DNA of 64,000 nucleotides, taken from contig NZ_JASNVW010000004.1 of NCBI RefSeq assembly GCF_030186535.1, forward strand, positions 62,001 to 126,000, read 5' to 3'. The translations under genes were made by a program, and so were the position numbers. Below are positions 1-64,000 of this stretch, piece after piece. Source of the DNA: Ignisphaera cupida. Lineage in GTDB: Archaea; Thermoproteota; Thermoprotei_A; Sulfolobales; Ignisphaeraceae. Under the pieces are notes generated by a model. That model ran no database searches and was not told where the DNA came from. It saw nothing but the letters and a program-made list of their open reading frames with translations. Numbering within the stretch: position 1 is the stretch's first letter; each line of letters starts with the position of its first letter.

Positions 1-1089
1 TTTGTATGCTCCAGCTTCATCAGTGAAAACACCATTCTTTTGAATTGGCTTAAAGACTATAAGACCATATTTCTTGCCAAGCTCATAATCCTCTGGACCA
101 TGTGCAGGTGCTATGTGAACAATTCCCGTTCCTTCCTCCATACTAACCCATTCAGCAACTAGAATTCTATGATTAGAAGGCTCATGTAATTTATGAGCAG
201 GCACCTCATCTAATAGTGGATGAATGTATTTCTTGTTGAATAGTGATGAACCAGGAAATGCATCAACAACTTCAAAATTGTTCAATCCAATTTCGCTAAC
301 AAGTGGTTTTAGCCTTTTTTCAGCAATAATCCAATATTCGTTATTAACTTTAATTTTGACATATTTCTCATTTGGATGCACAGCCAAAGCTTCATTGGCT
401 ATGATAGTCCATGGTGTAGTAGTCCAGGCAACAACATATGTTTCTTCATCAGCAAGCTTAATCTTGAAATAGAGACTAGGGTCTTTAACAAGTTTATAGC
501 CTAACGCAACCTCATGAGAACTCAAAGCTGTTTCACATCTTGGGCACACTGGTATAACTCTATAATCCTCGTATAAAAGGCCCTTATCCCACATCTTTTT
601 TAGAAACATCCACACAGCTTCAATATATTTTGGATGTCTTGTTTCATAAGCATTGTCATAGTCAAGCCATAGACCCAGTCTTTCACTAGCTTTGCGCCAG
701 TGACTGATGTAGTAATCAACAAGCTTTTGACATTCATAAATAAACTTGTCAACACCATATAACTCTATATCCTTTTTCGATTTAATTTTTAGATTTTTCT
801 CAACCTCAAGCTCTACTGGTAAGCCCTGAGTATCCCACCCCGCCTGATCCCATACACAAACACCCTTCATTCTATTGTATCTAAGCACAATATCTTTAAA
901 TGTCCTTCCTCTTGCATGCCCTACATGCATAAAGCCATTAGCTGTTGGCGGGCCTTCTAAGAATCTAAACAATGCTGATTCTTGTGAACATGTATCCTTC
1001 TTTACTTTATCATATATTCCATTTGCTTTCCAGAATTCTAAAACCCATTGCTCAACTTTTACTGGATCATATCTACCCTTAACAGACAT
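1..1089 (-). CDS. ileS: Isoleucyl-tRNA synthetase, N-terminal 363 residues (runs off the window)
   Basis: Charges tRNA-Ile with isoleucine in the cytoplasm. Translating the minus strand from the ATG at 1089 gives an open frame to the window edge. Class I signatures are visible: PPTANGFMHVGH (HIGH-type motif, HVGH at about residues 55-58), then GWDTQGLPVE at about 84-93, a hallmark of IleRS. The editing (CP1) domain follows, with WTTTPWT and, near the edge, GTGIVHIAPAHG. The catalytic KMSKS part and the anticodon-binding domain lie outside. The gene is last in a minus-strand run behind a free-standing tRNA-binding OB-fold protein, which fits a translation theme. Identity is clear; only the C-terminal part is unseen. 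Confidence 0.96.
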   Translation of the reverse strand, partial: MSVKGRYDPVKVEQWVLEFWKANGIYDKVKKDTCSQESALFRFLEGPPTANGFMHVGHARGRTFKDIVLRYNRMKGVCVWDQAGWDTQGLPVELEVEKNLKIKSKKDIELYGVDKFIYECQKLVDYYISHWRKASERLGLWLDYDNAYETRHPKYIEAVWMFLKKMWDKGLLYEDYRVIPVCPRCETALSSHEVALGYKLVKDPSLYFKIKLADEETYVVAWTTTPWTIIANEALAVHPNEKYVKIKVNNEYWIIAEKRLKPLVSEIGLNNFEVVDAFPGSSLFNKKYIHPLLDEVPAHKLHEPSNHRILVAEWVSMEEGTGIVHIAPAHGPEDYELGKKYGLIVFKPIQKNGVFTDEAGAYK

Positions 1090-1183
1090 TGTACTAGATA
1101 ATGCTATCACCTCCAATCCTTCTCATTTGTTACCTCATTTGAATAAAGTTGAATAATTCTGTTTTTAAGTATTGCATTGAATA

Positions 1184-1534
1184 CTAGCAAATTTTTGAAC
1201 CAGGTTTAGCAACACCCTCAACTGTTATTAGCAGTGGTTTTTCGCCATTACATGTCGCTAAAAGCATTCCCTGGCTTTCGTAATTCATAATCTTTTTTGG
1301 TTTTAGATTAGTTACAATAACTACTTGTTTTCCAACAAGATCTTCTGGCCTATACCACTCAGCAAGACCAGCAACTATTTGACGCACCTCAGAACCTATA
1401 TCGACAAGCAATCTCAATAACTTCTTCGAACCAGGGATTTTTTCTGCATACTTAACAATACCAATTCGAAGGTCTATTTTCTTAAAATATTCTATATCAA
1501 TGATTTCTTGTGATTGAGATGTGTCATTGTCCAT
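1184..1534 (-). CDS. Free-standing tRNA-binding (EMAP II/MetRS-beta type) OB-fold protein
   Basis: A protein of about 116 residues made almost only of the tRNA-binding domain that elsewhere forms the C-terminus of methionyl-tRNA synthetase, Arc1p and EMAP II. Typical segments are visible: DLRIGIV, AEKIPGSKKLLRL, RQIVAGLAEWY, GKQVVIVTNLKPKK and SQGMLLA. Family knowledge: such domains bind tRNA without sequence specificity and assist synthetases in trans. I chose the ATG at 1534 because a GGTG ribosome-binding site sits 7 nt upstream (1542-1545); an in-frame ATG at 1567 would add 11 residues. It lies directly before ileS on the same strand, so a role with IleRS or MetRS is plausible but is inference. 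Confidence 0.85.
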   Translation of the reverse strand: MDNDTSQSQEIIDIEYFKKIDLRIGIVKYAEKIPGSKKLLRLLVDIGSEVRQIVAGLAEWYRPEDLVGKQVVIVTNLKPKKIMNYESQGMLLATCNGEKPLLITVEGVAKPGSKIC

Positions 1535-1582
1535 GTGTTTGCACCAGTACATATTTTCCTTTGTCACTTAAAAAAATGTTAA

Positions 1583-2326
1583 TTATATAAATAAGGTTTT
1601 CAGCACTGAAAATACTACTGTGGGTATTAATGGAAGAGTTAGATTATCTTCTGGACTAAACATTTCTACTAATATAGATGTGGCGGAAACAATCAATGCT
1701 ATAATAATATTCTTAACTAAAAAGAATAGAATAGATGCAAAAATAGAAAAGGCTATTAGATAAGCCTTAACCGTATGTTTAAACACCTTTCTGCTTTTTC
1801 CATCAAGCAAAGTTACTATAGATGTTATACTATCTACGAACGCTAATGCTAATATCCCTACATAAGCATCATATCCACAAGTCACATAACTTAAAAATAT
1901 TGATAACAAAGCAAAGGTAACACTAACATAGCCATATCTCTTTTCATAATCTCTCTCAACACTTTCAATAAAACTATCTAAGCTTTCCTCATACCTACTA
2001 AATATTTTATTAAGTTCTTTGAGAAATTCATTCAAAGGCGTGTTAACAAGAGACTCTGTTACATAATCAATAACCTTCTTCCTATAATCCCTAAACATGT
2101 TTAGAATATGCAAGCGAATATAAGGCATTCTGATCTGAATACTATTGATAAGTGCTGAAGCAAAAAGTAGAGTAGAGTATGTAAGTAGTGTAGGATCAAT
2201 TAAATTGCCTACACCACTAAACAATTCTCTGTAGCAACTAGATAGCGGTATCAGTAAAAGAAGCGTTAATGCTATATGCAGAATTTTTCTAGCTACTTCA
2301 AATTTAATTGAAATTGAATTTCTCAT
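1583..2326 (-). CDS. Dolichol/phytol kinase-like membrane protein (SEC59 family)
   Basis: A hydrophobic protein of about 247 residues with several membrane segments. The N-terminus has EVARKILHI, the start motif of the dolichol/phytol kinase family, and the C-terminal part has SPEDNLTLPLIPTVV, matching the conserved DDNLT(I/L)P region that ends these CTP-dependent polyprenol kinases. In archaea such enzymes are thought to phosphorylate dolichol or a related isoprenoid alcohol for N-glycosylation or lipid recycling; the substrate here is unknown. The middle segment (about residues 75-130) is charged and probably cytoplasmic. An upstream GTG at 2335 would overlap the previous gene by 4 bp; the ATG at 2326 is preferred. 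It appears to be in an operon with the two genes upstream. Confidence 0.72.
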   Translation of the reverse strand: MRNSISIKFEVARKILHIALTLLLLIPLSSCYRELFSGVGNLIDPTLLTYSTLLFASALINSIQIRMPYIRLHILNMFRDYRKKVIDYVTESLVNTPLNEFLKELNKIFSRYEESLDSFIESVERDYEKRYGYVSVTFALLSIFLSYVTCGYDAYVGILALAFVDSITSIVTLLDGKSRKVFKHTVKAYLIAFSIFASILFFLVKNIIIALIVSATSILVEMFSPEDNLTLPLIPTVVFSVLKTLFI

Positions 2327-2331
2327 GCTCT

Positions 2332-2913
2332 TCACTTCAGAATCTCAAATTCAATATATTCATAGCCACCTGTTCTCATATTCTTCCAACCATATATGGC
2401 CAACACATTATTTCCCACAATATCCCACTGCTCTTCTCCAGATCCAAAACTAACACGTAGTATTTTTGATCCAGGTGGAAATACCCAGTATGCAACATAA
2501 TCATATTCCGCTATTTCACTTTCATAAATGTTTTCATAAACATTTACTCCTTTCTTTATAGGAGCTCCAAATCTTATTAAGAAAACAATGTATGGATTTC
2601 TCCTACCTCTTCTAAATCTAATATCTATCATAATAACCTTTGGAAAGACTCTTGTATTATTTATTTTAACAGTTTCAGCATCTAAAAACTGCTGCATATT
2701 TGCCCAAAGCTTTGCAACTTCTTCATTAAAAAGCTCTTCATTCTTCACTACTGTGTCGTAATATCCAAGCGGATCATCATAATCAAATATTAGATAATAA
2801 GAAATATAGTTATGTGATACAAAGAAAAATCCCTGTGCATATACAGGCTCTACTTTTTTGCTTGCTTCTTCTAAAAATTTTTGCGAAGGTCTCATCAACC
2901 TAGCCCTTTTCAC
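2332..2913 (-). CDS. Conserved hypothetical protein, 193 aa
   Basis: I do not recognise this protein. It is soluble, without membrane segments or cysteine motifs, and rich in aromatic residues and beta-prone segments. Examples are the acidic-aromatic stretch DYDDPLGYYD at about residues 44-53 and the basic FRRGRRNPY at about 99-107. Its GTG start overlaps the stop codon of the PP-loop/ferredoxin gene by 4 bp, and the next gene begins within a few bases of its stop, so it is translationally coupled to both and probably works with one of them. An ATG at 2895 is a possible shorter start. Confidence 0.7.
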   Translation of the reverse strand: MKRARLMRPSQKFLEEASKKVEPVYAQGFFFVSHNYISYYLIFDYDDPLGYYDTVVKNEELFNEEVAKLWANMQQFLDAETVKINNTRVFPKVIMIDIRFRRGRRNPYIVFLIRFGAPIKKGVNVYENIYESEIAEYDYVAYWVFPPGSKILRVSFGSGEEQWDIVGNNVLAIYGWKNMRTGGYEYIEFEILK

Positions 2914-4991
2914 TGTGAAAAGAAATCACTTAGAGATGTTGGCAAGGAATACTCTTGTTTACCATCATTTAACCTAGTTGTTGTTATCGGGATTTTTAGA
3001 CTTGCTTTAACAAACTCTCTAATCTTTTTCAAAACCTCATTATGATGTTCCCTACTTGGTCTTCTCCAAGCCTCTGCATCATTGAATATTAAGGGTGCAA
3101 CAACATGTTCTACAAAAACCTCAGCTACTGGACAATTATATAAACAGAATTTACATCTAATGCACAAGTTTTTGTTTCGAACAACTGGAACATTTCTTCC
3201 ATTCATTTCCACAACACGTATTGTATGTGTTGGACAATTAGATTCGCAAGATTTGCATCCTACGCATAGGTTCCATCTATATAAAAGTTTTAGTAGATCC
3301 ACAAGCTTTTCAATCTCCTTCTCATTCTTAAATTCAAATACGATTCTATTGCTTGATATCTTCGCCTTGCAATTAGACCATTCAATAGTTACAGACTCTT
3401 CACTACTGTAAATCTTAGTTGGGTTAATGACAGTATATTGGTTTTCAAGAAACTGTTTATCTAATGCATTGGCAAAACTTATTATTAAAGTATTTTCGTT
3501 TTTAACAACTTCAAATATTCTTGGCACAACAATTTCCTCAAATATTTTTCTCCAATCATTTATCTGCTTTTCAATTCCTAGCCTCTTAGCCATTATTGTT
3601 TTATATCTTGCAGGAGCATTCCATCTCCATAGCCCATAATCAATCCAATCTCTTGGCAAATTCAATCGCTGTCTCCAATACTCTAAAACCTCAATCCATT
3701 GAGACCAGAGCTCTTTATGTGTTTGAGAAACAAGCTCTAGTTCAGCAAGTGTTGAAGCAGGACACATAAAGCAACCTATGCGCTCATATCCCATGTAGTA
3801 AAGTGGGTTCACATAGATTTTGTGTTTATGAAGATAGAGCCAAATCTCGAACTGCGACCAGTTATTTATTGGTGATAGGTTAAGCATTTGAGGAGCCCAT
3901 CGAAGCCTCCACAAAGTTGGGCTTCTAGCTCTATCTATAGATTCAAAAGCTCTTTGCCCAACTATATTCAAAGCTCCGTTAGACCACATGTTTTTGACTG
4001 TTGCTGCAAGTGGAGCAAGTTTACATATCTTACAGCACCACCTATAGTCACGTCCTGGAATCCCAAATTTGTATACAGCACTCCAGAATTTGTTTTCGGC
4101 TGAAGCCTCAACAAGTTTCAAGTTATAGCTATCAACAACTTTGTAAACAGTTTCATAAGTTTCTGGAAGCTCAATACCTGTGTTATTGAATAAAACAATG
4201 GGCTCAATGCCAAGACTTATAGTAAGATGCAATGCTGTCATGCTATCCTTTCCACCACTAAAAGAAACAACAACAGGTTTGTTCATCTTCTCAACAGTTA
4301 AAGCTATAGTTTTCTTAGATTGAGACTCGACAATGTTTAGATGCTCCTCATTCACCTTCATAACAGTATCCATTGATGATTTGGATTCAAAGCCTTGAAA
4401 TACCTTGCCCTCGCCCCACCAGCTATGAACAATTAACTTGCCATTACCCTTCGAATATGCTAGGCCTACGATATCATCATTTCTTCTAACAAGAAGAACC
4501 TGTTTATATTTCTCAATATTTTTATCAACACGAATAATATCTAATGGACTATATTGTGATTTATCAACAACAACTTTTTCAACAACTTCGGAATCTTCGC
4601 TTAGAACACGTAAAGCACCAACTTTAGAAAGTCTAAATCTCCATTTTCGAAGAAATGGATCAAAGTATAAACGACCTATTTGAACACCATCAACATACAC
4701 CTCCTTCATCTCATCATAATATGGAGCCTTATTCAATAGCATAATGGAATTGCCTAAAAGTGTTTTAAGACCTTTATCAGTGGAAAACTCAAATCTATAG
4801 GCATTTTGAAGTAGGATATAGTCTCTTTCAAACGCTGGTCTAGCGTCTCCGGGATCGGAAAGAGGAATTCTAACAGCTTTTGATTTACATACAGGACATA
4901 CTTGCTCTAATAAAGGTACATTGCAGTTGGGGCACCAATAAAACCTTTTTATCTTTGGCCAAAAAATTCTTCTTCCCATGGCTATGGTCAC
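2910..4991 (-). CDS. Zn-ribbon, PP-loop (PAPS reductase family) protein with C-terminal 2x[4Fe-4S] ferredoxin domain
   Basis: A 693-residue modular protein. Residues 20-35 form a zinc ribbon (C20, C23, C32, C35). A variable, possibly PUA-like region spans about 100-190. The PP-loop SGGKDS at 244-249 begins a PAPS/APS-reductase-like domain. Inside it are C319-C320 followed by C323, and C407-x-x-C410; this CC...CxxC layout is what APS reductases use to bind a [4Fe-4S] cluster. The C-terminus carries two ferredoxin motifs (C576, C579, C582, C586 and C610, C613, C616, C620). Archaeal proteins of this architecture are usually annotated as phosphoadenosine phosphosulfate reductase, but no sulfate-activation genes are nearby, so sulfur transfer or RNA thiolation is equally possible. 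A GGGTGA site precedes the GTG start. Confidence 0.85.
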   Translation of the reverse strand: MTIAMGRRIFWPKIKRFYWCPNCNVPLLEQVCPVCKSKAVRIPLSDPGDARPAFERDYILLQNAYRFEFSTDKGLKTLLGNSIMLLNKAPYYDEMKEVYVDGVQIGRLYFDPFLRKWRFRLSKVGALRVLSEDSEVVEKVVVDKSQYSPLDIIRVDKNIEKYKQVLLVRRNDDIVGLAYSKGNGKLIVHSWWGEGKVFQGFESKSSMDTVMKVNEEHLNIVESQSKKTIALTVEKMNKPVVVSFSGGKDSMTALHLTISLGIEPIVLFNNTGIELPETYETVYKVVDSYNLKLVEASAENKFWSAVYKFGIPGRDYRWCCKICKLAPLAATVKNMWSNGALNIVGQRAFESIDRARSPTLWRLRWAPQMLNLSPINNWSQFEIWLYLHKHKIYVNPLYYMGYERIGCFMCPASTLAELELVSQTHKELWSQWIEVLEYWRQRLNLPRDWIDYGLWRWNAPARYKTIMAKRLGIEKQINDWRKIFEEIVVPRIFEVVKNENTLIISFANALDKQFLENQYTVINPTKIYSSEESVTIEWSNCKAKISSNRIVFEFKNEKEIEKLVDLLKLLYRWNLCVGCKSCESNCPTHTIRVVEMNGRNVPVVRNKNLCIRCKFCLYNCPVAEVFVEHVVAPLIFNDAEAWRRPSREHHNEVLKKIREFVKASLKIPITTTRLNDGKQEYSLPTSLSDFFSQ

Positions 4992-5095
4992 AGCTCACCC
5001 AATCTTTACAGTGCAATGGAAGCTATGTGCATTCTTATGCTAAATACATATCTTTATAAGTTTTTAAATTTAGCATTAAAATTATTGAGGTAGAG

Positions 5096-5923
5096 ATGCT
5101 GTTGAAAAACTACGTTAATGAAATGATATATAGATACTTCATTGAAAAAGGAGAATTGTTTAGATTAGTAATGGATTCTAAACAAATGGTTTTGAGAGGT
5201 AGAAGAATAGCTAAGGGAATAGCAAAACAATTATATATGTTAGGATTTAACAAAGGTAAAATACTTGATGTTGGTTGTGGAACAGGGAGAGTCTCAATAC
5301 CATTAGCTGAAATGGGTTTTGATGTAGTTGGAATAGATATATCACCTACCTATATTGATATTGCTAATAAAAGAGCTAAGGAGAAGGGTTTAGAAAGCAA
5401 AGCATTGTTTTTTGTGTGTGATGCAAGAGAGATGAGCAAATGCGTAGAAAGCTATAGGCCGTTCACATCTGTAATATTTGTATGGTCATCTGTTTTAGGA
5501 TACTATGATGAGGAAACAGATATGAAGATACTTTCAATGGCTTACGAAGTATCAGCAGACAAGGCTTCTTTAATTATTGCTGATGCTGTGAATAAAGAGT
5601 ATATATCATTTTCTCAGTATGTTCTTGGATTTACGAAAAAAGTTGCCGAATATGATAATGTTGTTGTAATTGAAAAAACTATATACAATCCAGCTACAGG
5701 TAATGTATTGATAAAGCAAGACTTTTATAGAAGAGATAAAAACAATTTACTATTCCTTGGAGAATCGCATTTTGAATTCCATGTCTATAGCTTAGATGAG
5801 TTAGTGAAATTAGCTAACAAAGCTGGGTGGTGTCTACATAAAGTTCTGGTTGATTTGTCTGGTGAAGCAAGGTATTCTCCGATGAACTCAATTAATGTGA
5901 TATTCTCCAAGTGTAGACAATAA
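5096..5923 (+). CDS. Class I SAM-dependent methyltransferase
   Basis: A protein of 275 residues with the Rossmann methyltransferase core: motif [11 protein letters not shown] (GCGTG at about residues 60-64), then the acidic end of strand 2 at D81 (VVGIDIS), which binds the ribose of S-adenosylmethionine, and CDAREM as motif III. The substrate cannot be read from sequence; small molecules, quinones or RNA are possible. GAGGT at 5087-5091 is the ribosome-binding site for the ATG at 5096, and a TATA-like stretch (about 5052-5067) lies upstream. It is a single gene transcribed away from the preceding minus-strand operon. Confidence 0.85.
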
Positions 5924-5967
5924 AATAATTAACTCTGGTATACTATCTTTAATTTTGTTAAGAGAGT

Positions 5968-6024
5968 TGATGATGAAAGAGCTCCGCGGAAAGGATCATG
6001 TGACTGAACCACGACCGCTGATTC
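5968..6024 (+). ncRNA. Possible C/D-box sRNA (weaker candidate)
   Basis: A consensus box C (ATGATGA, 5970-5976) and box D (CTGA, 6018-6021) are 41 nt apart, the usual distance for archaeal dual-guide C/D RNAs. The internal boxes are poor: CGGA at 5987-5990 could be D' and ATCATGT at 5995-6001 could be C' (5 of 7 matches). A TATA-like stretch lies at about 5939-5947. It sits between the methyltransferase and GTPase genes. The RNA is less certain than those at 13972 and 30186. Confidence 0.45.
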
Positions 6025-6036
6025 TAGGTGTTTAAA

Positions 6037-7167
6037 ATGGGAATGGAAAGCGTGGAGAATGAGTATTGCCTATCTAACTATGTGAATATAGAACCTCTTT
6101 CACTTGACACTATTAGAAAAAGAGTTTTGGATATTTATGTAGAGAGTGTAGATGTTTCTAAAAACATTGTAAAGTTGGATCCAGAGAAAAGAACAGCTTT
6201 TAGGTATATGTTAAAGTCTGAAAGGGTTTTTCAATACGTTGCAACAACACTTGGAAAAATAGCTAGGCTTCCACCAAAAGAAAATCTGAACTCATTTTAT
6301 GCAGATTTACTTGACATAGCTACTCATGGACGCTACAATGAATTGAGAAAACAAGCCTCTTTAGCAGTAAAAGTTATTTCAAGTATGTGGAAAGAGTATC
6401 GCTCAAAAATTCTAAGCAGTGGTTTGAATGCAAAAAATGTTTCAAGAGAATTTGTTGGCAGAATTCTTTCTATTGTAAAGCGAAAGGTTAAACTAGTTGA
6501 GTTAACAAAGGAAATTTCATATGTTGCTAAAAACACGCCTTGCATAGATTTTAGCAAGCCTTTGATTATAGTAGCTGGTATGCCTCAGGTTGGGAAATCA
6601 ACGTTTGTTGGTGCTGTTTCCTCGGCTAAGCCAAAGGTGTCTCCATATCCATTTACAACAAAAAATGTTATAATAGGTCATATTAAGCTTGGTGAAGTGG
6701 TTATACAGGTTATGGATACCCCGGGAATTTTAGATAGACCAATAAAAGAGATGAACGATATAGAAAGAAGAGCCGTGGCGGCGCTAAGGAATTTAAAAGC
6801 TGTTGTGCTATACTTTATGGACCCTTCTCCAGATGCTTACTACTCCTTTGAACAACAAGTAGCTGTTTTGAAAAATGTTGAGGAATTGATTGGCAAAGAG
6901 AAAATAATTGTTGTTTTTAACAAAATTGATAAGCTAAGCAAAGAGCTTCTTGAAAAGCACAAAAAAGTTGTTATGGGTATGGGCTACAGTAAATTAGTCG
7001 AAATTAGTGCACTACATAAAATAAATGTGTGGACAGCCATAGCATTTGCTATAGAAAGATTTGATGCTTTATTCAACACAACTTACTTGGAATTGCTGAA
7101 ACTCTATTCTTCCTCAACAACTTCGATATCTGGAGTCTTCTCCTCGCTTTCCTCAACTTCAAGTTGA
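6037..7167 (+). CDS. NOG1-type GTPase
   Basis: A GTP-binding protein of the OBG/NOG1 group, thought to act in large-subunit ribosome assembly. The helical N-terminal NOG1 domain covers about residues 1-170. The G domain then shows GMPQVGKST (P-loop, about 181-189), PFTTKN (G2), DTPG (G3, about 227-230) and NKID (G4, about 295-298). The ATG at 6037 is chosen because AGGTG immediately before it (6026-6030) is a ribosome-binding site; a GTG inside that site at 6028 would otherwise look like a start. The 3' end overlaps the convergent Elf1 gene by 64 bp. The protein ends soon after the G domain, as in archaeal members, lacking the long eukaryotic tail. Confidence 0.9.
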   Translation: MGMESVENEYCLSNYVNIEPLSLDTIRKRVLDIYVESVDVSKNIVKLDPEKRTAFRYMLKSERVFQYVATTLGKIARLPPKENLNSFYADLLDIATHGRYNELRKQASLAVKVISSMWKEYRSKILSSGLNAKNVSREFVGRILSIVKRKVKLVELTKEISYVAKNTPCIDFSKPLIIVAGMPQVGKSTFVGAVSSAKPKVSPYPFTTKNVIIGHIKLGEVVIQVMDTPGILDRPIKEMNDIERRAVAALRNLKAVVLYFMDPSPDAYYSFEQQVAVLKNVEELIGKEKIIVVFNKIDKLSKELLEKHKKVVMGMGYSKLVEISALHKINVWTAIAFAIERFDALFNTTYLELLKLYSSSTTSISGVFSSLSSTSS

Positions 7168-7529
7168 GATTCCTTGGCTACAACCTCAGCTTCTATTGAT
7201 TCAGCACTCTCCGTTTTCATTGACACTATTTGTTTAGGTTTGATAGTTCCTGAATATACCAGGTCTAGAAGCTTTGAATAAACCCAAAATTCATCAGCTA
7301 TAGACGGTATTGTTTCAAAGACATATTCAAATTTGCATGTAGAGCATCTAACATATGCACTCTTTACTCCACTATTCTTATTCTGTCTAATCTCTATTGA
7401 GAGTCCGTGGGGATCTCCACAAACAGGGCATTGCTGAAGACTTTGATAAGCTCTAACCTTTCTAGCTTCTTGCATAAGCTTCTTCACTATAACTGTCGAT
7501 CTACGCCACTTGCTTCTTCTTCTAGCCAT
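7104..7529 (-). CDS. Elf1-like transcription elongation factor (zinc-ribbon protein)
   Basis: A protein of 141 residues with a basic N-terminus (ARRRSKWRR), a four-cysteine zinc ribbon (C34, C37, C62, C65; CPVC...CSTC) and a very acidic C-terminal tail. This pattern matches archaeal Elf1, a factor that binds elongating RNA polymerase. The start is the ATG at 7529, with GTGAGG just upstream; a GTG at 7538 lies within that site. Its acidic tail is encoded by the 64 bp that also encode the C-terminus of the convergent NOG1-like gene. A TATA-like stretch (about 7563-7575) precedes it. Function rests on family resemblance. Confidence 0.8.
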   Translation of the reverse strand: MARRRSKWRRSTVIVKKLMQEARKVRAYQSLQQCPVCGDPHGLSIEIRQNKNSGVKSAYVRCSTCKFEYVFETIPSIADEFWVYSKLLDLVYSGTIKPKQIVSMKTESAESIEAEVVAKESQLEVEESEEKTPDIEVVEEE

Positions 7530-7640
7530 TTTCCTCACATCTTCTAAGTTTTTATGTTGTAAATTAATATTTATACTTTAATGAAGTATTTGCTTAAATA
7601 AATTATTACATTTAATAACCTTTAGCTATGATGCAAAATA

Positions 7641-7652
7641 CTTTTATTTTTG
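7641..7652 (+). promoter_or_regulatory. TATA-like element of tRNA-Pro
   Basis: The T-rich element CTTTTATTTTTG is centred about 30 bp before the first base of tRNA-Pro, the expected distance for an archaeal TATA box. Confidence 0.45.
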
Positions 7653-7710
7653 TTTAACAATGCAATGAAATTAGATGGGCCCGTAGTCTAGCTTGGCTAG
7701 GATGCGGGGT

Positions 7711-7733
7711 ACACGGAATTATCCGTGCCCGAC
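7711..7733 (+). other. tRNA-Pro intron 1 (23 nt, between positions 32 and 33)
   Basis: The central 4-bp helix CGGG (7705-7708) pairs with CCCG (7728-7731). It is flanked by 3-nt bulges GTA (7709-7711) and ACT (7732-7734). The intron itself forms the hairpin CACGG/CCGTG with loop AATTAT. Cutting after the second base of each bulge gives exactly this intron. The position is non-canonical. The outer helix is short, so this is closer to a relaxed motif. Confidence 0.8.
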
Positions 7734-7738
7734 TCGGG

Positions 7739-7753
7739 ACCTTTCGGCGGAGA
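7739..7753 (+). other. tRNA-Pro intron 2 (15 nt, canonical 37/38 position)
   Basis: After removal of intron 1, the exon bases TTCG (7710 plus 7734-7736) pair with CGGA (7748-7751). The bulges are GGA (7737-7739) and GAT (7752-7754). The outer helix is the anticodon stem, and the inner helix is CC/GG with loop TTTC. Before intron 1 is removed the first pair is C-A instead of T-A, so ordered splicing is implied. Confidence 0.78.
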
Positions 7754-7793
7754 TCCCCGTGGTCCCGGGTTCGAATCCCGGCGGGCCCATACC

Positions 7794-8789
7794 TTATCCA
7801 ATTTCAATCAGAATTTTTCTTAGTGTTGTCAAAAGCTCGTTGTAATCTGTGTTATTCTTTAGTTTTGCTATAGCTAGCTTTTCATGGCCCATAACATCTT
7901 CTACTAAGCCTTGTTTATATAACATCATTGATATTGCAAAAGCTTTGTCATCTCTTGTTTTTATTGCTATTAACCTCTTTTCCTCATTGTATAAAACTAC
8001 AGGTGATTTCGATATTCTATACAGCGAAGATGCTATAGCTGATAATCTGCATGAACTTGGAATCCTCTTTATTTTCACAACTCTATAGTTAAATATTCTT
8101 GCAGAGCTTACAGCAAGCTCCTCAGCTATGCTTTTCTCATTACATAAGGTTGTACTAGTTTCTAAACCAACGTTGATATAATCATTTATTTGAAATGGTG
8201 CAGCCACGTGGGGAAGAGGTGAGCTAATCCATCTCACAAATCTTTCCCATAATTCTCTGTTTCTACTCGATGATATATACTTTGATATGTTTACCAAAAT
8301 CTTTACAAGCTTCTTATTCTCATACTTATAGCCACCTTCAATACTAGCCACAACATTAACAAAACTTTCTATTCTTGGAGTTAGAACCACGCCAATGGAT
8401 TTTAGAAATGTGTAAACAAGTAGGGCAACAGGCTTCTTACCAACAATAAGTTCATCAACATTCTTCTCAATTTCCTTATAGTGAATATGAGTTGATAAAT
8501 GATGATCCACATAAATAGTATAGCTTCCTAAATTTCTTAGTTGTGCTAAGAATTTATTTACGTAACTATTGTAGGCAATATCCAAAATAACCACATAGTT
8601 TTTCTGCTCACATATTGCGCATTTAACATAGTCTAAGTAAGAAAGAATTGTTTTTGGTGTTGATGGCAAAATATCAACTTTGGTCTTAGATTTAATTGGA
8701 TAGAGGCCGGCAACTTCCTGCGAATAAACTATTTCAGCAGCTGAAACAATGCCATCAGCATCCCAATCACTAATCACTATAACCTTCAT
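7794..8789 (-). CDS. DHH-family phosphoesterase
   Basis: A protein of 331 residues with the DHH superfamily motifs: SDWDADG at about residues 7-13 (motif I, metal ligands) and VDHHLSTH at about 100 (the DHH motif). The family includes RecJ exonucleases, nanoRNases and cyclic-dinucleotide phosphodiesterases; all hydrolyse phosphodiester or phosphoanhydride bonds with Mn. The C-terminal part has no obvious glycine-rich DHHA1 motif, so the substrate is not predictable. The stop codon lies 4 bp from the 3' end of the convergent tRNA-Pro gene. Confidence 0.82.
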   Translation of the reverse strand: MKVIVISDWDADGIVSAAEIVYSQEVAGLYPIKSKTKVDILPSTPKTILSYLDYVKCAICEQKNYVVILDIAYNSYVNKFLAQLRNLGSYTIYVDHHLSTHIHYKEIEKNVDELIVGKKPVALLVYTFLKSIGVVLTPRIESFVNVVASIEGGYKYENKKLVKILVNISKYISSSRNRELWERFVRWISSPLPHVAAPFQINDYINVGLETSTTLCNEKSIAEELAVSSARIFNYRVVKIKRIPSSCRLSAIASSLYRISKSPVVLYNEEKRLIAIKTRDDKAFAISMMLYKQGLVEDVMGHEKLAIAKLKNNTDYNELLTTLRKILIEIG

Positions 8790-8836
8790 AGTCTTTAACC
8801 AAACAAAACCTTCTCAATAAAACTTTTAAGCTTAAA

Positions 8837-8848
8837 TCTATAAAAATA
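8837..8848 (+). promoter_or_regulatory. TATA box of tRNA-Asp
   Basis: TCTATAAAAATA is centred about 24 bp before the tRNA-Asp start, a good archaeal TATA box at the right distance. Confidence 0.65.
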
Positions 8849-8865
8849 GTCTAGAACAGCATTGT

Positions 8866-8942
8866 GCCGCGGTAGTATAGCCCGGCTATTATGCGGGCCT
8901 GTCAAGCCCGTGACCCGGGTTCAAATCCCGGCCGCGGCGCCA
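8866..8942 (+). tRNA. tRNA-Asp(GTC), CCA encoded
   Basis: The acceptor stem GCCGCGG pairs with CCGCGGC, discriminator G73 (8939) is typical of tRNA-Asp, and CCA follows at 8940-8942. The anticodon stem-loop is CGGGC CTGTCAA GCCCG, with anticodon GTC. The T arm is CCGGG TTCAAAT CCCGG. No intron is present. Confidence 0.96.
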
Positions 8943-9124
8943 AATAAAACTGTTTCATGCAAAGCATCAACCATAATTAAAACCTCATTGCTTTAGAAAC
9001 TAGCATAAACTTTGTTGTGTAATTTTATTAATAAAGCATTGGATACTTATTTAACTTAAACTATAGGTGGGAAAAGCCATTGAGCTATGCTAAATGAGTT
9101 TTAACTAATCAATAAAAAGACAAG

Positions 9125-9793
9125 CTATTCTGTGCACTGATACCTGTAAGCATGTTTAATGTAGCTTGTATCTATATCTGTTGTTTTGGCTAGTGATATT
9201 ATGAGTCTTGCTAACAATACACCACTCATTATTTGTGCTGCTTCGCACTCAAGATAATTGGTTATGCTTTTGTCGAAGAGTATGGATATGGATGGTGGTA
9301 TACCTTCTTCTCCCAACCATATTGCAACAACTATTGGTACTCTAGGCAATGTGTAAACCTTTACTGCAGCGTCACCTAGATCTATTTTCTCATATTTAAA
9401 TGGCTCAGCTGCTTTATATAGTAGACTTAGCTGAGATGCAAACACTGTTTCTACAAGTTTTTCAAATGCCTCCATATTTGTTTTTGCCATGGGGCAATGA
9501 ATAGCTGGACATATTTGAGATAGTTGAATAAGCTCTCCAACCTCTCCCACATCCTCCTTTGTTTGAGCATAGTTATATAGAACATAGTATAGCCCATATC
9601 TTTCTCTCTCTGTTAAATACCTGTCCAGAATCTCATCATAAACTTCACCATTATTCAAATCCACTCTAAGTCTAAAGAACCTTAATTCATTACCTTTTTC
9701 AAAACCAAGTCTACCAGACAATGACCTCACAACATCTTTAACTCTATCCCAACTCCAAACCTCTTTCCACCAAGCACTAACATCAAGACCCAA
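9125..9793 (-). CDS. DUF3786-like protein
   Basis: A protein of about 222 residues resembling DUF3786 proteins of archaea and anaerobic bacteria. The segments that suggest this are GDAAVKVYTLPRVP, VVAIWLGEEG, ISILFDKSITNYL and a leading half ending in ICPAIHCPM. The function of the family is not known to me. No signal peptide or membrane segment is visible. GGTGA at about 9799-9803 favours the TTG start at 9793; a GTG at 9805 is also in frame. It is divergent from the pilus-like genes, and no link to them is evident. Confidence 0.65.
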   Translation of the reverse strand: MGLDVSAWWKEVWSWDRVKDVVRSLSGRLGFEKGNELRFFRLRVDLNNGEVYDEILDRYLTERERYGLYYVLYNYAQTKEDVGEVGELIQLSQICPAIHCPMAKTNMEAFEKLVETVFASQLSLLYKAAEPFKYEKIDLGDAAVKVYTLPRVPIVVAIWLGEEGIPPSISILFDKSITNYLECEAAQIMSGVLLARLIISLAKTTDIDTSYIKHAYRYQCTE

Positions 9794-9939
9794 ACAACTC
9801 ACCACTAGTTAAGAAGGCAAATAATTTAATATGTCTTTATGAGAATGTTGCTCTAACAATTTGAATAACTTTTTAAATATTACCATGTTTGTTAGGGGTA
9901 TTATTGCCGCCTGGCAATAGATATGGACGTAGTTCTGCT

Positions 9940-11646
9940 ATGGAGTATTTCATTGGTTTAATAACTTCAATTGCTATTTTGGTTATTGAAACCACTATCT
10001 TAGTGTTTAACATGGATATTATCAAGGTTTATTCAATTAATGAATTTTTTCATAATAGCTTAAAATTAGCTATTGTCTGTACATACATAGTAACACTTTT
10101 TATAATACCTGCAATAATCTCTTGGTCTACTGATGCTGCAAAAAGTATAGCAAGTATCTATAAAAGATATGCGATAATGAGTCTTGCTTCAGTAAATGAA
10201 GAGAGTATAAGGAAAAAGGTTAGCATCACATTTGTTTTAATCTCTGTTTCACTACTGCTAATGATGTTGTCCATAGTTTACAGGAAATTCTTGTTGTCTT
10301 TAACATCCCTTATACCATTAACTCTATTTGTGTTCATGTTGCTAAAGCCTATTTTTGATGTTAAGCAGCATAGCAAGCGTATTGATGCTGAAATAAAATG
10401 GTTTATGATGCTCCTTCTCATTGTGGAATATGTTAAATGTGGAATTGATTTTATTACCAAGAAACTTGATAAGTCAAAGCTTTTGAAGGCAATATCAAGA
10501 GAATTGAATGTGATTAAAAGAGATGAGATAATATATTTCCAGTCTTATGTAGAAGCACTTATTCAAAGAGCTAAAATAACTCCAAATGAGTCATTGAGAA
10601 GGTTATTGCTTGGATATGCTATGAGACTTAGAGAAGGTGGGGATACAGTATCATGGCTGAAAACAGTATTAGGTGAGGAGTTGATTAGATGGGAGTGGGA
10701 AACAAAGATATATTCTGAAAGAGTAACTTTTATGCTTCTCCAAATAGCCATAGCAATATTTGTTCTTATACCAACACTAGTTGTTGCAATACCATTGATA
10801 AACCCATTCACAGCTATCTTGCTAATGATAATCGCAACACCAGTTCTTAGCATAGTTGCATATATCACAAGACCAAAAACACTAGATAAAATAAATGTTT
10901 TTGATGTATTGAATCCACTAATTATATTAATATCAGCATCGTCATTGCTATTCACATTTTTTAGTTTTCATGGAATAGTTATGGGCTGGATCATAGCTAC
11001 AATTGCTAGTTTAAATACAAATAGAATTGTGAAGGAAATACGAATTCTAGATGAAGAATCTTTAGAAATACTAAAAATTGTTGCTGAGCTTAGAAAACAT
11101 GGCTATGAAATTCCCAAGGCATTGAAAATAATTGCACAAAGCTCTACAGTTAATGCAAAAACATCAAGATTGCTAGAACATGTGTTATCGTTGGTTGAAA
11201 CAGGGCATGAATTCAGTGAAGCGATTGCTACATTATCCTCGCCATCATTTCAATTCAATTTCATAATTTTTCTTCTAGGGGTAATGTATGAGAGTGGTGG
11301 GGGAGATGAGGAGGCAATTCAGATGATATATGAGTACTTATATAGGTATAGAGCATATGAAGAGAATATTAAAAAGGCTTCTCGAATATTCGAGTTATTT
11401 ACTTTTGTTAATCTTGGAATAATTCTATGGATTTGGAGAGGGCTAAAGCAGTTATATAGCTCATCTCTTTATCAATTCATAGGTGTAGCATCGATAACTA
11501 GTGGTGCAGTAGCTATAATGATTATTGTAGCTTTGATAGGATATTCCATAACATCTTCAATTATAAGATATGGAATACCAGTACTTGAAACAGCAAAGAG
11601 TATTTCAATGGCGCTAATAGCCTTGGTTATAGCCTCCTTGCTATGA
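9940..11646 (+). CDS. TadC/FlaJ-like pilus platform membrane protein
   Basis: A polytopic membrane protein of about 568 residues with two blocks of membrane helices separated by cytoplasmic regions. The second cytoplasmic region (about residues 365-470) has the amphipathic helices of T2SF/TadC domains, including ELRKHGYEIPKALKIIA and LVETGHEFSEAI. The family forms the inner-membrane platform of archaeal type IV pili and archaella, working with a hexameric ATPase. The ATG at 9940 is preferred; TTG codons at 9889 and 9904 are alternatives, because a TATA-like stretch at 9871-9880 would put the transcript start near 9901. Three pilin-like genes follow. No ATPase gene is present nearby. Confidence 0.8.
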   Translation: MEYFIGLITSIAILVIETTILVFNMDIIKVYSINEFFHNSLKLAIVCTYIVTLFIIPAIISWSTDAAKSIASIYKRYAIMSLASVNEESIRKKVSITFVLISVSLLLMMLSIVYRKFLLSLTSLIPLTLFVFMLLKPIFDVKQHSKRIDAEIKWFMMLLLIVEYVKCGIDFITKKLDKSKLLKAISRELNVIKRDEIIYFQSYVEALIQRAKITPNESLRRLLLGYAMRLREGGDTVSWLKTVLGEELIRWEWETKIYSERVTFMLLQIAIAIFVLIPTLVVAIPLINPFTAILLMIIATPVLSIVAYITRPKTLDKINVFDVLNPLIILISASSLLFTFFSFHGIVMGWIIATIASLNTNRIVKEIRILDEESLEILKIVAELRKHGYEIPKALKIIAQSSTVNAKTSRLLEHVLSLVETGHEFSEAIATLSSPSFQFNFIIFLLGVMYESGGGDEEAIQMIYEYLYRYRAYEENIKKASRIFELFTFVNLGIILWIWRGLKQLYSSSLYQFIGVASITSGAVAIMIIVALIGYSITSSIIRYGIPVLETAKSISMALIALVIASLL

Positions 11647-11684
11647 CCACTTTATAAATACTCTGAATATTTGGAGGTGTTAGG

Positions 11685-12188
11685 ATGAAGACGAAAATGC
11701 TTTGTAAAGGAATTAGCGAACTGCTTGCTATAGTACTTGGTGTTGTAATAACAATAGCAATAGGAATGACTTTATTCATGCTACTTCCCAATTACGTAGG
11801 TTTTATTCAACAGCAACAAAGAATTGCAATAACGAACTTTAACATCAATGCTATAGATACTCAAACAGCTGTTGCAACCATCACTATTAGAAACATGGGC
11901 ACGAAGAACATAGAGAGTGTAACCATTTATATCAACTCATCAAAGAATTCAATCTTTAGCTTATCAATTATAAACCTGAACAACAGTTATAACTACAACT
12001 GCACTAACATCATTAGCAATGCCTTATCATGCAGAATTTCTCTAAATCCAGCTCAAGAATTTACATTTGTTGTGCGATTGAAAACCGAGAATGGGGTTGT
12101 TATAGGTGACAAAGTAGTTGTTACAATTGCAGCTCTATTTATTGATAAAAGCATTGCAGCAAACACAGCCATAAGTTACATTTACTAA
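11685..12188 (+). CDS. Type IV pilin-like protein 1
   Basis: A protein of 167 residues with a class III (prepilin) signal: a short basic leader ending CKG (K8-G9), then ISELLAIVLGVVITIAIGM as the hydrophobic helix. PibD/FlaK-type peptidase would cut after G9. The remainder is Thr/Asn/Ile-rich and beta-prone, as in extracellular pilin domains, with several N-x-S/T sites for archaeal N-glycosylation. GGAGGTG (about 11672-11678) is a strong ribosome-binding site. The stop TAA overlaps the next start by 1 bp (TAATG), indicating coupling. Confidence 0.8.
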   Translation: MKTKMLCKGISELLAIVLGVVITIAIGMTLFMLLPNYVGFIQQQQRIAITNFNINAIDTQTAVATITIRNMGTKNIESVTIYINSSKNSIFSLSIINLNNSYNYNCTNIISNALSCRISLNPAQEFTFVVRLKTENGVVIGDKVVVTIAALFIDKSIAANTAISYIY

Positions 12189-12643
12189 TGAAGTGGGCAT
12201 TGAAAATGTTGCATTGCTTTCCATCTCCTAATGGAAGTGCCTTAAGCAAGGCGCTAACAGGGTTTGTTGCAATGATTATCATACTTTCGCTAAGCGTTTT
12301 AATAGGCATAATAATTTTCTCAAGTGTTAACACAGCATATATATTGTCTTATCCACATGCTTATGAGGAAATAAGAATAAATGTAAAATGCTTTTTGCTT
12401 ACAGCTAATGGATATCTCTGTTTAGCGTCAAACCCACTTGGATATGCTATTAACTTAAGGCTTTACCTAGCTAATGGAAGCATGTTCAGCAGTATTATAG
12501 AGCCAAACACTGTTGCACCAATTCCATGTGGGGAGTTTAAGAAATGCACATTGCTTAGTAGCAAAGTTGTCTATGGAGAAGCTATAGCCGTGGGCAATAC
12601 CACAACTAGTAATAATATTGTTGTAGTTATTGAGAATAGGTGA
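12188..12643 (+). CDS. Type IV pilin-like protein 2
   Basis: A protein of 151 residues. After an unusually long leader (about 21 residues) it has SKALTGFVAMIIILSLSVLI, a hydrophobic helix with a K-A processing site. A shorter leader would result from starting at the ATG at 12206. The exported part has four cysteines (for example IPCGEFKKC), which could form disulfides. It is coupled by 1-bp overlap to pilin 1 and ends just before the next gene's start. It is probably a minor pilin. Confidence 0.7.
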   Translation: MKWALKMLHCFPSPNGSALSKALTGFVAMIIILSLSVLIGIIIFSSVNTAYILSYPHAYEEIRINVKCFLLTANGYLCLASNPLGYAINLRLYLANGSMFSSIIEPNTVAPIPCGEFKKCTLLSSKVVYGEAIAVGNTTTSNNIVVVIENR

Positions 12644-12648
12644 TTGGA

Positions 12649-13950
12649 ATGTTTTCAAAAGGTCAAGGTGAATATGTTTCAGCAACAATAATGATTTTAA
12701 TAATGGTTATGTTCACTTTTTTAGCATTTGGATGGGGTACCTACATTGAGAGAATAGGACGTTACATGGTTAATGCATTAGAATCTTCAAAAGAGGCTTT
12801 GGATATTAGCATTTTGTATGAGGGAGATGGTGTTAAGCTAGTTATAAAAAATAAGTGGGATGGAACATCAATAGCTAAAGGCATTCTTATTCTATTTAAA
12901 AACTCTGAAATAATTTACTTAAATGTGGAGGATACTGTAATACCTGTTGGCAGTTTAGTAACAATAAACATAAGCTTACCCAATTTTAATTGGGGTAATG
13001 TTGATAGAATATGTATTTACACAAATCATCTAAACATTTTTTGTAATTCCATAGAAAAGTTGGTGTTGAATGTTGAAGGAGGATACTGGTACACCATCTC
13101 AAGACAGTTGCTTGGAGAATCGAAAAGCTATGTCATTATAGATCTTCGTACAGGTAGCGAAATTCCTGTGTATATATGGGATGCTAATAAAAGCTATATA
13201 ATATTCTATGTTGGTGCCACAAACAGAACAAGCATAGCGTTTTTAGAATCAGACAAGCCATTGCAAGTACTTGAAACAAAGACTTGGTTTAAACCATTGA
13301 TATTAGCACCATACATAGAGCTTGCAGTTAATCATGCTTTTTCATGGACTCTTAATAGCTTGTGTGGTGCAGGACCTGTATATGGTTGTGGAAACACCAT
13401 TTTATATGCTTCTACATCTATTGAGAATGAGAAGTACTGGTTTGATGGAAGAGCAGTACACTATGAGCTAACAGTTACATACTCCTTTCCAAAGGAGGTA
13501 AGTTTTCAATACTATGCTGGTGGAGAGGTGTATGGTGTGTCAATTCAACTTCATAACTATGAAGAAATAGCTCTGTGGCAAAACTGGCAAGCAATGATAA
13601 GAATAGAGAATGTTAGCATATCTGCTGATGCTGGAATCTACAACAATATGAGGCTAGCAGGCAAGCAATTTACAGCTTTCAACAATAGTTGTTCACTAAA
13701 AGAAAATGTTGTTGGAGCGCAATTCAAATATGTTTCAACACAAATTCAAATAATAACAAACACCACTGCTAATATAATAGCAGATTTACCAAAAGGGTTC
13801 ATATGTGCATTTGAGCCATTCAACATTGTAGAAGCTAAAGTAAAAATTGAATTGCCAATGGCAACAACAAATATTGTGAAGAATTACATAAAAAACTTTA
13901 GCAATGTCATAACTACGCTAAACGGATTTATGATAAGGGTTATAGGCTAA
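12649..13950 (+). CDS. Large pilin-like surface protein
   Basis: A protein of 433 residues with a prepilin-type start: MFSKG then QGEYVSATIMILIMVMFTF, with cleavage expected after G5. A large extracytoplasmic part follows, rich in aromatic residues, Asn and Thr, with cysteine pairs (for example SLCGAGPVYGCG). The size suggests an adhesin-like tip or specialised pilin. GGTG (12638-12641) before the ATG at 12649 sets the start; the GTG inside that site is not used. It is the last gene of the pilus-like operon and its stop overlaps the probable promoter of the C/D sRNA downstream. Confidence 0.75.
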   Translation: MFSKGQGEYVSATIMILIMVMFTFLAFGWGTYIERIGRYMVNALESSKEALDISILYEGDGVKLVIKNKWDGTSIAKGILILFKNSEIIYLNVEDTVIPVGSLVTINISLPNFNWGNVDRICIYTNHLNIFCNSIEKLVLNVEGGYWYTISRQLLGESKSYVIIDLRTGSEIPVYIWDANKSYIIFYVGATNRTSIAFLESDKPLQVLETKTWFKPLILAPYIELAVNHAFSWTLNSLCGAGPVYGCGNTILYASTSIENEKYWFDGRAVHYELTVTYSFPKEVSFQYYAGGEVYGVSIQLHNYEEIALWQNWQAMIRIENVSISADAGIYNNMRLAGKQFTAFNNSCSLKENVVGAQFKYVSTQIQIITNTTANIIADLPKGFICAFEPFNIVEAKVKIELPMATTNIVKNYIKNFSNVITTLNGFMIRVIG

Positions 13951-13971
13951 AAATACGAATTATAGTAGTGT

Positions 13972-14026
13972 GTGTGATGAGCCGTCGAGCATCTGAATAA
14001 ATGATGTTGTGGTCCTAATCTGATTT
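13972..14026 (+). ncRNA. C/D-box guide sRNA
   Basis: All four boxes are present with textbook spacing: C GTGATGA 13974-13980, D' CTGA 13993-13996, C' ATGATGT 14001-14007, D CTGA 14020-14023. Both guides are exactly 12 nt (13981-13992 and 14008-14019), and the D'-C' spacer is 4 nt. The complements are ATGCTCGACGGC and ATTAGGACCACA; by the box-plus-five rule the methylated bases would be C and G. A TATA-like TAAAAATA at 13947-13954 overlaps the stop of the preceding gene. Targets are probably rRNA or tRNA and were not searched. Confidence 0.9.
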
Positions 14027-14073
14027 CATGAAGCATTATATTTACTTTTTCCCATGAAACAAATTTTAATAGC

Positions 14074-14304
14074 TTAACCATGTTTCATATATTCTCTTTG
14101 CACTAGAATTCTAACTATCTTTTCTGCTATCCTCCTCGACCTTGTTTTTATCAATATCGTATTTCCAGCTTCCTCAACTTCTATAAAGTTGTTAAAACGA
14201 TTAATGATATCAACACAATTTTTATCAGCTGGTATAACATAATTTCCTCTTGGGTCTTTCCTAGATAGATACTCCCTAACTATTTTATCGATAGAGGAAT
14301 TCAT
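14074..14304 (-). CDS. Small conserved hypothetical protein, 76 aa
   Basis: I do not recognise this small, mixed-charge, soluble protein. It begins MNSSIDKIVREYLSRKDPRG and has a basic segment, KTRSRRIAEKIVR, near the C-terminus that could contact nucleic acid. Its start lies 2 bp after the stop of the PfkB kinase gene, so it is probably cotranscribed with it. Confidence 0.6.
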   Translation of the reverse strand: MNSSIDKIVREYLSRKDPRGNYVIPADKNCVDIINRFNNFIEVEEAGNTILIKTRSRRIAEKIVRILVQREYMKHG

Positions 14305-14306
14305 AT

Positions 14307-15188
14307 TTACAATACCTCAACATTTTGAGCTATTTCCCTAGCAAAAGACTCTAGAAGATCTTTATCAAACCATTCTTTGTATGCATTTTCAATTTTGAGA
14401 ACAGCTGCAGCAACACCTCTAAATGTTGCTTCGAATGGTGTTAAGCCCTTTGCCATGTAGTATGCTGTTACGGAAAGTAAAATATCGCCTGCCCCTACCT
14501 CATCAACAACGTTTATTGGTGGTGGTTTTATATATAGAATTTCCCCATTCTTAATCATGTAAAGACCTTTTTCATCTAAGCTAACAAGGTATAGTGTTTT
14601 TGTTGATAAACTCCATTCCTTGACCCTCTTTAGAAGAAGATTGATATCCTTTGAAAAGCAAAACTCTTTTGCATTGCCATGAACAATGTCTATTTTTTGA
14701 AATTTCTTCTCCATATTCTCATTCCAAACAAGCTCTATTTCGCCATGGTTATTAACTCTTCTAACAATGCCTTGGATATCTAGTGCAGCTACTTTTGGGC
14801 TCCAAGAATCTAAAACATTTAATTCATTCAAATTTATTTCATTTAGTATAGGCCCTAATATAACCACATCAAATCTATAGATTTTGATGTAAGGCTCTAA
14901 ACTCAATAGATTTATCTTTGGGCTTTCTCCTTTAAATCCAACAGCCTTACCATTTCTAATTATGAAAACTGGTGTGGAGTTGTATCCAGTTTCAATAATT
15001 TTTATTCCATGAGATTCTAAAACACCTTTGATAAGCCCTTTATAAATCTCGCTAATGTTTGTAGCAACATAAACTTCAGCATCTAGATATTGCGCAAGTG
15101 CTCTACCACCATAGTAACCAGTTCCACCAACTCTAATCCTATCCCCAATCTCATCTAGAGTTACATTACCTATTATCAAAACTCTCAC
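14307..15188 (-). CDS. PfkB-family (ribokinase-like) kinase
   Basis: A kinase of about 293 residues of the ribokinase/PfkB fold. The N-terminus has GNVTLDE and a glycine-rich GGTGYYGGRAL segment that lines the substrate site. The C-terminal motif DEVGAGDILLS (about residues 232-242) carries the catalytic Asp and the anion hole. Substrates in the family are sugars, nucleosides or ADP-dependent sugar phosphates; none can be assigned here. GTG at 15188 is chosen because GTGGTG lies just upstream. It overlaps or abuts the alcohol dehydrogenase gene upstream, so the two are cotranscribed. Confidence 0.85.
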   Translation of the reverse strand: MRVLIIGNVTLDEIGDRIRVGGTGYYGGRALAQYLDAEVYVATNISEIYKGLIKGVLESHGIKIIETGYNSTPVFIIRNGKAVGFKGESPKINLLSLEPYIKIYRFDVVILGPILNEINLNELNVLDSWSPKVAALDIQGIVRRVNNHGEIELVWNENMEKKFQKIDIVHGNAKEFCFSKDINLLLKRVKEWSLSTKTLYLVSLDEKGLYMIKNGEILYIKPPPINVVDEVGAGDILLSVTAYYMAKGLTPFEATFRGVAAAVLKIENAYKEWFDKDLLESFAREIAQNVEVL

Positions 15189-15199
15189 TATGTACACCA

Positions 15200-16399
15200 C
15201 TAAAAGTTTAATGCTGAAAGATATATCTCCTTCAGCAATTCTCTTGATGGCTCAAGAGGTGAGAGTTTGAGGGAATACGATAGATAGTTTACAACAGTAT
15301 CCACAACCCTATCAGCATCAGCTTCCGAAAATCCATACATTTTAAGATTTTCATTGAATCCCATTGTCTTATGAAACTTCTTAACAGCTTGAGCAGCTTT
15401 ATCAGCATGCTCTGGTAAAGGCTCTAGCTGAGAATCTATATACCTAAGTAGTCTGTGTAGAGGTTCTGGAGCAACTCTATACAAGTGTTTAACAGCTGAT
15501 GGACCAAGCATTGATAGTCCTGATCCATGTGGAAGAGAGGTGTTTATACCACTTAAAACATTTTCAATTGCATGTATTATGTGAGCTCTGCTATTATCTA
15601 TGGCAATACCTGCTAACATAGATGCATAGAGAAGCCAGTATCGAGCCTCTATATTTTTTGGATTTTCAATTGCTTTTGGAAGCCATGAAACAATATTTCT
15701 AACAGCTTCCTCAGCAATTGCAACTATGTATGGCGATGAATCAACGCCACATGCAGCCTCCAAAGCATGGTAAAATGCATCAAATGCTGTATATAGTGTT
15801 TGATTCATTGGCAATGTAACAAGGTATTTAGGGTCATCAACACTTATAACAGGGTATATGCTATCTGAAGCCAAGCCATATTTTGTTTTTGGATTTTCTA
15901 AAGTAACAACAGCATATCTATTAACCTCTGATCCAGTTCCATGAGTTAAATTAACTGCTATAACAGGTATGGAGCCACAAACATCTCTAGAACCTCTCAC
16001 ATAATCCTCTACAAATCCTCCACAATGAGAAACAACTGAAATGGCCTTTGCAGAATCAATAACACTTCCACCACCAATAGCTATAACAGCTTCAGCACCA
16101 AACCTCCAAACCTTTTCAGACACAAAATTAATCATTGATGCAGCAGGATTTGGTGTAACACCATCGAAAAACTCATAGGATATACCCAAACTCTTCACAA
16201 TGCTTACAACATCCTGAAAAGAGCCACTAACCCTAGCAGCAGATCTACTAGTAACTATATAGACTCTTCGAAACCTCTGCAAAAAAGACTCAATATTTTT
16301 CAAAGCCCCAACACCAAAGTAGAGAACAGTTTTTGAAGCCCTTACCCTAAAACTTTTTAAGTTACTACTCAAAAACTTCACCAAAAACAAAATATTCAT
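15200..16399 (-). CDS. Iron-containing (group III) alcohol dehydrogenase
   Basis: A protein of about 399 residues of the Fe-ADH family. The NAD-binding motif GGGSVIDSAKA lies at about residues 113-123. The metal ligands are recognisable as the Asp in NQTLYTAFDAFYHALE, and the His residues in HALEA, HIIHAIENVL and LPHGSGLSML. Family members reduce or oxidise alcohols, aldehydes, glycerol or butanol with a divalent metal. The ATG at 16399 is used; a TTG at 16405 is in frame. It forms a minus-strand operon with the PfkB kinase and the 76-aa gene. Confidence 0.9.
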   Translation of the reverse strand: MNILFLVKFLSSNLKSFRVRASKTVLYFGVGALKNIESFLQRFRRVYIVTSRSAARVSGSFQDVVSIVKSLGISYEFFDGVTPNPAASMINFVSEKVWRFGAEAVIAIGGGSVIDSAKAISVVSHCGGFVEDYVRGSRDVCGSIPVIAVNLTHGTGSEVNRYAVVTLENPKTKYGLASDSIYPVISVDDPKYLVTLPMNQTLYTAFDAFYHALEAACGVDSSPYIVAIAEEAVRNIVSWLPKAIENPKNIEARYWLLYASMLAGIAIDNSRAHIIHAIENVLSGINTSLPHGSGLSMLGPSAVKHLYRVAPEPLHRLLRYIDSQLEPLPEHADKAAQAVKKFHKTMGFNENLKMYGFSEADADRVVDTVVNYLSYSLKLSPLEPSRELLKEIYLSALNF

Positions 16400-16543
16400 G
16401 TACAAGGATTTTTATCTTTAATGAAAACAAAACCTCTTAGATAACAAATAACCCTGGGTATTTCACAAAACCCTTCATTGATTTGTAGAGAAACGCTTAA
16501 TAGTTTAAATAAAACAAGTTTTTGGTGCAGGTGTTTTGAGTTA

Positions 16544-16837
16544 TTGGATTACGCAAAAAATCTGTTAGTAGAGCTTTTAACAAATACTAGCAAGTATTTT
16601 GATAAAAGACTTGTTCTAAATTCTGATGGTAGAAAGCTTCTAGATAAAATTATTTACATTCTCTCAACAAATAATTTTCAGAATAGAAAGCTTTTGAAAA
16701 GTGTTAGAAAAGAGCCAACACTTGAAAATGTTATTAAACTTGCAGAAGAAGTGTTGCAACTTGATGCAAAAACCTTGCTACAATTCAAAACCAATTTAGA
16801 TGAGTTGAGATGCTATGAGGAAAAATGTTGTGATTAG
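16544..16837 (+). CDS. Small hypothetical protein
   Basis: I do not recognise this helical, Leu/Lys-rich protein of about 97 residues (DYAKNLLVELL, SDGRKLLDKIIYIL). AGGTG at about 16529-16533 supports the TTG start at 16544, although the frame is open from 16478. It overlaps the next gene by 23 bp, so the two are translationally coupled. Confidence 0.5.
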   Translation: MDYAKNLLVELLTNTSKYFDKRLVLNSDGRKLLDKIIYILSTNNFQNRKLLKSVRKEPTLENVIKLAEEVLQLDAKTLLQFKTNLDELRCYEEKCCD

Positions 16838-17195
16838 CTACATACTCTATGTTTTAGGATCTATAGCAGTACTTATTAGCGGTATAAGCCTTTTAGTAAT
16901 GCCAATAAACCAAATCCAAATAGAGAACATTGCAAAGATGCTCAACATAGAAAAATCTATTGTTAGAAATGTAATTGTTGTAGCTGGCTTAGCACATACA
17001 ACACTAGCTTTAATAGCACTAACAATTGCTGCAACGCTCATTAAAAAAGGTGACAAAACATGGGGATACGCAGCACTTGCAACATCAATAATATCGCTAA
17101 TAATGTTTGCAGGCTACGTAATAGGATCAATAGCAATGGTCATAGCATCAATAAAATATCTAAAAACAATTAAGACTTCAAACAACGCTCTCTAA
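16815..17195 (+). CDS. Small membrane protein, about 126 aa
   Basis: Three to four hydrophobic segments are visible, at about residues 7-25, 52-75, 83-100 and 100-118. No family is recognised. It is coupled to the preceding small gene by overlap, and its 3' end overlaps the convergent gene at 17170. The two small genes together may encode a membrane protein and a cytoplasmic partner, but this is inference. Confidence 0.55.
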   Translation: MRKNVVISYILYVLGSIAVLISGISLLVMPINQIQIENIAKMLNIEKSIVRNVIVVAGLAHTTLALIALTIAATLIKKGDKTWGYAALATSIISLIMFAGYVIGSIAMVIASIKYLKTIKTSNNAL

Positions 17196-17391
17196 CCAAC
17201 TCACTAACAATATTAAAAATGGTATTTGCAACCTCATCAGAACCACAAAACCTCCTAAGAAAATCCCTAAGCAAACTACTCTCATAAACCCTATCAATAG
17301 AAGATTTATAATAAACTTCAATCACATAAACAAGACCAGGCATCAAACCATTCAAAACACTTCTAACACAATCCCTAAGCCCACTACCCAC
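17170..17391 (-). CDS. Small hypothetical protein, about 73 aa
   Basis: I do not recognise this protein. The frame begins GSGLRDCVRSVLNGL and ends SELVRERCLKS. GAGGTG at about 17398-17403 precedes the GTG at 17391 by a normal distance, which is the main argument that it is translated. It overlaps the convergent membrane-protein gene by 26 bp. Confidence 0.4.
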   Translation of the reverse strand: MGSGLRDCVRSVLNGLMPGLVYVIEVYYKSSIDRVYESSLLRDFLRRFCGSDEVANTIFNIVSELVRERCLKS

Positions 17392-17476
17392 AAAAAAGCA
17401 CCTCACAAACCAAATACTACTGCCAAAGCCATATATAGCTTTAGAAGAGCTGGAATAGACACAATCCTATAGCAGA

Positions 17477-17612
17477 AAAGTTTTTAAAAAGGGAAAATAA
17501 GAACCCTTCGCATAACTCAACTATTAATCAACTCATGCTAGGCATGTAAATAGAATACAAAATACCCAAAATTTGCTTTCCATGGGTTCTGAAAGTATAC
17601 GAATAGACAAAT
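17477..17612 (+). ncRNA. Possible structured RNA in the 17.4-17.7 kb gap
   Basis: The 310-bp stretch before the small peptide gene has no convincing ORF. It contains a TATA-like run (TTTTTAAAAAG, about 17480-17490). A 7-bp perfect inverted repeat, AGAACCC (17500-17506) with GGGTTCT (17584-17590), encloses a small hairpin CATGC-TAG-GCATG at about 17534-17547. The stem would start close to the predicted transcription start. No C/D or H/ACA signature is evident. The evidence is structural only. Confidence 0.25.
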
Positions 17613-17701
17613 GATTTAGTAATGCAGCCATGGTTTTTCACCAATACTAAAAAGAGAAAGTTGTATAAATAGAACATCACAAGCTTTTCTTGGTGCAAAA
17701 A

Positions 17702-17833
17702 ATGAAGACAGAGAGAAGAGTGAAACTTTACAAGTACATGAAAATTGGTGCAATAGCTGCTTCAACTGCAATACCAATTGCAATAGCAATTGCAACTGGA
17801 ACACCAAAACCACCATCACCGGCTCCTTTCTAA
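17702..17833 (+). CDS. Small membrane peptide, 43 aa
   Basis: A short frame with a good context: GGTG at about 17691-17694 stands 7 nt before the ATG, and a TATA-like TTGTATAAATA lies at about 17653-17663. The peptide has a basic start (KTERRVKLYKYMK), a hydrophobic Ala/Ile stretch (about residues 15-32) and a Pro-rich tail (TPKPPSPAPF). It looks like a single-pass membrane peptide or a short signal-anchored peptide. It lies upstream of the putative regulator at 17966. The opposing 111-residue frame on the minus strand is a shadow. Confidence 0.5.
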   Translation: MKTERRVKLYKYMKIGAIAASTAIPIAIAIATGTPKPPSPAPF

Positions 17834-17965
17834 TTCGTTGTTGAAATAGTTCTAAAAACTTTTTAACTTTATCAATATATTTTTTGCTGTAACATTTTTT
17901 AAGGTATGTTGCTTTAAAAAATTGAGTAGCGAAACAGGGAGCTGAGACCATCTTGGTGCATACTA

Positions 17966-19102
17966 TTGTCTACTGTTATACCACAGAAGTATCTCGATTT
18001 CTTATCACGAATATATCTACTTAGAAAATTAACCATAACAAGATTGAGAAGAGAGCTTGAAATGGATTATAAAACTATGCGCAACATCTTTCTATCGCTT
18101 TCACATAAGTACAAAATACATTTTTGGGTTGATGTTCTGCAGCAAAAACTTGGGCTTGGATTCACTTTACTAATTCTTAAAAAGGTTAAGCCAAACCTTT
18201 TGCAAAGACATGACATAGCAAAGGAATTACTGCATTTAAAATTACCTTTTGTAAGATCAATTTCGCTAACACTCGACGGGGGGCTTCAAATAGTTTTTCA
18301 AAATCCGTTGAACTCTAAACTAATTATTGATGAAGGAACAGAGGTTAATGTAAAAGCTATGTACTCATTCAATTTTGTTCTTAGGTCTAAGCCTCTTCCA
18401 AATCTTCTTCAAAGCTATGTCAAAGGCGATTTTAACTACTTAACTGAAAAAGGTTTAGAGGAAGCTTTTGAACATAAGTATAAAATTAATGAGGAATATT
18501 TGTTAGAGCCAGCAAGATTCGATGGACTCGACTTAGTAATATTGGATGTTATTGAGTCGAGACCTTACATAACCCTTAGAACCCTTACAAATGAAGTGAA
18601 CAAGCATCTTTCAAGATCCTTTACTGTTGCCCAAATTGAGAGACATGTTGAAAAACATGTTGAGAATCTTGTGCTTGGCTATAGAATGGCTAATGTTAGT
18701 TTTACAGAACTTTCAAATTATGGGTCGATTTTAGTGACTTCTTGTAGTAATTGCATAGATTTTTGTTCTAGAGCTATTTCCCATCCATTTATATACATAT
18801 GTGTTGGCAATACCGGTAATGGTCTAACTGGCATTACCGTTGTTGCGCCTAGGGATATCCATAGCAACTTTGTTATATCTTTGAATTCTATTCTTACTTC
18901 TTATGGTTGTGAAGAGGCTGAGAACATAATCAACTATTTTATTGTTAGACCATATTATATGCTCTATGGTGTTCCAAGGCCATATCCTGCTGAGTTGAGG
19001 GCTGGGTTTGATGTTGAGGTTGAGTATGATCCGCGTTCTAGAAGTTGGGTTTCTGAGATAAATCTTTCTAGAGTTGTTGAGGTGTTGAGGAAGAGCTTGT
19101 GA
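17966..19102 (+). CDS. Putative archaeal HTH regulator-like protein, 378 aa
   Basis: No family is firmly recognised. The N-terminus looks like a winged-helix DNA-binding domain (SRIYLLRKLTITRLRREL, then YKTMRNIFLSLS). A second similar unit may begin near residue 187 (LDLVILDVIESRPYITLRTL). The C-terminal part contains cysteines CSNCIDFC and a beta-rich sensor-like region. GGTG at 17954-17957 sets the TTG start. This layout resembles duplicated Lrp/AsnC-type archaeal regulators, but I cannot prove it. It converges on the PhoU-like gene with only 20 bp between. Confidence 0.5.
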   Translation: MSTVIPQKYLDFLSRIYLLRKLTITRLRRELEMDYKTMRNIFLSLSHKYKIHFWVDVLQQKLGLGFTLLILKKVKPNLLQRHDIAKELLHLKLPFVRSISLTLDGGLQIVFQNPLNSKLIIDEGTEVNVKAMYSFNFVLRSKPLPNLLQSYVKGDFNYLTEKGLEEAFEHKYKINEEYLLEPARFDGLDLVILDVIESRPYITLRTLTNEVNKHLSRSFTVAQIERHVEKHVENLVLGYRMANVSFTELSNYGSILVTSCSNCIDFCSRAISHPFIYICVGNTGNGLTGITVVAPRDIHSNFVISLNSILTSYGCEEAENIINYFIVRPYYMLYGVPRPYPAELRAGFDVEVEYDPRSRSWVSEINLSRVVEVLRKSL

Positions 19103-19122
19103 GTAATTCCATTGTTTATTTT

Positions 19123-20154
19123 CTACTCTATTTCATTTGTTGCTAGTTGTATTTTGTCCATTTTTTTAAGTGCGTATATATCTATAACTTCTTCTGCTAT
19201 GTCTATGCTTCTAGCTATTATTCTTGATATTGCATCTAAGATTCTTGTTATTGCTGTTTGTTTGGCAAGGTCTTCTCCATAGCTTTTTCTAATTTCATCT
19301 TCTAGTTGTTTTAGTTCTTCTATTTTCTTTGTTATGTTTATTGCAGTGTTTTTGTCTGGTGCTATATAGGCTTCGCAAACACTTTTGAAAACCTCTATTG
19401 CGTTTGTATACAGGTTTGTTATGAATTTTGGTTGTGATGCCAGGGTTTGTAAAGATTTTGAAATGTTTACAGCATGATCTCCAACTCTCTCAACGCTTTT
19501 AAGAAACATTGTCATGTATATAGCGTCATAGTATTTAAGTCCTCTTCTACCCATTTCATATGGATCACTCAAAATAGCTATTAATTGTCTAAGTGCAAGG
19601 AGATACAGCTTATCTACGAGATTATCACGAGCTATAACAGCATCCAATATGCTTTTATCTACAGCATTATTCAAATACGATATTATGTCTTCATGCATAC
19701 TTATTGCAAGTCTAACCATTCTCTTCATAACACTGGTTAAATTACTTAGGTTAGGATCTACAACAATTTGAAGAGTAATGCTTGTAGCATCCTCATCAAC
19801 AACCTCTAAACCCATTAGCTTCTCCTTAGCAATATTAACAGCTTTCTCAATAAACTCTCTTCTAATACCTTTATAAACAATCTTAACAGTTAATGCACCA
19901 GCAACATACCCACCAATAATTTCTCTCACAACATCCTCTTCAGAATATGTTGAATCAACATAAACAACATGCTCAAACACATTTCTACTCTCCTGCTTAT
20001 ATGGAACATAAATTCTCAGAGAGAGATCTGGCAAAACCTCCATTACAACATTCATTTTAGGTTCTAAACCAATTTTCTTAGCCCACGAATTAGGTAAAGA
20101 CACTATATATGTTGATTTTCCTATCCTCTGAACACGCCTTCTATAAACAGCCAC
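19123..20154 (-). CDS. AbrB-PhoU fusion (phosphate-uptake regulator-like)
   Basis: A protein of about 343 residues. The N-terminal SpoVT/AbrB DNA-binding domain has RRRVQRIGKSTYIVSLP and NSWAKKIGL. It is followed by PhoU-like helical repeats, with a characteristic ERVGDHAVNI segment (metal-binding E-x-x-x-D). Archaea often carry this AbrB-PhoU arrangement near phosphate transport genes; here no pst genes are in the window. The GTG at 20154 is preferred since GGTG lies about 9 nt upstream and upstream codons look non-coding. It probably senses phosphate status and regulates transcription. Confidence 0.82.
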   Translation of the reverse strand: MAVYRRRVQRIGKSTYIVSLPNSWAKKIGLEPKMNVVMEVLPDLSLRIYVPYKQESRNVFEHVVYVDSTYSEEDVVREIIGGYVAGALTVKIVYKGIRREFIEKAVNIAKEKLMGLEVVDEDATSITLQIVVDPNLSNLTSVMKRMVRLAISMHEDIISYLNNAVDKSILDAVIARDNLVDKLYLLALRQLIAILSDPYEMGRRGLKYYDAIYMTMFLKSVERVGDHAVNISKSLQTLASQPKFITNLYTNAIEVFKSVCEAYIAPDKNTAINITKKIEELKQLEDEIRKSYGEDLAKQTAITRILDAISRIIARSIDIAEEVIDIYALKKMDKIQLATNEIE

Positions 20155-20363
20155 TATACTACACCAACTACTTGTTATAGTTACAGAGTTAAAAAAGTAT
20201 AATGACATTATTTGAATTATACATAACAATATATTATTGAATATGCTATTTTAGCTGCTTTAAAAATGTGTTTTGTAAAAGTATGGAAAGCTAAATATTT
20301 TTAGCTTAATCACTATAGCGGATATCAAAGCTTTTTACTAAAAACGATAAATTTTATCTACAT

Positions 20364-21185
20364 CTAACTATTCTTGTCAAAGGTTTTCTTAATTCTATCT
20401 CCAGATAATATGAGAACACTATTTTTTGGAACTCCAAATTTCTTTGCTATTACATCGCATTTTGCTCTTAAAAGGTGAAGAGACTTTGTTTTGCCAAATT
20501 CTGCATATGCTTCTGCATTAGCAATTCCTTTTGCTATTACAAATCCTTTGTCTATGTATGCTATAGGGGATATGCTACCAGGTGTTGATATGATGTTGAA
20601 GTTGCTTTCTTCAAAGTCTTTAATAGTTACATCTATTTCATATGGTTTGCTTCTAACAACTATAAATACTTTGTATCCATTGTGTATAAGTGTTTTAGCT
20701 AGAACCTTGTCTACTTCAGCTTCACCTGCATTATCTAAAACAAGGTATATATCTTCATTCTTTGGAATATCAGGTATATCCTCTATAACTGGCTTATCCC
20801 ATATTGCTTCATCCAAGCTATGCACATTTTCATAGCCTAGTACATTAGTATCGATGATGTTGGCAGCTGCAGAAATTCTAAGAGCCTCTCTTATATCCCA
20901 GTTAACACTTGCAATATGTTTTTCAATGTTTTGAGCTATCCTCTTCCCAATTTCTTTTAACACATTCTTTTTCTCTTGATAAGGATCTTTATTTTTAACA
21001 ACTCTTTTTATATATTCAAAGGAACTTGTAAAAGCTTTAGATCTGCTATTTTCCTCATCAACTATTTTCGCAAGTTTTTTCAAAAGAGCTGGCAACTTAT
21101 TTCCACATCCAAGATCTATGAGATCCTTGGATCTAGAGTAGATTAGGCAAAGCTTGCAATAGTCGTTGTCAATCCACATACTCAT
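20364..21185 (-). CDS. DUF89 (ARMT1-like) metal-dependent phosphatase
   Basis: A protein of 273 residues with DUF89 signatures: an N-terminal CKLC (about residues 10-13) and LVLDNAGEAEVD (about 147-158), where Asp and Asn-Ala-Gly-Glu form the metal site, plus LRAKCD near the C-terminus. The family hydrolyses phosphate esters, often as damage-control enzymes acting on sugar phosphates. Its start overlaps the aminotransferase gene by 17 bp and follows serA. In this operon it could serve as the phosphoserine phosphatase step. That is inference from context; damage control of a pathway intermediate is the alternative. Confidence 0.82.
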   Translation of the reverse strand: MSMWIDNDYCKLCLIYSRSKDLIDLGCGNKLPALLKKLAKIVDEENSRSKAFTSSFEYIKRVVKNKDPYQEKKNVLKEIGKRIAQNIEKHIASVNWDIREALRISAAANIIDTNVLGYENVHSLDEAIWDKPVIEDIPDIPKNEDIYLVLDNAGEAEVDKVLAKTLIHNGYKVFIVVRSKPYEIDVTIKDFEESNFNIISTPGSISPIAYIDKGFVIAKGIANAEAYAEFGKTKSLHLLRAKCDVIAKKFGVPKNSVLILSGDRIKKTFDKNS

Positions 21186-22191
21186 TCACAATCTCAACAA
21201 CTTTTTTAAGATCCTCAATTGTTATATCACCCATAACACCTATTCTAATAGTTGAATCTCTTAATTTGCCCATGCCACCTGCTATAATGTACCCCTCTCT
21301 CCTTAGCTTATCAATAATGTTCTTACAGTAATTTGTGTAGAATGCTGTAACTGTGTAGCTTCTCCAAGGCTCTTTAGCAACAGGCTTAAGTTTTATGTTG
21401 TTATATAAATACTCAGCTCTTTCCCTATGAATCTCATTGTATTTTGCCAAGCCCATGCTAAGTATATAGTCAAGTGCAGTATCAAGAGCATAGATAACAT
21501 TTATTGGTGGTGTGTATGGCGTTTCCCACTTCTTAAGACTATTCAAAAACTTGTTTAGATTCATAGATGGTGGCACTGGTGCTTTTGCTCTAGGCTCTTT
21601 AGCTATGTACAGTATTGCTGCGCCAGGTGGTGATATAAATGCTTTTTGAGATGCTGTAGCAACAACATCTACCTCCTTCTTGAACACCTCTACAGGAAAC
21701 AGAGAAACGCTATCAACAAGAAGAATAGCATCATATGAGCTAGCAACATCCTGGTATTTCTCAATGAATCTATTTGTTGTACCAGTACTAGTCTCGTTGT
21801 GAATAACAGCAATAGCTTTTACATTACCAACCTTTTTAACAGTATCTTCAACTATGTCTGGTGGAGGCACATCGCCATATTCCCACTCAATTCTATGCAC
21901 AACACCACCTCTAGACTCTATAGATTCTATGAGCCTTTCCCCAAACTCTCCATTGGTTATTGCAACAACATTTTCACCTGGATCAATATAGTTGTAAACC
22001 ATTGCATCAACAGCTAAAGTACCTGTACCAGGTATTATAACAGGTGTTGTGTTATAAACAATACTAAGTTTCTCAATAACTCTTCTAAACACATTTCTAA
22101 ACTCTTCTATTCGATGAAACTGGGGTTGTTTAGCAGCAGCGTCTATAACTTGCTTAGGTATTTGAACAGGTCCTGGGGTAAGATACTTCAA
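21169..22191 (-). CDS. Class V aminotransferase (serine-pyruvate/alanine-glyoxylate type)
   Basis: A PLP-dependent transaminase of about 340 residues. The start KYLTPGPVQIP is typical of the alanine-glyoxylate/serine-pyruvate group. The PLP lysine lies in TASQKAFISPPG (about residue 187), with Asp in LLVDSVS (about 160) and the phosphate-binding GTGTLA near 58. A TTG start at 22191 has GGTGA 7 nt upstream; a GTG at 22197 is in frame. It overlaps serA, which suggests it makes phosphoserine from 3-phosphohydroxypyruvate, or serine/glycine from related oxo-acids. Confidence 0.88.
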   Translation of the reverse strand: MKYLTPGPVQIPKQVIDAAAKQPQFHRIEEFRNVFRRVIEKLSIVYNTTPVIIPGTGTLAVDAMVYNYIDPGENVVAITNGEFGERLIESIESRGGVVHRIEWEYGDVPPPDIVEDTVKKVGNVKAIAVIHNETSTGTTNRFIEKYQDVASSYDAILLVDSVSLFPVEVFKKEVDVVATASQKAFISPPGAAILYIAKEPRAKAPVPPSMNLNKFLNSLKKWETPYTPPINVIYALDTALDYILSMGLAKYNEIHRERAEYLYNNIKLKPVAKEPWRSYTVTAFYTNYCKNIIDKLRREGYIIAGGMGKLRDSTIRIGVMGDITIEDLKKVVEIVNEYVD

Positions 22192-23127
22192 AGCCACTTC
22201 ACCGCCTCAAGAATATTCTTCACAATTTCCTCAGCAATTCTATCCATTGCCTCAACAGTTTCAGCACCTATGTGAGGAGTTACAACAACCTTTGGATGCT
22301 TAATCAGCTTCCACAAGTTCTCATCTCTTGGAGGCTCTTGCTCAAGAACATCAAGTGCAACACCACCAAGTCTATCAATGTGATTAAGCAAAGCATTTGT
22401 ATCTATAACCTCACCTCTGCTAGTATTGATTAATATGCTCTCATTTTGCATTAGAGACAATGTTTTATCGTTTATCATGTGCCATGTTAGTGGGGTTAGG
22501 GGAACATGAATACTGACAACATCTGCTTCACTCAAGAGTTTATCCAAATCAACTTGGATACCACCAACTCTTGAAATCTCGCTTGAGACATCTCTTATGT
22601 CATAAGCCATTATATTCATGCCAAAAGACTTTGCATAGTAAGCAACTCTACTACCAATTTTGCCAAAACCTATAATACCAAGTTTCTTACCATACAACTC
22701 TCTACCAATGTATTTACCCTTGAGCCACTTACCATGCTTCACATCATCTATTGCATCATAAAGTTTTCTGTATACAATAAGCATTAGAGCTATTGTAAGC
22801 TCAGCAACACTTATGACAGAAGCTGAAGGCGCATTCACAACAGCTATTCCTTTTCTAATAGCATATTCAATATCAACATTATCTAACCCTATACCATATC
22901 TTGCTAAAACCTTTAGATTGACCCCTCTATCAATAATTTCTTTATCTATTCTAAGCCTACCCCTAAATATCAACACATCATAATTTTCAACAATATTTAA
23001 AACATCTTCTCTTAATGCACCAGGTTTATAGCAAACATCAAATCCATGACTTACTAAGCTAGCTAAGAGCTTTTCGGATACTCTATCAACTATAAGAACC
23101 TTGTATTTATCGACAAAAAGTTTTCAC
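22188..23127 (-). CDS. serA: D-3-phosphoglycerate dehydrogenase, with apparent +1 frame change near the start
   Basis: Oxidises 3-phosphoglycerate to 3-phosphohydroxypyruvate with NAD. The main frame shows GKKLGIIGFGKIGSRVA (NAD-binding), the Arg of YGIGLDN, INTSRGEVID and the catalytic His of VVTPHIGAET. The clean frame from a possible GTG at 22976 lacks about 40 N-terminal residues, yet the upstream sequence codes for a good N-terminus (KYKVLIVDRVSEKLL). That part has no in-frame start. GTG at 23127 is in the right place, about 6 nt from a predicted transcription start (TATA at 23155-23163), but reaches the frame only if one T of TTTTT (23115-23119 on the plus strand, as AAAAA) is skipped. 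It is either a sequence error or real frameshifting. First gene of the serine operon. Confidence 0.85.
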
Positions 23128-23154
23128 CAATCTTTAGCACTTTTCATGCTTTCA

Positions 23155-23163
23155 GTATATAAA
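23155..23163 (-). promoter_or_regulatory. TATA box of serA
   Basis: On the minus strand this reads TTTATATAC. It lies about 30 bp before the proposed GTG start, so the serA mRNA would be almost leaderless. Confidence 0.55.
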
Positions 23164-23281
23164 CTTATCGACTAAAATCAGTTTATACAGTTTTTAAAGA
23201 TATATACTGATTATATTAAACAATAAACAAATTATTATAGTGCTTTTATCAAAGCATTTCGCCTTGCTCAATACCTCTGTT

Positions 23282-23319
23282 GTGCGAAGTCTTTGCTTAG
23301 TTTTTACATGAATTCGCAC
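23282..23319. promoter_or_regulatory. Paired operator upstream of the Re-citrate/homocitrate synthase-like gene
   Basis: GTGCGAAGTC (23282-23291) and GAATTCGCAC (23310-23319) form an inverted pair; the start-to-start distance is 28 bp and the spacer 18 bp. The same arrangement with the same distance occurs before lysW at 37283-37320. The downstream site ends 18 bp before the TATA-like element. It is a candidate activator site. Confidence 0.7.
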
Positions 23320-23337
23320 CATGTGATTATAAGGTAA

Positions 23338-23357
23338 TTATTTTAAGTTTGTACAAA
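23338..23357 (+). promoter_or_regulatory. TATA-like element and TTTGTACAAA palindrome
   Basis: A TATA-like TTATTTTAAG (23338-23347) is followed directly by the perfect palindrome TTTGTACAAA (23348-23357). A closely similar arrangement occurs on the minus strand upstream of the homoserine dehydrogenase operon (34840-34859). A protein bound to the palindrome would sit between TATA and transcription start and could repress. Confidence 0.5.
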
Positions 23358-23391
23358 ATTTGTTAACCTAAACTATTGTGGTGACAGTTTC

Positions 23392-24687
23392 ATGGAGCTT
23401 AATGGCGATATGAAGTTTTTTAGAGATATTTACCCATTTGAATCTGTGCCAAGATTTAATGTGACAGATCAAGAGCTTAGGGAGAATCTCAGCAAAATAT
23501 TTTTGACAGATACAACACTAAGGGATGGTCAACAGGGTTGGAGAGTTTTTACAATTGATGAGTGTGAGAAAATCTATGAGCTTTTAGCAGATATTGGTGG
23601 TAGAGGAGGTATAGAAAGTACTGAAGTGTTTTTGTACACTGAAAAGGATAGAGAAGCTGTGAAAAGGTTGTTGGCATATGGATATAGATATCCAAAGGTT
23701 ATTGGCTGGATAAGAGCAACTAATTCTGATCTTCAACTTGTTATAGATGCTAAACTTGATGAAACTGTTATGCTTATGTCCATATCTGACTATCACATAA
23801 AGTACAAGTTTAATGCAACGAGAGAAGAGGCTTTTAGAAAGTATTTAGAAGTTGCTGAAAAAGCACTTAGCCATGGCATAACAATTAGAGCGTCTTTAGA
23901 GGATATAACGAGAGCAGATATATTTGGAGCTGTAATACCATTTGTAAAAAGACTTCTTGAGTTAAGCGAGAAGTATAGAACACCTGTTAAAATAAAGCTT
24001 CCTGACACACTTGGACTTGGCCTTCCATTTCCCGAAGTGCCACTTCCACGAGGAATACCAGCAATTATACAAGCAATTAGGAAAACAACAAATATTCCAC
24101 AAGAATACATAGAATTTCATGGACACAACGACTTTGGACTTGTTGTTGCTAATCACTTAGCTGCTTGGATGTATGGTGCAGCAGCGGGTAATTGCACTCT
24201 TCTTGGCATCGGTGAAAGAGCTGGTAACTGCCCACTAGAAATAATGGCTGTTCATTATGCAGGTATTAAGGGTGTAAACAACATTAATTTGAAGGCTTTG
24301 TCGAAATTGCCAGAGCTTTTTGAGAAAATGGGTCTTAAGATTATTGAGCACTATCCACTTGTGGGAAGAAATGCTTTTAGAACGAAGGCAGGTATACATG
24401 CTGACGGTCTTTTAAAGAATCCAGAGGTTTACTTACCATTTGATCCGATGAAGGTTTTAGGACTGCCATATTCAGTAGCTATAACGCCATACTCTGGTAG
24501 ATCAGCTGTTGTGATTTGGCTTAGAAACTATCTTGGCTATAACCATATTTCAAAGGATGATCCAAGAGTTGTAGCTGTATATAACGAAATTGTTGATTTA
24601 TTCAATAAAACAGGTAGGGTTGAGCCACTATCTGATAGTGAAATGCTTGAAATTGTGAAAAAGCATTTTCCAGAAGTCAGGAAATAA
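23392..24687 (+). CDS. Re-citrate synthase / homocitrate synthase-like enzyme
   Basis: A 431-residue TIM-barrel acyltransferase of the DRE-metallolyase family. The catalytic loop is DTTLRDGQQG (about residues 40-49), and the metal ligands include HGHND at 243-247. Isopropylmalate and homocitrate synthases normally have DGEQ; the DGQQ together with FLYTEKDREAV and KVIGWIRA resembles the Re-citrate synthase branch known from Clostridium kluyveri. It condenses acetyl-CoA with oxaloacetate (citrate) or 2-oxoglutarate (homocitrate). The next three genes would convert the product to 2-oxoglutarate or 2-oxoadipate. PEP carboxylase downstream favours citrate; the operator shared with lysW favours homocitrate. 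GGTG precedes the ATG. Confidence 0.8.
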   Translation: MELNGDMKFFRDIYPFESVPRFNVTDQELRENLSKIFLTDTTLRDGQQGWRVFTIDECEKIYELLADIGGRGGIESTEVFLYTEKDREAVKRLLAYGYRYPKVIGWIRATNSDLQLVIDAKLDETVMLMSISDYHIKYKFNATREEAFRKYLEVAEKALSHGITIRASLEDITRADIFGAVIPFVKRLLELSEKYRTPVKIKLPDTLGLGLPFPEVPLPRGIPAIIQAIRKTTNIPQEYIEFHGHNDFGLVVANHLAAWMYGAAAGNCTLLGIGERAGNCPLEIMAVHYAGIKGVNNINLKALSKLPELFEKMGLKIIEHYPLVGRNAFRTKAGIHADGLLKNPEVYLPFDPMKVLGLPYSVAITPYSGRSAVVIWLRNYLGYNHISKDDPRVVAVYNEIVDLFNKTGRVEPLSDSEMLEIVKKHFPEVRK

Positions 24688-24719
24688 ACTTGAACAAAAT
24701 TCTTTTTGTGTGAATCTCA

Positions 24720-25973
24720 ATGGGTTTGATAGAGAGAATAGTGTCTAAAGCAATTGGAAAAAATGTTTCAGCTGGGGAAATAGTTGTTGTAAATATTGAT
24801 GCTGTTTATGCTCAAGATGGAACAGCACCACTTGTAATAGATGTTGTTGAGAAGGAGCTTGAGCTAAGAAAAAAGATTGCTGCTGAAAGAGCTTATTTCT
24901 TCATTGACCACTCCTCACCAGCTCCACACGTAGCTGCAGCAACTGTTCATAAAGAAATGAGAAGATTTGCAAAAGAATATGGTGTGAAACTATTTGATGT
25001 GGGCTATGGTATTAGCCACCAAGTTGTTGTTGAGGATGGTCTTGTCAGACCTGGAATGATTGTTGTGGGTGCTGATAGCCATACACCAACAATTGGGGCT
25101 ATAGGGGTTTATGCAACTGGTGTTGGAAGTACTGATGCAGCTATTGCCATGATGTTTGGGGTTTTGTGGCTCAAAATTCCAGAAACTGTGAAAGTAACCT
25201 TAACTGGTTCTTTGCCAAAGGGTGTTATGAGCAAGGACATAGCTCTTAACATTATAGGTAATGTGAAAACAGATGGAATGCTTGGTAAAGCTGTTGAGTT
25301 TAGAGGAGATACTCTCAAGGAGCTTAGCATAGATTCTAGAATGACGTTAACAAACATGTGTACTGAGATGAGTGCTGAATCAGCTATAATCCCTGTTGAC
25401 AATGTTACTAGAAATTGGCTTGCTGAAAGAGGTTACAATGTCTATAGAGAAGTGGATTGGGAAAAGGAAGATGGGTATGTAGATGAAATTGTTATAGATG
25501 TTTCTAAACTTGAGCCTCTTGTAGCAGCTCCACCAGATGTTGATAATGTTAAAAGTGTTGCTGAGGTTGATGGTGTTGAGGTTGATCAAGTGTTTATAGG
25601 GTCTTGTACTAATGGCAGACTAGAGGATATAGAAATCGCTGCCAGGATATTGCATGGGAGAAGAGTTAAAGAAGGTGTTAGATGCATAGTATCTCCAGCA
25701 TCTAGAAAAGTTTATTTAGAGGCGCTTAGAAGAGGGTATATAGATGTGCTAGCTAATGCTGGATGTATAATAGCTCCACCTACTTGTGGGCCTTGTGTAG
25801 GAGCTCACATGGGTCTTCTAGCAGCTGGTGAAGTTGCTGTGGCTACAACAAATAGGAATTTCCCTGGTAGAATGGGGCATAGAGATAGCAAGGTGTATTT
25901 ATCATCTCCAGCTGTTGCAGCTGCAACTGCTATAGAAGGTAGAATTGCGGATCCGAGAAAATATCTTTTGTAA
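24720..25973 (+). CDS. Aconitase-family hydro-lyase, large subunit (homoaconitase/isopropylmalate isomerase type)
   Basis: A 417-residue large subunit of the split LeuC type. It has DHSSPAPHVAA, GADSHTPTIGA, GSCTNGRLEDI and CGPCVGAHMG, which supply the three cysteine ligands of the [4Fe-4S] cluster, and FPGRMGH near the end. The family isomerises citrate, homocitrate or 2-isopropylmalate by dehydration and rehydration. Position between the synthase and the dehydrogenase shows that it acts on the synthase product. Length and motifs fit the archaeal LeuC/HacA group, so the exact substrate cannot be told from this chain alone. The start has a TGTGA site upstream. Confidence 0.9.
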   Translation: MGLIERIVSKAIGKNVSAGEIVVVNIDAVYAQDGTAPLVIDVVEKELELRKKIAAERAYFFIDHSSPAPHVAAATVHKEMRRFAKEYGVKLFDVGYGISHQVVVEDGLVRPGMIVVGADSHTPTIGAIGVYATGVGSTDAAIAMMFGVLWLKIPETVKVTLTGSLPKGVMSKDIALNIIGNVKTDGMLGKAVEFRGDTLKELSIDSRMTLTNMCTEMSAESAIIPVDNVTRNWLAERGYNVYREVDWEKEDGYVDEIVIDVSKLEPLVAAPPDVDNVKSVAEVDGVEVDQVFIGSCTNGRLEDIEIAARILHGRRVKEGVRCIVSPASRKVYLEALRRGYIDVLANAGCIIAPPTCGPCVGAHMGLLAAGEVAVATTNRNFPGRMGHRDSKVYLSSPAVAAATAIEGRIADPRKYLL

Positions 25974-25984
25974 AGGTGTTGTAA

Positions 25985-26506
25985 ATGATAATCCGTGGAA
26001 AGTGCTGGAAACTAGGAGATAACATAAGTACTGATCATATTATCTCTGGTAAATACAAGTTTGAAGCTATAAACGATATCAATAAAATGGCTATTCATGT
26101 TCTAGAGGATGTTATACCAGGTTTTTACAAGCTTGTGTCGAAGGGCGATGTTATTGTTGGTGGAAGAAACTTTGGCAAAGGCTCTAGCAGAGAACATGCT
26201 CCTAGACTACTAAAGCTTGTTGGTGTTGGAGCTGTTGTTGCTAAGAGCTTTGCACATATATTCTATAGAAATGCTGTAAACATTGGCCTTCCAGTTATAG
26301 TTGCAAAACGCATTCCTGATGTAAGTGAGACTGGGGATGTGATAGAAATCAGTGTTGTTGAGGGCTACATAAAAAATGTTACGAAGGGTATAGAAGAGAG
26401 GTTTACACCATTTCCTAGAGAGGTTCTGGCCATTCTTGAGGCTGGTGGTGTAGTGGAGTATATTAAGAGGTTTGGTGGCTTGCCATGGTCAAGAAATATA
26501 GGATAG
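25985..26506 (+). CDS. Aconitase-family hydro-lyase, small subunit
   Basis: A 173-residue small (LeuD-type) subunit that closes the active site. It contains DHIISGKYKFEA, VGGRNFGKGSSREHAP and KSFAHIFYRNAVNIGLPV. The specificity loop after DHII reads KYKFEA; methanogen homoaconitases are reported to carry YLRT at this site, so the substrate remains open. GGTG (25976-25979) precedes the ATG. The 3' end overlaps the dehydrogenase gene by 22 bp, so the two are coupled. Confidence 0.9.
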   Translation: MIIRGKCWKLGDNISTDHIISGKYKFEAINDINKMAIHVLEDVIPGFYKLVSKGDVIVGGRNFGKGSSREHAPRLLKLVGVGAVVAKSFAHIFYRNAVNIGLPVIVAKRIPDVSETGDVIEISVVEGYIKNVTKGIEERFTPFPREVLAILEAGGVVEYIKRFGGLPWSRNIG

Positions 26507-27516
26507 GTGTTATAAAAGGCGATGGAATAGGTCCTGAAATAGTTGATGCAGCTATTCAAGTTCTTAACACGCTAGGTATTAATGCTGATTATATCGAGTT
26601 AAATGCTGGTTACGAGTATTATAAGAAGAGTGGAAAGCCATTTGATAACGAACTCTTTGACATTGCTAAAAAACTTGATGCTATTCTAAAAGGACCTCTT
26701 TACACTCCTCCACATGAAAAGGAGTTTAAAAGCATAAATGTTTTGATTAGAAAAGAGCTTGAGCTTTATGCAAATGTTAGACCGTTTAAGAGTTTCAAGG
26801 GATTTTCACTAAGAGAGTTTAACTTTGTTGTTATTAGAGAAAATATGGAGGATTTATATGTGGGTATCGAGGGCATGTTTAATGGTATGGCTATAGCTTT
26901 GAAAATTATAACATCTGAGGGTTCCAGAAGAGTTATAGAATATGCATTTAAATATGCTAAAAAACATGGATTTAGAAAAGTTACTGTTGTTCACAAAGCA
27001 AACATATTAAAGGTAACTGATGGGCTTTTCCGGGAAGTATTTTTTGAAGAGGCTAAGAAGCATCCTGAAATAGTAGCAGATGAGATAATTGTTGATACAG
27101 CAGCTTATACAATGGTTAAAAACCCGGAGAAATTCGAGGTTTTGGTTACTCCAAATCTCTATGGAGACATTTTAACTGATTTAGCAGCTGCAATAGTTGG
27201 AAGTCTAGGACTTTGTGGATCTGCGCAAATAGGTAAATATACTGCTGTTTTTGAGCCTGTTCATGGAGTTGCTCTCGACATTGCTGGAAAGGGTGTTACC
27301 AATCCTATTGGTGAAATAGAGTCTGCTAAGCTAATGCTTTACTATCTGCATGAGAAATTCAATGACAATTACCTATTTGAAAAAGCGATGTTGTTAGATA
27401 AGGCTATACATACCGTGGTCGAGAATTGGAGAATACTCACACCAGATTTGGGAGGCTTATACAAAACTATTGACGTTGTTAAAGCTTTTGAAAAAGCGCT
27501 AGCCATAAATACCTAG
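26485..27516 (+). CDS. Isocitrate/homoisocitrate dehydrogenase-like beta-decarboxylating dehydrogenase
   Basis: A 343-residue enzyme of the IDH/IPMDH family. GDGIGPEIV marks the N-terminus. Substrate-binding arginines are in RKELELYANVRPFK (about residues 87-100) and in VVIRENMEDLYVG. Catalytic Lys and Asp are in VVHKANIL and GDILTDLAAA. HGVALDIAGKG carries an Asp typical of NAD rather than NADP use. The substrate is isocitrate or homoisocitrate according to which acid the upstream synthase makes; VRPFK resembles NAD-dependent isocitrate and homoisocitrate enzymes more than isopropylmalate dehydrogenase. Last gene of the tight four-gene set. Confidence 0.88.
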   Translation: MVKKYRIGVIKGDGIGPEIVDAAIQVLNTLGINADYIELNAGYEYYKKSGKPFDNELFDIAKKLDAILKGPLYTPPHEKEFKSINVLIRKELELYANVRPFKSFKGFSLREFNFVVIRENMEDLYVGIEGMFNGMAIALKIITSEGSRRVIEYAFKYAKKHGFRKVTVVHKANILKVTDGLFREVFFEEAKKHPEIVADEIIVDTAAYTMVKNPEKFEVLVTPNLYGDILTDLAAAIVGSLGLCGSAQIGKYTAVFEPVHGVALDIAGKGVTNPIGEIESAKLMLYYLHEKFNDNYLFEKAMLLDKAIHTVVENWRILTPDLGGLYKTIDVVKAFEKALAINT

Positions 27517-27567
27517 CATAGAAAGTTTTTTAACCCTGTCCAAGCAATAAAAGAAATGGTGAATTAC

Positions 27568-28760
27568 TTGGAAACATAGAAAGTTCTTCACATAAAAAAA
27601 TATTTAAAGAAAATGTAAAGCTTAGATGCATAAAATGTGGAGCAATATACGAATCCGATCCCTGGTTATTCCTTTGCCCAAAGTGCAAAAACCTTCTAGA
27701 AGTTGTTATGCCACCTAAAACAAGTTTTGACTGGGCCAATGTAAGAAAGAGAAGATTTGGTGTGTGGAGATATAGAGAGTTGCTTCCAATAAGTGATAAT
27801 GTAGAACCTGTTACCATGTGTGAAGGTGGGACACCACTAATAAAATTGAATAGAGCTGTAGATGGTCATGTCTATGTAAAATTTGAGGGTGCTAATCCAA
27901 CAGGAAGTTTTAAAGATAGGGGTATGACAGTTGGGGTTACAATAGCTAAGCATATTGGAGTTAAGGGGGTTGTTGTTGCTAGCACAGGTAATACTGCTGC
28001 TTCAGCTGCAGCCTATGCTGCTAGAGCTGGGCTGGCTTGCGTTGTTGTTTTGCCGCGTGGTGGTGTTGCAAAGGGGAAGCTAGCACAGTCACTATTGCAT
28101 GGTGCGAGAATTGTTGAAGTTGATGGTGTTTTTGATGATGCTTTGGAGGAGGTTTTTACGGAAGTTGTTATTAATGGCAAAAAAGATTTGTATCCATTGA
28201 ATTCATACAATCCATGGAGGCTAGAAGGACAAAAGACCATAGCTTTTGAAATTGTTGATGAGCTTTCAGAAGTTCCAGATGCTATTGTTGTTCCTGTAGG
28301 TAATGCTGGTAACATATCAGCTATTTGGAAGGGTTTTAAAGAACTTTACAACTATGGATTAATAAGTAAATTGCCTAGAATGATAGGTGTTCAAGCTGAA
28401 GGTGCAGCACCACTTGTTGCAACATGGAATAGAAAAAGCGAAACACTATTAGAAATTGAAAAACCATATACAATAGCATCAGCTATAAGGATAGGCAAAC
28501 CCGTTAACTGGTTAAAGGCTTTGAATGCTGTGAAGGAATCTAATGGGACATTCATTGCTGTATCTGACAACGAAATTTTAAATAGTGTAAAAGACTTGGC
28601 GCAATATGAAGGTATTGGTGTTGAGCCTGCTAGTGCAGCATCGCTAGCTGGTTATAGAAAGGCCATTGATCTTGGAATACTAAATAGAGATGATAGTGTA
28701 GTGCTTATTGCAACAGGTCATGCACTTAAAGACCCAGACACAATATCAAAAATATTCTAA
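27568..28760 (+). CDS. thrC: Threonine synthase, with apparent frame change after the start
   Basis: A PLP enzyme converting O-phosphohomoserine to threonine. The N-terminus has a zinc-ribbon (RCIKCG at about 27624-27641 and CPKC at about 27678), then the PLP lysine in PTGSFKDRGMT and the glycine-rich STGNTAASAAAYAA. The first in-frame ATG (27708) would drop the zinc ribbon. In the ribbon's frame no start codon exists after the TAA at 27531. The TTG at 27568, with GGTGA at 27557-27562, would be a normal start, but it joins the frame only if the A-run at 27572-27574 has one more A (or the ribosome slips by -1). It supplies threonine from the asd-ask-hom operon nearby. No homoserine kinase is seen. 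Confidence 0.88.
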
Positions 28761-28790
28761 AAGTGTTTTAATATCCTCAAGGTGATGCAG

Positions 28791-30188
28791 ATGGAGTTTA
28801 TACCAAGGTTTATGTGTACACAACACCCTGATGCCTCTGTGAAGATTACAGCTCAAGAGGAAGTTGATGAGGCTATACAAGGCTATACCATGTATGGATG
28901 TGACGAGGTTATGAGCGATTATGAAGGTAAGCTAACACCATATGCACAGCCAAAGGATATTGTTGTTAAGGCTGCTAAGCTTGGTATTCCAATTGGAGAC
29001 AAGTACTTTATAACCCCTAGAATACCCAATCCAAAACTTGAAGATATTGACAGAGTTGCTTTATCAATTGAAGCATCACTCATAGCAAACTATTACTCTC
29101 ATCAACATCTAAATACACAAGCCGTTAAATGGATAATAATGCCTATGGTCGAAGATCCAAATAATGTAAGACTTATTCAGAAGCTTATAATAAAAAAGGC
29201 TAGGATACTGCAAGAAGAGCTGGGTCTTCCCAAAAACGATATTCAGTTAATTCCGCTAGTTGAAGATACTCAAAGGTTCTTGGAGATACATAGATATGTT
29301 ACAATACTTTACAATACTGTAAAGGAATTTGGTGTTGATATAAATCATTTAAGAGTTTTCTTGGGAAAAAGTGATGCAGCTGTTAAAACAGGTCATGTAG
29401 CATCGGCACTGGGTTTGATGTATGCATTGAACGAGTTGCGCAAAATAGATGAGGAACTTGATTTAGATATTCAACCTATAATTGGCATGGGCTCTCCATC
29501 ATTTAGAGGTGGTATAAACAATCCTAATCTTGTTGAGTATGAGGTTAAGCATTATCAAGGATATAGCACTGTTACAATACAATCAGCTATAAGATATGAT
29601 GTACCTTTTGCCGAGTATCGAAAGGTTTTTTCATCAATTATGCAATGGCTTGGAAAAAAGCCTCATGAGGTATCAGCTTCAGTACTTAGAATCATAAGAA
29701 GTGCTTCTGAAAGCTATAGAAAAACTGTTGCTAGGTATCTCGAAGTTTTGGTGAAATATGCCTCGTACATACCATCAACAAGAGATAGAGTTACATGGAA
29801 AGAGTATGGAAGGATTTTTCCAGCAGAAGACAAAACTCTTAATGTTCCTCGTGCAATTGTTTATACAGCTACCTGGTATATTTTGGGTCTTCCACCAATA
29901 TATCTAGATGCAGAATTTATTGCAAATGCATATAGATCCAACGAAATTGATGAAATACTGAATTACATGCCCTATTTAATAGATGAATGGGAATATGAAT
30001 CACAATTCTACATACCGACTATAGCACGTCAAAGACTTGATGAAGCAATTGTCAAAAAAGTAAATGAAGTTCTTGACTATATGGGGATAAAGCCAGAGCC
30101 TAATGAAACATATAAAAGCATTTTAGAGTTTAACCCCATAGAGCCACAGGTGGTGGCTTTAGCTAAAATAAGAGGATTCCTAGGATAA
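28791..30188 (+). CDS. ppcA: Archaeal-type phosphoenolpyruvate carboxylase
   Basis: Carboxylates PEP to oxaloacetate. The protein of about 465 residues has the short archaeal PpcA form, not the 900-residue bacterial one. The N-terminus FIPRFMCTQHPD is diagnostic. VMSDYEGKLTPYAQP, LRVFLGKSDAAVKTGHV and IGMGSPSFRGG follow. AAGGTG (28779-28784) points to the ATG at 28791; the GTG and ATG at 28782/28785 lie in or on that site. It follows threonine synthase at 30 bp and can supply oxaloacetate for aspartate-family amino acids and for the citrate-type synthase upstream. Its TAA overlaps box C of the downstream sRNA. Confidence 0.95.
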   Translation: MEFIPRFMCTQHPDASVKITAQEEVDEAIQGYTMYGCDEVMSDYEGKLTPYAQPKDIVVKAAKLGIPIGDKYFITPRIPNPKLEDIDRVALSIEASLIANYYSHQHLNTQAVKWIIMPMVEDPNNVRLIQKLIIKKARILQEELGLPKNDIQLIPLVEDTQRFLEIHRYVTILYNTVKEFGVDINHLRVFLGKSDAAVKTGHVASALGLMYALNELRKIDEELDLDIQPIIGMGSPSFRGGINNPNLVEYEVKHYQGYSTVTIQSAIRYDVPFAEYRKVFSSIMQWLGKKPHEVSASVLRIIRSASESYRKTVARYLEVLVKYASYIPSTRDRVTWKEYGRIFPAEDKTLNVPRAIVYTATWYILGLPPIYLDAEFIANAYRSNEIDEILNYMPYLIDEWEYESQFYIPTIARQRLDEAIVKKVNEVLDYMGIKPEPNETYKSILEFNPIEPQVVALAKIRGFLG

Positions 30189-30240
30189 TGATGTGTAATC
30201 CGGTTACTGACAAGATGATGACCTCCAATAATCTGACTAT
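30186..30240 (+). ncRNA. C/D-box guide sRNA overlapping the ppcA stop codon
   Basis: Boxes: C ATGATGT 30188-30194, D' CTGA 30207-30210, C' ATGATGA 30215-30221, D CTGA 30233-30236. The guides are 12 nt (30195-30206) and 11 nt (30222-30232), and the D'-C' spacer is 4 nt. Complements of the guides are TAACCGGATTAC and ATTATTGGAGG. The last A of the ppcA TAA (30186-30188) is the first base of box C, so the RNA is either processed from the ppcA transcript or started inside the gene. Confidence 0.88.
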
Positions 30241-30337
30241 TGCTATAGGAAAATGATTGATTGCCTAATGCGAAAAGTCTTTAGTCATATACATTTATTT
30301 ATTAGTTAGCAATAGAATATAGTCTAAGGTGTTTAAA

Positions 30338-31120
30338 ATGAGTAATAGAAGCTCATTTTCAGCATCAAGAAGGTGGCTAAGTAGTGAGAGGATAGCGTTA
30401 AGGGTTTTAGAGGAACTTGGATTTAAGATTTTGGAAACAAGGAAAAAGGTTTTGGTTAATGGCATTGAGGTGGGGGAAATCGATGCTGTGGTAGAAGATT
30501 CTAGTGGTAACAAATGGGGGGTTGAGATAAAGGCTGGTAGAATTGATGTTACTGGAATTAGGCAAATATATGTGAATTCAATTATTGAAAATGTTAAGCC
30601 AATGGTTATATGCAAAGGTTTTGCTGATGATGCTGCAAAGGAGCTTGCTGAAAAGCTTGGTGTAAAGGTAATTGAATTATCTGATGTATTTTTGGTTGAT
30701 AGTGAAGAGCTAGAGATTATTGTTAGAGAAGTTGTTGAAAACGCTATTGCTGATTATTTTGAACTTTTCTTCACAATGCCATCAAACATTAAGCAAGAGT
30801 GGTATGAAACTTTAAAGGTTTTAGCAAATTCATTAACTATTGATGAAGCTTGTGAAAAACTTGGAGTTGATATCAATACACTTGCTAAGCGCCTAAATGA
30901 AATGAGGGAAAGAGGATTAATACCAAAATGGGCTAGAAAATTCTCTTCTATTAAGCGTGTTGCTCAAATAATTGTTCAAAGACAAGCAATGAGCCATGCC
31001 ATGGAGGAAAGCCACAAGATTTTAGAAATGATAAAAACACTAAACACACAGTTTTCACAATTAATTCAAATGTTGTCATCTCTTGAGAAAAACTTGAAGA
31101 GTTTTGAAAAGAATCAGTAA
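30338..31120 (+). CDS. RecB-like (PD-(D/E)XK) nuclease-fold protein with coiled-coil tail
   Basis: A protein of about 260 residues. The N-terminal domain has the restriction-nuclease core: an early Glu in SSERIALRVLEELGF, then EVGEIDAVVED (Asp at about 49) and WGVEIKAG (E63-x-K65). A helix-turn-helix-like segment follows (LTIDEACEKLGVDINTLAKRL, about 165-190), then a predicted coiled coil at the end. Related proteins are common in Crenarchaeota without known function; a role in DNA repair is a family-based guess. AGGTG at 30327-30331 gives the ATG at 30338; the GTG at 30329 is part of that site. Confidence 0.7.
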   Translation: MSNRSSFSASRRWLSSERIALRVLEELGFKILETRKKVLVNGIEVGEIDAVVEDSSGNKWGVEIKAGRIDVTGIRQIYVNSIIENVKPMVICKGFADDAAKELAEKLGVKVIELSDVFLVDSEELEIIVREVVENAIADYFELFFTMPSNIKQEWYETLKVLANSLTIDEACEKLGVDINTLAKRLNEMRERGLIPKWARKFSSIKRVAQIIVQRQAMSHAMEESHKILEMIKTLNTQFSQLIQMLSSLEKNLKSFEKNQ

Positions 31121-31123
31121 AGC

Positions 31124-32188
31124 TTATGCATAACCTTTTTTAACCAAAAGCTCTGCTATTAAAACTCCATTGCCAGCTGCTCCCCTAATTGTGTTGTGAC
31201 CAAGAACAACATATTTTACTCCATTCAATACCCTATCCTCTCTGATTCTACCAACAACAACACTCATACCATTACCCTCCATTCTATCCAATCTTGGCTG
31301 CGGCCTATCAACTTCTTTTCTCACTACAATAGGCTTTGGAGGTGCTGTGGGTAGATCCAAACCCCTTATTTTGTTTCCTCTAAATTCCTCCATAGCCTTT
31401 GCAACTTCATCTATAGACACTTTTTTCTTGAGCTCAACAAAAACAGCTGCTGTATGACCCTCTAAAACCATTACCCTATGGCAACTTGCTGTAACATCAA
31501 CACTGTTGTTAAATTCTATCGCATTGCCTTTTACAAAGCCTAGGATCTTTCTAGATTCAGTTTCAACCTTATCCTCCTCACCTTCTATGTAAGGAATCAA
31601 GTTATCTAGTATAAACATTGATGGCACACCAGTCAAACCTGCACCAGAAAGGGCCTGCATTGTTGATACAACAACTTTTCCAATTCCAAACTCGTCTAGT
31701 AGTGGCTTAAGAGTTAATGAAACAATGGCTGTTGTACAGTTTGGCACCTTAGCTATAGCTCCACTCCATCCTCTAACTCTTCTCTGAACCTCTATAATTT
31801 CTACATGATCAGCATTAACCTCAGGATTTAAAAGTGGAATATCTGGCTCAAGTCTCATCGAACTTGCATTTGATACTACAACAATTCCCTTCTTAGCAAT
31901 TTGTGGTTCCAACTCTTTTGCTGCATCTGATGGCAGAGCAGTGAAAACAATATCTATCCTTTCCTTGCCTAGCATATTCAAGTCTATGGGATATAGCTGC
32001 ATGTCATAGACTTTCTTAGGCATGGGCTTTTCCAAAACCCAGTGAACAGCTTCTACATATTTTCGGCCAGCACTTCTTTCTGATGCCATTAAAAGTTCTA
32101 GTTCAAACCATGGATGATCAGCTAGTAGCTGTACAAATCTTTGTCCAACAATACCTGTAGCTCCTAAAACAGCAACTCTTCTCTTCAT
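31124..32188 (-). CDS. asd: Aspartate-semialdehyde dehydrogenase
   Basis: Reduces aspartyl phosphate to aspartate semialdehyde with NADPH. The 354-residue protein has GATGIVGQRFV (nucleotide-binding), the catalytic Cys in KVPNCTTAI (about residue 156), and the catalytic His in TASCHRVMVLEGH. The sequence belongs to the archaeal/yeast-type family. It is the last gene of the hom-ask-asd operon, 5 bp after aspartate kinase. Since lysine here is probably made by the LysW pathway, this operon should serve threonine, methionine and isoleucine. Confidence 0.95.
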   Translation of the reverse strand: MKRRVAVLGATGIVGQRFVQLLADHPWFELELLMASERSAGRKYVEAVHWVLEKPMPKKVYDMQLYPIDLNMLGKERIDIVFTALPSDAAKELEPQIAKKGIVVVSNASSMRLEPDIPLLNPEVNADHVEIIEVQRRVRGWSGAIAKVPNCTTAIVSLTLKPLLDEFGIGKVVVSTMQALSGAGLTGVPSMFILDNLIPYIEGEEDKVETESRKILGFVKGNAIEFNNSVDVTASCHRVMVLEGHTAAVFVELKKKVSIDEVAKAMEEFRGNKIRGLDLPTAPPKPIVVRKEVDRPQPRLDRMEGNGMSVVVGRIREDRVLNGVKYVVLGHNTIRGAAGNGVLIAELLVKKGYA

Positions 32189-32193
32189 ACCAA

Positions 32194-33327
32194 TTACACC
32201 TCTTCAAATATTTTCCTATGTAATTCCCTTAAAATTTTTACTTCTTCTCCCTTCTTCACGTGAACCAACATCGATGGTCTATAGTAATAAGTTTGTAGTC
32301 CAAGCACTTCAAAGCCTTTCTCATAGAATATATCAATAATCATTTTAATGAATCTTATGTTTCCAACGCCTTCACCAACTATTGCTATATAAGGCATGTC
32401 ACTTGATGATTTATACATAATAACCTTTGGCCCAATCATGTTATCTGGTATTTTTCGCTGAATTCTTGTTCCAAACAATTTCCAGGAACCTATAAAAACA
32501 GTTGAGCCATAAAACTTTTCCAAAGGTTCAAAAGCTTTTGGATTTATTCTTTTAGCGCCATGTAAAGCAGCTTCCATAGCCTCTACATAGCTCATTACAT
32601 TAACTATTTTAGCTGATGGAACAACTAAGGGATCTGTTGTCATAATTCCATCAACTTCAGTAACCAAATAAACATCATCTATTCCAAGAAGAGATGCTAT
32701 AGATGTTGCTGTATAATCCGAGCCTCCTCTTCCAAGAGTAGTCACTACACCATCCTCAGTGGCTCCTACAAAGCCCTCTATAACAGGTGTAACTGAGGCT
32801 CCTAAAATAGAGTTTACTATTTTTTCCAGGTTGTTCGCAGTTGAAACATAGTCTATAGATGCATCCCCATGAATATTATTAGTTATTATAAGTTCTCTAG
32901 CACTAAGCTCTACAGATTTGACATTGACGATCTCTAAAGATCCAACCATTAGTATCTTGCTTAGCTTCTCCCCAAATGACACAATAAGATCTTGAAATGC
33001 TGGATCAAAACTATTTGCTGCTGTACCCACTATTCTTTTTAGTTGTTCAAGTTCCTCCAAAACTCTTTTAACTATTTTCGATGATGATAACTCCTTTGCA
33101 ATTGCTAAATACTTTTCCACAACATAATCCAAGTGTTTAGTAGAGCCTTTCGCAACTTCAATCAACGAATCTGTAACGCCTTTTGCAGCACTTACAACAA
33201 CTATAGGCAGTTTTCCATTGTCTATAAACATTTTCTTAATATTTTCAGCAGCTTCTATATAGGATTTTCCATCTCTTAATAGAGAGCCACCAATTTTAAC
33301 AACACAAAGATTTTTTCTCTCCATCAT
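32194..33327 (-). CDS. Aspartate kinase
   Basis: Phosphorylates aspartate, the first step of the aspartate family. A 377-residue protein with the amino-acid-kinase fold: VVKIGGSLL at the start, VVVSAAKGVTD, TLGRGGSDYTAT (the nucleotide/substrate loop) and VTEVDGIMTTDP. The regulatory C-terminal region is short and has ACT-like strands (IAIVGEGVGNI). It overlaps homoserine dehydrogenase by 4 bp (ATGA). GGTGG lies upstream of the paired ATGs at 33327/33324. Confidence 0.94.
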   Translation of the reverse strand: MMERKNLCVVKIGGSLLRDGKSYIEAAENIKKMFIDNGKLPIVVVSAAKGVTDSLIEVAKGSTKHLDYVVEKYLAIAKELSSSKIVKRVLEELEQLKRIVGTAANSFDPAFQDLIVSFGEKLSKILMVGSLEIVNVKSVELSARELIITNNIHGDASIDYVSTANNLEKIVNSILGASVTPVIEGFVGATEDGVVTTLGRGGSDYTATSIASLLGIDDVYLVTEVDGIMTTDPLVVPSAKIVNVMSYVEAMEAALHGAKRINPKAFEPLEKFYGSTVFIGSWKLFGTRIQRKIPDNMIGPKVIMYKSSSDMPYIAIVGEGVGNIRFIKMIIDIFYEKGFEVLGLQTYYYRPSMLVHVKKGEEVKILRELHRKIFEEV

Positions 33328-34358
33328 TTTTTAACCACCTTTTCCAGTGATATGAATAAAACATCATCAAGTACTGAATGAGCAGTTTCAATTCTTCCTC
33401 CACCCTTACCAACAAAGAAAAGCTCAGTAGCCTCAGTCTTAACTCTAACAGCATTTAAAGTGCCATTGACTTGAGCTAAGATATTCTCTTTTGGAATTCT
33501 CACAATTTTCACAAATGCCGACTTATTTTGAAGATCCAGTGTCGCAACATACTTCAATACCTGACCCTGTCTAATAGCATCTAAAACATCTTTCAATGTA
33601 ATTTTTGAAAGGCTCTCTCTATATACTGACTTTAGATCAATTGGCTTGCCAACAACATTAGAAACTATACACAACTTAGCTGCTGCATCAAATCCCTCAA
33701 TATCTAGTGAAGGATCAGCCTCGGCTACACCTATTGCTTGAGCTTTTTTAAGTGCTTGGTCAAAGTCTATCAAATTCTCATGCATTTCCGACAGTATATA
33801 GTTTGTGGTAGCATTCAATATTCCCTCAACCTTCTCTACTTCATGACTTTTCATGCTACCAAGCATTTCTAGAAATGGCGTTCCACCCATAACAGTAGCT
33901 CTAAACTTCACAACTAAACCTCTTGCCCTAGCCTCATTCATAATCTCATTATAGTGAAGAACCAAGGGAGCTTTATTTGCTGTTACAACATGCACACCTT
34001 TTCTTAATGCAAATAGAATATTTGTATAGCCAGGCTCTCCACTAACATAATTTGCAGGAGTTAACTCAATATGTATATCTGGCTCAACCTCCTCATAAAT
34101 CTCTTTAATACTTGCCCCCTGTCTAGCATAAGGTGAAAACATATAAATACCAGATCTTGGCAATTCACTCATTTTCAACATCTCATACTCATCAAAACCC
34201 TCTTTCTTTATAGCAACACCTCTTGAATCTGCTACTGCCACAATACTTATATTAACTCCATATTTCTCCGAAATCGTTTTTCTCTTCAATGAAACCAACT
34301 TTACAAATGCTCTACCAACATTTCCAAAACCTATAACAACAACATTCACATTTTTCAT
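33324..34358 (-). CDS. hom: Homoserine dehydrogenase
   Basis: Reduces aspartate semialdehyde to homoserine. The 344-residue protein begins VNVVVIGFGNVGRAFVKL (NAD(P)-binding), and has VVTANKAPL, GILNATTNYILSEM, AEADPSLDIEGFDAAAKL with the catalytic Lys region, and no C-terminal ACT domain. It overlaps aspartate kinase by 4 bp downstream and an uncertain 139-residue frame by 4 bp upstream. GGGTGAG just before the ATG is the ribosome-binding site. Confidence 0.94.
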   Translation of the reverse strand: MKNVNVVVIGFGNVGRAFVKLVSLKRKTISEKYGVNISIVAVADSRGVAIKKEGFDEYEMLKMSELPRSGIYMFSPYARQGASIKEIYEEVEPDIHIELTPANYVSGEPGYTNILFALRKGVHVVTANKAPLVLHYNEIMNEARARGLVVKFRATVMGGTPFLEMLGSMKSHEVEKVEGILNATTNYILSEMHENLIDFDQALKKAQAIGVAEADPSLDIEGFDAAAKLCIVSNVVGKPIDLKSVYRESLSKITLKDVLDAIRQGQVLKYVATLDLQNKSAFVKIVRIPKENILAQVNGTLNAVRVKTEATELFFVGKGGGRIETAHSVLDDVLFISLEKVVKK

Positions 34359-34774
34359 AATCTCACCCTCAGCATCCCAAGGCTAAAATCCATGGATAAA
34401 TAAACAGAATTCTCAACCAACTTCCCCCATTTTCTTAAAATAGTTTCAAAGTAAGAAAATAACCTAGAAACAAGACTCAATACCAACATCTTTTCTTTAA
34501 ATATCGAAAAACTCTTTGTATTACTGCAACGCATTTTCATCATCCATGGCTTACTGGATTTAATAGTGTGAAGTATTGCTAGAGACTCTTTAAGCATATT
34601 TGAGAATGGGATTTTTAGTAATTTGATTATGGATTTAGACGAGAAGGAATGTAAGCAGATTTCAACAAATGTTTTAATTACATTCACTGAAGATATCTGT
34701 TTTGTGATGATATCATTTCCCAATTTTCTACTAAGCAATAGTGTAATTATCTTTATCTCTATATACTTCTTCAT
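34355..34774 (-). CDS. Uncertain ORF or long leader before homoserine dehydrogenase
   Basis: A Lys/Ser/Leu-rich frame of 139 codons with no recognised family. Its TGA overlaps the hom ATG (ATGA), as in coupled genes, but there is no good ribosome-binding site before its ATG and the composition is not clearly protein-like. The alternative is a non-coding leader of about 470 nt between the promoter at about 34852-34859 and hom. A short opposing frame (34623-34826) is weaker still. Confidence 0.3.
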   Translation of the reverse strand: MKKYIEIKIITLLLSRKLGNDIITKQISSVNVIKTFVEICLHSFSSKSIIKLLKIPFSNMLKESLAILHTIKSSKPWMMKMRCSNTKSFSIFKEKMLVLSLVSRLFSYFETILRKWGKLVENSVYLSMDFSLGMLRVRL

Positions 34775-34839
34775 AACTATTCTGTTTGGCGCATCATTAC
34801 ACCTCTTTTTGCTGTTGTTAAAATAGCGATTTAAAATTT

Positions 34840-34859
34840 TTTGTACAAGTTTAAAAACT
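34840..34859 (-). promoter_or_regulatory. TATA-like element and TTGTACAA palindrome before the hom operon
   Basis: On the minus strand TTTTTAAA (34852-34859) is followed by CTTGTACAAA (34840-34849). The layout matches the element before the Re-citrate/homocitrate synthase-like gene (23338-23357), with the palindrome centred 10-12 bp downstream of the TATA centre in both. It is a candidate repressor site for aspartate-family genes. Confidence 0.45.
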
Positions 34860-34877
34860 TTATAGAAGCTTCAGCAA

Positions 34878-35297
34878 TTAGATCCATGTACGCAGTACTA
34901 CCATTGTGTAGGTACTTGTTACCCCTGGTATAGAGCGAATTTCGTCTATGAACTTATTTATCATTTCTATACCAGATGCTCTTACAATGACGAGTATGTC
35001 GTATTCTCCAGTTAATTCATATACTATCTCAACTCCTGGTATCTTCAAAATATTTTTGGATACCTCTGGTACTGGAACTGGGGGCTGTGTTTTTACTAAG
35101 ATGATAGCTTTTATCTCGTTTATGAGCTCATACTCTATTGTTATCTTTTTTATAATCCCACTTTTTATGAGTCTTGAAATTCTTTTTCTAACAGCAGATT
35201 CACTTATGCCAAGTTCTTTAGCAAGCTTTGAGTAAGGTGTTCGCGCATTTTCTTTAAGCAATTTTAAAAGCTTTAAATCTAGATCATCTAAAGGCAT
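34878..35297 (-). CDS. Lrp/AsnC-family regulator (LysM-like)
   Basis: A 139-residue regulator of the Lrp/AsnC family. The winged HTH covers about residues 5-50 (LDLKLLKLLKENARTPYSKL, then LGISESAVRKRISRL), and the RAM ligand-binding domain 65-139 (IPGVEIVYELTGEYDILV, VTSTYTMVVLRTW). It sits 5 bp after lysZ, the same neighbourhood as the lysine-responsive LysM of Sulfolobus, which activates lysW. It is the natural candidate to bind the paired operators at 37283 and 23282. Ligand specificity is inferred from context. Confidence 0.85.
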   Translation of the reverse strand: MPLDDLDLKLLKLLKENARTPYSKLAKELGISESAVRKRISRLIKSGIIKKITIEYELINEIKAIILVKTQPPVPVPEVSKNILKIPGVEIVYELTGEYDILVIVRASGIEMINKFIDEIRSIPGVTSTYTMVVLRTWI

Positions 35298-35302
35298 TAT
35301 TC

Positions 35303-36106
35303 CTAGCCCTTAACAACAACAGTTCCCTTCCCATTTAACGCATTGGTTACAGGATTATCTATTACACCAGAAGCTATCACAACTCTGTCAACACCTTCTT
35401 CAACAGCTTTCCCAGCCAACATAACCTTTCTATTCATGCCAGGCCCTATTTTCTCAATAATTCTCTCTATAGATGATGACTTTATTTCAGGCACCACTAC
35501 ATTGTCTATTATCACACCCTCTACATCAGTTAGTATTATTAAGTTAGAAGCTTTTAATGCAGTAGCAATAGCATATGCTGCCTGATCTCCATCAACATTT
35601 AGGAGAGTGCCCTCACTATCAACAGCTATTGGTGCCACAACTATCGTAAAGCCCTTATCTAAAAGAAGCTGAATAAGCCCTGTCTCAGCTTTAATTACTT
35701 TACCTGTGTACCCACCATCTATAACCCTTTTTCTCCCTCTTTCATCAACTATAACAATTCTCTTCTTTCTTTCAGCCAATAACGTTTGGCCATCAGCACC
35801 AGTAATACCTACAGCAGGCACATTTAATGCCAGTAACTTTGAAACTATAGTCTTATTTATCTTACCTGCCATAACCATTACATAAACTTCAAGTTCCTTT
35901 TCATCAGTATATCTACTCCTTATTCCTTCTGGGGACATCACAAACTTTGGTTCTATTCCAAGTTTTTTACTAATTTCTGTAACAATATCACCTCCACCAT
36001 GAACAAAAACCACTTTCTCTCTTCTACTTACCTCTGCTAAGTTTTTGACAATGCCATCCATATTCTTATTTAGAGCTCTTCCACCAGCTTTAACAACAAT
36101 TACCAT
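35303..36106 (-). CDS. lysZ: [LysW]-aminoadipate/glutamate kinase
   Basis: Phosphorylates the carboxylate of LysW-bound aminoadipate (or glutamate for arginine). A protein of about 267 residues of the acetylglutamate-kinase fold: VVKAGGRAL, VFVHGGGDIVTEI, VGITGADG, NVDGDQAAYAIA and ILTDVEGV. The order lysY-lysZ-lrp and the divergent lysW-lysX-lysJ-lysK assign it to the carrier-protein pathway rather than free acetylglutamate. AGGTG then ATG at 36106 is the preferred start; a TTG at 36118 is inside the preceding gene's end. Confidence 0.92.
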   Translation of the reverse strand: MVIVVKAGGRALNKNMDGIVKNLAEVSRREKVVFVHGGGDIVTEISKKLGIEPKFVMSPEGIRSRYTDEKELEVYVMVMAGKINKTIVSKLLALNVPAVGITGADGQTLLAERKKRIVIVDERGRKRVIDGGYTGKVIKAETGLIQLLLDKGFTIVVAPIAVDSEGTLLNVDGDQAAYAIATALKASNLIILTDVEGVIIDNVVVPEIKSSSIERIIEKIGPGMNRKVMLAGKAVEEGVDRVVIASGVIDNPVTNALNGKGTVVVKG

Positions 36107-36118
36107 TGTTTTCAACAC

Positions 36119-37183
36119 CTACACAGGTTTTGGAGGCACTATAAGTAGTCCAGCAGTTTCTTCAAAACCCATTGCAATATTGAATGCTTGTATAGCCTGT
36201 CCTGCAGCACCCTTAACAAGATTGTCTATAGCTGCAAATGATGTTACTCTACCAATTCTTTTCTCAATTGCAAAACCAATATCTGCATAATTGCTACCAA
36301 CAACATATTTGGGATCTGGATAACCCGGGGGAACCTTATATACTATTCTAATGAATGGCTCATTTTTATATGTTGCCACATAGTATTTCAGCATCTCAAC
36401 ATCGTCTATATTTTGAGTAAGCCAAGCATGTGATGATGCTAGTGCTCCTCGCACACTACCAACTGCGTGAGGAACCATGGAAATCGATACGGATTTACCA
36501 ACAACTAATGAAAGTTCCTGCTCAACTTCCGCAGCATGTCTATGTCCATCAGCATCATATGGTCTTATACAGCCTTCTCTTTCTGGATGGTGATCAGCTA
36601 TACTTGGTTTTGAACCAGCCTCGCTACTCCCAACCTTTACATCAACAACTATTTTATCTAGAAAAATCAAGTTGTTTTTAACTAAAGGTAGAAGCGATAG
36701 TATTCCAGCTGTGGCGTTGCAACCGGGAGATGCAATCAGCTTTGCATTTTTAAGTTCATCACGATGAATCTCTGGTAATCCATAAACAGCTTTGTTAAGT
36801 AAATCTGGATAGGGATGTTCAAAACCATACCACATCTTGTAAAGCTCAGGATTCTTCAATCTAAAGTCAGCACTTAAGTCGATAGTTAATATGCCCATTT
36901 CTAAAATTTTTGGTACATAATTTAATGAAACACCATGTGGTAGAGAAAGAAAAACAGCGTCACAATTCTTTGAAACAGCATCTAAATTAATATCTGTAAA
37001 CTTTAGATTTCTATAAATACCACGCAAATTAAAATGAACATAGTGTACAGGCTTGCCCACATACTCTCTCGATGTTGCCATAACAACCTCTACACCTGGA
37101 TGATTTGCTAGCAGTCTAAGTAGCTCACCTCCTGTATAGCCAGATGCTCCTAATATGCATACTTTCTTGCTATTGGAACTCAT
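36119..37183 (-). CDS. lysY: [LysW]-aminoadipyl/glutamyl phosphate reductase
   Basis: Reduces the LysW-bound acyl phosphate to the semialdehyde with NADPH. A protein of about 354 residues related to ArgC. It has ILGASGYTGGELLRLL (nucleotide-binding), the catalytic Cys in ASPGCNATAGIL, HRHAAEVEQEL and VPHAVGSVRGA. The ATG at 37183 follows CAGGTTGA; a TTG at 37204 is also in frame. It is divergent from lysW across a 220-bp control region. Confidence 0.93.
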   Translation of the reverse strand: MSSNSKKVCILGASGYTGGELLRLLANHPGVEVVMATSREYVGKPVHYVHFNLRGIYRNLKFTDINLDAVSKNCDAVFLSLPHGVSLNYVPKILEMGILTIDLSADFRLKNPELYKMWYGFEHPYPDLLNKAVYGLPEIHRDELKNAKLIASPGCNATAGILSLLPLVKNNLIFLDKIVVDVKVGSSEAGSKPSIADHHPEREGCIRPYDADGHRHAAEVEQELSLVVGKSVSISMVPHAVGSVRGALASSHAWLTQNIDDVEMLKYYVATYKNEPFIRIVYKVPPGYPDPKYVVGSNYADIGFAIEKRIGRVTSFAAIDNLVKGAAGQAIQAFNIAMGFEETAGLLIVPPKPV

Positions 37184-37282
37184 TTTGTTATCAACCTGCT
37201 GCAAACTTTATTTAGGTACAAGCTTTACTAGTTCAACTTTATTTTTGTATAGCGGTTTTTATACTATAAAGATATGATATTG

Positions 37283-37346
37283 GTGCAGATTCTAGTAAAG
37301 CTACATACATGAATCCGCACATGAATACTAGCATATTGTATATATT
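37283..37346. promoter_or_regulatory. Paired operator and TATA box of lysW
   Basis: GTGCAGATTC (37283-37292) and GAATCCGCAC (37311-37320) are inverted sites, start to start 28 bp apart, exactly as at 23282-23319. The 15 bp at 37306-37320 match 23305-23319 at 14 positions. TGTATATAT at 37338-37346 is the probable lysW TATA box, beginning 17 bp after the second site. GGTACAAG at 37215-37222, towards lysY, may be a half of the TTGTACAA type. Confidence 0.7.
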
Positions 37347-37403
37347 CCCTGCAATTCATATAGGATTTGTTAACAAAAACCATGTATTATGAGGTTCATG
37401 GAA

Positions 37404-37574
37404 ATGGTAAAAACAAAATGTCCCATATGTGGAGGTGAAGTAACACTACCTGACGATGTCATGTCAGGAGAGGTTATAGAACATGACTGTGGAGTAACGC
37501 TGGAAGTTGTTATAGATGGAAACAACATAAAGGTGAAGCCTTTAGAAGGTGTTGACGAAGACTGGGGAGAGTAA
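37404..37574 (+). CDS. lysW: Lysine/arginine biosynthesis carrier protein LysW
   Basis: A 56-residue acidic carrier. A zinc-ribbon (CPICGGEV near the start, then HDCG) is followed by the invariant EDWGE C-terminus, whose terminal glutamate is linked to the amino group of aminoadipate or glutamate by LysX. The whole intermediate chain is carried on it. The ATG at 37404 is preferred, 8 nt after GAGGT; ATGs at 37389 and 37398 are in frame. It is followed at 8 bp by lysX. Confidence 0.96.
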   Translation: MVKTKCPICGGEVTLPDDVMSGEVIEHDCGVTLEVVIDGNNIKVKPLEGVDEDWGE

Positions 37575-37582
37575 CAAAGGTG

Positions 37583-38452
37583 ATGTCTATTGCCAAAGCC
37601 TTACTAGTTTATGAAGTTATGAGATGGGAGGAAAAAGCTCTTCTAGATGCAGCTAAGGAAATAGATTTAGATGTTGAGCCCATACACCTCTATAGTTCTG
37701 TTATCCAAATCGGATATAACGGAGTAAAAGATGTTTTCAAAGCTAATGCTGAAATAGCTTTACAAAGAGCAGTGAGCCATTCTATAGCATTGAATGCTAC
37801 CATTGCTTTAGAGTCTCTTGGCATTAGAGTAATAAATAATTCAATGTCGACAGCTCTTGCAATGAACAAGCTCTGGACATTATCAATTCTTTCTAGAAAT
37901 GGTATAAAAACACCAAGAACATTAGTTGCGTTTAGTGATGAGGCATGCTTCAAATTTGCACAAGCAATTGGTTATCCAATTGTTTTAAAGCCTATTGATG
38001 GTAGCTGGGGAAGATTAATAGCAATGGCTCGAGATGAGGAAGAGCTTAGAGCAATACTAGAGCATAGAAGCTATATACCAAATCCAACAATGAAAGTTCA
38101 CATGATTCAAGAACTTGTTAACAAGCCAAATAGAGATATAAGAGTTTTTGTTGTTGGTGATGAGGTTCCAGTGGGTATATATAGAGTAAGTAATCACTGG
38201 ATAACGAATACCGCTAGAGGGGGGAAGGCGGAGCCTGCTAAAATAGATGATGAGTTAAGGGAGCTTGTTTTAAAATCAGCTAAACTTCTAGGGATAGAGA
38301 TTGCTGGTGTCGATGTCTTTGAGGATAGAGACAGGGGATACATTGTTAATGAGATTAATGCAGTTCCTGAGTTTAAGAATACTGTTGCGGCAACTGGTTA
38401 TAAGCTTCAGCTAGATATCATGAAATATGTTAAAAATCAAATAAAGAGATAA
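37583..38452 (+). CDS. lysX: LysW-aminoadipate/glutamate ligase (ATP-grasp)
   Basis: Links the LysW C-terminal glutamate to the amino group of 2-aminoadipate (or glutamate as ArgX). About 289 residues of the RimK-like ATP-grasp family: GYPIVLKPIDGSWGRLI (ATP loop), RDIRVFVVGDEVPVG and ITNTARGGKAEP, with metal ligands in EIAGVDVF and YIVNEINAVPEF. Only one such ligase is in the window, so it is either bifunctional or a second copy lies elsewhere. ATG at 37583 and GTG at 37580 are both possible starts. Confidence 0.93.
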   Translation: MSIAKALLVYEVMRWEEKALLDAAKEIDLDVEPIHLYSSVIQIGYNGVKDVFKANAEIALQRAVSHSIALNATIALESLGIRVINNSMSTALAMNKLWTLSILSRNGIKTPRTLVAFSDEACFKFAQAIGYPIVLKPIDGSWGRLIAMARDEEELRAILEHRSYIPNPTMKVHMIQELVNKPNRDIRVFVVGDEVPVGIYRVSNHWITNTARGGKAEPAKIDDELRELVLKSAKLLGIEIAGVDVFEDRDRGYIVNEINAVPEFKNTVAATGYKLQLDIMKYVKNQIKR

Positions 38453-38496
38453 AGCATAAAATAACAAATCATTGCTATTCTCATGGTGGTGTCTAC

Positions 38497-39651
38497 ATGC
38501 TAAAGTATCTAATGTTTTACGAGGATAGAGGTTTAGAAATTTCATATGCTGAGGGGCAATATGTATGGGATTCTAATGGCTTAAAATACATAGATATGCA
38601 CACAGGGCATGGAGTGGCGTTTCTTGGCCATAGAAATCCACATGTTGTAAAAGCTCTAACAGAGCAGCTGAATAAAGTCTCAATAGCATCAACATCTTTT
38701 AGAGTCAGAGTAAGGGAGGAGATGTTAAATATTCTATCAAAGATAGTGCCAAACAGTTTTGAGTATGTATATCTGTTGAATAGTGGTAGCGAAATAGTTG
38801 ATTTTGCTTTAAAAGTTGCTAGAAAGGCTACGGGCAGAAAAAAGATTGTTTACTTCACTAACTCATTTCATGGCAGAACCTTTGGAGCTTTATCTGTCAC
38901 ATCAAATATTAGATATAGAAGAGGTGTGGAGCCATTACTTCAAGATACTTACCAAGCAAAATTTAATAATGTTGATGAATTAGATAAGGTAGTGGATAAT
39001 GAAACAGCTGCAGTAATTGTTGAGTTGATACAAGGAGAAGGTGGTGTGAATGTTGCATCAAAAGAGTTTGCTAAAGCAGTGAGAGCTAGAACACTTGAAA
39101 CAGGCTCTATTCTCATAATTGATGAAATTCAAACAGGTTTTGGCAGAACGGGTACTACATGGCTATTTGAGCAATACAATATAGTACCAGATATTTTGTT
39201 AGCTGGTAAGGCAATTGGTGGTGGATTTCCTGTAAGTGTAGCGTTTCTACCACATGAAATAGCATCTAAGCTTGAGCCAGGAACTCATGGATCTACATAT
39301 GGTGGAAACCCCCTTGCTTGTGCAGCTGTGAAAGCTGCAACAGAGGTGCTTATTCAAGATTCTGTTCCGTTGAAGGCATATGATAAGGGAAGGGAGTTAA
39401 TAGATTTGCTTAAAAAGGAATTGAGTGGACATAGAATTGTTAGAGAAATTAGAGGTGCTGGGCTTATGATAGGTATTGATCTCAGAATTGAGCCAACAAA
39501 AACTATAAAGTGTTTGCAAAACAATGGACTATTGGCTTTAAAAGCAGGGGTAACAGTTCTAAGGCTTTTACCACCATATGTAATAAACCGTGATGATATT
39601 GCATATGCGGTGAATGTTATTGGTAAATGCATTGAGGAATCTAGCAGTTGA
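38497..39651 (+). CDS. lysJ: [LysW]-aminoadipate/glutamate semialdehyde aminotransferase
   Basis: A class III PLP aminotransferase of 384 residues that makes LysW-lysine (or LysW-ornithine). Signatures: LNSGSEIVDFALKVAR, NSFHGRTFGALS, ILIIDEIQTGFGRTG and the PLP lysine in LLAGKAIGGGFPVS (about residue 241). It follows lysX by 44 bp with GGTGGTGT before the ATG. Lysine versus ornithine specificity is not readable from sequence alone. Confidence 0.93.
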   Translation: MLKYLMFYEDRGLEISYAEGQYVWDSNGLKYIDMHTGHGVAFLGHRNPHVVKALTEQLNKVSIASTSFRVRVREEMLNILSKIVPNSFEYVYLLNSGSEIVDFALKVARKATGRKKIVYFTNSFHGRTFGALSVTSNIRYRRGVEPLLQDTYQAKFNNVDELDKVVDNETAAVIVELIQGEGGVNVASKEFAKAVRARTLETGSILIIDEIQTGFGRTGTTWLFEQYNIVPDILLAGKAIGGGFPVSVAFLPHEIASKLEPGTHGSTYGGNPLACAAVKAATEVLIQDSVPLKAYDKGRELIDLLKKELSGHRIVREIRGAGLMIGIDLRIEPTKTIKCLQNNGLLALKAGVTVLRLLPPYVINRDDIAYAVNVIGKCIEESSS

Positions 39652-39652
39652 C

Positions 39653-40705
39653 ATGTTGCTAGATATTGTCAAAGCCTATAGCCCTACAGGTGCTGAGGAA
39701 AAAGCTGTAAAGATTTTATATGAATATGCTAAAACCCTTGGATTTGACAAAATTACTATAGATAATGTTGGAAACCTTATAGCTGAAATTGGATATGGAG
39801 AAAAGAGTCTTGCTTTAATAGGACACATAGATACTGTTCCAGGTGAAATACCAGTTGAGTACAATGGTTATAGCATTAAAGGTAGGGGTGCAGTTGATGC
39901 TAAAGGCCCTTTAACAGCAATGTTCATAGCAGCATCTCTTGCTAAGAGAGGTATAGATTTGAATAAGCATAGAATTGTTGTAGTTGCTGCCGTAGGTGAG
40001 GAGGGTGATAGTATAGGTGCTAAAGAACTTTTGAAAAAAGGTTTTAAAGCAAATGGAATAGTAATTGGAGAACCTAGCAACAACTCTATTGTAATAGGAT
40101 ACAGAGGTGGTATGCGACTAGAGATCACATGTAAATCCAGACCTTCACACACTTCATCTCCTCCAATAGAGCCTTCAGCATGCGATAAAATCATTGGTAT
40201 ATGGTCAAAAATTAGAGAAATGTACAACACATATACCCCACAGTCAAATTCTGCAACAGCAATTCATATTAGTTGTGGTGAAAACAGTAGATTTAATGTG
40301 TATCCAACACATGCAATTCTCATAGTAGATGTAAGAATATCAGTAAGTGGTAGTGTGGAGGCAATTGAAAAAGATGTTCTGAACATAGTTAAACAATACA
40401 ATGAATGTTTTCAGAGAGTTGTCGATTTTACACCACCAATCAAAGTCTCAGTGAATAACACAGTTGTAAGGGCATTAACAAGAGCATTGTTGAAGACAAA
40501 CACTAAGCCAAGGTTTGTTTATAAACTTGGGACAAGCGATATGAACATTCTTGCAGCATGTGCAAACAATAATATTGTTGCTTATGGTCCTGGCAAATCA
40601 CAGTTATCTCATACAGATGAGGAGGAAATAGCTGTTGATGAGCTGCTACAAGGCATAGACATTTACACAAAAACAATTTTAGAGTTTTTCAATATACTTG
40701 ATTGA
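39653..40705 (+). CDS. lysK: [LysW]-lysine/ornithine hydrolase
   Basis: Releases lysine or ornithine from LysW. A protein of about 350 residues of the M20 zinc peptidase family: LIGHIDTVPG (zinc His and catalytic Asp), GRGAVDAKGPL (bridging Asp), AVGEEGDSIGAK (catalytic Glu and ligand Glu), VIGEPS and the C-terminal His in LSHTDEEE. The ATG at 39653 lies 1 bp after the lysJ stop; a GTG at 39614 inside lysJ is in frame. It completes the lysWXJK operon. Confidence 0.93.
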   Translation: MLLDIVKAYSPTGAEEKAVKILYEYAKTLGFDKITIDNVGNLIAEIGYGEKSLALIGHIDTVPGEIPVEYNGYSIKGRGAVDAKGPLTAMFIAASLAKRGIDLNKHRIVVVAAVGEEGDSIGAKELLKKGFKANGIVIGEPSNNSIVIGYRGGMRLEITCKSRPSHTSSPPIEPSACDKIIGIWSKIREMYNTYTPQSNSATAIHISCGENSRFNVYPTHAILIVDVRISVSGSVEAIEKDVLNIVKQYNECFQRVVDFTPPIKVSVNNTVVRALTRALLKTNTKPRFVYKLGTSDMNILAACANNNIVAYGPGKSQLSHTDEEEIAVDELLQGIDIYTKTILEFFNILD

Positions 40706-40763
40706 ATTTGCATTAAAAAATGGAATCTATTAACTAAAATCTCTCTAATTATACCTAGATTCA

Positions 40764-41765
40764 TTACGTTTTCAAAGGTCTTGAAATTCTTGGTTTAACA
40801 ACTACACCATCTATAGGCTTATTCTCTAAATAATTCACTATAGCCTCCACAACAGCTTCATCCATACCTTTAAGAGACTCCCATGTATATGCAGCTATAT
40901 GTGGTGTTATAATCACATTTGGATATTTCAACAATTTGTGATCAGGGCCTATAGGCTCTTTCTCAACTGTATCTGCTGCATAAGCTGCTATAGTTCCATT
41001 TTCAAGATACTCACACAGCGCATCTTCATCAACAAGCTCTCCTCTAGCGGTATTGACTATTATAACACCCTTCTTCATCTTGCTCAACACATTCCTGTTG
41101 ATCATATGATAAGTTTCATTTGTTAAAGGTGCATGGAGTGTTACTATATCGCTTTCCCTAGCTAATTCTTCTAAAGATGTAGCATATTTGTAGCTTAGTT
41201 GCTCAACTCTTTCCCTAGGTATGTAAGGATCATAAACAATTATTTTAGCTCCAAAACCCTTTGAAAGTATTTCAGCAACTCTAGACCCTATGTTCCCCAG
41301 TCCAACAACTCCTACTGTTAAAGAGCTAAGCTCTTTAGCTATGAACTTTGCTCTATCGCCCCACCTACCCTGTTTAACAGCTTCATAGGATTGAACGACA
41401 TATCTCAAAGCACTTAACATAAGAGCAATTGTGTGTTCCGCAACAGCTTCTCTTTCTCTCCAACCAGGTACCCTAGCAACTGTAACTCCAAATTCTTCAG
41501 CAGCTTTAACATCTATATTGTCGTATCCAATACCATGACGAACAATAAGAACAACATCTTGGTTATTCTCAAAGAATTCTCTATCGTAAATTGGGGTAAC
41601 ACTTGCAACAACAACATGATACCCTCTTAGCTTCTCAGCTAAGAGCTTGCCTCTATAGTCTCTTGGAACCTCAAGTCTATCGACAATCCCAAGCTTTTTA
41701 AGTTTTTCAATGGCATCGGTATATAAACCAAAGGACTTAGAATTAACAATAGCTATTCTAATCAC
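40764..41765 (-). CDS. D-isomer-specific 2-hydroxyacid dehydrogenase
   Basis: A 333-residue NAD(P)-dependent oxidoreductase of the glyoxylate reductase/phosphoglycerate dehydrogenase family. VGVVGLGNIGSRVAEIL is the dinucleotide fold. RHGIGYDNID carries the substrate Arg region, INTARGELVDE follows, and the catalytic His lies in ITPHIAAYTWES. Unlike the serA gene at 22188, its frame is intact. It overlaps the DapA-family aldolase gene by 8 bp and stands with two FGGY kinases, so a catabolic role on a sugar acid or hydroxypyruvate-like compound is more likely than serine synthesis. Confidence 0.88.
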   Translation of the reverse strand: MIRIAIVNSKSFGLYTDAIEKLKKLGIVDRLEVPRDYRGKLLAEKLRGYHVVVASVTPIYDREFFENNQDVVLIVRHGIGYDNIDVKAAEEFGVTVARVPGWREREAVAEHTIALMLSALRYVVQSYEAVKQGRWGDRAKFIAKELSSLTVGVVGLGNIGSRVAEILSKGFGAKIIVYDPYIPRERVEQLSYKYATSLEELARESDIVTLHAPLTNETYHMINRNVLSKMKKGVIIVNTARGELVDEDALCEYLENGTIAAYAADTVEKEPIGPDHKLLKYPNVIITPHIAAYTWESLKGMDEAVVEAIVNYLENKPIDGVVVKPRISRPLKT

Positions 41766-42660
41766 TACTTAGCACCTGAAGCACTTCATCCAAAACTCTC
41801 TTAGCTACTTCAACACTTCTTGAATCAAATTCTTGAATCATTTGAACAGGTGGGTAACCAGCATCAATTCCTCTAAATTTCAAGAGTTCTCTTATAGCCT
41901 CTTGAACCTCATTAGAAAGCTTAGTTAAAGCTTTTCTTAATTTGTTGACTTGGTATTGAAGCTCTAGAGCCTTGGTTAAATCACCTTTTAGAACATAGCT
42001 ATACAACTTCGATGCAGCTTCTGGAATGAGGTTGGATATTCCACATATGTGAGCTGGGATTCCTATGGCAAATGCGTAGAACATGAATGAATCTCCAGCT
42101 GCAGCAATAAAGTACTTATCTTTAAATCTCTTAGCATATTCTAATAATTGATCAACATCTCTACTAGTATCCTTTATACCCTTAACACTTTTCACATTAT
42201 CAACAATGTATTGAAAATCATCAGGTGTTATATTGTATCCAACACGCCCAGGATTGTTGTATATAATGATATCTAGCTCTATCTTGGATGCTACATGGTT
42301 AAAGAACTCAGCTAAACCTTTTTTACTAGGTCTATGATATGGAGGAGCCACAATGCTAACCTCTTTGTAGCCTAGATCCTTAACATTTTTGCCAAGCTCT
42401 ATAACAGTATCGATACTAGCTGATCCTATGTGTGGCAGTAAATACATGTCTTTAGGAGAGAGTTCAAGAGCTTTTTCAAAAACCTTTAGCCTTATAGATT
42501 TTGGAAGTATAACTCCCTCGCCATATGTACCTGTTAGAAACAGCCCTTGAACACCATTCTTATATTGAAACTCTATCAACTGTTTCAAACAGTCTACACA
42601 AAGTTCTCCATCTTTTGATAACGATGTTATTAAAGCAGTGATTATACCATTTCTTTTCAC
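41758..42660 (-). CDS. DapA/KDG-aldolase family lyase
   Basis: A protein of about 300 residues of the dihydrodipicolinate synthase/N-acetylneuraminate lyase TIM-barrel family. GTYGEGVIL corresponds to the GxxGE carboxylate site, Tyr lies in DIIIYNNPGRVG, and the Schiff-base Lys is in VKGIKDTS. In a genome with the LysW lysine pathway, a diaminopimelate role is unlikely. Together with the hydroxyacid dehydrogenase and kinases, cleavage of a 2-keto-3-deoxy sugar acid is more probable. GTG at 42660 follows AGGTG. Confidence 0.85.
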   Translation of the reverse strand: MKRNGIITALITSLSKDGELCVDCLKQLIEFQYKNGVQGLFLTGTYGEGVILPKSIRLKVFEKALELSPKDMYLLPHIGSASIDTVIELGKNVKDLGYKEVSIVAPPYHRPSKKGLAEFFNHVASKIELDIIIYNNPGRVGYNITPDDFQYIVDNVKSVKGIKDTSRDVDQLLEYAKRFKDKYFIAAAGDSFMFYAFAIGIPAHICGISNLIPEAASKLYSYVLKGDLTKALELQYQVNKLRKALTKLSNEVQEAIRELLKFRGIDAGYPPVQMIQEFDSRSVEVAKRVLDEVLQVLSSD

Positions 42661-42736
42661 AATTAACACCTAATACCTTTTCAATGCTGAAAGTAAATAA
42701 AGCTTATATAAAACCATGTTTTAAAATATATTTCTG

Positions 42737-44218
42737 CTACATCATTAAAATGAATTCTAAAACCTTTTTGAATATTTCATAGTCTTTACTTAATTTATCG
42801 CTTAATTTGCTATTGGGTTTAACAACATCTGCTGAAAATTTTGATGATATTTTGTAGATATGGTCTTTAAAAACTGCCTTTTCTAGTGAAGTTAAGGCTA
42901 GTAAAGAATTACCTACATGTACAGCATCTGGTATCTTCGTAAATACAACATTTTTATTGAAGGTGCTGGCAAGAAGCATTTTTATAAAAGGTATTTGCGC
43001 TATTTTGCCACTAGCCACAATCTTTTCATAGTCTATACCACAACCTTGAATAATGTCTCCAATAAGCTTCAGCAGTAATACAAGTCCTTCTGCAATAGAC
43101 GCTAGAAATAAGTTCATGTTCAATCCCTCTCTCAATCCAAGAACCCAAACACCTATATCCCTAGACATTCTCGGGTGTCTCTCTGGGTATAGCAGTGGTA
43201 TTACCACTGGCGTGGGTTTTGCAATAAACTCTTCAATGTTAATCTTATAGAGATTTTCTACAACATCTTCAATGTTTGTGTTAATTAGTTTAGCTATGTA
43301 CTCTAAAACAATTCCACAATTGTTCAATGCTAAACCAGGAATCCAAATACCTCTGTAAAGATAATATGTTTGCAAATTCATATTATTTGACATATCTATA
43401 ACAGGTTTTTCACTTGTAACTCTAAGCATGCTACTAGTACCCATATTGATAACACCAACACTTCTTTCACCACCAGTAAGTCCAAATATCATAGAGCCTC
43501 CATCATATAATCCAAGCACAACTGAAACATCCTCAGAAAGACCCATTTCCCTAGCCACATCAGATCTTAAATGCAGTATATAATCACCTTCCTCAATCCT
43601 TGGCAACTGATTTTCATCTACATTTGCAATTTCCAATGCGAAATCATCCCACTTAAGCTTGAATATGTTTAAAAGTTGATAAGAACCACTTGCACTAGAC
43701 AAATCTGTAATAGGCTCATTTGTAAAATGTAGCATTAGCATAGCCTTTACATCTAGCAACAACGATTTCTTAACAATGTCAGGATTTCGCTGTAGGAAGT
43801 AGAGAATCTTGGGTAAGTTATAGATTGGAAGTGGAGGACACCCAGTTCTTCTATAAATTTCAACACCATGTACCTTAACATAATTTAAAACCTCTTCAGA
43901 TCTTCTATCAAGCCATGTAATAATATTGCTATAAAACTCACCATTTCTACCAACAAAAACCAATGAAAATAGGTAAGATGAAAATATTAGCACATCTGGT
44001 TTACCCCAGTTTTTAACTAAATGTTTTGCAAGTCTCTTAGCTTCACCAAGTACATGTGCAGGTATATGCTCATACACCTTCTCATTAGATACTATAACAT
44101 GTTTTGAATTAATCATTTCTTTAATGGAAAATTCAAAATTCTTATCATCGAAAATTGTCATAGAAGCTTTGATATATGTTGTACCTATATCTATAGAAAT
44201 TATTTTAAATAAATTCAA
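42737..44218 (-). CDS. FGGY-family carbohydrate kinase (first)
   Basis: A kinase of about 493 residues. The ATPase-fold motifs are SIDIGTTYIKA (phosphate 1), WLDRRSEE, GLYDGGSMIF with the likely catalytic Asp, GVINMGTSSML (phosphate 2) and a late KIVASGKIAQIP adenosine segment. Family members phosphorylate xylulose, gluconate, glycerol, erythritol and others; specificity is not assignable. The TTG start at 44218 follows GTGGTGA; the frame is open to 44242. It is about 40% of the pair with the FGGY gene at 45001, and the two share TGCPP and KLKWD..ALEIANVDE segments, so they arose by duplication. Confidence 0.85.
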   Translation of the reverse strand: MNLFKIISIDIGTTYIKASMTIFDDKNFEFSIKEMINSKHVIVSNEKVYEHIPAHVLGEAKRLAKHLVKNWGKPDVLIFSSYLFSLVFVGRNGEFYSNIITWLDRRSEEVLNYVKVHGVEIYRRTGCPPLPIYNLPKILYFLQRNPDIVKKSLLLDVKAMLMLHFTNEPITDLSSASGSYQLLNIFKLKWDDFALEIANVDENQLPRIEEGDYILHLRSDVAREMGLSEDVSVVLGLYDGGSMIFGLTGGERSVGVINMGTSSMLRVTSEKPVIDMSNNMNLQTYYLYRGIWIPGLALNNCGIVLEYIAKLINTNIEDVVENLYKINIEEFIAKPTPVVIPLLYPERHPRMSRDIGVWVLGLREGLNMNLFLASIAEGLVLLLKLIGDIIQGCGIDYEKIVASGKIAQIPFIKMLLASTFNKNVVFTKIPDAVHVGNSLLALTSLEKAVFKDHIYKISSKFSADVVKPNSKLSDKLSKDYEIFKKVLEFILMM

Positions 44219-44300
44219 AGTTTTCACCACATAATAGTCCAATTGAAATTCATATAATTAGAATAATAAGAAATAAATAAAATCGTTATTTTATTTATTG

Positions 44301-44985
44301 CTACATAATTACTTCTTCAATAATTTTATTTATAGCTTTTCTTAAAGTGACATATATAGAGAGTTTAGATAAACCTAATAATTGTGATAGCTTCTTCAAT
44401 CCTCTGCTTCGCCTAGGTGCAAGTATATACCCTGTTTCATAAGCTTTTAAAAGAATTTCTAGCTCTCTTCTAGTAAGTATTGAAAGTGTATAGCTTTTAG
44501 CTATTTCGTGAACAATGTCTTTTACACAATTTAGAAGAGATTTTGCAATAAAAGCTATATTTTTGGGCTGTAATATGATAACAAATTATCGATAAATCTT
44601 TCAACACTGCTTCGATCCCCATATGCACAGAATTTTCTAAGACCATGAAACATAATATAAGGCTTCACAATTCTGATATTGTAATCATTGATAAGCTGAA
44701 AAAATTCACAGCATTCCTTTACTGCAAGAATAATGCTATGAGAATCAAATTTTAATTCTTCAAAAGATACCACACCCAAGTTCCTGTATATTTTTTCATT
44801 CGAATATTCTTTTAAATGCTCCAATGCTTTGAGATTACAGCAATAGTGAGGTATAGCTTCTCTTTATCATCTCTATCTACATAAAGAATTACAGGATCAT
44901 TAACATGCCTAGATAGTTCACCAAATAGACTTGAGGCAGAAGCTTTAACTGCTATAGCATAGCTTGCAATGTGATATTTAGGCAA
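44301..44985 (-). pseudogene. HTH_10 (Bat-like) transcription regulator broken by two frame changes
   Basis: Three consecutive minus-strand frames give one continuous regulator of about 226 residues. Part A starts at TTG 44985 (PKYHIASYAIAVKAS); part B covers about 44555-44827 (HLKEYSNEKIYRNLG); part C has the HTH_10 domain, LTRRELEILLKAYETGY, then PRRSRGLKKLSQLLGLS, ending at 44301. Joining A to B needs one extra A in the run at 44828-44830, and B to C one extra A at 44560-44564. Bat-type regulators have this size and domain order. It lies between the two FGGY kinases and probably controlled them. Either it is decayed or both runs are miscalled. Confidence 0.75.
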
Positions 44986-45000
44986 AGAAGTAACTTCATT

Positions 45001-46473
45001 CTATAATTTGTAGATAGATTTATAAGTTTTTGCAAGTTCCTTAACATAGATTAAAAATTTTTCATAGCATTTCTCATAAACATTCTTTAGTTGAGCTTCA
45101 GGTGATATTACATCAGCTTGTGATTTTATTATTACATCCAATTTTGCTTTAGCTATATCATTTACATAATTCAAAGCTCTTATAGCTACTATCATAGCTC
45201 CTAATGCGCTAGCCATTCTCATTACATCGCCACTATACAATGTTATTGGCTTGTCCAGAATATTTGAAATAATTTTTACCACTTCTAGAAGATTACATCC
45301 ACCACCACCGCAATGCAAACTTTTTATAACAATACCATTTTCCTCCATAGCATTTAGAGCTGTTTTCAATGTGTATCCAACCCCCTCAATAGCTGCTCTA
45401 GCTATATGACTAACTTTGTGATGTACTTCGACCCCTAAAATAGTTAATCTTAGGTATGGATCTCTAAATGGGAATCTTTCACCAGATATAAAAGGCAAAA
45501 CATATACATTTTCACTGCAAGCTTTAACCTCTTTAATCATTTTCAAAAACTCGTTCCATTGAGAAGACTTAACAATATTTTCTCTAATCCATTCTAAAAA
45601 CGTCATACCATTGTTTGATGCAGCTCCAATGGTTCTATAACCATCAGCACCATAGTAACAGAAAAACCTCATTTCTTCTCTTTTATCTAAAACAACATCC
45701 TTTTTGAGAATTCTTATGACAGCTGTTGAACCAAGGTTTATAACACCCTCATCCTCATATACGCTATAACCTATGTTTTGAAGAGCTCCATCGAAAGAAC
45801 CTAAAACTACAGCTGTTTTCTCAAGCCCAAGATCAGGAAAGGATTTATAATCTAAAACTTTAGCTCCTTCAACAATCTCTGGAAGAATCTTCTCATCAAC
45901 ATTTGCTATTTCCAAGGCTAGAGAATCCCATTTAAGCTTGTGTATATTCATTAAACCTGTTCCAGATGCAGTTCCATAGTCTAGTGCTCTTATACCAGCT
46001 AATTTATAAATTACATAGTCTTTTACAAAACTAATAGCATGAGCTTTTTCAAGAAAACCTCTAGCTCTAGCCCACATCAACTTAGTTAATGGGTAAACAA
46101 ATATAGGCGGACAACCAGTTCTCATGTACAGTTTCTGGCCATGAGCAGAAACCTCATCTTGATAAATAGCAGATCTGGTATCGAGATGAGTTAAAACACC
46201 TGTAAGAGGGTTAAGTTTTTGATCAAGTAATGCTAAGCCATGGAGATAACAACTAAAAGACAAAGCCTCAACTTTTTTCTCAAAACCCTTAACCACAAGC
46301 TTGAGGCACTTAAAAATATTTTTTAAAATCTCATCAAGATCATGTTCAGCAGCACCAGGCTCCGGCATGTGAAGGTTTACAGGTTGTGTACACTCCTTTG
46401 CTATGTGGCCTTCAAAATCCATTAGTGCGGTCTTCACAGATGAGGTACCTATATCTATAGCTACAATCATCAT
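45001..46473 (-). CDS. FGGY-family carbohydrate kinase (second)
   Basis: A 490-residue kinase with IVAIDIGTSSVKTALMD, THLDTRSA, GSFDGALQNIGY (catalytic Asp), EGVINLGSTAV and the C-terminal LHCGGGGCNLLE adenosine motif followed by ALGAMIVAI. The overall pattern is nearest gluconokinase/xylulokinase-like enzymes. It starts ATGATG and ends 15 bp before the broken regulator's start. Two FGGY kinases with a hydroxyacid dehydrogenase and a DapA-family lyase suggest uptake and breakdown of a sugar or polyol acid. Confidence 0.88.
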   Translation of the reverse strand: MMIVAIDIGTSSVKTALMDFEGHIAKECTQPVNLHMPEPGAAEHDLDEILKNIFKCLKLVVKGFEKKVEALSFSCYLHGLALLDQKLNPLTGVLTHLDTRSAIYQDEVSAHGQKLYMRTGCPPIFVYPLTKLMWARARGFLEKAHAISFVKDYVIYKLAGIRALDYGTASGTGLMNIHKLKWDSLALEIANVDEKILPEIVEGAKVLDYKSFPDLGLEKTAVVLGSFDGALQNIGYSVYEDEGVINLGSTAVIRILKKDVVLDKREEMRFFCYYGADGYRTIGAASNNGMTFLEWIRENIVKSSQWNEFLKMIKEVKACSENVYVLPFISGERFPFRDPYLRLTILGVEVHHKVSHIARAAIEGVGYTLKTALNAMEENGIVIKSLHCGGGGCNLLEVVKIISNILDKPITLYSGDVMRMASALGAMIVAIRALNYVNDIAKAKLDVIIKSQADVISPEAQLKNVYEKCYEKFLIYVKELAKTYKSIYKL

Positions 46474-46608
46474 TATTTACCATTAGTAATTATTATGTTA
46501 AACTTTAATAATGAAATACAAAGATAAGAAGTTTATAAAATATTAGTTTTATTTTTACCCTTATTAACCCTATGTTGAATCAACAAGGTAGTGTTAACTG
46601 TGTGTAGT

Positions 46609-47112
46609 ATGGCAGGTAATGAAGGAAAGAGTAGTAAAAGGATTTTGTATTCAGCCCTACTAATCTGGCTATCCGCATCATCATTTGTTGGCCCAGGTAT
46701 TGTATGAGCAGCCGAAGCTATAGGATCTGGTGAGGTAGTATTATCTACACGACGTGGTGCAGCATTTGGGCTGATGTTATTATGGGTATCCACATGGGCT
46801 GTTATTCTCAAGAACTTGAGTCCTGGCTATCTCCATGGTAGACGGACTGTGGTTTTTGGTGAAGGTGCTATGGATATGTATGCAAAGATGCCACTAAGAA
46901 GAGTATGGTCAATAGTGTTCAGCATTTTACACATACTTGCAGGTGCTATGAGCATAGGTGGTTTAGATGCTAGTGTAGGTGTAGCAGTATATACAATAGC
47001 TGGTAAAATAAGGCCAGTTCAAGCATATACTGCTGGTATGTACATTGTTATAACTGAAAGCCTCGCCCTAATGACGGGGAGGAGGTCAGAAGAAAGGAAG
47101 AGATCAGGATAA
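46609..47112 (+). pseudogene. Nramp-like metal transporter remnant
   Basis: The frame begins AGNEGKSSKRILYSALLIW and reaches FVGPGIV, then an in-frame TGA (46705-46707), then continues AAEAIGSGEVVLSTRRGAAF. The GPG motif followed by a glycine/acidic segment is typical of Nramp (SLC11)-related proteins. The remaining part covers only about 165 codons, against over 400 in the family, and ends in unrelated-looking TGRRSEERKRSG. Both the stop and the missing C-terminal half point to decay. Confidence 0.65.
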
Positions 47113-47152
47113 TACCACTTCAATAATAAAAACATAACCTTATTTTTCAATT

Positions 47153-47680
47153 TTAATATTTAACATTAAATGGATTTTGAGAAGACTGCTTCATTTGGCT
47201 CAATATATTTTCGAGCCATTGAGGTATTTTTACATTGTCTACTCTTCTTGATGGAGTGTAGGGCTTTATATCTAATACAGGTGTTTCGTTATATAAATCT
47301 ATGTTCTCGACATACAGTAAACCACTGTCTTTATCTACATCTCTTAGTTTTGCTATTGTTAAAGCTATTGGGTTTGGCCTATGTGGAGAATCTGTTGAAA
47401 AAACACCTACCTCAGGCAAGGTATGTAGTGGAATCCCCAGTTTCCTAGCCAAGCCCCTAGGTCTTACAACTAACACATTTCTTGTGTTTTCTGAAACTTT
47501 ATGAAGATAAGCTAAAATAATTATATGAGAAAATCCCTCCAAACCTCTCAACCCAGCTCTATATTCAGGAAAAATCTCAATAATACCGTCAACACCATTT
47601 ATAGACTCCTTTACATGCTCATCGCTATAACCATGCCTTACAATACCAATTGGTTTTAAAACAATGCAACTAAGAGACAA
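47153..47680 (-). CDS. TrmO-like tRNA m6t6A37 methyltransferase (UPF0066/TsaA)
   Basis: A 175-residue protein of the TsaA/YaeB beta-barrel family, which methylates N6-threonylcarbamoyladenosine at position 37 of tRNA using S-adenosylmethionine. Signatures: LKPIGIVRHG at the start, GLRGLEGFSHIIILAYLH, and STDSPHRPNPIALTIAKL with the conserved SPHRPNPI. A GGTG about 9 nt upstream supports the TTG start. It is a single gene; no other RNA-modification gene is near. Confidence 0.88.
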   Translation of the reverse strand: MSLSCIVLKPIGIVRHGYSDEHVKESINGVDGIIEIFPEYRAGLRGLEGFSHIIILAYLHKVSENTRNVLVVRPRGLARKLGIPLHTLPEVGVFSTDSPHRPNPIALTIAKLRDVDKDSGLLYVENIDLYNETPVLDIKPYTPSRRVDNVKIPQWLENILSQMKQSSQNPFNVKY

Positions 47681-48042
47681 GATATTAACACCATCAATAT
47701 ATACATTGTATTGTACATAAATGCTTTACTACTAATGCTTTATATGTTGTCTGAAGATAAGCAGTAGAAACAAAAATAGTTATACAAACGTGAAAATGTA
47801 AATACAATTCATGACTCTTATTACATTAATTACTTACTTATCTTGTACTGGATATAGAACTGTTTAAGTAGCAGCAAAATGTTGATTTTATAGTAAGACG
47901 TTTCAAGTCCCTAAATCACTTAATGAAAATCAAATATGATGCATGTTTATAGAGAGAAGTTACCTAGATTATCTGTAGAGAAATGCAATTTACAATTCTT
48001 TGAAGAGAAACAGTGCTGATAATGTCTAAATTTATTTTAAAG
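47681..48042. other. Intergenic stretch without recognised feature
   Basis: About 360 bp of AT-rich DNA between the TrmO-like gene and the last gene of the ABC transporter operon. I found no ORF with a ribosome-binding site, no tRNA and no complete C/D boxes. It holds the promoter of the TrmO-like gene at its left end and the 3' end of the transporter transcript at its right end. Confidence 0.5.
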
Positions 48043-48759
48043 CTACAGGCTTTGAATACCTAGATATAGTTCTAAAAGCTCCTTCTTTTGTAAAAGTTCT
48101 TTGGGCTCTCCTGCAAATCTTATTTCACCACTTGCAAGTAGATATACCCTATCAGCTATTTCTAGTGCTCTGTGAGCATATTGCTCAACAATTAGAATTG
48201 TTATACCCTTTTTTCTTAGCTCAACAACTTTTTCCAAAACTCTTTTAACCATTATTGGTGCCAAGTCTGTTGTTACCTCATCGAGTAGAAGCAGCTTTGG
48301 ATTTTTCATCAATGCTAGTGCTATTGCCAACATTCTTCTTTCACCACCACTCAATGTACCTGCTTTTCTATTTATCAACTCCTTGAGCTTGGGGAAAGTC
48401 TCTAAAACATCGTCAACTCTTTTCAGAAACTGAGACTTTGGCAAACCTACAGCAGCTAGTCTCAAGTTCTCATATACAGATAGACTAGAAAATATATTGT
48501 TTACTTGTGGTACATAGCCTATTCCAAGCAATGAGATTTGATGTGGCTTTAAACCAGCTATGTTACTGCCATTAAATATGATTTCACCACTATAGATGTC
48601 TGCCAATCCATATATGCTATTAAGAAGTGTTGTTTTTCCAGCACCGTTGGGGCCTATAATAGCTGTGATAGAACCTTCTGAAACATCTATATTGACATTA
48701 AACAAAACCCTTATTTTTCCATATCCTGAGTACAGATTTCTTATTTGTAATAATACCAA
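48043..48759 (-). CDS. livF: Branched-chain amino-acid-type ABC transporter ATPase (LivF)
   Basis: A 238-residue ATPase with Walker A GPNGAGKTTLL, signature LSGGERRMLAIA, Walker B KLLLLDEVT and H-loop IVEQYAHRALEIAD. The length and the downstream Q-loop VPQVNNIF fit LivF. It powers import together with LivG. TTG start, 6 bp after livG. The substrate, judged from the binding protein, is an amino acid or a similar small polar compound. Confidence 0.9.
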   Translation of the reverse strand: MVLLQIRNLYSGYGKIRVLFNVNIDVSEGSITAIIGPNGAGKTTLLNSIYGLADIYSGEIIFNGSNIAGLKPHQISLLGIGYVPQVNNIFSSLSVYENLRLAAVGLPKSQFLKRVDDVLETFPKLKELINRKAGTLSGGERRMLAIALALMKNPKLLLLDEVTTDLAPIMVKRVLEKVVELRKKGITILIVEQYAHRALEIADRVYLLASGEIRFAGEPKELLQKKELLELYLGIQSL

Positions 48760-48765
48760 TTGGTG

Positions 48766-49536
48766 TTACCCTAAATAGATTTCAGCTACCTTAGGATTCT
48801 TCAAAATTTCTACAGAAGTTCCACTTGCAACAACTCTTCCCCTATCCATAACATAGACATTATCAGCATACTTTAAAGCTATATCAATTCTGTGCTCTAT
48901 AACAAGAAATGATACATCCAAAATACTTCTAATTTTGCTTAATCTTTCAAAAATTCTAGAGGCGTATCCAGGGTCTGTACCACCAATTGGTTCATCAAGA
49001 GCTAAAAGCTTTGCTCCTGAGGCAAGAGCTCTTGCAACTTCAAGCATTTTTAGATGGCCTGCACCAAGCTTATAAGCTTCCCAATCCCAGTATGAGTCAA
49101 GACCAACAACTTCAAGTATTTTAAATGCTTTTTCAATGTTCTCCTTCTCCTCCCTAACCCAACTTCTTTTAACTAATGCTCTCAATGGATTCTCGCCCCT
49201 ACTCTTCATAGCAACAAGAACATTATCCAAAACAGTTAAGCTTCTAAATGGCTGTGGTATTTGAAATGTTCTTGCAAATCCAAGGCTATAAACTTTATAA
49301 GGAGGCCATCCAGTTATATCAATGGAATTAAACAAGACCTTGCCATAATCAGGTTTCAAAACACCAGTACAAACATTAACAAAAGTTGTTTTCCCAGCGC
49401 CATTAGGGCCTATAAGCAATGTTATGCTATTTCTTTGAACATCTATTGTTACAGAATCCAGTGCCACAACTCCTCCAAATCGCTTAGTTAAATTCCTCGT
49501 AGATAGTATAGAACCATTTGAATTAGCGTGGCTCAA
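48766..49536 (-). CDS. livG: Branched-chain amino-acid-type ABC transporter ATPase (LivG)
   Basis: An ATPase of about 257 residues with Walker A GPNGAGKTTFVN, the LivG-type FARTFQIPQPFRSLT after the Q-loop and Walker B KLLALDEPIGG. The signature motif is altered to LGAGHLKMLEVARAL, where most LivG have LSYGQ; conserved Ser and Gln are replaced. GGGTGA precedes the TTG at 49536; a GTG at 49545 is also in frame. Confidence 0.88.
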   Translation of the reverse strand: MSHANSNGSILSTRNLTKRFGGVVALDSVTIDVQRNSITLLIGPNGAGKTTFVNVCTGVLKPDYGKVLFNSIDITGWPPYKVYSLGFARTFQIPQPFRSLTVLDNVLVAMKSRGENPLRALVKRSWVREEKENIEKAFKILEVVGLDSYWDWEAYKLGAGHLKMLEVARALASGAKLLALDEPIGGTDPGYASRIFERLSKIRSILDVSFLVIEHRIDIALKYADNVYVMDRGRVVASGTSVEILKNPKVAEIYLG

Positions 49537-49688
49537 TGCATTCACCCAGTTTACATAACTTACTTGGATTATTTTTAGTTTTTAAAAATTTATGCATATA
49601 CTATACACAACTATACATATAAATTAAAATGAGTTAGTTTAAAAATATATTAATTTTTAAAACATGATCTTCATTTCATATTTTTGCT

Positions 49689-51032
49689 TTAACTATATAT
49701 CACAAGCTGACCGTTTATAAACCCTCCTACCTCCTTCCATACATACTTATCTCCTTCTTTAACTACAGCACCAATTGTATAATCTGTTGTTGCTCTATCA
49801 CCATTTTCATCAAGTTGGAAATGTCCTGAAGCTCCAATAAACATTTGAAGTACTAGAGGAATTGCATTTCTTATGGCTTCACCATCATATTTACCAACAT
49901 GATCTAAAGCTAGTGCAACAGCCCATACAGCATCGTAAGTGAAGTATGCATAGGGTATGGGTTCTTGGCCAAGTTTTTGAATAAGTCTTTGCCTAACTGA
50001 GTCCTTCAATGGTGATTGGCCAGGAGCAGCCATAGTATTCCAGAATCCTACTTTTGCAGCAAAGTCGGCAAGTTCTTTATTTTCAACAAGTTTAGATGTT
50101 CCATAGGTTCCATCAGAGCCTTCCCATTTAACCTCAGCAAGTATTGGATATTTCAAAGCCTCTGTAAATATGTTTGCCACTTCTTCAAAGGATATTGCCA
50201 GTACACCAACTTTGTCCTTGCCATATTTATTCACATAGTTTGTAACAATGTCATTAAGTTTTGCAACTTCTGTTGAAAACTCCTGTGCTTTTGGATCATA
50301 TCTTATTCCATTATCGAACCCACAGTTTCCTCCACCAACACTACTACACAATTTCATAAACTCTGTTTTTGTATAATTAACTAGTCCATCTCCCCATGTA
50401 TCACCTCTCCATATTGGAACAACATATCTTACTCCTCTTTCCCACAGAATGTGAGCTATTGCAATTCCCTGGTATTTGTCTGGAGGCACAAATCTATATA
50501 TGAAGTCATTTGGTATTGCAAGCTCCATAGATGTTGATGACTGTGAAATAACTAGTATTTTATTTGAATCAGCGAAACTCTTAATATTTTTAACCTCGCT
50601 ACTGGCCATGGGGCCAACAACAACTTTTACACCTCTTGCTGCAAGATCCATCAACTTATTTAGTGCAATATTAGGATCAACAGCTGTGTCCTCAACATAG
50701 GGTTTCAATCTCCATGGTTTACCAAGTTTCTGCAGCCACTCATTAACATCATTTACAGCCAAAAGAAATGCCTCTTTGCATTGTGCTCCATAAGTTGCTA
50801 GTGCACCCGATAATGGTAATAGTGCTCCTATTGGAATGTCTCCTGAAAGTACTGTAGCTATTGGGGTAGCATATGTTGTTACAGTGTACGTTATTGTGGA
50901 GGGAGCAACTGAGGATACTGTGGGAGTTGCTTGTACTCCAGGTTTAGACATAAGCGAGTATGATGCATAGCCTATACCATATCCAACGACTAGTGCTACT
51001 ATGATTAGGCCAATTGCTATGGTGTTTTTCAT
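49689..51032 (-). CDS. ABC transporter substrate-binding protein (LivJ-like)
   Basis: A 447-residue extracytoplasmic receptor. An N-terminal membrane anchor (IAIGLIIVALVVGYGIGYAS) is followed by a Thr/Ser/Pro-rich linker, as usual for crenarchaeal binding proteins. The type I periplasmic fold then starts at IPIGALLPLSGALATYG. Motifs VVVGPMASSEV, SQSSTSMEL and FTYDAVWAVALAL match leucine/isoleucine/valine-binding relatives. AAAGGTG precedes the ATG. The permease genes are divergent from it across 166-200 bp. Confidence 0.9.
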   Translation of the reverse strand: MKNTIAIGLIIVALVVGYGIGYASYSLMSKPGVQATPTVSSVAPSTITYTVTTYATPIATVLSGDIPIGALLPLSGALATYGAQCKEAFLLAVNDVNEWLQKLGKPWRLKPYVEDTAVDPNIALNKLMDLAARGVKVVVGPMASSEVKNIKSFADSNKILVISQSSTSMELAIPNDFIYRFVPPDKYQGIAIAHILWERGVRYVVPIWRGDTWGDGLVNYTKTEFMKLCSSVGGGNCGFDNGIRYDPKAQEFSTEVAKLNDIVTNYVNKYGKDKVGVLAISFEEVANIFTEALKYPILAEVKWEGSDGTYGTSKLVENKELADFAAKVGFWNTMAAPGQSPLKDSVRQRLIQKLGQEPIPYAYFTYDAVWAVALALDHVGKYDGEAIRNAIPLVLQMFIGASGHFQLDENGDRATTDYTIGAVVKEGDKYVWKEVGGFINGQLVIYS

Positions 51033-51234
51033 GTTTATACACCTTTACATCTATCGTAGTTACTATACATGTATATGCTATTTTGAGGGCTATAAATATT
51101 TTAATCAGATTTATAATCATATAAATCAATTTCATGTTACTTACTATAGTCTATGTATTTGTGGCTGAATAAAGTATTTTATACCCTACAAACCATTTTT
51201 GACTAAGTCGCTAAGACGTGGTGTAGAAAGTAGT

Positions 51235-52149
51235 ATGTTGCCCATAGTGCTTACATCAATAGCCTATGCATCTATATTAGCAATTGGATGTGCTGCAATA
51301 ACCTTGTGGTATGCATCAACACGTGTATTCAACTTTGCACATGCATCTATGGTTAGCTGGGGATTTTACATAACATTTATACTTTATAAGCTTTTTGATT
51401 CTTCACCATATTTATTTATGCCTATTGCTGCATTAATTACTGGCTTATTTGGTATTGCCATATATGTTTCGGTAATTAGAAGGTTGATACAGGTTAAAGC
51501 ATCTGAAATAACACTGATGATGGTTACTTTAGGTGCAGATTTTGTTTTATTTGCTTTTCTAAATGTTGTTATAGATTATCTTGCAAATGTTTACAGATGG
51601 GATATTAGAAGTGTAAATATCGTTTTAAAGGATGTTACAATAGCTACAATATATGGTGTTACTATTAAAGGTGTTTACCTAGTAGCACCTTTTTCAGCTC
51701 TTGCATTTCTAGTTTCTATATACATGTTTTTGAATATGACAAGCACTGGAATAGCAATGAGGGCTTCTATAGAGAATCCAGAGCTTTCATCAATTCTTGG
51801 GATAAATACTGATAAAATCTATGCACTTGCATGGTTTATTGGAGGGTTATTGGCAGGGTTTTCTGGAGGCCTTTTAACAATGATTACACAAGGTACAAGC
51901 TCTATAGGTTCTGACTTGATAGTACTCTACTTTGCTGGATCCATTGTTGGAGGTTTGCAAAATATTTTAGGTGGTTTATTAGGTGGGCTTCTTGTTGGAT
52001 TAAGTGAAAGATTGATTCCATACTATCTCTCAGCTGTTTTTCCATGGATTTACTCATATAGATTTGCAGTACCCTTGATAATGCTTGTAGCAACACTGCT
52101 TCTATATCCAAGGGGCTTAGCTGGGTTGGTGGAGAGGAGATGGCGCTAG
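51235..52149 (+). CDS. livH: Branched-chain amino-acid-type ABC permease (LivH)
   Basis: A permease of about 304 residues with about eight membrane helices. FNFAHASMVSWGFYITF corresponds to the conserved N-terminal LivH segment (NLAHG), GIAMRASIENPELSSILGIN is the coupling region and GGLQNILGGLLGGLLVGLSE the late glycine-rich motif. The ATG at 51235 has GGTG at 51219-51222; the frame is open to a TTG at 51199, which would suit a leaderless transcript from the TATA at about 51172-51182. It overlaps livM by 10 bp. Confidence 0.9.
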   Translation: MLPIVLTSIAYASILAIGCAAITLWYASTRVFNFAHASMVSWGFYITFILYKLFDSSPYLFMPIAALITGLFGIAIYVSVIRRLIQVKASEITLMMVTLGADFVLFAFLNVVIDYLANVYRWDIRSVNIVLKDVTIATIYGVTIKGVYLVAPFSALAFLVSIYMFLNMTSTGIAMRASIENPELSSILGINTDKIYALAWFIGGLLAGFSGGLLTMITQGTSSIGSDLIVLYFAGSIVGGLQNILGGLLGGLLVGLSERLIPYYLSAVFPWIYSYRFAVPLIMLVATLLLYPRGLAGLVERRWR

Positions 52150-53204
52150 AATCAGGACTAACATATATATTAATGAACATTATTTTAAATTTCAGCATAT
52201 ACTTAATACTATCACTTAGCCTCAACATAGAAGTTGGGTTTACTGGTATTCCACAATTTGGAAGATTAACAGCAGCATTGGTAGGATCTATAGCTGTTGG
52301 TGGTGTAATAGGCAGAGTTGCAGCTACTTTAATAGGAGCTCCTACAGGTAGTGAGTTCATATCTTACAATGCACCAATAATAACACAAATAAACAACTAT
52401 CTATCTACACATGCTATAGCATCAATTACCCTTTTAGTATTGGCAATTTTGACAGCAGTATTACTTGGAGCCTTAATAGGTTTGCTAACAGCATTGCCTG
52501 CAATAAGACTTAAAGAGTCTTATCTAGGTATAACACTATTGTCGTTTGGTGAAATACTTAGAACAATTACATATAACTCTCCTGAAATAATTGGAGGAAC
52601 ATTGGGCATTGCTGCACCATCCTTTTTCAGTTTTACAGGCGCATATGAGAGTTTTGCAGTCATGCTATTCATAGTCTTAATGGCTATTTTCTGCTACTTA
52701 ATCGCTGAGCGAATAAGTAAATCGCCTTTGGGAAGGGTTATGAGAGCTGTTAGAGATTCTGAGCTCGCTTCACAAGTTTATGGAAGAGATATAATGATTG
52801 TAAGAATCTATGCCATTGTTATAGGCTCTTCAATGGCGGCATTAGCAGGAGCTCTCTACTCCATATTTACAAAAAGTGTGAGAGCAGATATCTTCACAAG
52901 ATACAGCTGGACATTTTTACCATGGGCATACATAATGCTTGGTGGAGTTGGAAACAATCTTGGGGTTGCTCTAGGAGTTATAATACTTACTATAGCTAGA
53001 AGCACCATATCCATATACAAGTATGAGATCTCAGAACTTATTCCAATAGACCCTGTTTGGCTAGAGTACATACTAATAGGTATGGTGATAATACTGCTAA
53101 CTCTCTTTAGACCTCAAGGAATCCTACCAGAAAAGCCTGTAACCACTGTTTCTAAAAAAGAGCTTGAGGACATTAAAAGAAAAGTTGCATCATTCACTAG
53201 CTAA
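52140..53204 (+). CDS. livM: Branched-chain amino-acid-type ABC permease (LivM)
   Basis: A 354-residue permease with about nine to ten membrane helices. Conserved segments: SLSLNIEVGFTGIPQFG, GLLTALPAIRLKESYLGI, GRVMRAVRDSELASQVYG (coupling helix) and MLGGVGNNLGVALG. GGAGAGGAG before the ATG and the overlap with livH show coupled translation. It ends in a charged cytoplasmic tail. Confidence 0.92.
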   Translation: MALESGLTYILMNIILNFSIYLILSLSLNIEVGFTGIPQFGRLTAALVGSIAVGGVIGRVAATLIGAPTGSEFISYNAPIITQINNYLSTHAIASITLLVLAILTAVLLGALIGLLTALPAIRLKESYLGITLLSFGEILRTITYNSPEIIGGTLGIAAPSFFSFTGAYESFAVMLFIVLMAIFCYLIAERISKSPLGRVMRAVRDSELASQVYGRDIMIVRIYAIVIGSSMAALAGALYSIFTKSVRADIFTRYSWTFLPWAYIMLGGVGNNLGVALGVIILTIARSTISIYKYEISELIPIDPVWLEYILIGMVIILLTLFRPQGILPEKPVTTVSKKELEDIKRKVASFTS

Positions 53205-53316
53205 TTTAAACTATTTATTTATATGACAAGCGAGTAAACCCTAATACAAATATTCATAAATTATCTACAATGATATATGGTGCAAACTAGGGTCTTTTCA
53301 AATGAGATATAGAATC

Positions 53317-53333
53317 TTCTTCAACTTGAAGAA
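53317..53333. repeat. Perfect 17-bp palindrome between convergent genes
   Basis: TTCTTCAA and TTGAAGAA are inverted around a single C. It lies 113 bp after livM and 25 bp from the 3' end of the ACT-domain gene. It could be a terminator hairpin with a tight loop or a protein site; no T-run follows immediately on either strand. Confidence 0.35.
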
Positions 53334-53357
53334 AAACTAAACAGCAATAAAAATGTT

Positions 53358-54038
53358 TCAAACTCCTTTCTCAAGTCTTTTTCTTGCACTATCTATGTGC
53401 TTCATTATAATGCTAAATGCTTTTTCAACATCATTTTTAGATAAAATGATTATTGTATCTGTATAACATGATTCGATGTGAGTAATGTTTATATTGTTTT
53501 GCGCTAACACATTTGCTATATAGGCTAAGACCCCTGGAGTTGTCACTATTTCAATTGGACTTACAATAATTATTGCTGCTTGATCTTTTTGCACATTAAT
53601 AACATCATCACTCTTTATTATTGTTAAGTACTCATTAGCTGTTTCCCTATCTAACACAATTGTTATTGTTTTAACGCTTTGCATTATGGCTATAAATCTA
53701 GCTTCGGACATTAACTTACTTAGAAAGGCTATGACATAGCTAAGCGCAGATGATCTTAGTGTTACAATAGTTATATCTGTTCTTATCTCAATTGAGGATC
53801 TTGCTAATACCTCAAGAACCTCTCTCCTAACTTGCCTTTCTCTTCCAGCTTTACTAGAATACCTTATTAAGGCCATTTTAATTGAGTCAACAGATACTTC
53901 TTTTCCAAGCAATTGCGAGATTATGGGATGCAACATTTTTGCTAATTTACTATAGTTAACAATACCTCTTCCAATACACTGTTGAATTATTGGATCACTG
54001 GAAACAACATCTGTAACAATATCTGATACTGACGACAA
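53358..54038 (-). CDS. ACT-domain protein divergent from argG
   Basis: A protein of about 226 residues. The N-terminal half is helical, with a possible HTH (CIGRGIVNYSKLAKML, VSVDSIKMALIRYS). The C-terminal third contains an ACT-like domain, IEIVTTPGVLAYIANVLAQ, then NITHIESCYTDTIIIL. ACT domains bind amino acids, and the gene is divergent from the arginine operon, so an amino-acid-responsive regulator is a reasonable idea, unproven. GGTG 6 nt before the TTG at 54038 sets the start. Confidence 0.68.
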   Translation of the reverse strand: MSSVSDIVTDVVSSDPIIQQCIGRGIVNYSKLAKMLHPIISQLLGKEVSVDSIKMALIRYSSKAGRERQVRREVLEVLARSSIEIRTDITIVTLRSSALSYVIAFLSKLMSEARFIAIMQSVKTITIVLDRETANEYLTIIKSDDVINVQKDQAAIIIVSPIEIVTTPGVLAYIANVLAQNNINITHIESCYTDTIIILSKNDVEKAFSIIMKHIDSARKRLEKGV

Positions 54039-54143
54039 TTGTTCCACCTATAACAGATATCTGATACAATTAGTTATAAACATTTCACTAACTGGAAAAA
54101 TGCGTTCTAAAAACTATAAAATAAAATTTAAGGTGCAAATCAA

Positions 54144-55334
54144 TTGAAGGTTGTACTAGCGTATTCAGGTGGGTTAGATACTTCAACAATATTAGTGTTG
54201 TTGAAGAAAAAATACAATGCTGATGTTATAACAGTTACAGTTGATGTGGGGCAAGAAGATGATATGAAAGGTGTTGAGGAGAGGGCATATGAGCTTGGAG
54301 CATCTAAACATTATACCATAGATGCAAAGAAGGAATTTGCTGAAGAGTATGTGTTCAAAGCAATTAAAGCAAACGCTTTGTATGAGGGGAAATACCCACT
54401 TGGAACAGCTCTTGCAAGACCATTAATAGCAAAAAAAGTTGCTGAAATAGCTATGGAGGAGAACGCTGATGCTGTAGCACATGGATGTACTGGCAAAGGC
54501 AATGACCAAGTCAGATTTGATTTAACCTTGAAAGCATATCTAAAGCCAGGCATAAAGATATTGGCACCTGTTAGAGAGTTGAAGCTAACAAGAAGCGTCA
54601 ATATAAAGATTCTTAGCGAGTATGGCTACAAAGTTCCTGAAACACATAAGAAGTACAGTATTGATGAAAACTTGTGGTCTAGAAGCATAGAGGGAGGAGA
54701 GCTTGATGACCCACTTAAAGAACCAGGTGAAGACGCATTTGCGTGGACCATGCCACCTGAAAAAGCTCCTGATAAGCCAGCTTACATTAGCATAGAATTT
54801 GACGAAGGTATTCCAGTTAAGGTGAATGACGAAAAAATGGATTCTGTTCAGATGATAAAATATTTAAACATGTTCTTAGGCTCTCATGGATTTGGCAGAA
54901 TAGATTTGATAGAGAGCAGAGTTGTTGGATTGAAGAGTAGAGAGGTTTATGAAGCTCCTGCCGCATTGGCATTGATAGAAGCACATCAGGATTTGGAAAG
55001 AATGGTTTTAACACCAAAAGAACTAAGATTCAAGAGACTCATTGATGAAATGTGGACTGATTTGGTTTATCAAGGTCTTTGGATAGATCCTTTAAGAACA
55101 CATTTGGAAAGCTCTATAAACTCTATGAACAAATACATATGTGGTGTGGTTAAATTAAAGGTCTTTAAAGGCTCTTTATCAGTAGTGGGAAGAAACAGTC
55201 CATATTCTCTATATTCGAGAGAGGTCATAGACTACAACACTGGGTGGTATCCATCAGATGAGGAGGCTAGAGGATTTATAATGATACATGGAATGTATGC
55301 ATTAACATCGTTAAAGGTTAGAAATAGTAAGTAA
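54144..55334 (+). CDS. argG: Argininosuccinate synthase
   Basis: Joins citrulline and aspartate using ATP. A 396-residue protein with the N-type ATP-pyrophosphatase motif VVLAYSGGLDTSTIL at the start, ALARPLIAKK, AHGCTGKGNDQVRFD (citrulline and aspartate binding) and SIEGGELDDP. Start TTG with AAGGTG 9 nt upstream (54132-54137). First gene of argG-argH-carA-carB, so arginine synthesis from ornithine is encoded together. Confidence 0.97.
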   Translation: MKVVLAYSGGLDTSTILVLLKKKYNADVITVTVDVGQEDDMKGVEERAYELGASKHYTIDAKKEFAEEYVFKAIKANALYEGKYPLGTALARPLIAKKVAEIAMEENADAVAHGCTGKGNDQVRFDLTLKAYLKPGIKILAPVRELKLTRSVNIKILSEYGYKVPETHKKYSIDENLWSRSIEGGELDDPLKEPGEDAFAWTMPPEKAPDKPAYISIEFDEGIPVKVNDEKMDSVQMIKYLNMFLGSHGFGRIDLIESRVVGLKSREVYEAPAALALIEAHQDLERMVLTPKELRFKRLIDEMWTDLVYQGLWIDPLRTHLESSINSMNKYICGVVKLKVFKGSLSVVGRNSPYSLYSREVIDYNTGWYPSDEEARGFIMIHGMYALTSLKVRNSK

Positions 55335-55361
55335 TGTCTTGTTTCTTGAGGAGCAAATGGT

Positions 55362-56768
55362 ATGACTCTACGATATAGAATATACATAGGACAGACAAAG
55401 GATTTTATTGAAAGCTACTTCTCTAGCTTAGAAACGGATAAGAGACTTGTTAAATACATCACAATGGTTATGATGGCGCATGTAAAAACGCTAATGAATC
55501 ATGGAGTAATTCCGAAAGACCATGGAGAGGAGATACTGAGAAAGCTTAAGGAAGTTTTTCAATCTAATGGAGAACTTTTGTATAAGTGGATTGAAAAATC
55601 AAATACATTGTATGAAGATGCTTTTGAAGCACTTGAAGCATATTTACATGATGTTTCAGATGCTGATGCAGGCTATGTGGCAATTGGTAGAAGCAGGAAT
55701 GACCATATAGCAGCTGTTCTGAGGCTTTACATAAGAGACAACATTGTTAACATCCTATACAAGCTTTTAGAGGTTAGAGAAGCTTTGTTGCATAAAGCAA
55801 CGGAGTTTAGAAGTATAATAATACCATTCTTTACACATGAACAGATTGCTCAATGTGGTTCAGCATCAATATTCTTCATGTCTTATGAGTATACATTGGC
55901 TAATCTTTGGAAAATGCTTTACCAAGGACTTGACTTACTCAAAGAAAATCCCCTTGGTTCTGGAGCGGCAAGTGGCAGTCTTGTAAATATTGATAGAGAT
56001 TTTATTGGGAATCTTCTTTGTCTGGATAACACAGCAATACCACCATACTATGCAACAGGTTCAAGACTTTTCGTTCTTCACTATCTAAACATGTTATCAC
56101 TTATAATGCTCGAGTTAAGCAGATTTGCGGAGGACATGATATTTTTGAATAGTCTAATACCAAATGCACTAAACCCACCTGTTGAACATGTAGCAACAAG
56201 TAGTATAATGCCCCATAAGAGAAACCTTGTCACAATGGAAATTGTTAGAGCCAATGCCTCAAAAGTTTGTGGATTGAGTTTTGAGTCTCAATCTATATAC
56301 AAAGGCCTTCCGTATGGCTACAATCTAGATTTTCAGGAAATAAATAACGCAATTATGCAGTCTCTTGAAGTTGTTCAAAAGACGTTGGAAATAGTTAAAG
56401 ATTTTATAAATGGTTTAAACATAAATGAGAATGTTATTCAAAAATATATTGAGGATAAACCATGTTGGAGTAGTGACCTAGTTGAGTATATTGCTTTAAC
56501 TAATGGAAGACCGGCAAGAGAGGTTTATCTAAGTCTTGCTAGATTATTCAAGGAGTGTAGCGCAATAGATTCGAAATGTGTTTCAAAGCTTCTATCTTCA
56601 CTTAATCTATCGCATGTCGATATTTGGAACATAGTCAAGAACAAACCCATCGAGATAAACATTAAGAAGATACTTGAAGATGCCTGGACAAGGCTCGAAA
56701 GAGACAGAAATATTGTTAAAAGCATTTCACTATTCATTGAAAAGTGTACCTCAGCGCTTTTAAGCTAA
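55362..56768 (+). CDS. argH: Argininosuccinate lyase
   Basis: Splits argininosuccinate to arginine and fumarate. A 468-residue member of the fumarase/aspartase superfamily: DAGYVAIGRSRNDHIAAVLR, FTHEQIAQCGSA (His of the general acid-base pair region), NPLGSGAASGS and the signature TSSIMPHKRNLVT. 27 bp after argG, with GAGGAG before the ATG. Confidence 0.96.
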   Translation: MTLRYRIYIGQTKDFIESYFSSLETDKRLVKYITMVMMAHVKTLMNHGVIPKDHGEEILRKLKEVFQSNGELLYKWIEKSNTLYEDAFEALEAYLHDVSDADAGYVAIGRSRNDHIAAVLRLYIRDNIVNILYKLLEVREALLHKATEFRSIIIPFFTHEQIAQCGSASIFFMSYEYTLANLWKMLYQGLDLLKENPLGSGAASGSLVNIDRDFIGNLLCLDNTAIPPYYATGSRLFVLHYLNMLSLIMLELSRFAEDMIFLNSLIPNALNPPVEHVATSSIMPHKRNLVTMEIVRANASKVCGLSFESQSIYKGLPYGYNLDFQEINNAIMQSLEVVQKTLEIVKDFINGLNINENVIQKYIEDKPCWSSDLVEYIALTNGRPAREVYLSLARLFKECSAIDSKCVSKLLSSLNLSHVDIWNIVKNKPIEINIKKILEDAWTRLERDRNIVKSISLFIEKCTSALLS

Positions 56769-56793
56769 TTTGGTAGAGTATGTGTGAGGGTTC

Positions 56794-57963
56794 TTGCACA
56801 TATACACATTGCCTCATGTAAAATGCGAAACAGGATTGAAAAGCCGCCTGCTACTTGAGAATGGTGATGCTGTAGAAGGATGTGGCTTTGGCGCTAAAGG
56901 TATTAGTGTAGGAGAGATTGTATTCTCAACTAGTATGACAGGCTATACAGAGGCTTTAACAGATCCTAGCTATGCTGGTCAAATACTTGTATGGACACAT
57001 CCAATGGTTGGATGCTATGGAGTTCCAACAAAAGCACATAACTATTGTGGTGTTCCACTAAACTATGAATCTGATAAAATACAAGTTGAAGGCTTTGTAA
57101 TTTCAGAGCTTCCACCACCAAATCACTATCTAAGTATCTATGATTTGAACACATGGCTTTTGAAAAATGGCGTTCCAGGAATGTACAAAGTCGATACAAG
57201 AGCTTTGGTCAAAAAACTTAGAGAACGTGGTGTTATGATGAGTGTTTTAGCTGTTTTTCCAGAAGATGAAGAAGTTTCGTGGGACGAACTTGAAAAGAAA
57301 CTGAGAACAGCCACGAGATACGACTTAATAAATTTTGCACATATAGTGTCGCCAAAGAATATAGTGGTTCATGAGCCTTTGACAAAGCCCGTAGCTACTA
57401 TAGCTGTTCTTGACTGTGGTCTAAAGTATGGGATATTGAGATGGCTTTTGAGATACGGATTCAAGGTTATAAGATATCCGTGCTGGGCTAAGGCAAGTGA
57501 GCTGCTCGATAATTCTAATGGTATTGTTGTAAGCAATGGTCCTGGAAATCCAGCTGTTTTAGTGGATCAAATAAGAACTGTTAGAGAAATAGTTGAATCT
57601 GGCAAGCCAGTTCTTGGAATATGCCTTGGTCTGCAGCTTATATCACTATCTCTTGGAGCTAAAATCTACAAGCTTAGATATGGTCATAGAGGACCTAACA
57701 AGGGTGTTGTTGATGTTTTAACTGGTAAAAGTTATATAACAACACAAAACCATGGTTATGCAGTTGATCATAGAAGTCTTGTTGAATCAGATTTAATTTT
57801 GTGGTTTAGTAATATTGATGACAAGTCTGTTGAGGGGGTTATACATAAAAAACTACCTGTAATCGCAACACAGTTCCATCCAGAAGGGGGGCCAGGACCC
57901 CATGACACAACATGGGTATTTGAAATGTTTAAAAAGATGGTGTTAAACCATGGAGGTAGTTAA
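56794..57963 (+). CDS. carA: Carbamoyl-phosphate synthase small subunit
   Basis: Glutamine amidotransferase subunit supplying ammonia. A 389-residue protein. The N-terminal CarA domain includes VGEIVFSTSMTGYTEALTDPSY. The class I GATase has the nucleophile Cys in LGICLGLQL and the catalytic His-Glu in ATQFHPEGGPGPHDT. TTG start after GAGGGTT; it overlaps carB by 14 bp. Confidence 0.96.
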   Translation: MHIYTLPHVKCETGLKSRLLLENGDAVEGCGFGAKGISVGEIVFSTSMTGYTEALTDPSYAGQILVWTHPMVGCYGVPTKAHNYCGVPLNYESDKIQVEGFVISELPPPNHYLSIYDLNTWLLKNGVPGMYKVDTRALVKKLRERGVMMSVLAVFPEDEEVSWDELEKKLRTATRYDLINFAHIVSPKNIVVHEPLTKPVATIAVLDCGLKYGILRWLLRYGFKVIRYPCWAKASELLDNSNGIVVSNGPGNPAVLVDQIRTVREIVESGKPVLGICLGLQLISLSLGAKIYKLRYGHRGPNKGVVDVLTGKSYITTQNHGYAVDHRSLVESDLILWFSNIDDKSVEGVIHKKLPVIATQFHPEGGPGPHDTTWVFEMFKKMVLNHGGS

Positions 57964-60900
57964 AAAAGTTCTTGTAATAGGATCTGGGGCTATTAAAATA
58001 GCTGAAGCTGCGGAATTTGACTATAGCGGCAACCAAGCGTTGAAGGCTTTGAAGGAAGAGGGTATTGAAACTATTTTAATAAATCCCAATATAGCAACAA
58101 TACAAACAAGCTATAAATTTGCTGATAAGGTCTATCTCCTGCCCCTCAAAACGGAATATGTTGCTAAGGTTATTGAAATTGAGAGACCAGATGGAATTCT
58201 CATAGGTTTTGGAGGACAAACTGCTTTAAGTATTGGTGTAAGACTTCATGATACTGGTGTGTTGAGTAAATATGGTGTGAAGGTTTTGGGAACACCAATT
58301 GAGGGTATTAGAAGAGCATTGTCGAGGTCGTTGTTTAGAGAAACTATGGTTAAGCATGGAATACCTGTTCCACCAAGCAAAGCCACAACATCTATTGATG
58401 AAGCTATTAAAATAGCTGAGGAAATGGGGTATCCGGTCATGGTTAGGGTTAGCTTCAATCTCGGTGGAGCAGGAAGCTTTGTTGCGTGGAGAAGAGATGA
58501 GTTGGTGAAGAAACTTAGAGCAGCTTTTGCACAATCAGAAATAGGTGAGGTTTTAGTTGAGAAGTATCTTCATCACTGGAAGGAGATAGAGTTTGAGGTT
58601 GTTAGAGATAGCTATGACAATGTAGCTGCAGTTGCATGTTTGGAGAATCTAGATCCTATGGGGGTGCATACTGGTGAATCTATTGTTGTAGCACCATGTC
58701 AAACGCTTACAGATTTTGAGTATCAACTCTCTAGAAACTTGTCAATAGCAACTGAGAGAGCTATAATGCTTGTTGGTGAAGGAAATGTTCAAGTAGCTCT
58801 AAATCCATGGAATAGTGAAGAAGCTTATGTAATTGAAACTAATCCGAGAATGTCAAGAAGCAGTGCTCTTGCTAGCAAGGCAACAGGGTATCCACTTGCA
58901 TACATTGCTGCTAAACTTGCACTTGGATATAGACTTTACGAGGTTTTAAACAAGGTTACAGGTAAAACATCTGCTTGCTTCGAGCCTAGTCTCGACTATG
59001 TTGTTATAAAGATTCCTCGATGGGATTTGGACAAGTTTCCATATGTTGAAAAAACACTTGGTACAGAGATGAAAAGTGTTGGAGAGGTTATGGCAATTGG
59101 AAGAGCATTTTTAGAAGCTTTGCAAAAAGCAATAAGAATGCTTGATATTGGTGAGCCGGGTCTTGTTGGTGGAAGAATCTATGAGGATGATACAATCTCA
59201 ATTGATTACGTATTGGAGAGGATTAGAAGAAGAGAGCCTTATTGGCCAATCTGGGTTGCAAAAGCATTGAAATATGGAATTAATGTTGACACAATATATG
59301 AATTGACTGGGATAGACAAACATTTCCTGAAGCAAATACTAGGTGTGGTGCAATTCTATGAAAATCTAAAGAAAATTAGACAAGTAGAAAATATTGATGA
59401 GAAGAGCCTATCTAAAATCGTAGCCGAGGGCAAAAGACTTGGCTTTTCTGATGAGCAGCTTGCTAAAGCTCTTGGCATGGACATGGATAAAATTAGGGAG
59501 ATTAGGAAAAGGCATGGAATAACCCCAGTGGTTAAGCAGATAGATACCTTAGCAGCTGAGTGGCCTGCTCAAACAAACTATCTCTATTTAACACACAATG
59601 GGTGGGAGCATGACATTTCCTTTGTAAGTGAAAAGCCAAAGATTATGGTTCTTGGAGCAGGTGGATTCAGAATTGGAGTTAGTGTTGAATTTGATTGGAG
59701 CATTGTTTCATTTGCTGATGAGGCTCGAAAACTTGGATATGAAGTTATTGTAGTTAATTACAATCCAGAAACTGTTTCAACTGATTGGGATATGAATGAA
59801 AAGCTATATTTTGATGAGATAACAGTTGAAAGAGTTATTGACATCTATGAACTGGAGAAGCCAAGAGGAGTAGTGGCTTTTCTTGGTGGTCAAATATCAA
59901 ACAACATTGCATGGGAACTAGAGAAAAGAGGGTTATTGTTACTTGGCTCAGCAGGTTATAGTGTTCATAGAGCTGAGAATAGAGCACTGTTTAGCAAGCT
60001 CCTCGATGAGCTAGGTATTAAGCAGCCACCATGGATTGAAGCAACAAATGTAAATGATGTTGTGAAATTTGCTGAAGAAATCGGTTACCCAGTGCTTGTT
60101 AGACCAAGTTATGTGCTAAGTGGTTCTGCAATGAACATTGCATGGAACAAGAAAGAACTCATAGACTACATAACAAGAGCTGCTAAGATATCTCCCAAAT
60201 ATCCTGTTGTAGTTTCAAAGTTTATTGATAATGCAATTGAATTTGAAATAGATGCTGTAGGCGATGGAAAAACAGCTGTTGGTACAGTAATAGAGCATAT
60301 AGAGTATGCTGGCGTTCATAGCGGAGATGCAACAATGACCATTCCATATAGGACATTGCCAAGAGAAATTGTGGAAAAGGCATGTAAAGTGGCTATGAAG
60401 TTAAATGAGGTTTTGAATATTAAAGGGCCATATAATCTCCAAATGCTTTATAAAGATGGAGATATATATGTTATTGAATTGAACCTGAGAGCTAGTAGAT
60501 CAATGCCATTCACAAGTAAAGTAACTGGGTATAACCTAATGAAGGCAGCTGTTGAAGCTGCTTTGCTTAACAAACTTAATACGGTTGTTTTTGAAAATAA
60601 GTTCAACTTATTATTGCCAAAATGGTTTGGAGTAAAATCACCTCAATTCTCATGGGCAAGACTAAGAGGCTCTTATCCATTTCTAGGGCCAGAAATGAGA
60701 AGTGTTGGAGAGGTTGCTGTAATATCAAGGAAATTTGAAAATGCATTTATTTTAAGCTGGCTTAGCGTTTCTGGAAATAAATTACCATCGAAAGACAACA
60801 TTATATTAATATACAATCCAATGCAAAAAGACTATGTAGAATTGTACGAAGCATCAAAAACACTTTCCAATGCAGGCTATACTGTAGTTACTATAGATAC

Positions 60901-61180
60901 AATGCCTGTTAAAGGTGTTGATGCAATTTCTGAGACAAAAGTTGTTGAGTATATGATAAATAATAAAGTTGATCTAGTTATAACAACTGGTTATGCGCCG
61001 GAAAAAGACTACAGGATTAGAAGATATGCAGCAGACTTGGTTGTACCAATGATTCTAAATCATAGATTAGGAGCAGAATTTGCAAAAAGCTTATCTAAAT
61101 TCACTTTAGATAATGATGATATTAAAGATATGAAAATGTTTTGGACTAGAATAGAGGATATTATAATGCCCATTGCATAA
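57950..61180 (+). CDS. carB: Carbamoyl-phosphate synthase large subunit
   Basis: Makes carbamoyl phosphate from bicarbonate, ammonia and 2 ATP. The 1076-residue chain has the duplicated synthetase layout. Half 1: VLVIGSGAIKIAEAAEFDYS, the ATP-grasp region with RVSFNLGGAGSFVAW, and ETNPRMSRSSALASKATGYPLA. Half 2: IMVLGAGGFRIGVSVEFDW, RPSYVLSGSAMNIAW, and LNLRASRSMPFTSKVTGYNL. A C-terminal MGS-type allosteric domain follows. It shows GGFRIG where many have GPNRIG, a small change near the second nucleotide site. It serves arginine and probably pyrimidines. Confidence 0.96.
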   Translation: MEVVKKVLVIGSGAIKIAEAAEFDYSGNQALKALKEEGIETILINPNIATIQTSYKFADKVYLLPLKTEYVAKVIEIERPDGILIGFGGQTALSIGVRLHDTGVLSKYGVKVLGTPIEGIRRALSRSLFRETMVKHGIPVPPSKATTSIDEAIKIAEEMGYPVMVRVSFNLGGAGSFVAWRRDELVKKLRAAFAQSEIGEVLVEKYLHHWKEIEFEVVRDSYDNVAAVACLENLDPMGVHTGESIVVAPCQTLTDFEYQLSRNLSIATERAIMLVGEGNVQVALNPWNSEEAYVIETNPRMSRSSALASKATGYPLAYIAAKLALGYRLYEVLNKVTGKTSACFEPSLDYVVIKIPRWDLDKFPYVEKTLGTEMKSVGEVMAIGRAFLEALQKAIRMLDIGEPGLVGGRIYEDDTISIDYVLERIRRREPYWPIWVAKALKYGINVDTIYELTGIDKHFLKQILGVVQFYENLKKIRQVENIDEKSLSKIVAEGKRLGFSDEQLAKALGMDMDKIREIRKRHGITPVVKQIDTLAAEWPAQTNYLYLTHNGWEHDISFVSEKPKIMVLGAGGFRIGVSVEFDWSIVSFADEARKLGYEVIVVNYNPETVSTDWDMNEKLYFDEITVERVIDIYELEKPRGVVAFLGGQISNNIAWELEKRGLLLLGSAGYSVHRAENRALFSKLLDELGIKQPPWIEATNVNDVVKFAEEIGYPVLVRPSYVLSGSAMNIAWNKKELIDYITRAAKISPKYPVVVSKFIDNAIEFEIDAVGDGKTAVGTVIEHIEYAGVHSGDATMTIPYRTLPREIVEKACKVAMKLNEVLNIKGPYNLQMLYKDGDIYVIELNLRASRSMPFTSKVTGYNLMKAAVEAALLNKLNTVVFENKFNLLLPKWFGVKSPQFSWARLRGSYPFLGPEMRSVGEVAVISRKFENAFILSWLSVSGNKLPSKDNIILIYNPMQKDYVELYEASKTLSNAGYTVVTIDTMPVKGVDAISETKVVEYMINNKVDLVITTGYAPEKDYRIRRYAADLVVPMILNHRLGAEFAKSLSKFTLDNDDIKDMKMFWTRIEDIIMPIA

Positions 61181-61315
61181 ACATTTTTACCTACTTAAGT
61201 CAAACACTTTTCTATAAATCATTGCTAAAGCTTATGCTCAATTATTTGAAGTACTTATTATATTTATAGTCTTGTATTGTTCTCATAAACAAAACAAGTC
61301 TCTAAGATGAGTTAA

Positions 61316-62578
61316 TCAATATGCTTTTCTCTCCTTTCTTCGAAACCCCATCCTAACTCCAGTAATCACTATATCACTATTAAAAACTTTAACTGCTATT
61401 CCAATTATTATAACACATATTATTATTGATGATGCAAATGATGAAAATGCTAGCATAACCATTTTGGGTGAAAGCCTTGTCATCGCTAAGACGTATACTG
61501 TGGGAGCAACTAAAATACCATAAATTATGGAGGTCATAATGTTAAGAGGCATTGATATGAATAGTGATGCTATGCCAAAGCCTATGTATATAAACGTTAT
61601 TGGTGTGGCCAATATTCCTGCTGTTCTTTCATCTGATGATATAGAGCCTATTAAAACTCCTATAGCTCCACTATATATCAATCCTATTACAAGTGATGCT
61701 ATAACATATACTGCAAAATCAGGTGTAATAAAATCTAGGTTAAGTGGTATAGCTAGCATATTCTGGCTTTTTCCAACTGGTTGAGATATCTGGCTTATCA
61801 TGAAGAATAGTGCTAGATAATATATGAGACCAGTTAAAAAAGCCATTACAGCAGATCCAGCTATTTTAGCTAAAACAATTTCTCTTCTTGGAACTGGTTG
61901 AGATAGAAGCATTTCAAAAGCCTTCTCAACTTTTTCTATAGCTGTTAAACTGGCTGCTGAGGATGTTGTTAAACCCATCATAAATGATAGAATGAGTATT
62001 AGTGCTGTCACCAACTGCACAAAATTGTTTATTTGCTGAATACTCATAGCCTTTCCAAAGACTATAACACTTGAGTTTAATACAACGTATCTTTCCTGTG
62101 GAAGTGAATAGTTGTACAATATGCTTATAACCCGTGTAATGACTTTTGACAAAATTGATGAAACTAATTGAAGCACACCAATCTTTGCTTGTAAACTAAT
62201 TTGCGACAAATCCTCTATCTTAGTATAACCCAAAACAACAATAGGAAGTCCAGATGTAGCATTTTCTGTAAAGCCTTTTGGAATCACTATAACATATGGA
62301 CTTTTATCCAACGCATAACCAAGGTCTGAATAGAGCTTAACTCCACCAGCTAAAGAAACATTAAAATTCTTTACCACTAAGTTTACAAACTGATTATTTT
62401 CCTCAGCAACAACACCAATATTTAATTTTGTTGTTTCCTGAATTGTTTGCGAAATACCAGCTCTAGTAATACTTCCAATAAATCCATAGAAAACAAATAT
62501 GAGCAATAATGATGCTATAAAGGCAGGGTTTCTAAGTATAGCTTTAATCTCTCTAAGAATAAGTTGTTTAAGAGGCAT
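61316..62578 (-). CDS. ABC-2-type transporter permease (NatB-like)
   Basis: A protein of about 420 residues. One N-terminal membrane helix follows LKQLILREIKAILRNPAFIA, then a large extracytoplasmic domain, then five to six helices. EKAFEMLLSQPVPRREIVLAKI is the amphipathic coupling element typical of ABC-2 exporters. GAGGA before the ATG at 62578 sets the start (open frame to 62653). The partner ATPase is not in the window on the downstream side. Confidence 0.82.
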   Translation of the reverse strand: MPLKQLILREIKAILRNPAFIASLLLIFVFYGFIGSITRAGISQTIQETTKLNIGVVAEENNQFVNLVVKNFNVSLAGGVKLYSDLGYALDKSPYVIVIPKGFTENATSGLPIVVLGYTKIEDLSQISLQAKIGVLQLVSSILSKVITRVISILYNYSLPQERYVVLNSSVIVFGKAMSIQQINNFVQLVTALILILSFMMGLTTSSAASLTAIEKVEKAFEMLLSQPVPRREIVLAKIAGSAVMAFLTGLIYYLALFFMISQISQPVGKSQNMLAIPLNLDFITPDFAVYVIASLVIGLIYSGAIGVLIGSISSDERTAGILATPITFIYIGFGIASLFISMPLNIMTSIIYGILVAPTVYVLAMTRLSPKMVMLAFSSFASSIIICVIIIGIAVKVFNSDIVITGVRMGFRRKERKAY

Positions 62579-62762
62579 ATTAATGTCCTCAGAACTAACT
62601 AGGTTTTGCAGACCTTCTTTAAAAACTTTACAATTTAATTTAAAGCAACACAATTCTACAACAGCGTTAAAGGCGCAATGACTAAAGAGCTTAAAAAGGT
62701 TTGTTTAAACAGTAGTCTGGTAGTTTTTGCAGCATATAATTATGTGTGCAGGGAGCTATTCA

Positions 62763-63119
62763 ATGACAACTGCAAATCAAATCTATTTAATGAAGAAACT
62801 TGAGGAAAGGTATGGTAGTGTAGGTAAAGTTGCAGGAAGATATTTGGCAGCAGGGCTATCTGTAGAATTTATGCATCCAACGCGATACGGACCTATACAC
62901 ATTGTTGTTAGAGGAAATAACTCTGTTTTTGCTATAGATGTTTTTGACAAACCTGGTAAACTAAGTATAGATGATGTTAAAACATTAATAGAGAAAGCGA
63001 GACTTATCAAAGCAAAGCCCATACTATTTCTATATTCCAGTGCTGCTAAAGTTGATGATGATGTTTACAAGTTCTGTATAGAGAATGGTGTTAAGATAAA
63101 GATGCTCAAAAAAGAATAG
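62763..63119 (+). CDS. Conserved hypothetical protein, 118 aa
   Basis: A soluble protein beginning TTANQIYLMKKLEERYGS and containing an alternating beta pattern (IHIVVRGNNSVFAIDVFD, then KPILFLYSSAAKVDDDV). This resembles a small restriction-nuclease-like or Holliday-resolvase-like fold in outline, but no complete E-x-K site is seen, so I do not assign it. GGGAG precedes the ATG at 62763. It is followed by the DUF2148-like gene at 12 bp. Confidence 0.6.
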   Translation: MTTANQIYLMKKLEERYGSVGKVAGRYLAAGLSVEFMHPTRYGPIHIVVRGNNSVFAIDVFDKPGKLSIDDVKTLIEKARLIKAKPILFLYSSAAKVDDDVYKFCIENGVKIKMLKKE

Positions 63120-63131
63120 AGGTTGAGACAC

Positions 63132-63644
63132 ATGGCTCAAAGAATGCATGACAACACAATTTCAGAAGCTGTATTAAGTGTTGCAAAGCTAATGGCAATA
63201 TCAGCAATAACAGCTCCAAAAGCTAGAGGCATAGACAATGTAGTTGTTAAGATTTTGAGTGATAGAGATTCTATAGAATTATTGGCTAAGAAAATGGAGG
63301 AGCTTTCCAAAGAGTATGGGGAATTCTTTGCAAGAGATGCTAGCAATGTGAGAAGAAGTGCTGCTGTTGTTTTAATAGGTTGTAAAATAATTAGAATGGG
63401 CTTAAAAAATCCAGCTAAATGGGTCTTAGATGCTGACACTGTGTGTAACATAGTTAATCTTGGTATTGCAATAGGTTCTGCAGTTAAAACAGCTTCAATA
63501 CTAAATGTTGATAATAGAGTGATGTTTAGTGTGGGTGTTGCTGCACAAGAACTTGGTCTTATAGATGCTGACTATGCCTTTGGAATTCCACTTTCTGCTT
63601 ATCCAAAGAGTATCTATTTTGATAGGGTATGGCCACCAAAATAG
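63132..63644 (+). CDS. DUF2148-like protein
   Basis: A protein of about 170 residues resembling DUF2148 (ferredoxin-domain) proteins of anaerobes and archaea: LMAISAITAPKARGIDNVVV, RRSAAVVLIG and VNLGIAIGSAVKTASIL. Family members usually have a cysteine set thought to bind Fe-S; here only two cysteines (GCKII and VCNIV) remain, so cluster binding is doubtful. AGAGGTTGA precedes the ATG at 63132. Confidence 0.7.
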   Translation: MAQRMHDNTISEAVLSVAKLMAISAITAPKARGIDNVVVKILSDRDSIELLAKKMEELSKEYGEFFARDASNVRRSAAVVLIGCKIIRMGLKNPAKWVLDADTVCNIVNLGIAIGSAVKTASILNVDNRVMFSVGVAAQELGLIDADYAFGIPLSAYPKSIYFDRVWPPK

Positions 63645-63772
63645 TTCATATTATGAATGGGATTATGTATATAGGTGTTGAAGATAATGAGTTTAGAAGC
63701 AATTTTTACTAAATTCTCAATAAGGTCTAGAAGTATAGAAATTAGAATACAATGCACTAGTTGTTGAGACTT

Positions 63773-64000
63773 ATGGATTTTGCAACAGTGTTTCAATACA
63801 TTACGGTGTTTATAGTATCCTTTCTTCCCATAGCTGAAGTTAGAGGAGGTATACCTCTTGCATTCTACTACTTCTACAATAGTTCAAGTAAGCTAGCTTT
63901 TGCTGTTACACTAGCAGTTATAGGCAATCTTCTAATAGCTCCATTTGTTCTTTATCTGCTTAAATACCTTGATTACATCATTAGAAACTCTAATGTGATT
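63773..64000 (+). CDS. Small multidrug export-like membrane protein (COG2426), N-terminal part
   Basis: The first 76 residues of a membrane protein that runs off the window. It has SFLPIAEVRGGIPLAFYY (the E-x-R-G-G-I-P motif typical of this family) and a second helix, LAVIGNLLIAPFVLYLL. Despite the family name, the transported compound is unknown. No clear ribosome-binding site precedes the ATG. Confidence 0.8.
   Translation, partial: MDFATVFQYITVFIVSFLPIAEVRGGIPLAFYYFYNSSSKLAFAVTLAVIGNLLIAPFVLYLLKYLDYIIRNSNVI

Follow-up and report, generated by a model that had tools for sequence, protein, structure and literature searches.

Re-citrate synthase was discovered in clostridia. In C. thermocellum, a Re-citrate synthase candidate shares 61% identity with the verified C. 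kluyveri enzyme and adjoins aconitase, Re-type labelling was shown in vivo, and Si- and Re-citrate synthases co-occur both in this organism and in C. kluyveri, according to PMC6115520. Among archaea, a Re-citrate synthase has already been reported for Ignicoccus hospitalis, as cited in PMC12016533. Here, we analyzed a 64-kb stretch of DNA from the thermophilic archaeon Ignisphaera cupida (hereafter, the window, in its whole length), where an enzyme of this kind heads a row of metabolic genes. The original prediction placed at 23392-27516 a Re-citrate synthase-like enzyme, two hydro-lyase subunits and an NAD-type decarboxylating dehydrogenase, and left two competing readings for the set, citrate to 2-oxoglutarate or homocitrate to 2-oxoadipate for lysine. 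The open reading frames, motifs and families of the four genes were as it had described (Table 1).

Table 1. Features of the window around the synthase operon and the lysine cluster
Feature	Coordinates	Strand	Basis
Palindromic operator before the synthase operon, GTGCGAAGTC-N18-GAATTCGCAC	23282-23319	+	Motif scan, one mismatch
Re-citrate synthase family enzyme, 431 aa, candidate citrate/homocitrate synthase	23392-24687	+	ORF, Pfam/NCBIfam, alignment, tree
Aconitase/homoaconitase-type large subunit, 417 aa	24720-25973	+	ORF, Pfam/NCBIfam
Aconitase/homoaconitase-type small subunit, 173 aa, loop GKYKFEAIND	25985-26506	+	ORF, Pfam/NCBIfam
NAD-type beta-decarboxylating dehydrogenase, 343 aa, helix KSINVLIRKELELY (isocitrate-dehydrogenase-like S-x-N-V)	26485-27516	+	ORF, alignment
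Threonine synthase	27708-28760	+	Identified from sequence; kept across the genus
Archaeal PEP carboxylase (oxaloacetate supply)	28782-30188	+	Pfam/NCBIfam
Lrp/AsnC-type regulator adjoining lysZ	34878-35297	-	Near lys and synthase genes in relatives too
lysZ	35303-36118	-	Sequence reading; cluster conserved
lysY	36119-37204	-	Sequence reading; cluster conserved
Second operator copy, between lysY and lysW, GTGCAGATTC-N18-GAATCCGCAC	37283-37320	+	Motif scan, one mismatch
lysW, carrier protein, 58 aa, ends EDWGE	37398-37574	+	Gene-neighbourhood comparison
lysX (WITNTARGG/EFKN)	37580-38452	+	ORF, motifs
lysJ	38497-39651	+	ORF, sequence reading
lysK	39614-40705	+	ORF, sequence reading

Matches to Pfam and NCBIfam families ran across the operon (HMGL-like plus HCS_D2, Aconitase, Aconitase_C and Iso_dh, with PEPcase_2 downstream), and the small-subunit gene overlaps the dehydrogenase gene by 22 bases. 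The synthase carries DTTLRDGQQ at residue 40 and KVIGWIRA at residue 102; W106, R166, S168, H243 and H245 were noted, and the alignment blocks contained all of the DRE-TIM metal and catalytic residues (D40, R44, H243 and H245). Its scores lay far under the curated cut-offs of every LeuA, NifV and LysS model, so that such synthase genes are easily misannotated. The dehydrogenase bears HGVALDIAG, with the NAD-type Asp-Ile, together with the S-x-N-V substrate-helix pattern of solved isocitrate dehydrogenases. This motif may not rule out homoisocitrate, since S-V-N-L was also found in the dehydrogenase of another genome (G043), which has a separate type II isocitrate dehydrogenase (IDH). As anticipated, PEP carboxylase follows in the same direction, 4.1 kb past the synthase end, with threonine synthase in between.

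Divergent from the operon (20364-22976) lie genes for a D-2-hydroxyacid dehydrogenase, a class V aminotransferase (serine-pathway-like) and a DUF89-like protein, the first two of which adjoin the operon in most of the genus Ignisphaera. Elsewhere in the window, the segment 41758-46473 probably serves sugar-acid breakdown, with genes for two FGGY-type sugar kinases, a hydroxyacid dehydrogenase and an aldolase resembling dihydrodipicolinate synthase.

In a tree of 83 proteins, the window synthase fell into a 56-row clade (support 100/100, stem 3.0) together with the enzyme of locus L188, which we take to be the synthase of C. thermocellum ATCC 27405 and whose gene is directly followed by that of aconitase. 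S. acidocaldarius LysS (6ktq), LeuA, CimA and the short Clostridial type (L180, L181 and others) lay outside that clade. Identity to the C. thermocellum enzyme was 40.5% over 430 columns, while values of 31% were obtained for 6ktq, and of 31% and 26% for the genome's own LeuA and CimA, respectively. The window synthase did not group with S. acidocaldarius LysS and is without DSTLREG and AHSRA; nor did it group with LeuA, the Glu of V-E-F-S-x-E-D being replaced by R166. Judged by its sequence, it belongs to the Re-citrate synthase branch of the C. kluyveri/C. thermocellum type, as had been proposed, and the placement within isopropylmalate synthases that would have spoken against this was not seen in the tree. 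The clade splits into a His subclade (100/99), with members from Clostridia, Ignicoccus-like genomes (G022, G032 and G051), Methanomethylicota and Nitrososphaeria, and a non-His subclade (86/96), which holds the window synthase. The short (~390 aa) and long (~460 aa) Re-citrate synthase types share, in different Clostridia (L180, L181, L185 and L188), the order synthase, aconitase (640 aa), IDH.

The order synthase, large subunit, small subunit, dehydrogenase, thrC, PEP carboxylase was kept in 9/9 other usable Ignisphaera genomes (loci L060-L067 and L069), with synthases 74-93% identical to the window copy; this count leaves out G002 (75% complete), where none of the operon genes was found. 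Separate genes for the two routes, named in the original prediction as evidence against it, did not appear in the window's genome (1.74 Mb, 99.9% complete): neither an ordinary (Si-type) citrate synthase nor LysS was found there, and its three HMGL-family proteins are the window synthase, LeuA adjoining LeuB, and a 519-aa CimA-type protein near ilvC/ilvD. Further, no AcnA aconitase was found in this genome, which has two aconitase-fold proteins, the operon large subunit and LeuC (with LeuD beside it), and three Iso_dh proteins, namely LeuB, the operon enzyme and a type II NADP-IDH at C2:225231; argG, argH and carAB are present. Because Si-citrate synthase, AcnA and LysS were all absent from the search results, the four-gene set is the genome's only candidate for citrate and its likeliest candidate for homocitrate.

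A separate IDH accompanied the operon dehydrogenase in 10/10 usable Ignisphaera genomes, and isocitrate is therefore presumably made. This IDH is of type II in most of the genus (G000:C2:225231-226397) and of type I in G009 (G009:C1:1641296-1642426), a non-orthologous replacement. The latter genome, which we take to be that of Ignisphaera aggregans, also holds a second, solitary synthase copy (L068, G009:C1:878612-879868; 70% identical, KCSLED), where a split between citrate and homocitrate is perhaps under way.

The predicted sharing of an operator with lysW was borne out. Only two sites in the 64 kb corresponded to GTGCGRATTC-N18-GAATYCGCAC, each with one mismatch, the next best at that spacing having six; they precede the operon and lysW with an identical half-site spacing of 28 bp, and the operator was not found before argG, carA, asd or the aspartokinase gene. 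The 28-bp spacing was repeated before lysW in G005 and G006, with a more degenerate copy before the synthase. Before the synthase, the operator was recognisable in most Ignisphaera genomes, weak in G003, and absent or unrecognisable in G009. The Lrp/AsnC-type regulator is a candidate for the operator-binding protein.

The single LysX has its WITNTARGG and EFKN in common with Thermus 3vpd and T. kodakarensis 5k2m, and does not have the EWRxNVALG and EFKG of ArgX. In one relative (G047), Lrp-lysZ-lysY and lysWXJK lie immediately beside the synthase set; in another (G012), lysY-lysZ-Lrp-synthase lie on a single strand; and in a third (L112), which has Lrp-lysW-lysX-synthase in this order, lysX overlaps the synthase gene by 4 bases and residue 168 is Ser. 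A full LysW cluster (L219) was also observed in G092, a genome in which no DRE-TIM synthase was found; its LysX reads ITNAARGG for ITNTARGG and perhaps serves arginine only.

Residue 168 lies in the block R-x-[H/S/T/A]-x-E-D and is Ser in the window synthase. It was His in 31/31 sequences of the His group, to which the proven Re clade belongs, an invariance noticed in the present analysis as a family trait and not a published defining criterion. Ser or Thr occupied it in 17/17 sequences from genomes where the family synthase is the sole citrate synthase candidate found, and Ala in 10/12 from genomes with another citrate synthase, the remaining two (G030 and G040) having Ser. One genome, G087 (86% complete), has Ala with no other citrate synthase found; it was counted in neither group and, for now, is an exception to the pattern. 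Further, G043 carries two copies, one with His and the other with Ala. At the level of sequence, the His/Ser-Thr/Ala pattern is a new observation. When residue 168 was compared with the presence of another citrate synthase in four tree pairs, two were concordant, none discordant and two uninformative, an underpowered comparison with few independent changes.

At the same place, LysS reads R-F-T-A-E-D and most LeuA E-F-S, so that R166 and Ser168 of the window synthase match the R-x-T/S of LysS; in published homocitrate synthase structures, this Arg and Ser/Thr presumably hold the distal carboxylate. Trp106 was considered as a bar to 2-oxoglutarate and dropped, being general to the synthase family; NifV also has Trp at this position. 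Two basal members (L048 of G040 and L049 of G030) have HGHGDY and not HGHNDF in the metal-binding block, come from genomes with Si-citrate synthase and possibly use another substrate. In L107, L108, L110 and also L075, the next gene after an Ala-168 synthase is that of the dehydrogenase, with no hydro-lyase genes between the two.

Relatives combine these modules in other ways. Every relative with the synthase and without Si-citrate synthase also had no long AcnA, and AcnA was present where synthase and Si-enzyme occurred together. Absence of the Si-enzyme was not taken as a criterion for the family: the split was clean in many Sulfolobales, and both enzymes were found together in Lachnospiraceae, where the synthase repeatedly lies near a type II IDH. 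In two genomes (G067 and G073, each 99% complete), Si-citrate synthase adjoins a type I IDH and AcnA; these genomes also hold the synthase-hydro-lyase-dehydrogenase set, a LysW cluster with LysX, and a second, ArgX-type sequence (assigned by motif in G067 and from its match alone in G073). Since the synthase was the only DRE-TIM enzyme found in them and another citrate synthase is present, its probable role there is that of homocitrate synthase. The operon dehydrogenases of both genomes have S-I-T-L where others have S-x-N. The sister genome G090 keeps synthase, hydro-lyase, dehydrogenase and thrC, its one Iso_dh being the operon enzyme, and one protein search yielded no LysX above the RimK-like background. 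In G053, type II IDH, synthase and hydro-lyase stand in a row and an ArgX-type enzyme lies near argGH; neither a LysX-type enzyme nor an operon-type dehydrogenase was found there. Finally, G042 and G023 hold the family synthase together with LysS, so that a homocitrate role need not be assumed for their synthase.

With our confidence evenly balanced, we propose that the window set is dual-use, making both citrate and homocitrate under co-regulation with the lysine genes. The synthase would condense acetyl-CoA with oxaloacetate from the downstream PEP carboxylase to citrate, and with 2-oxoglutarate to homocitrate, and the two-subunit hydro-lyase would isomerise both products. The operon dehydrogenase, helped for isocitrate by the separate IDH, would then yield 2-oxoglutarate for glutamate and ornithine/arginine, as well as 2-oxoadipate, which would pass on to lysine through LysW; the palindromic operator would co-regulate the module with lysWXJK and lysYZ. 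These substrates, the stereochemistry, the co-regulation and the regulator are what we infer. That citrate is formed is likely, as the genome yielded no other candidate that might feed the retained IDH; homocitrate formation is suggested by the regulation, the relatives and the absence of LysS. Against dual use, I. cupida could be a lysine auxotroph with a LysW system serving arginine only, LeuA could supply homocitrate, the residue-168 correlation comes from few independent events, and G042 and G023 carry the synthase alongside LysS.

Lysine uptake is part of a citrate-only alternative, in which Re-citrate synthase, aconitase and NAD-IDH lead to 2-oxoglutarate and the LysW cluster makes ornithine/arginine only. 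The clade shared with Re-citrate synthase, the ICDH-like S-x-N-V helix, the downstream PEP carboxylase, the presence of argG, argH and carAB, and the use of the synthase without LysX in G090 and G053 are all in line with it. However, the operator precedes lysW but neither argG nor carA, the motifs of the single LysX are those of the lysine type and not of ArgX, and the genus genomes would all keep a redundant second IDH; we rank this alternative second, as rather unlikely. The opposite case, a complete upper lysine pathway of homocitrate synthase, homoaconitase and homoisocitrate dehydrogenase with no citrate made, would explain the operator common to the operon and lysW, the replacement of the Re-clade His by Ser168, and the close paralogs in Si-citrate synthase genomes, which presumably act otherwise. 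It is nevertheless improbable, as it leaves no citrate synthase or aconitase despite the dedicated IDH throughout the usable genus genomes, and sister G090 keeps the set without LysX. A leucine/isoleucine set built on isopropylmalate or citramalate synthase can be given hardly any weight: weak family-level matches to LeuA models are set against separate leuA-leuB, cimA and leuCD genes, a position outside the LeuA and CimA clades, and R166 in place of the Glu of most LeuA.

Extending the dual-use reading, we tentatively suggest, at somewhat less than an even chance, that one Ignisphaera set yields 2-oxoglutarate and 2-oxoadipate, that a dedicated Ala-168 homocitrate synthase arose in archaea that gained or kept Si-citrate synthase, and that a single residue close to the distal carboxylate would set the choice of substrate. 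The specificity predicted for position 168 would be citrate for His, both or citrate for Ser/Thr, and homocitrate for Ala. If true, homocitrate synthase would have arisen a second time, independently, within the Re-citrate synthase family; a single enzyme set would sustain glutamate and lysine synthesis in living genomes, an arrangement proposed for ancestral metabolism, and both syntheses would be explained in archaea without Si-citrate synthase and LysS. The novelty originally claimed holds in part. Citrate formation alone is less new, because a Re-citrate synthase was already reported for the related archaeon Ignicoccus, and for homocitrate formation by a Re-type enzyme the relatives give better support than the window itself.

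Compared with known systems, the locus resembles the T. kodakarensis LysW lysine/ornithine system in its single LysX-type enzyme and in one set serving several homologous substrates; the synthase of that system is presumably not of the Re-citrate family. With S. acidocaldarius LysS, the window synthase shares the DRE-TIM family and an Arg plus Ser/Thr at the putative distal-carboxylate site, whereas LysS has DSTLREG, AHSRA (His against the window Trp106) and a longer C-terminus, at 31% identity and in a separate clade. The short Re-citrate synthases (388-405 aa), which we take, following the literature, to be the C. difficile/Heliomicrobium type, are likewise followed by aconitase and often IDH in Clostridia, but belong to another clade and are 28% identical. 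Ignicoccus belongs to the same order as Ignisphaera, and the genome that we take to be I. hospitalis (G032) encodes a family member with 48% identity to the window synthase and lacks Si-citrate synthase; unlike the window synthase, the Ignicoccus enzyme is of the His type and stands alone, and a separate LysS homocitrate synthase is encoded. Closest is the C. kluyveri/C. thermocellum Re-citrate synthase, with the same long form and N-terminal extension, a GWIRA/SWIRA motif and adjoining aconitase and IDH genes. In contrast to that type, the His of R-x-H-x-E-D is Ser168 in the window synthase, which falls in the archaeal non-His subclade, and its hydro-lyase is of the two-subunit HacAB type, in an operon with an operator common to lysW.
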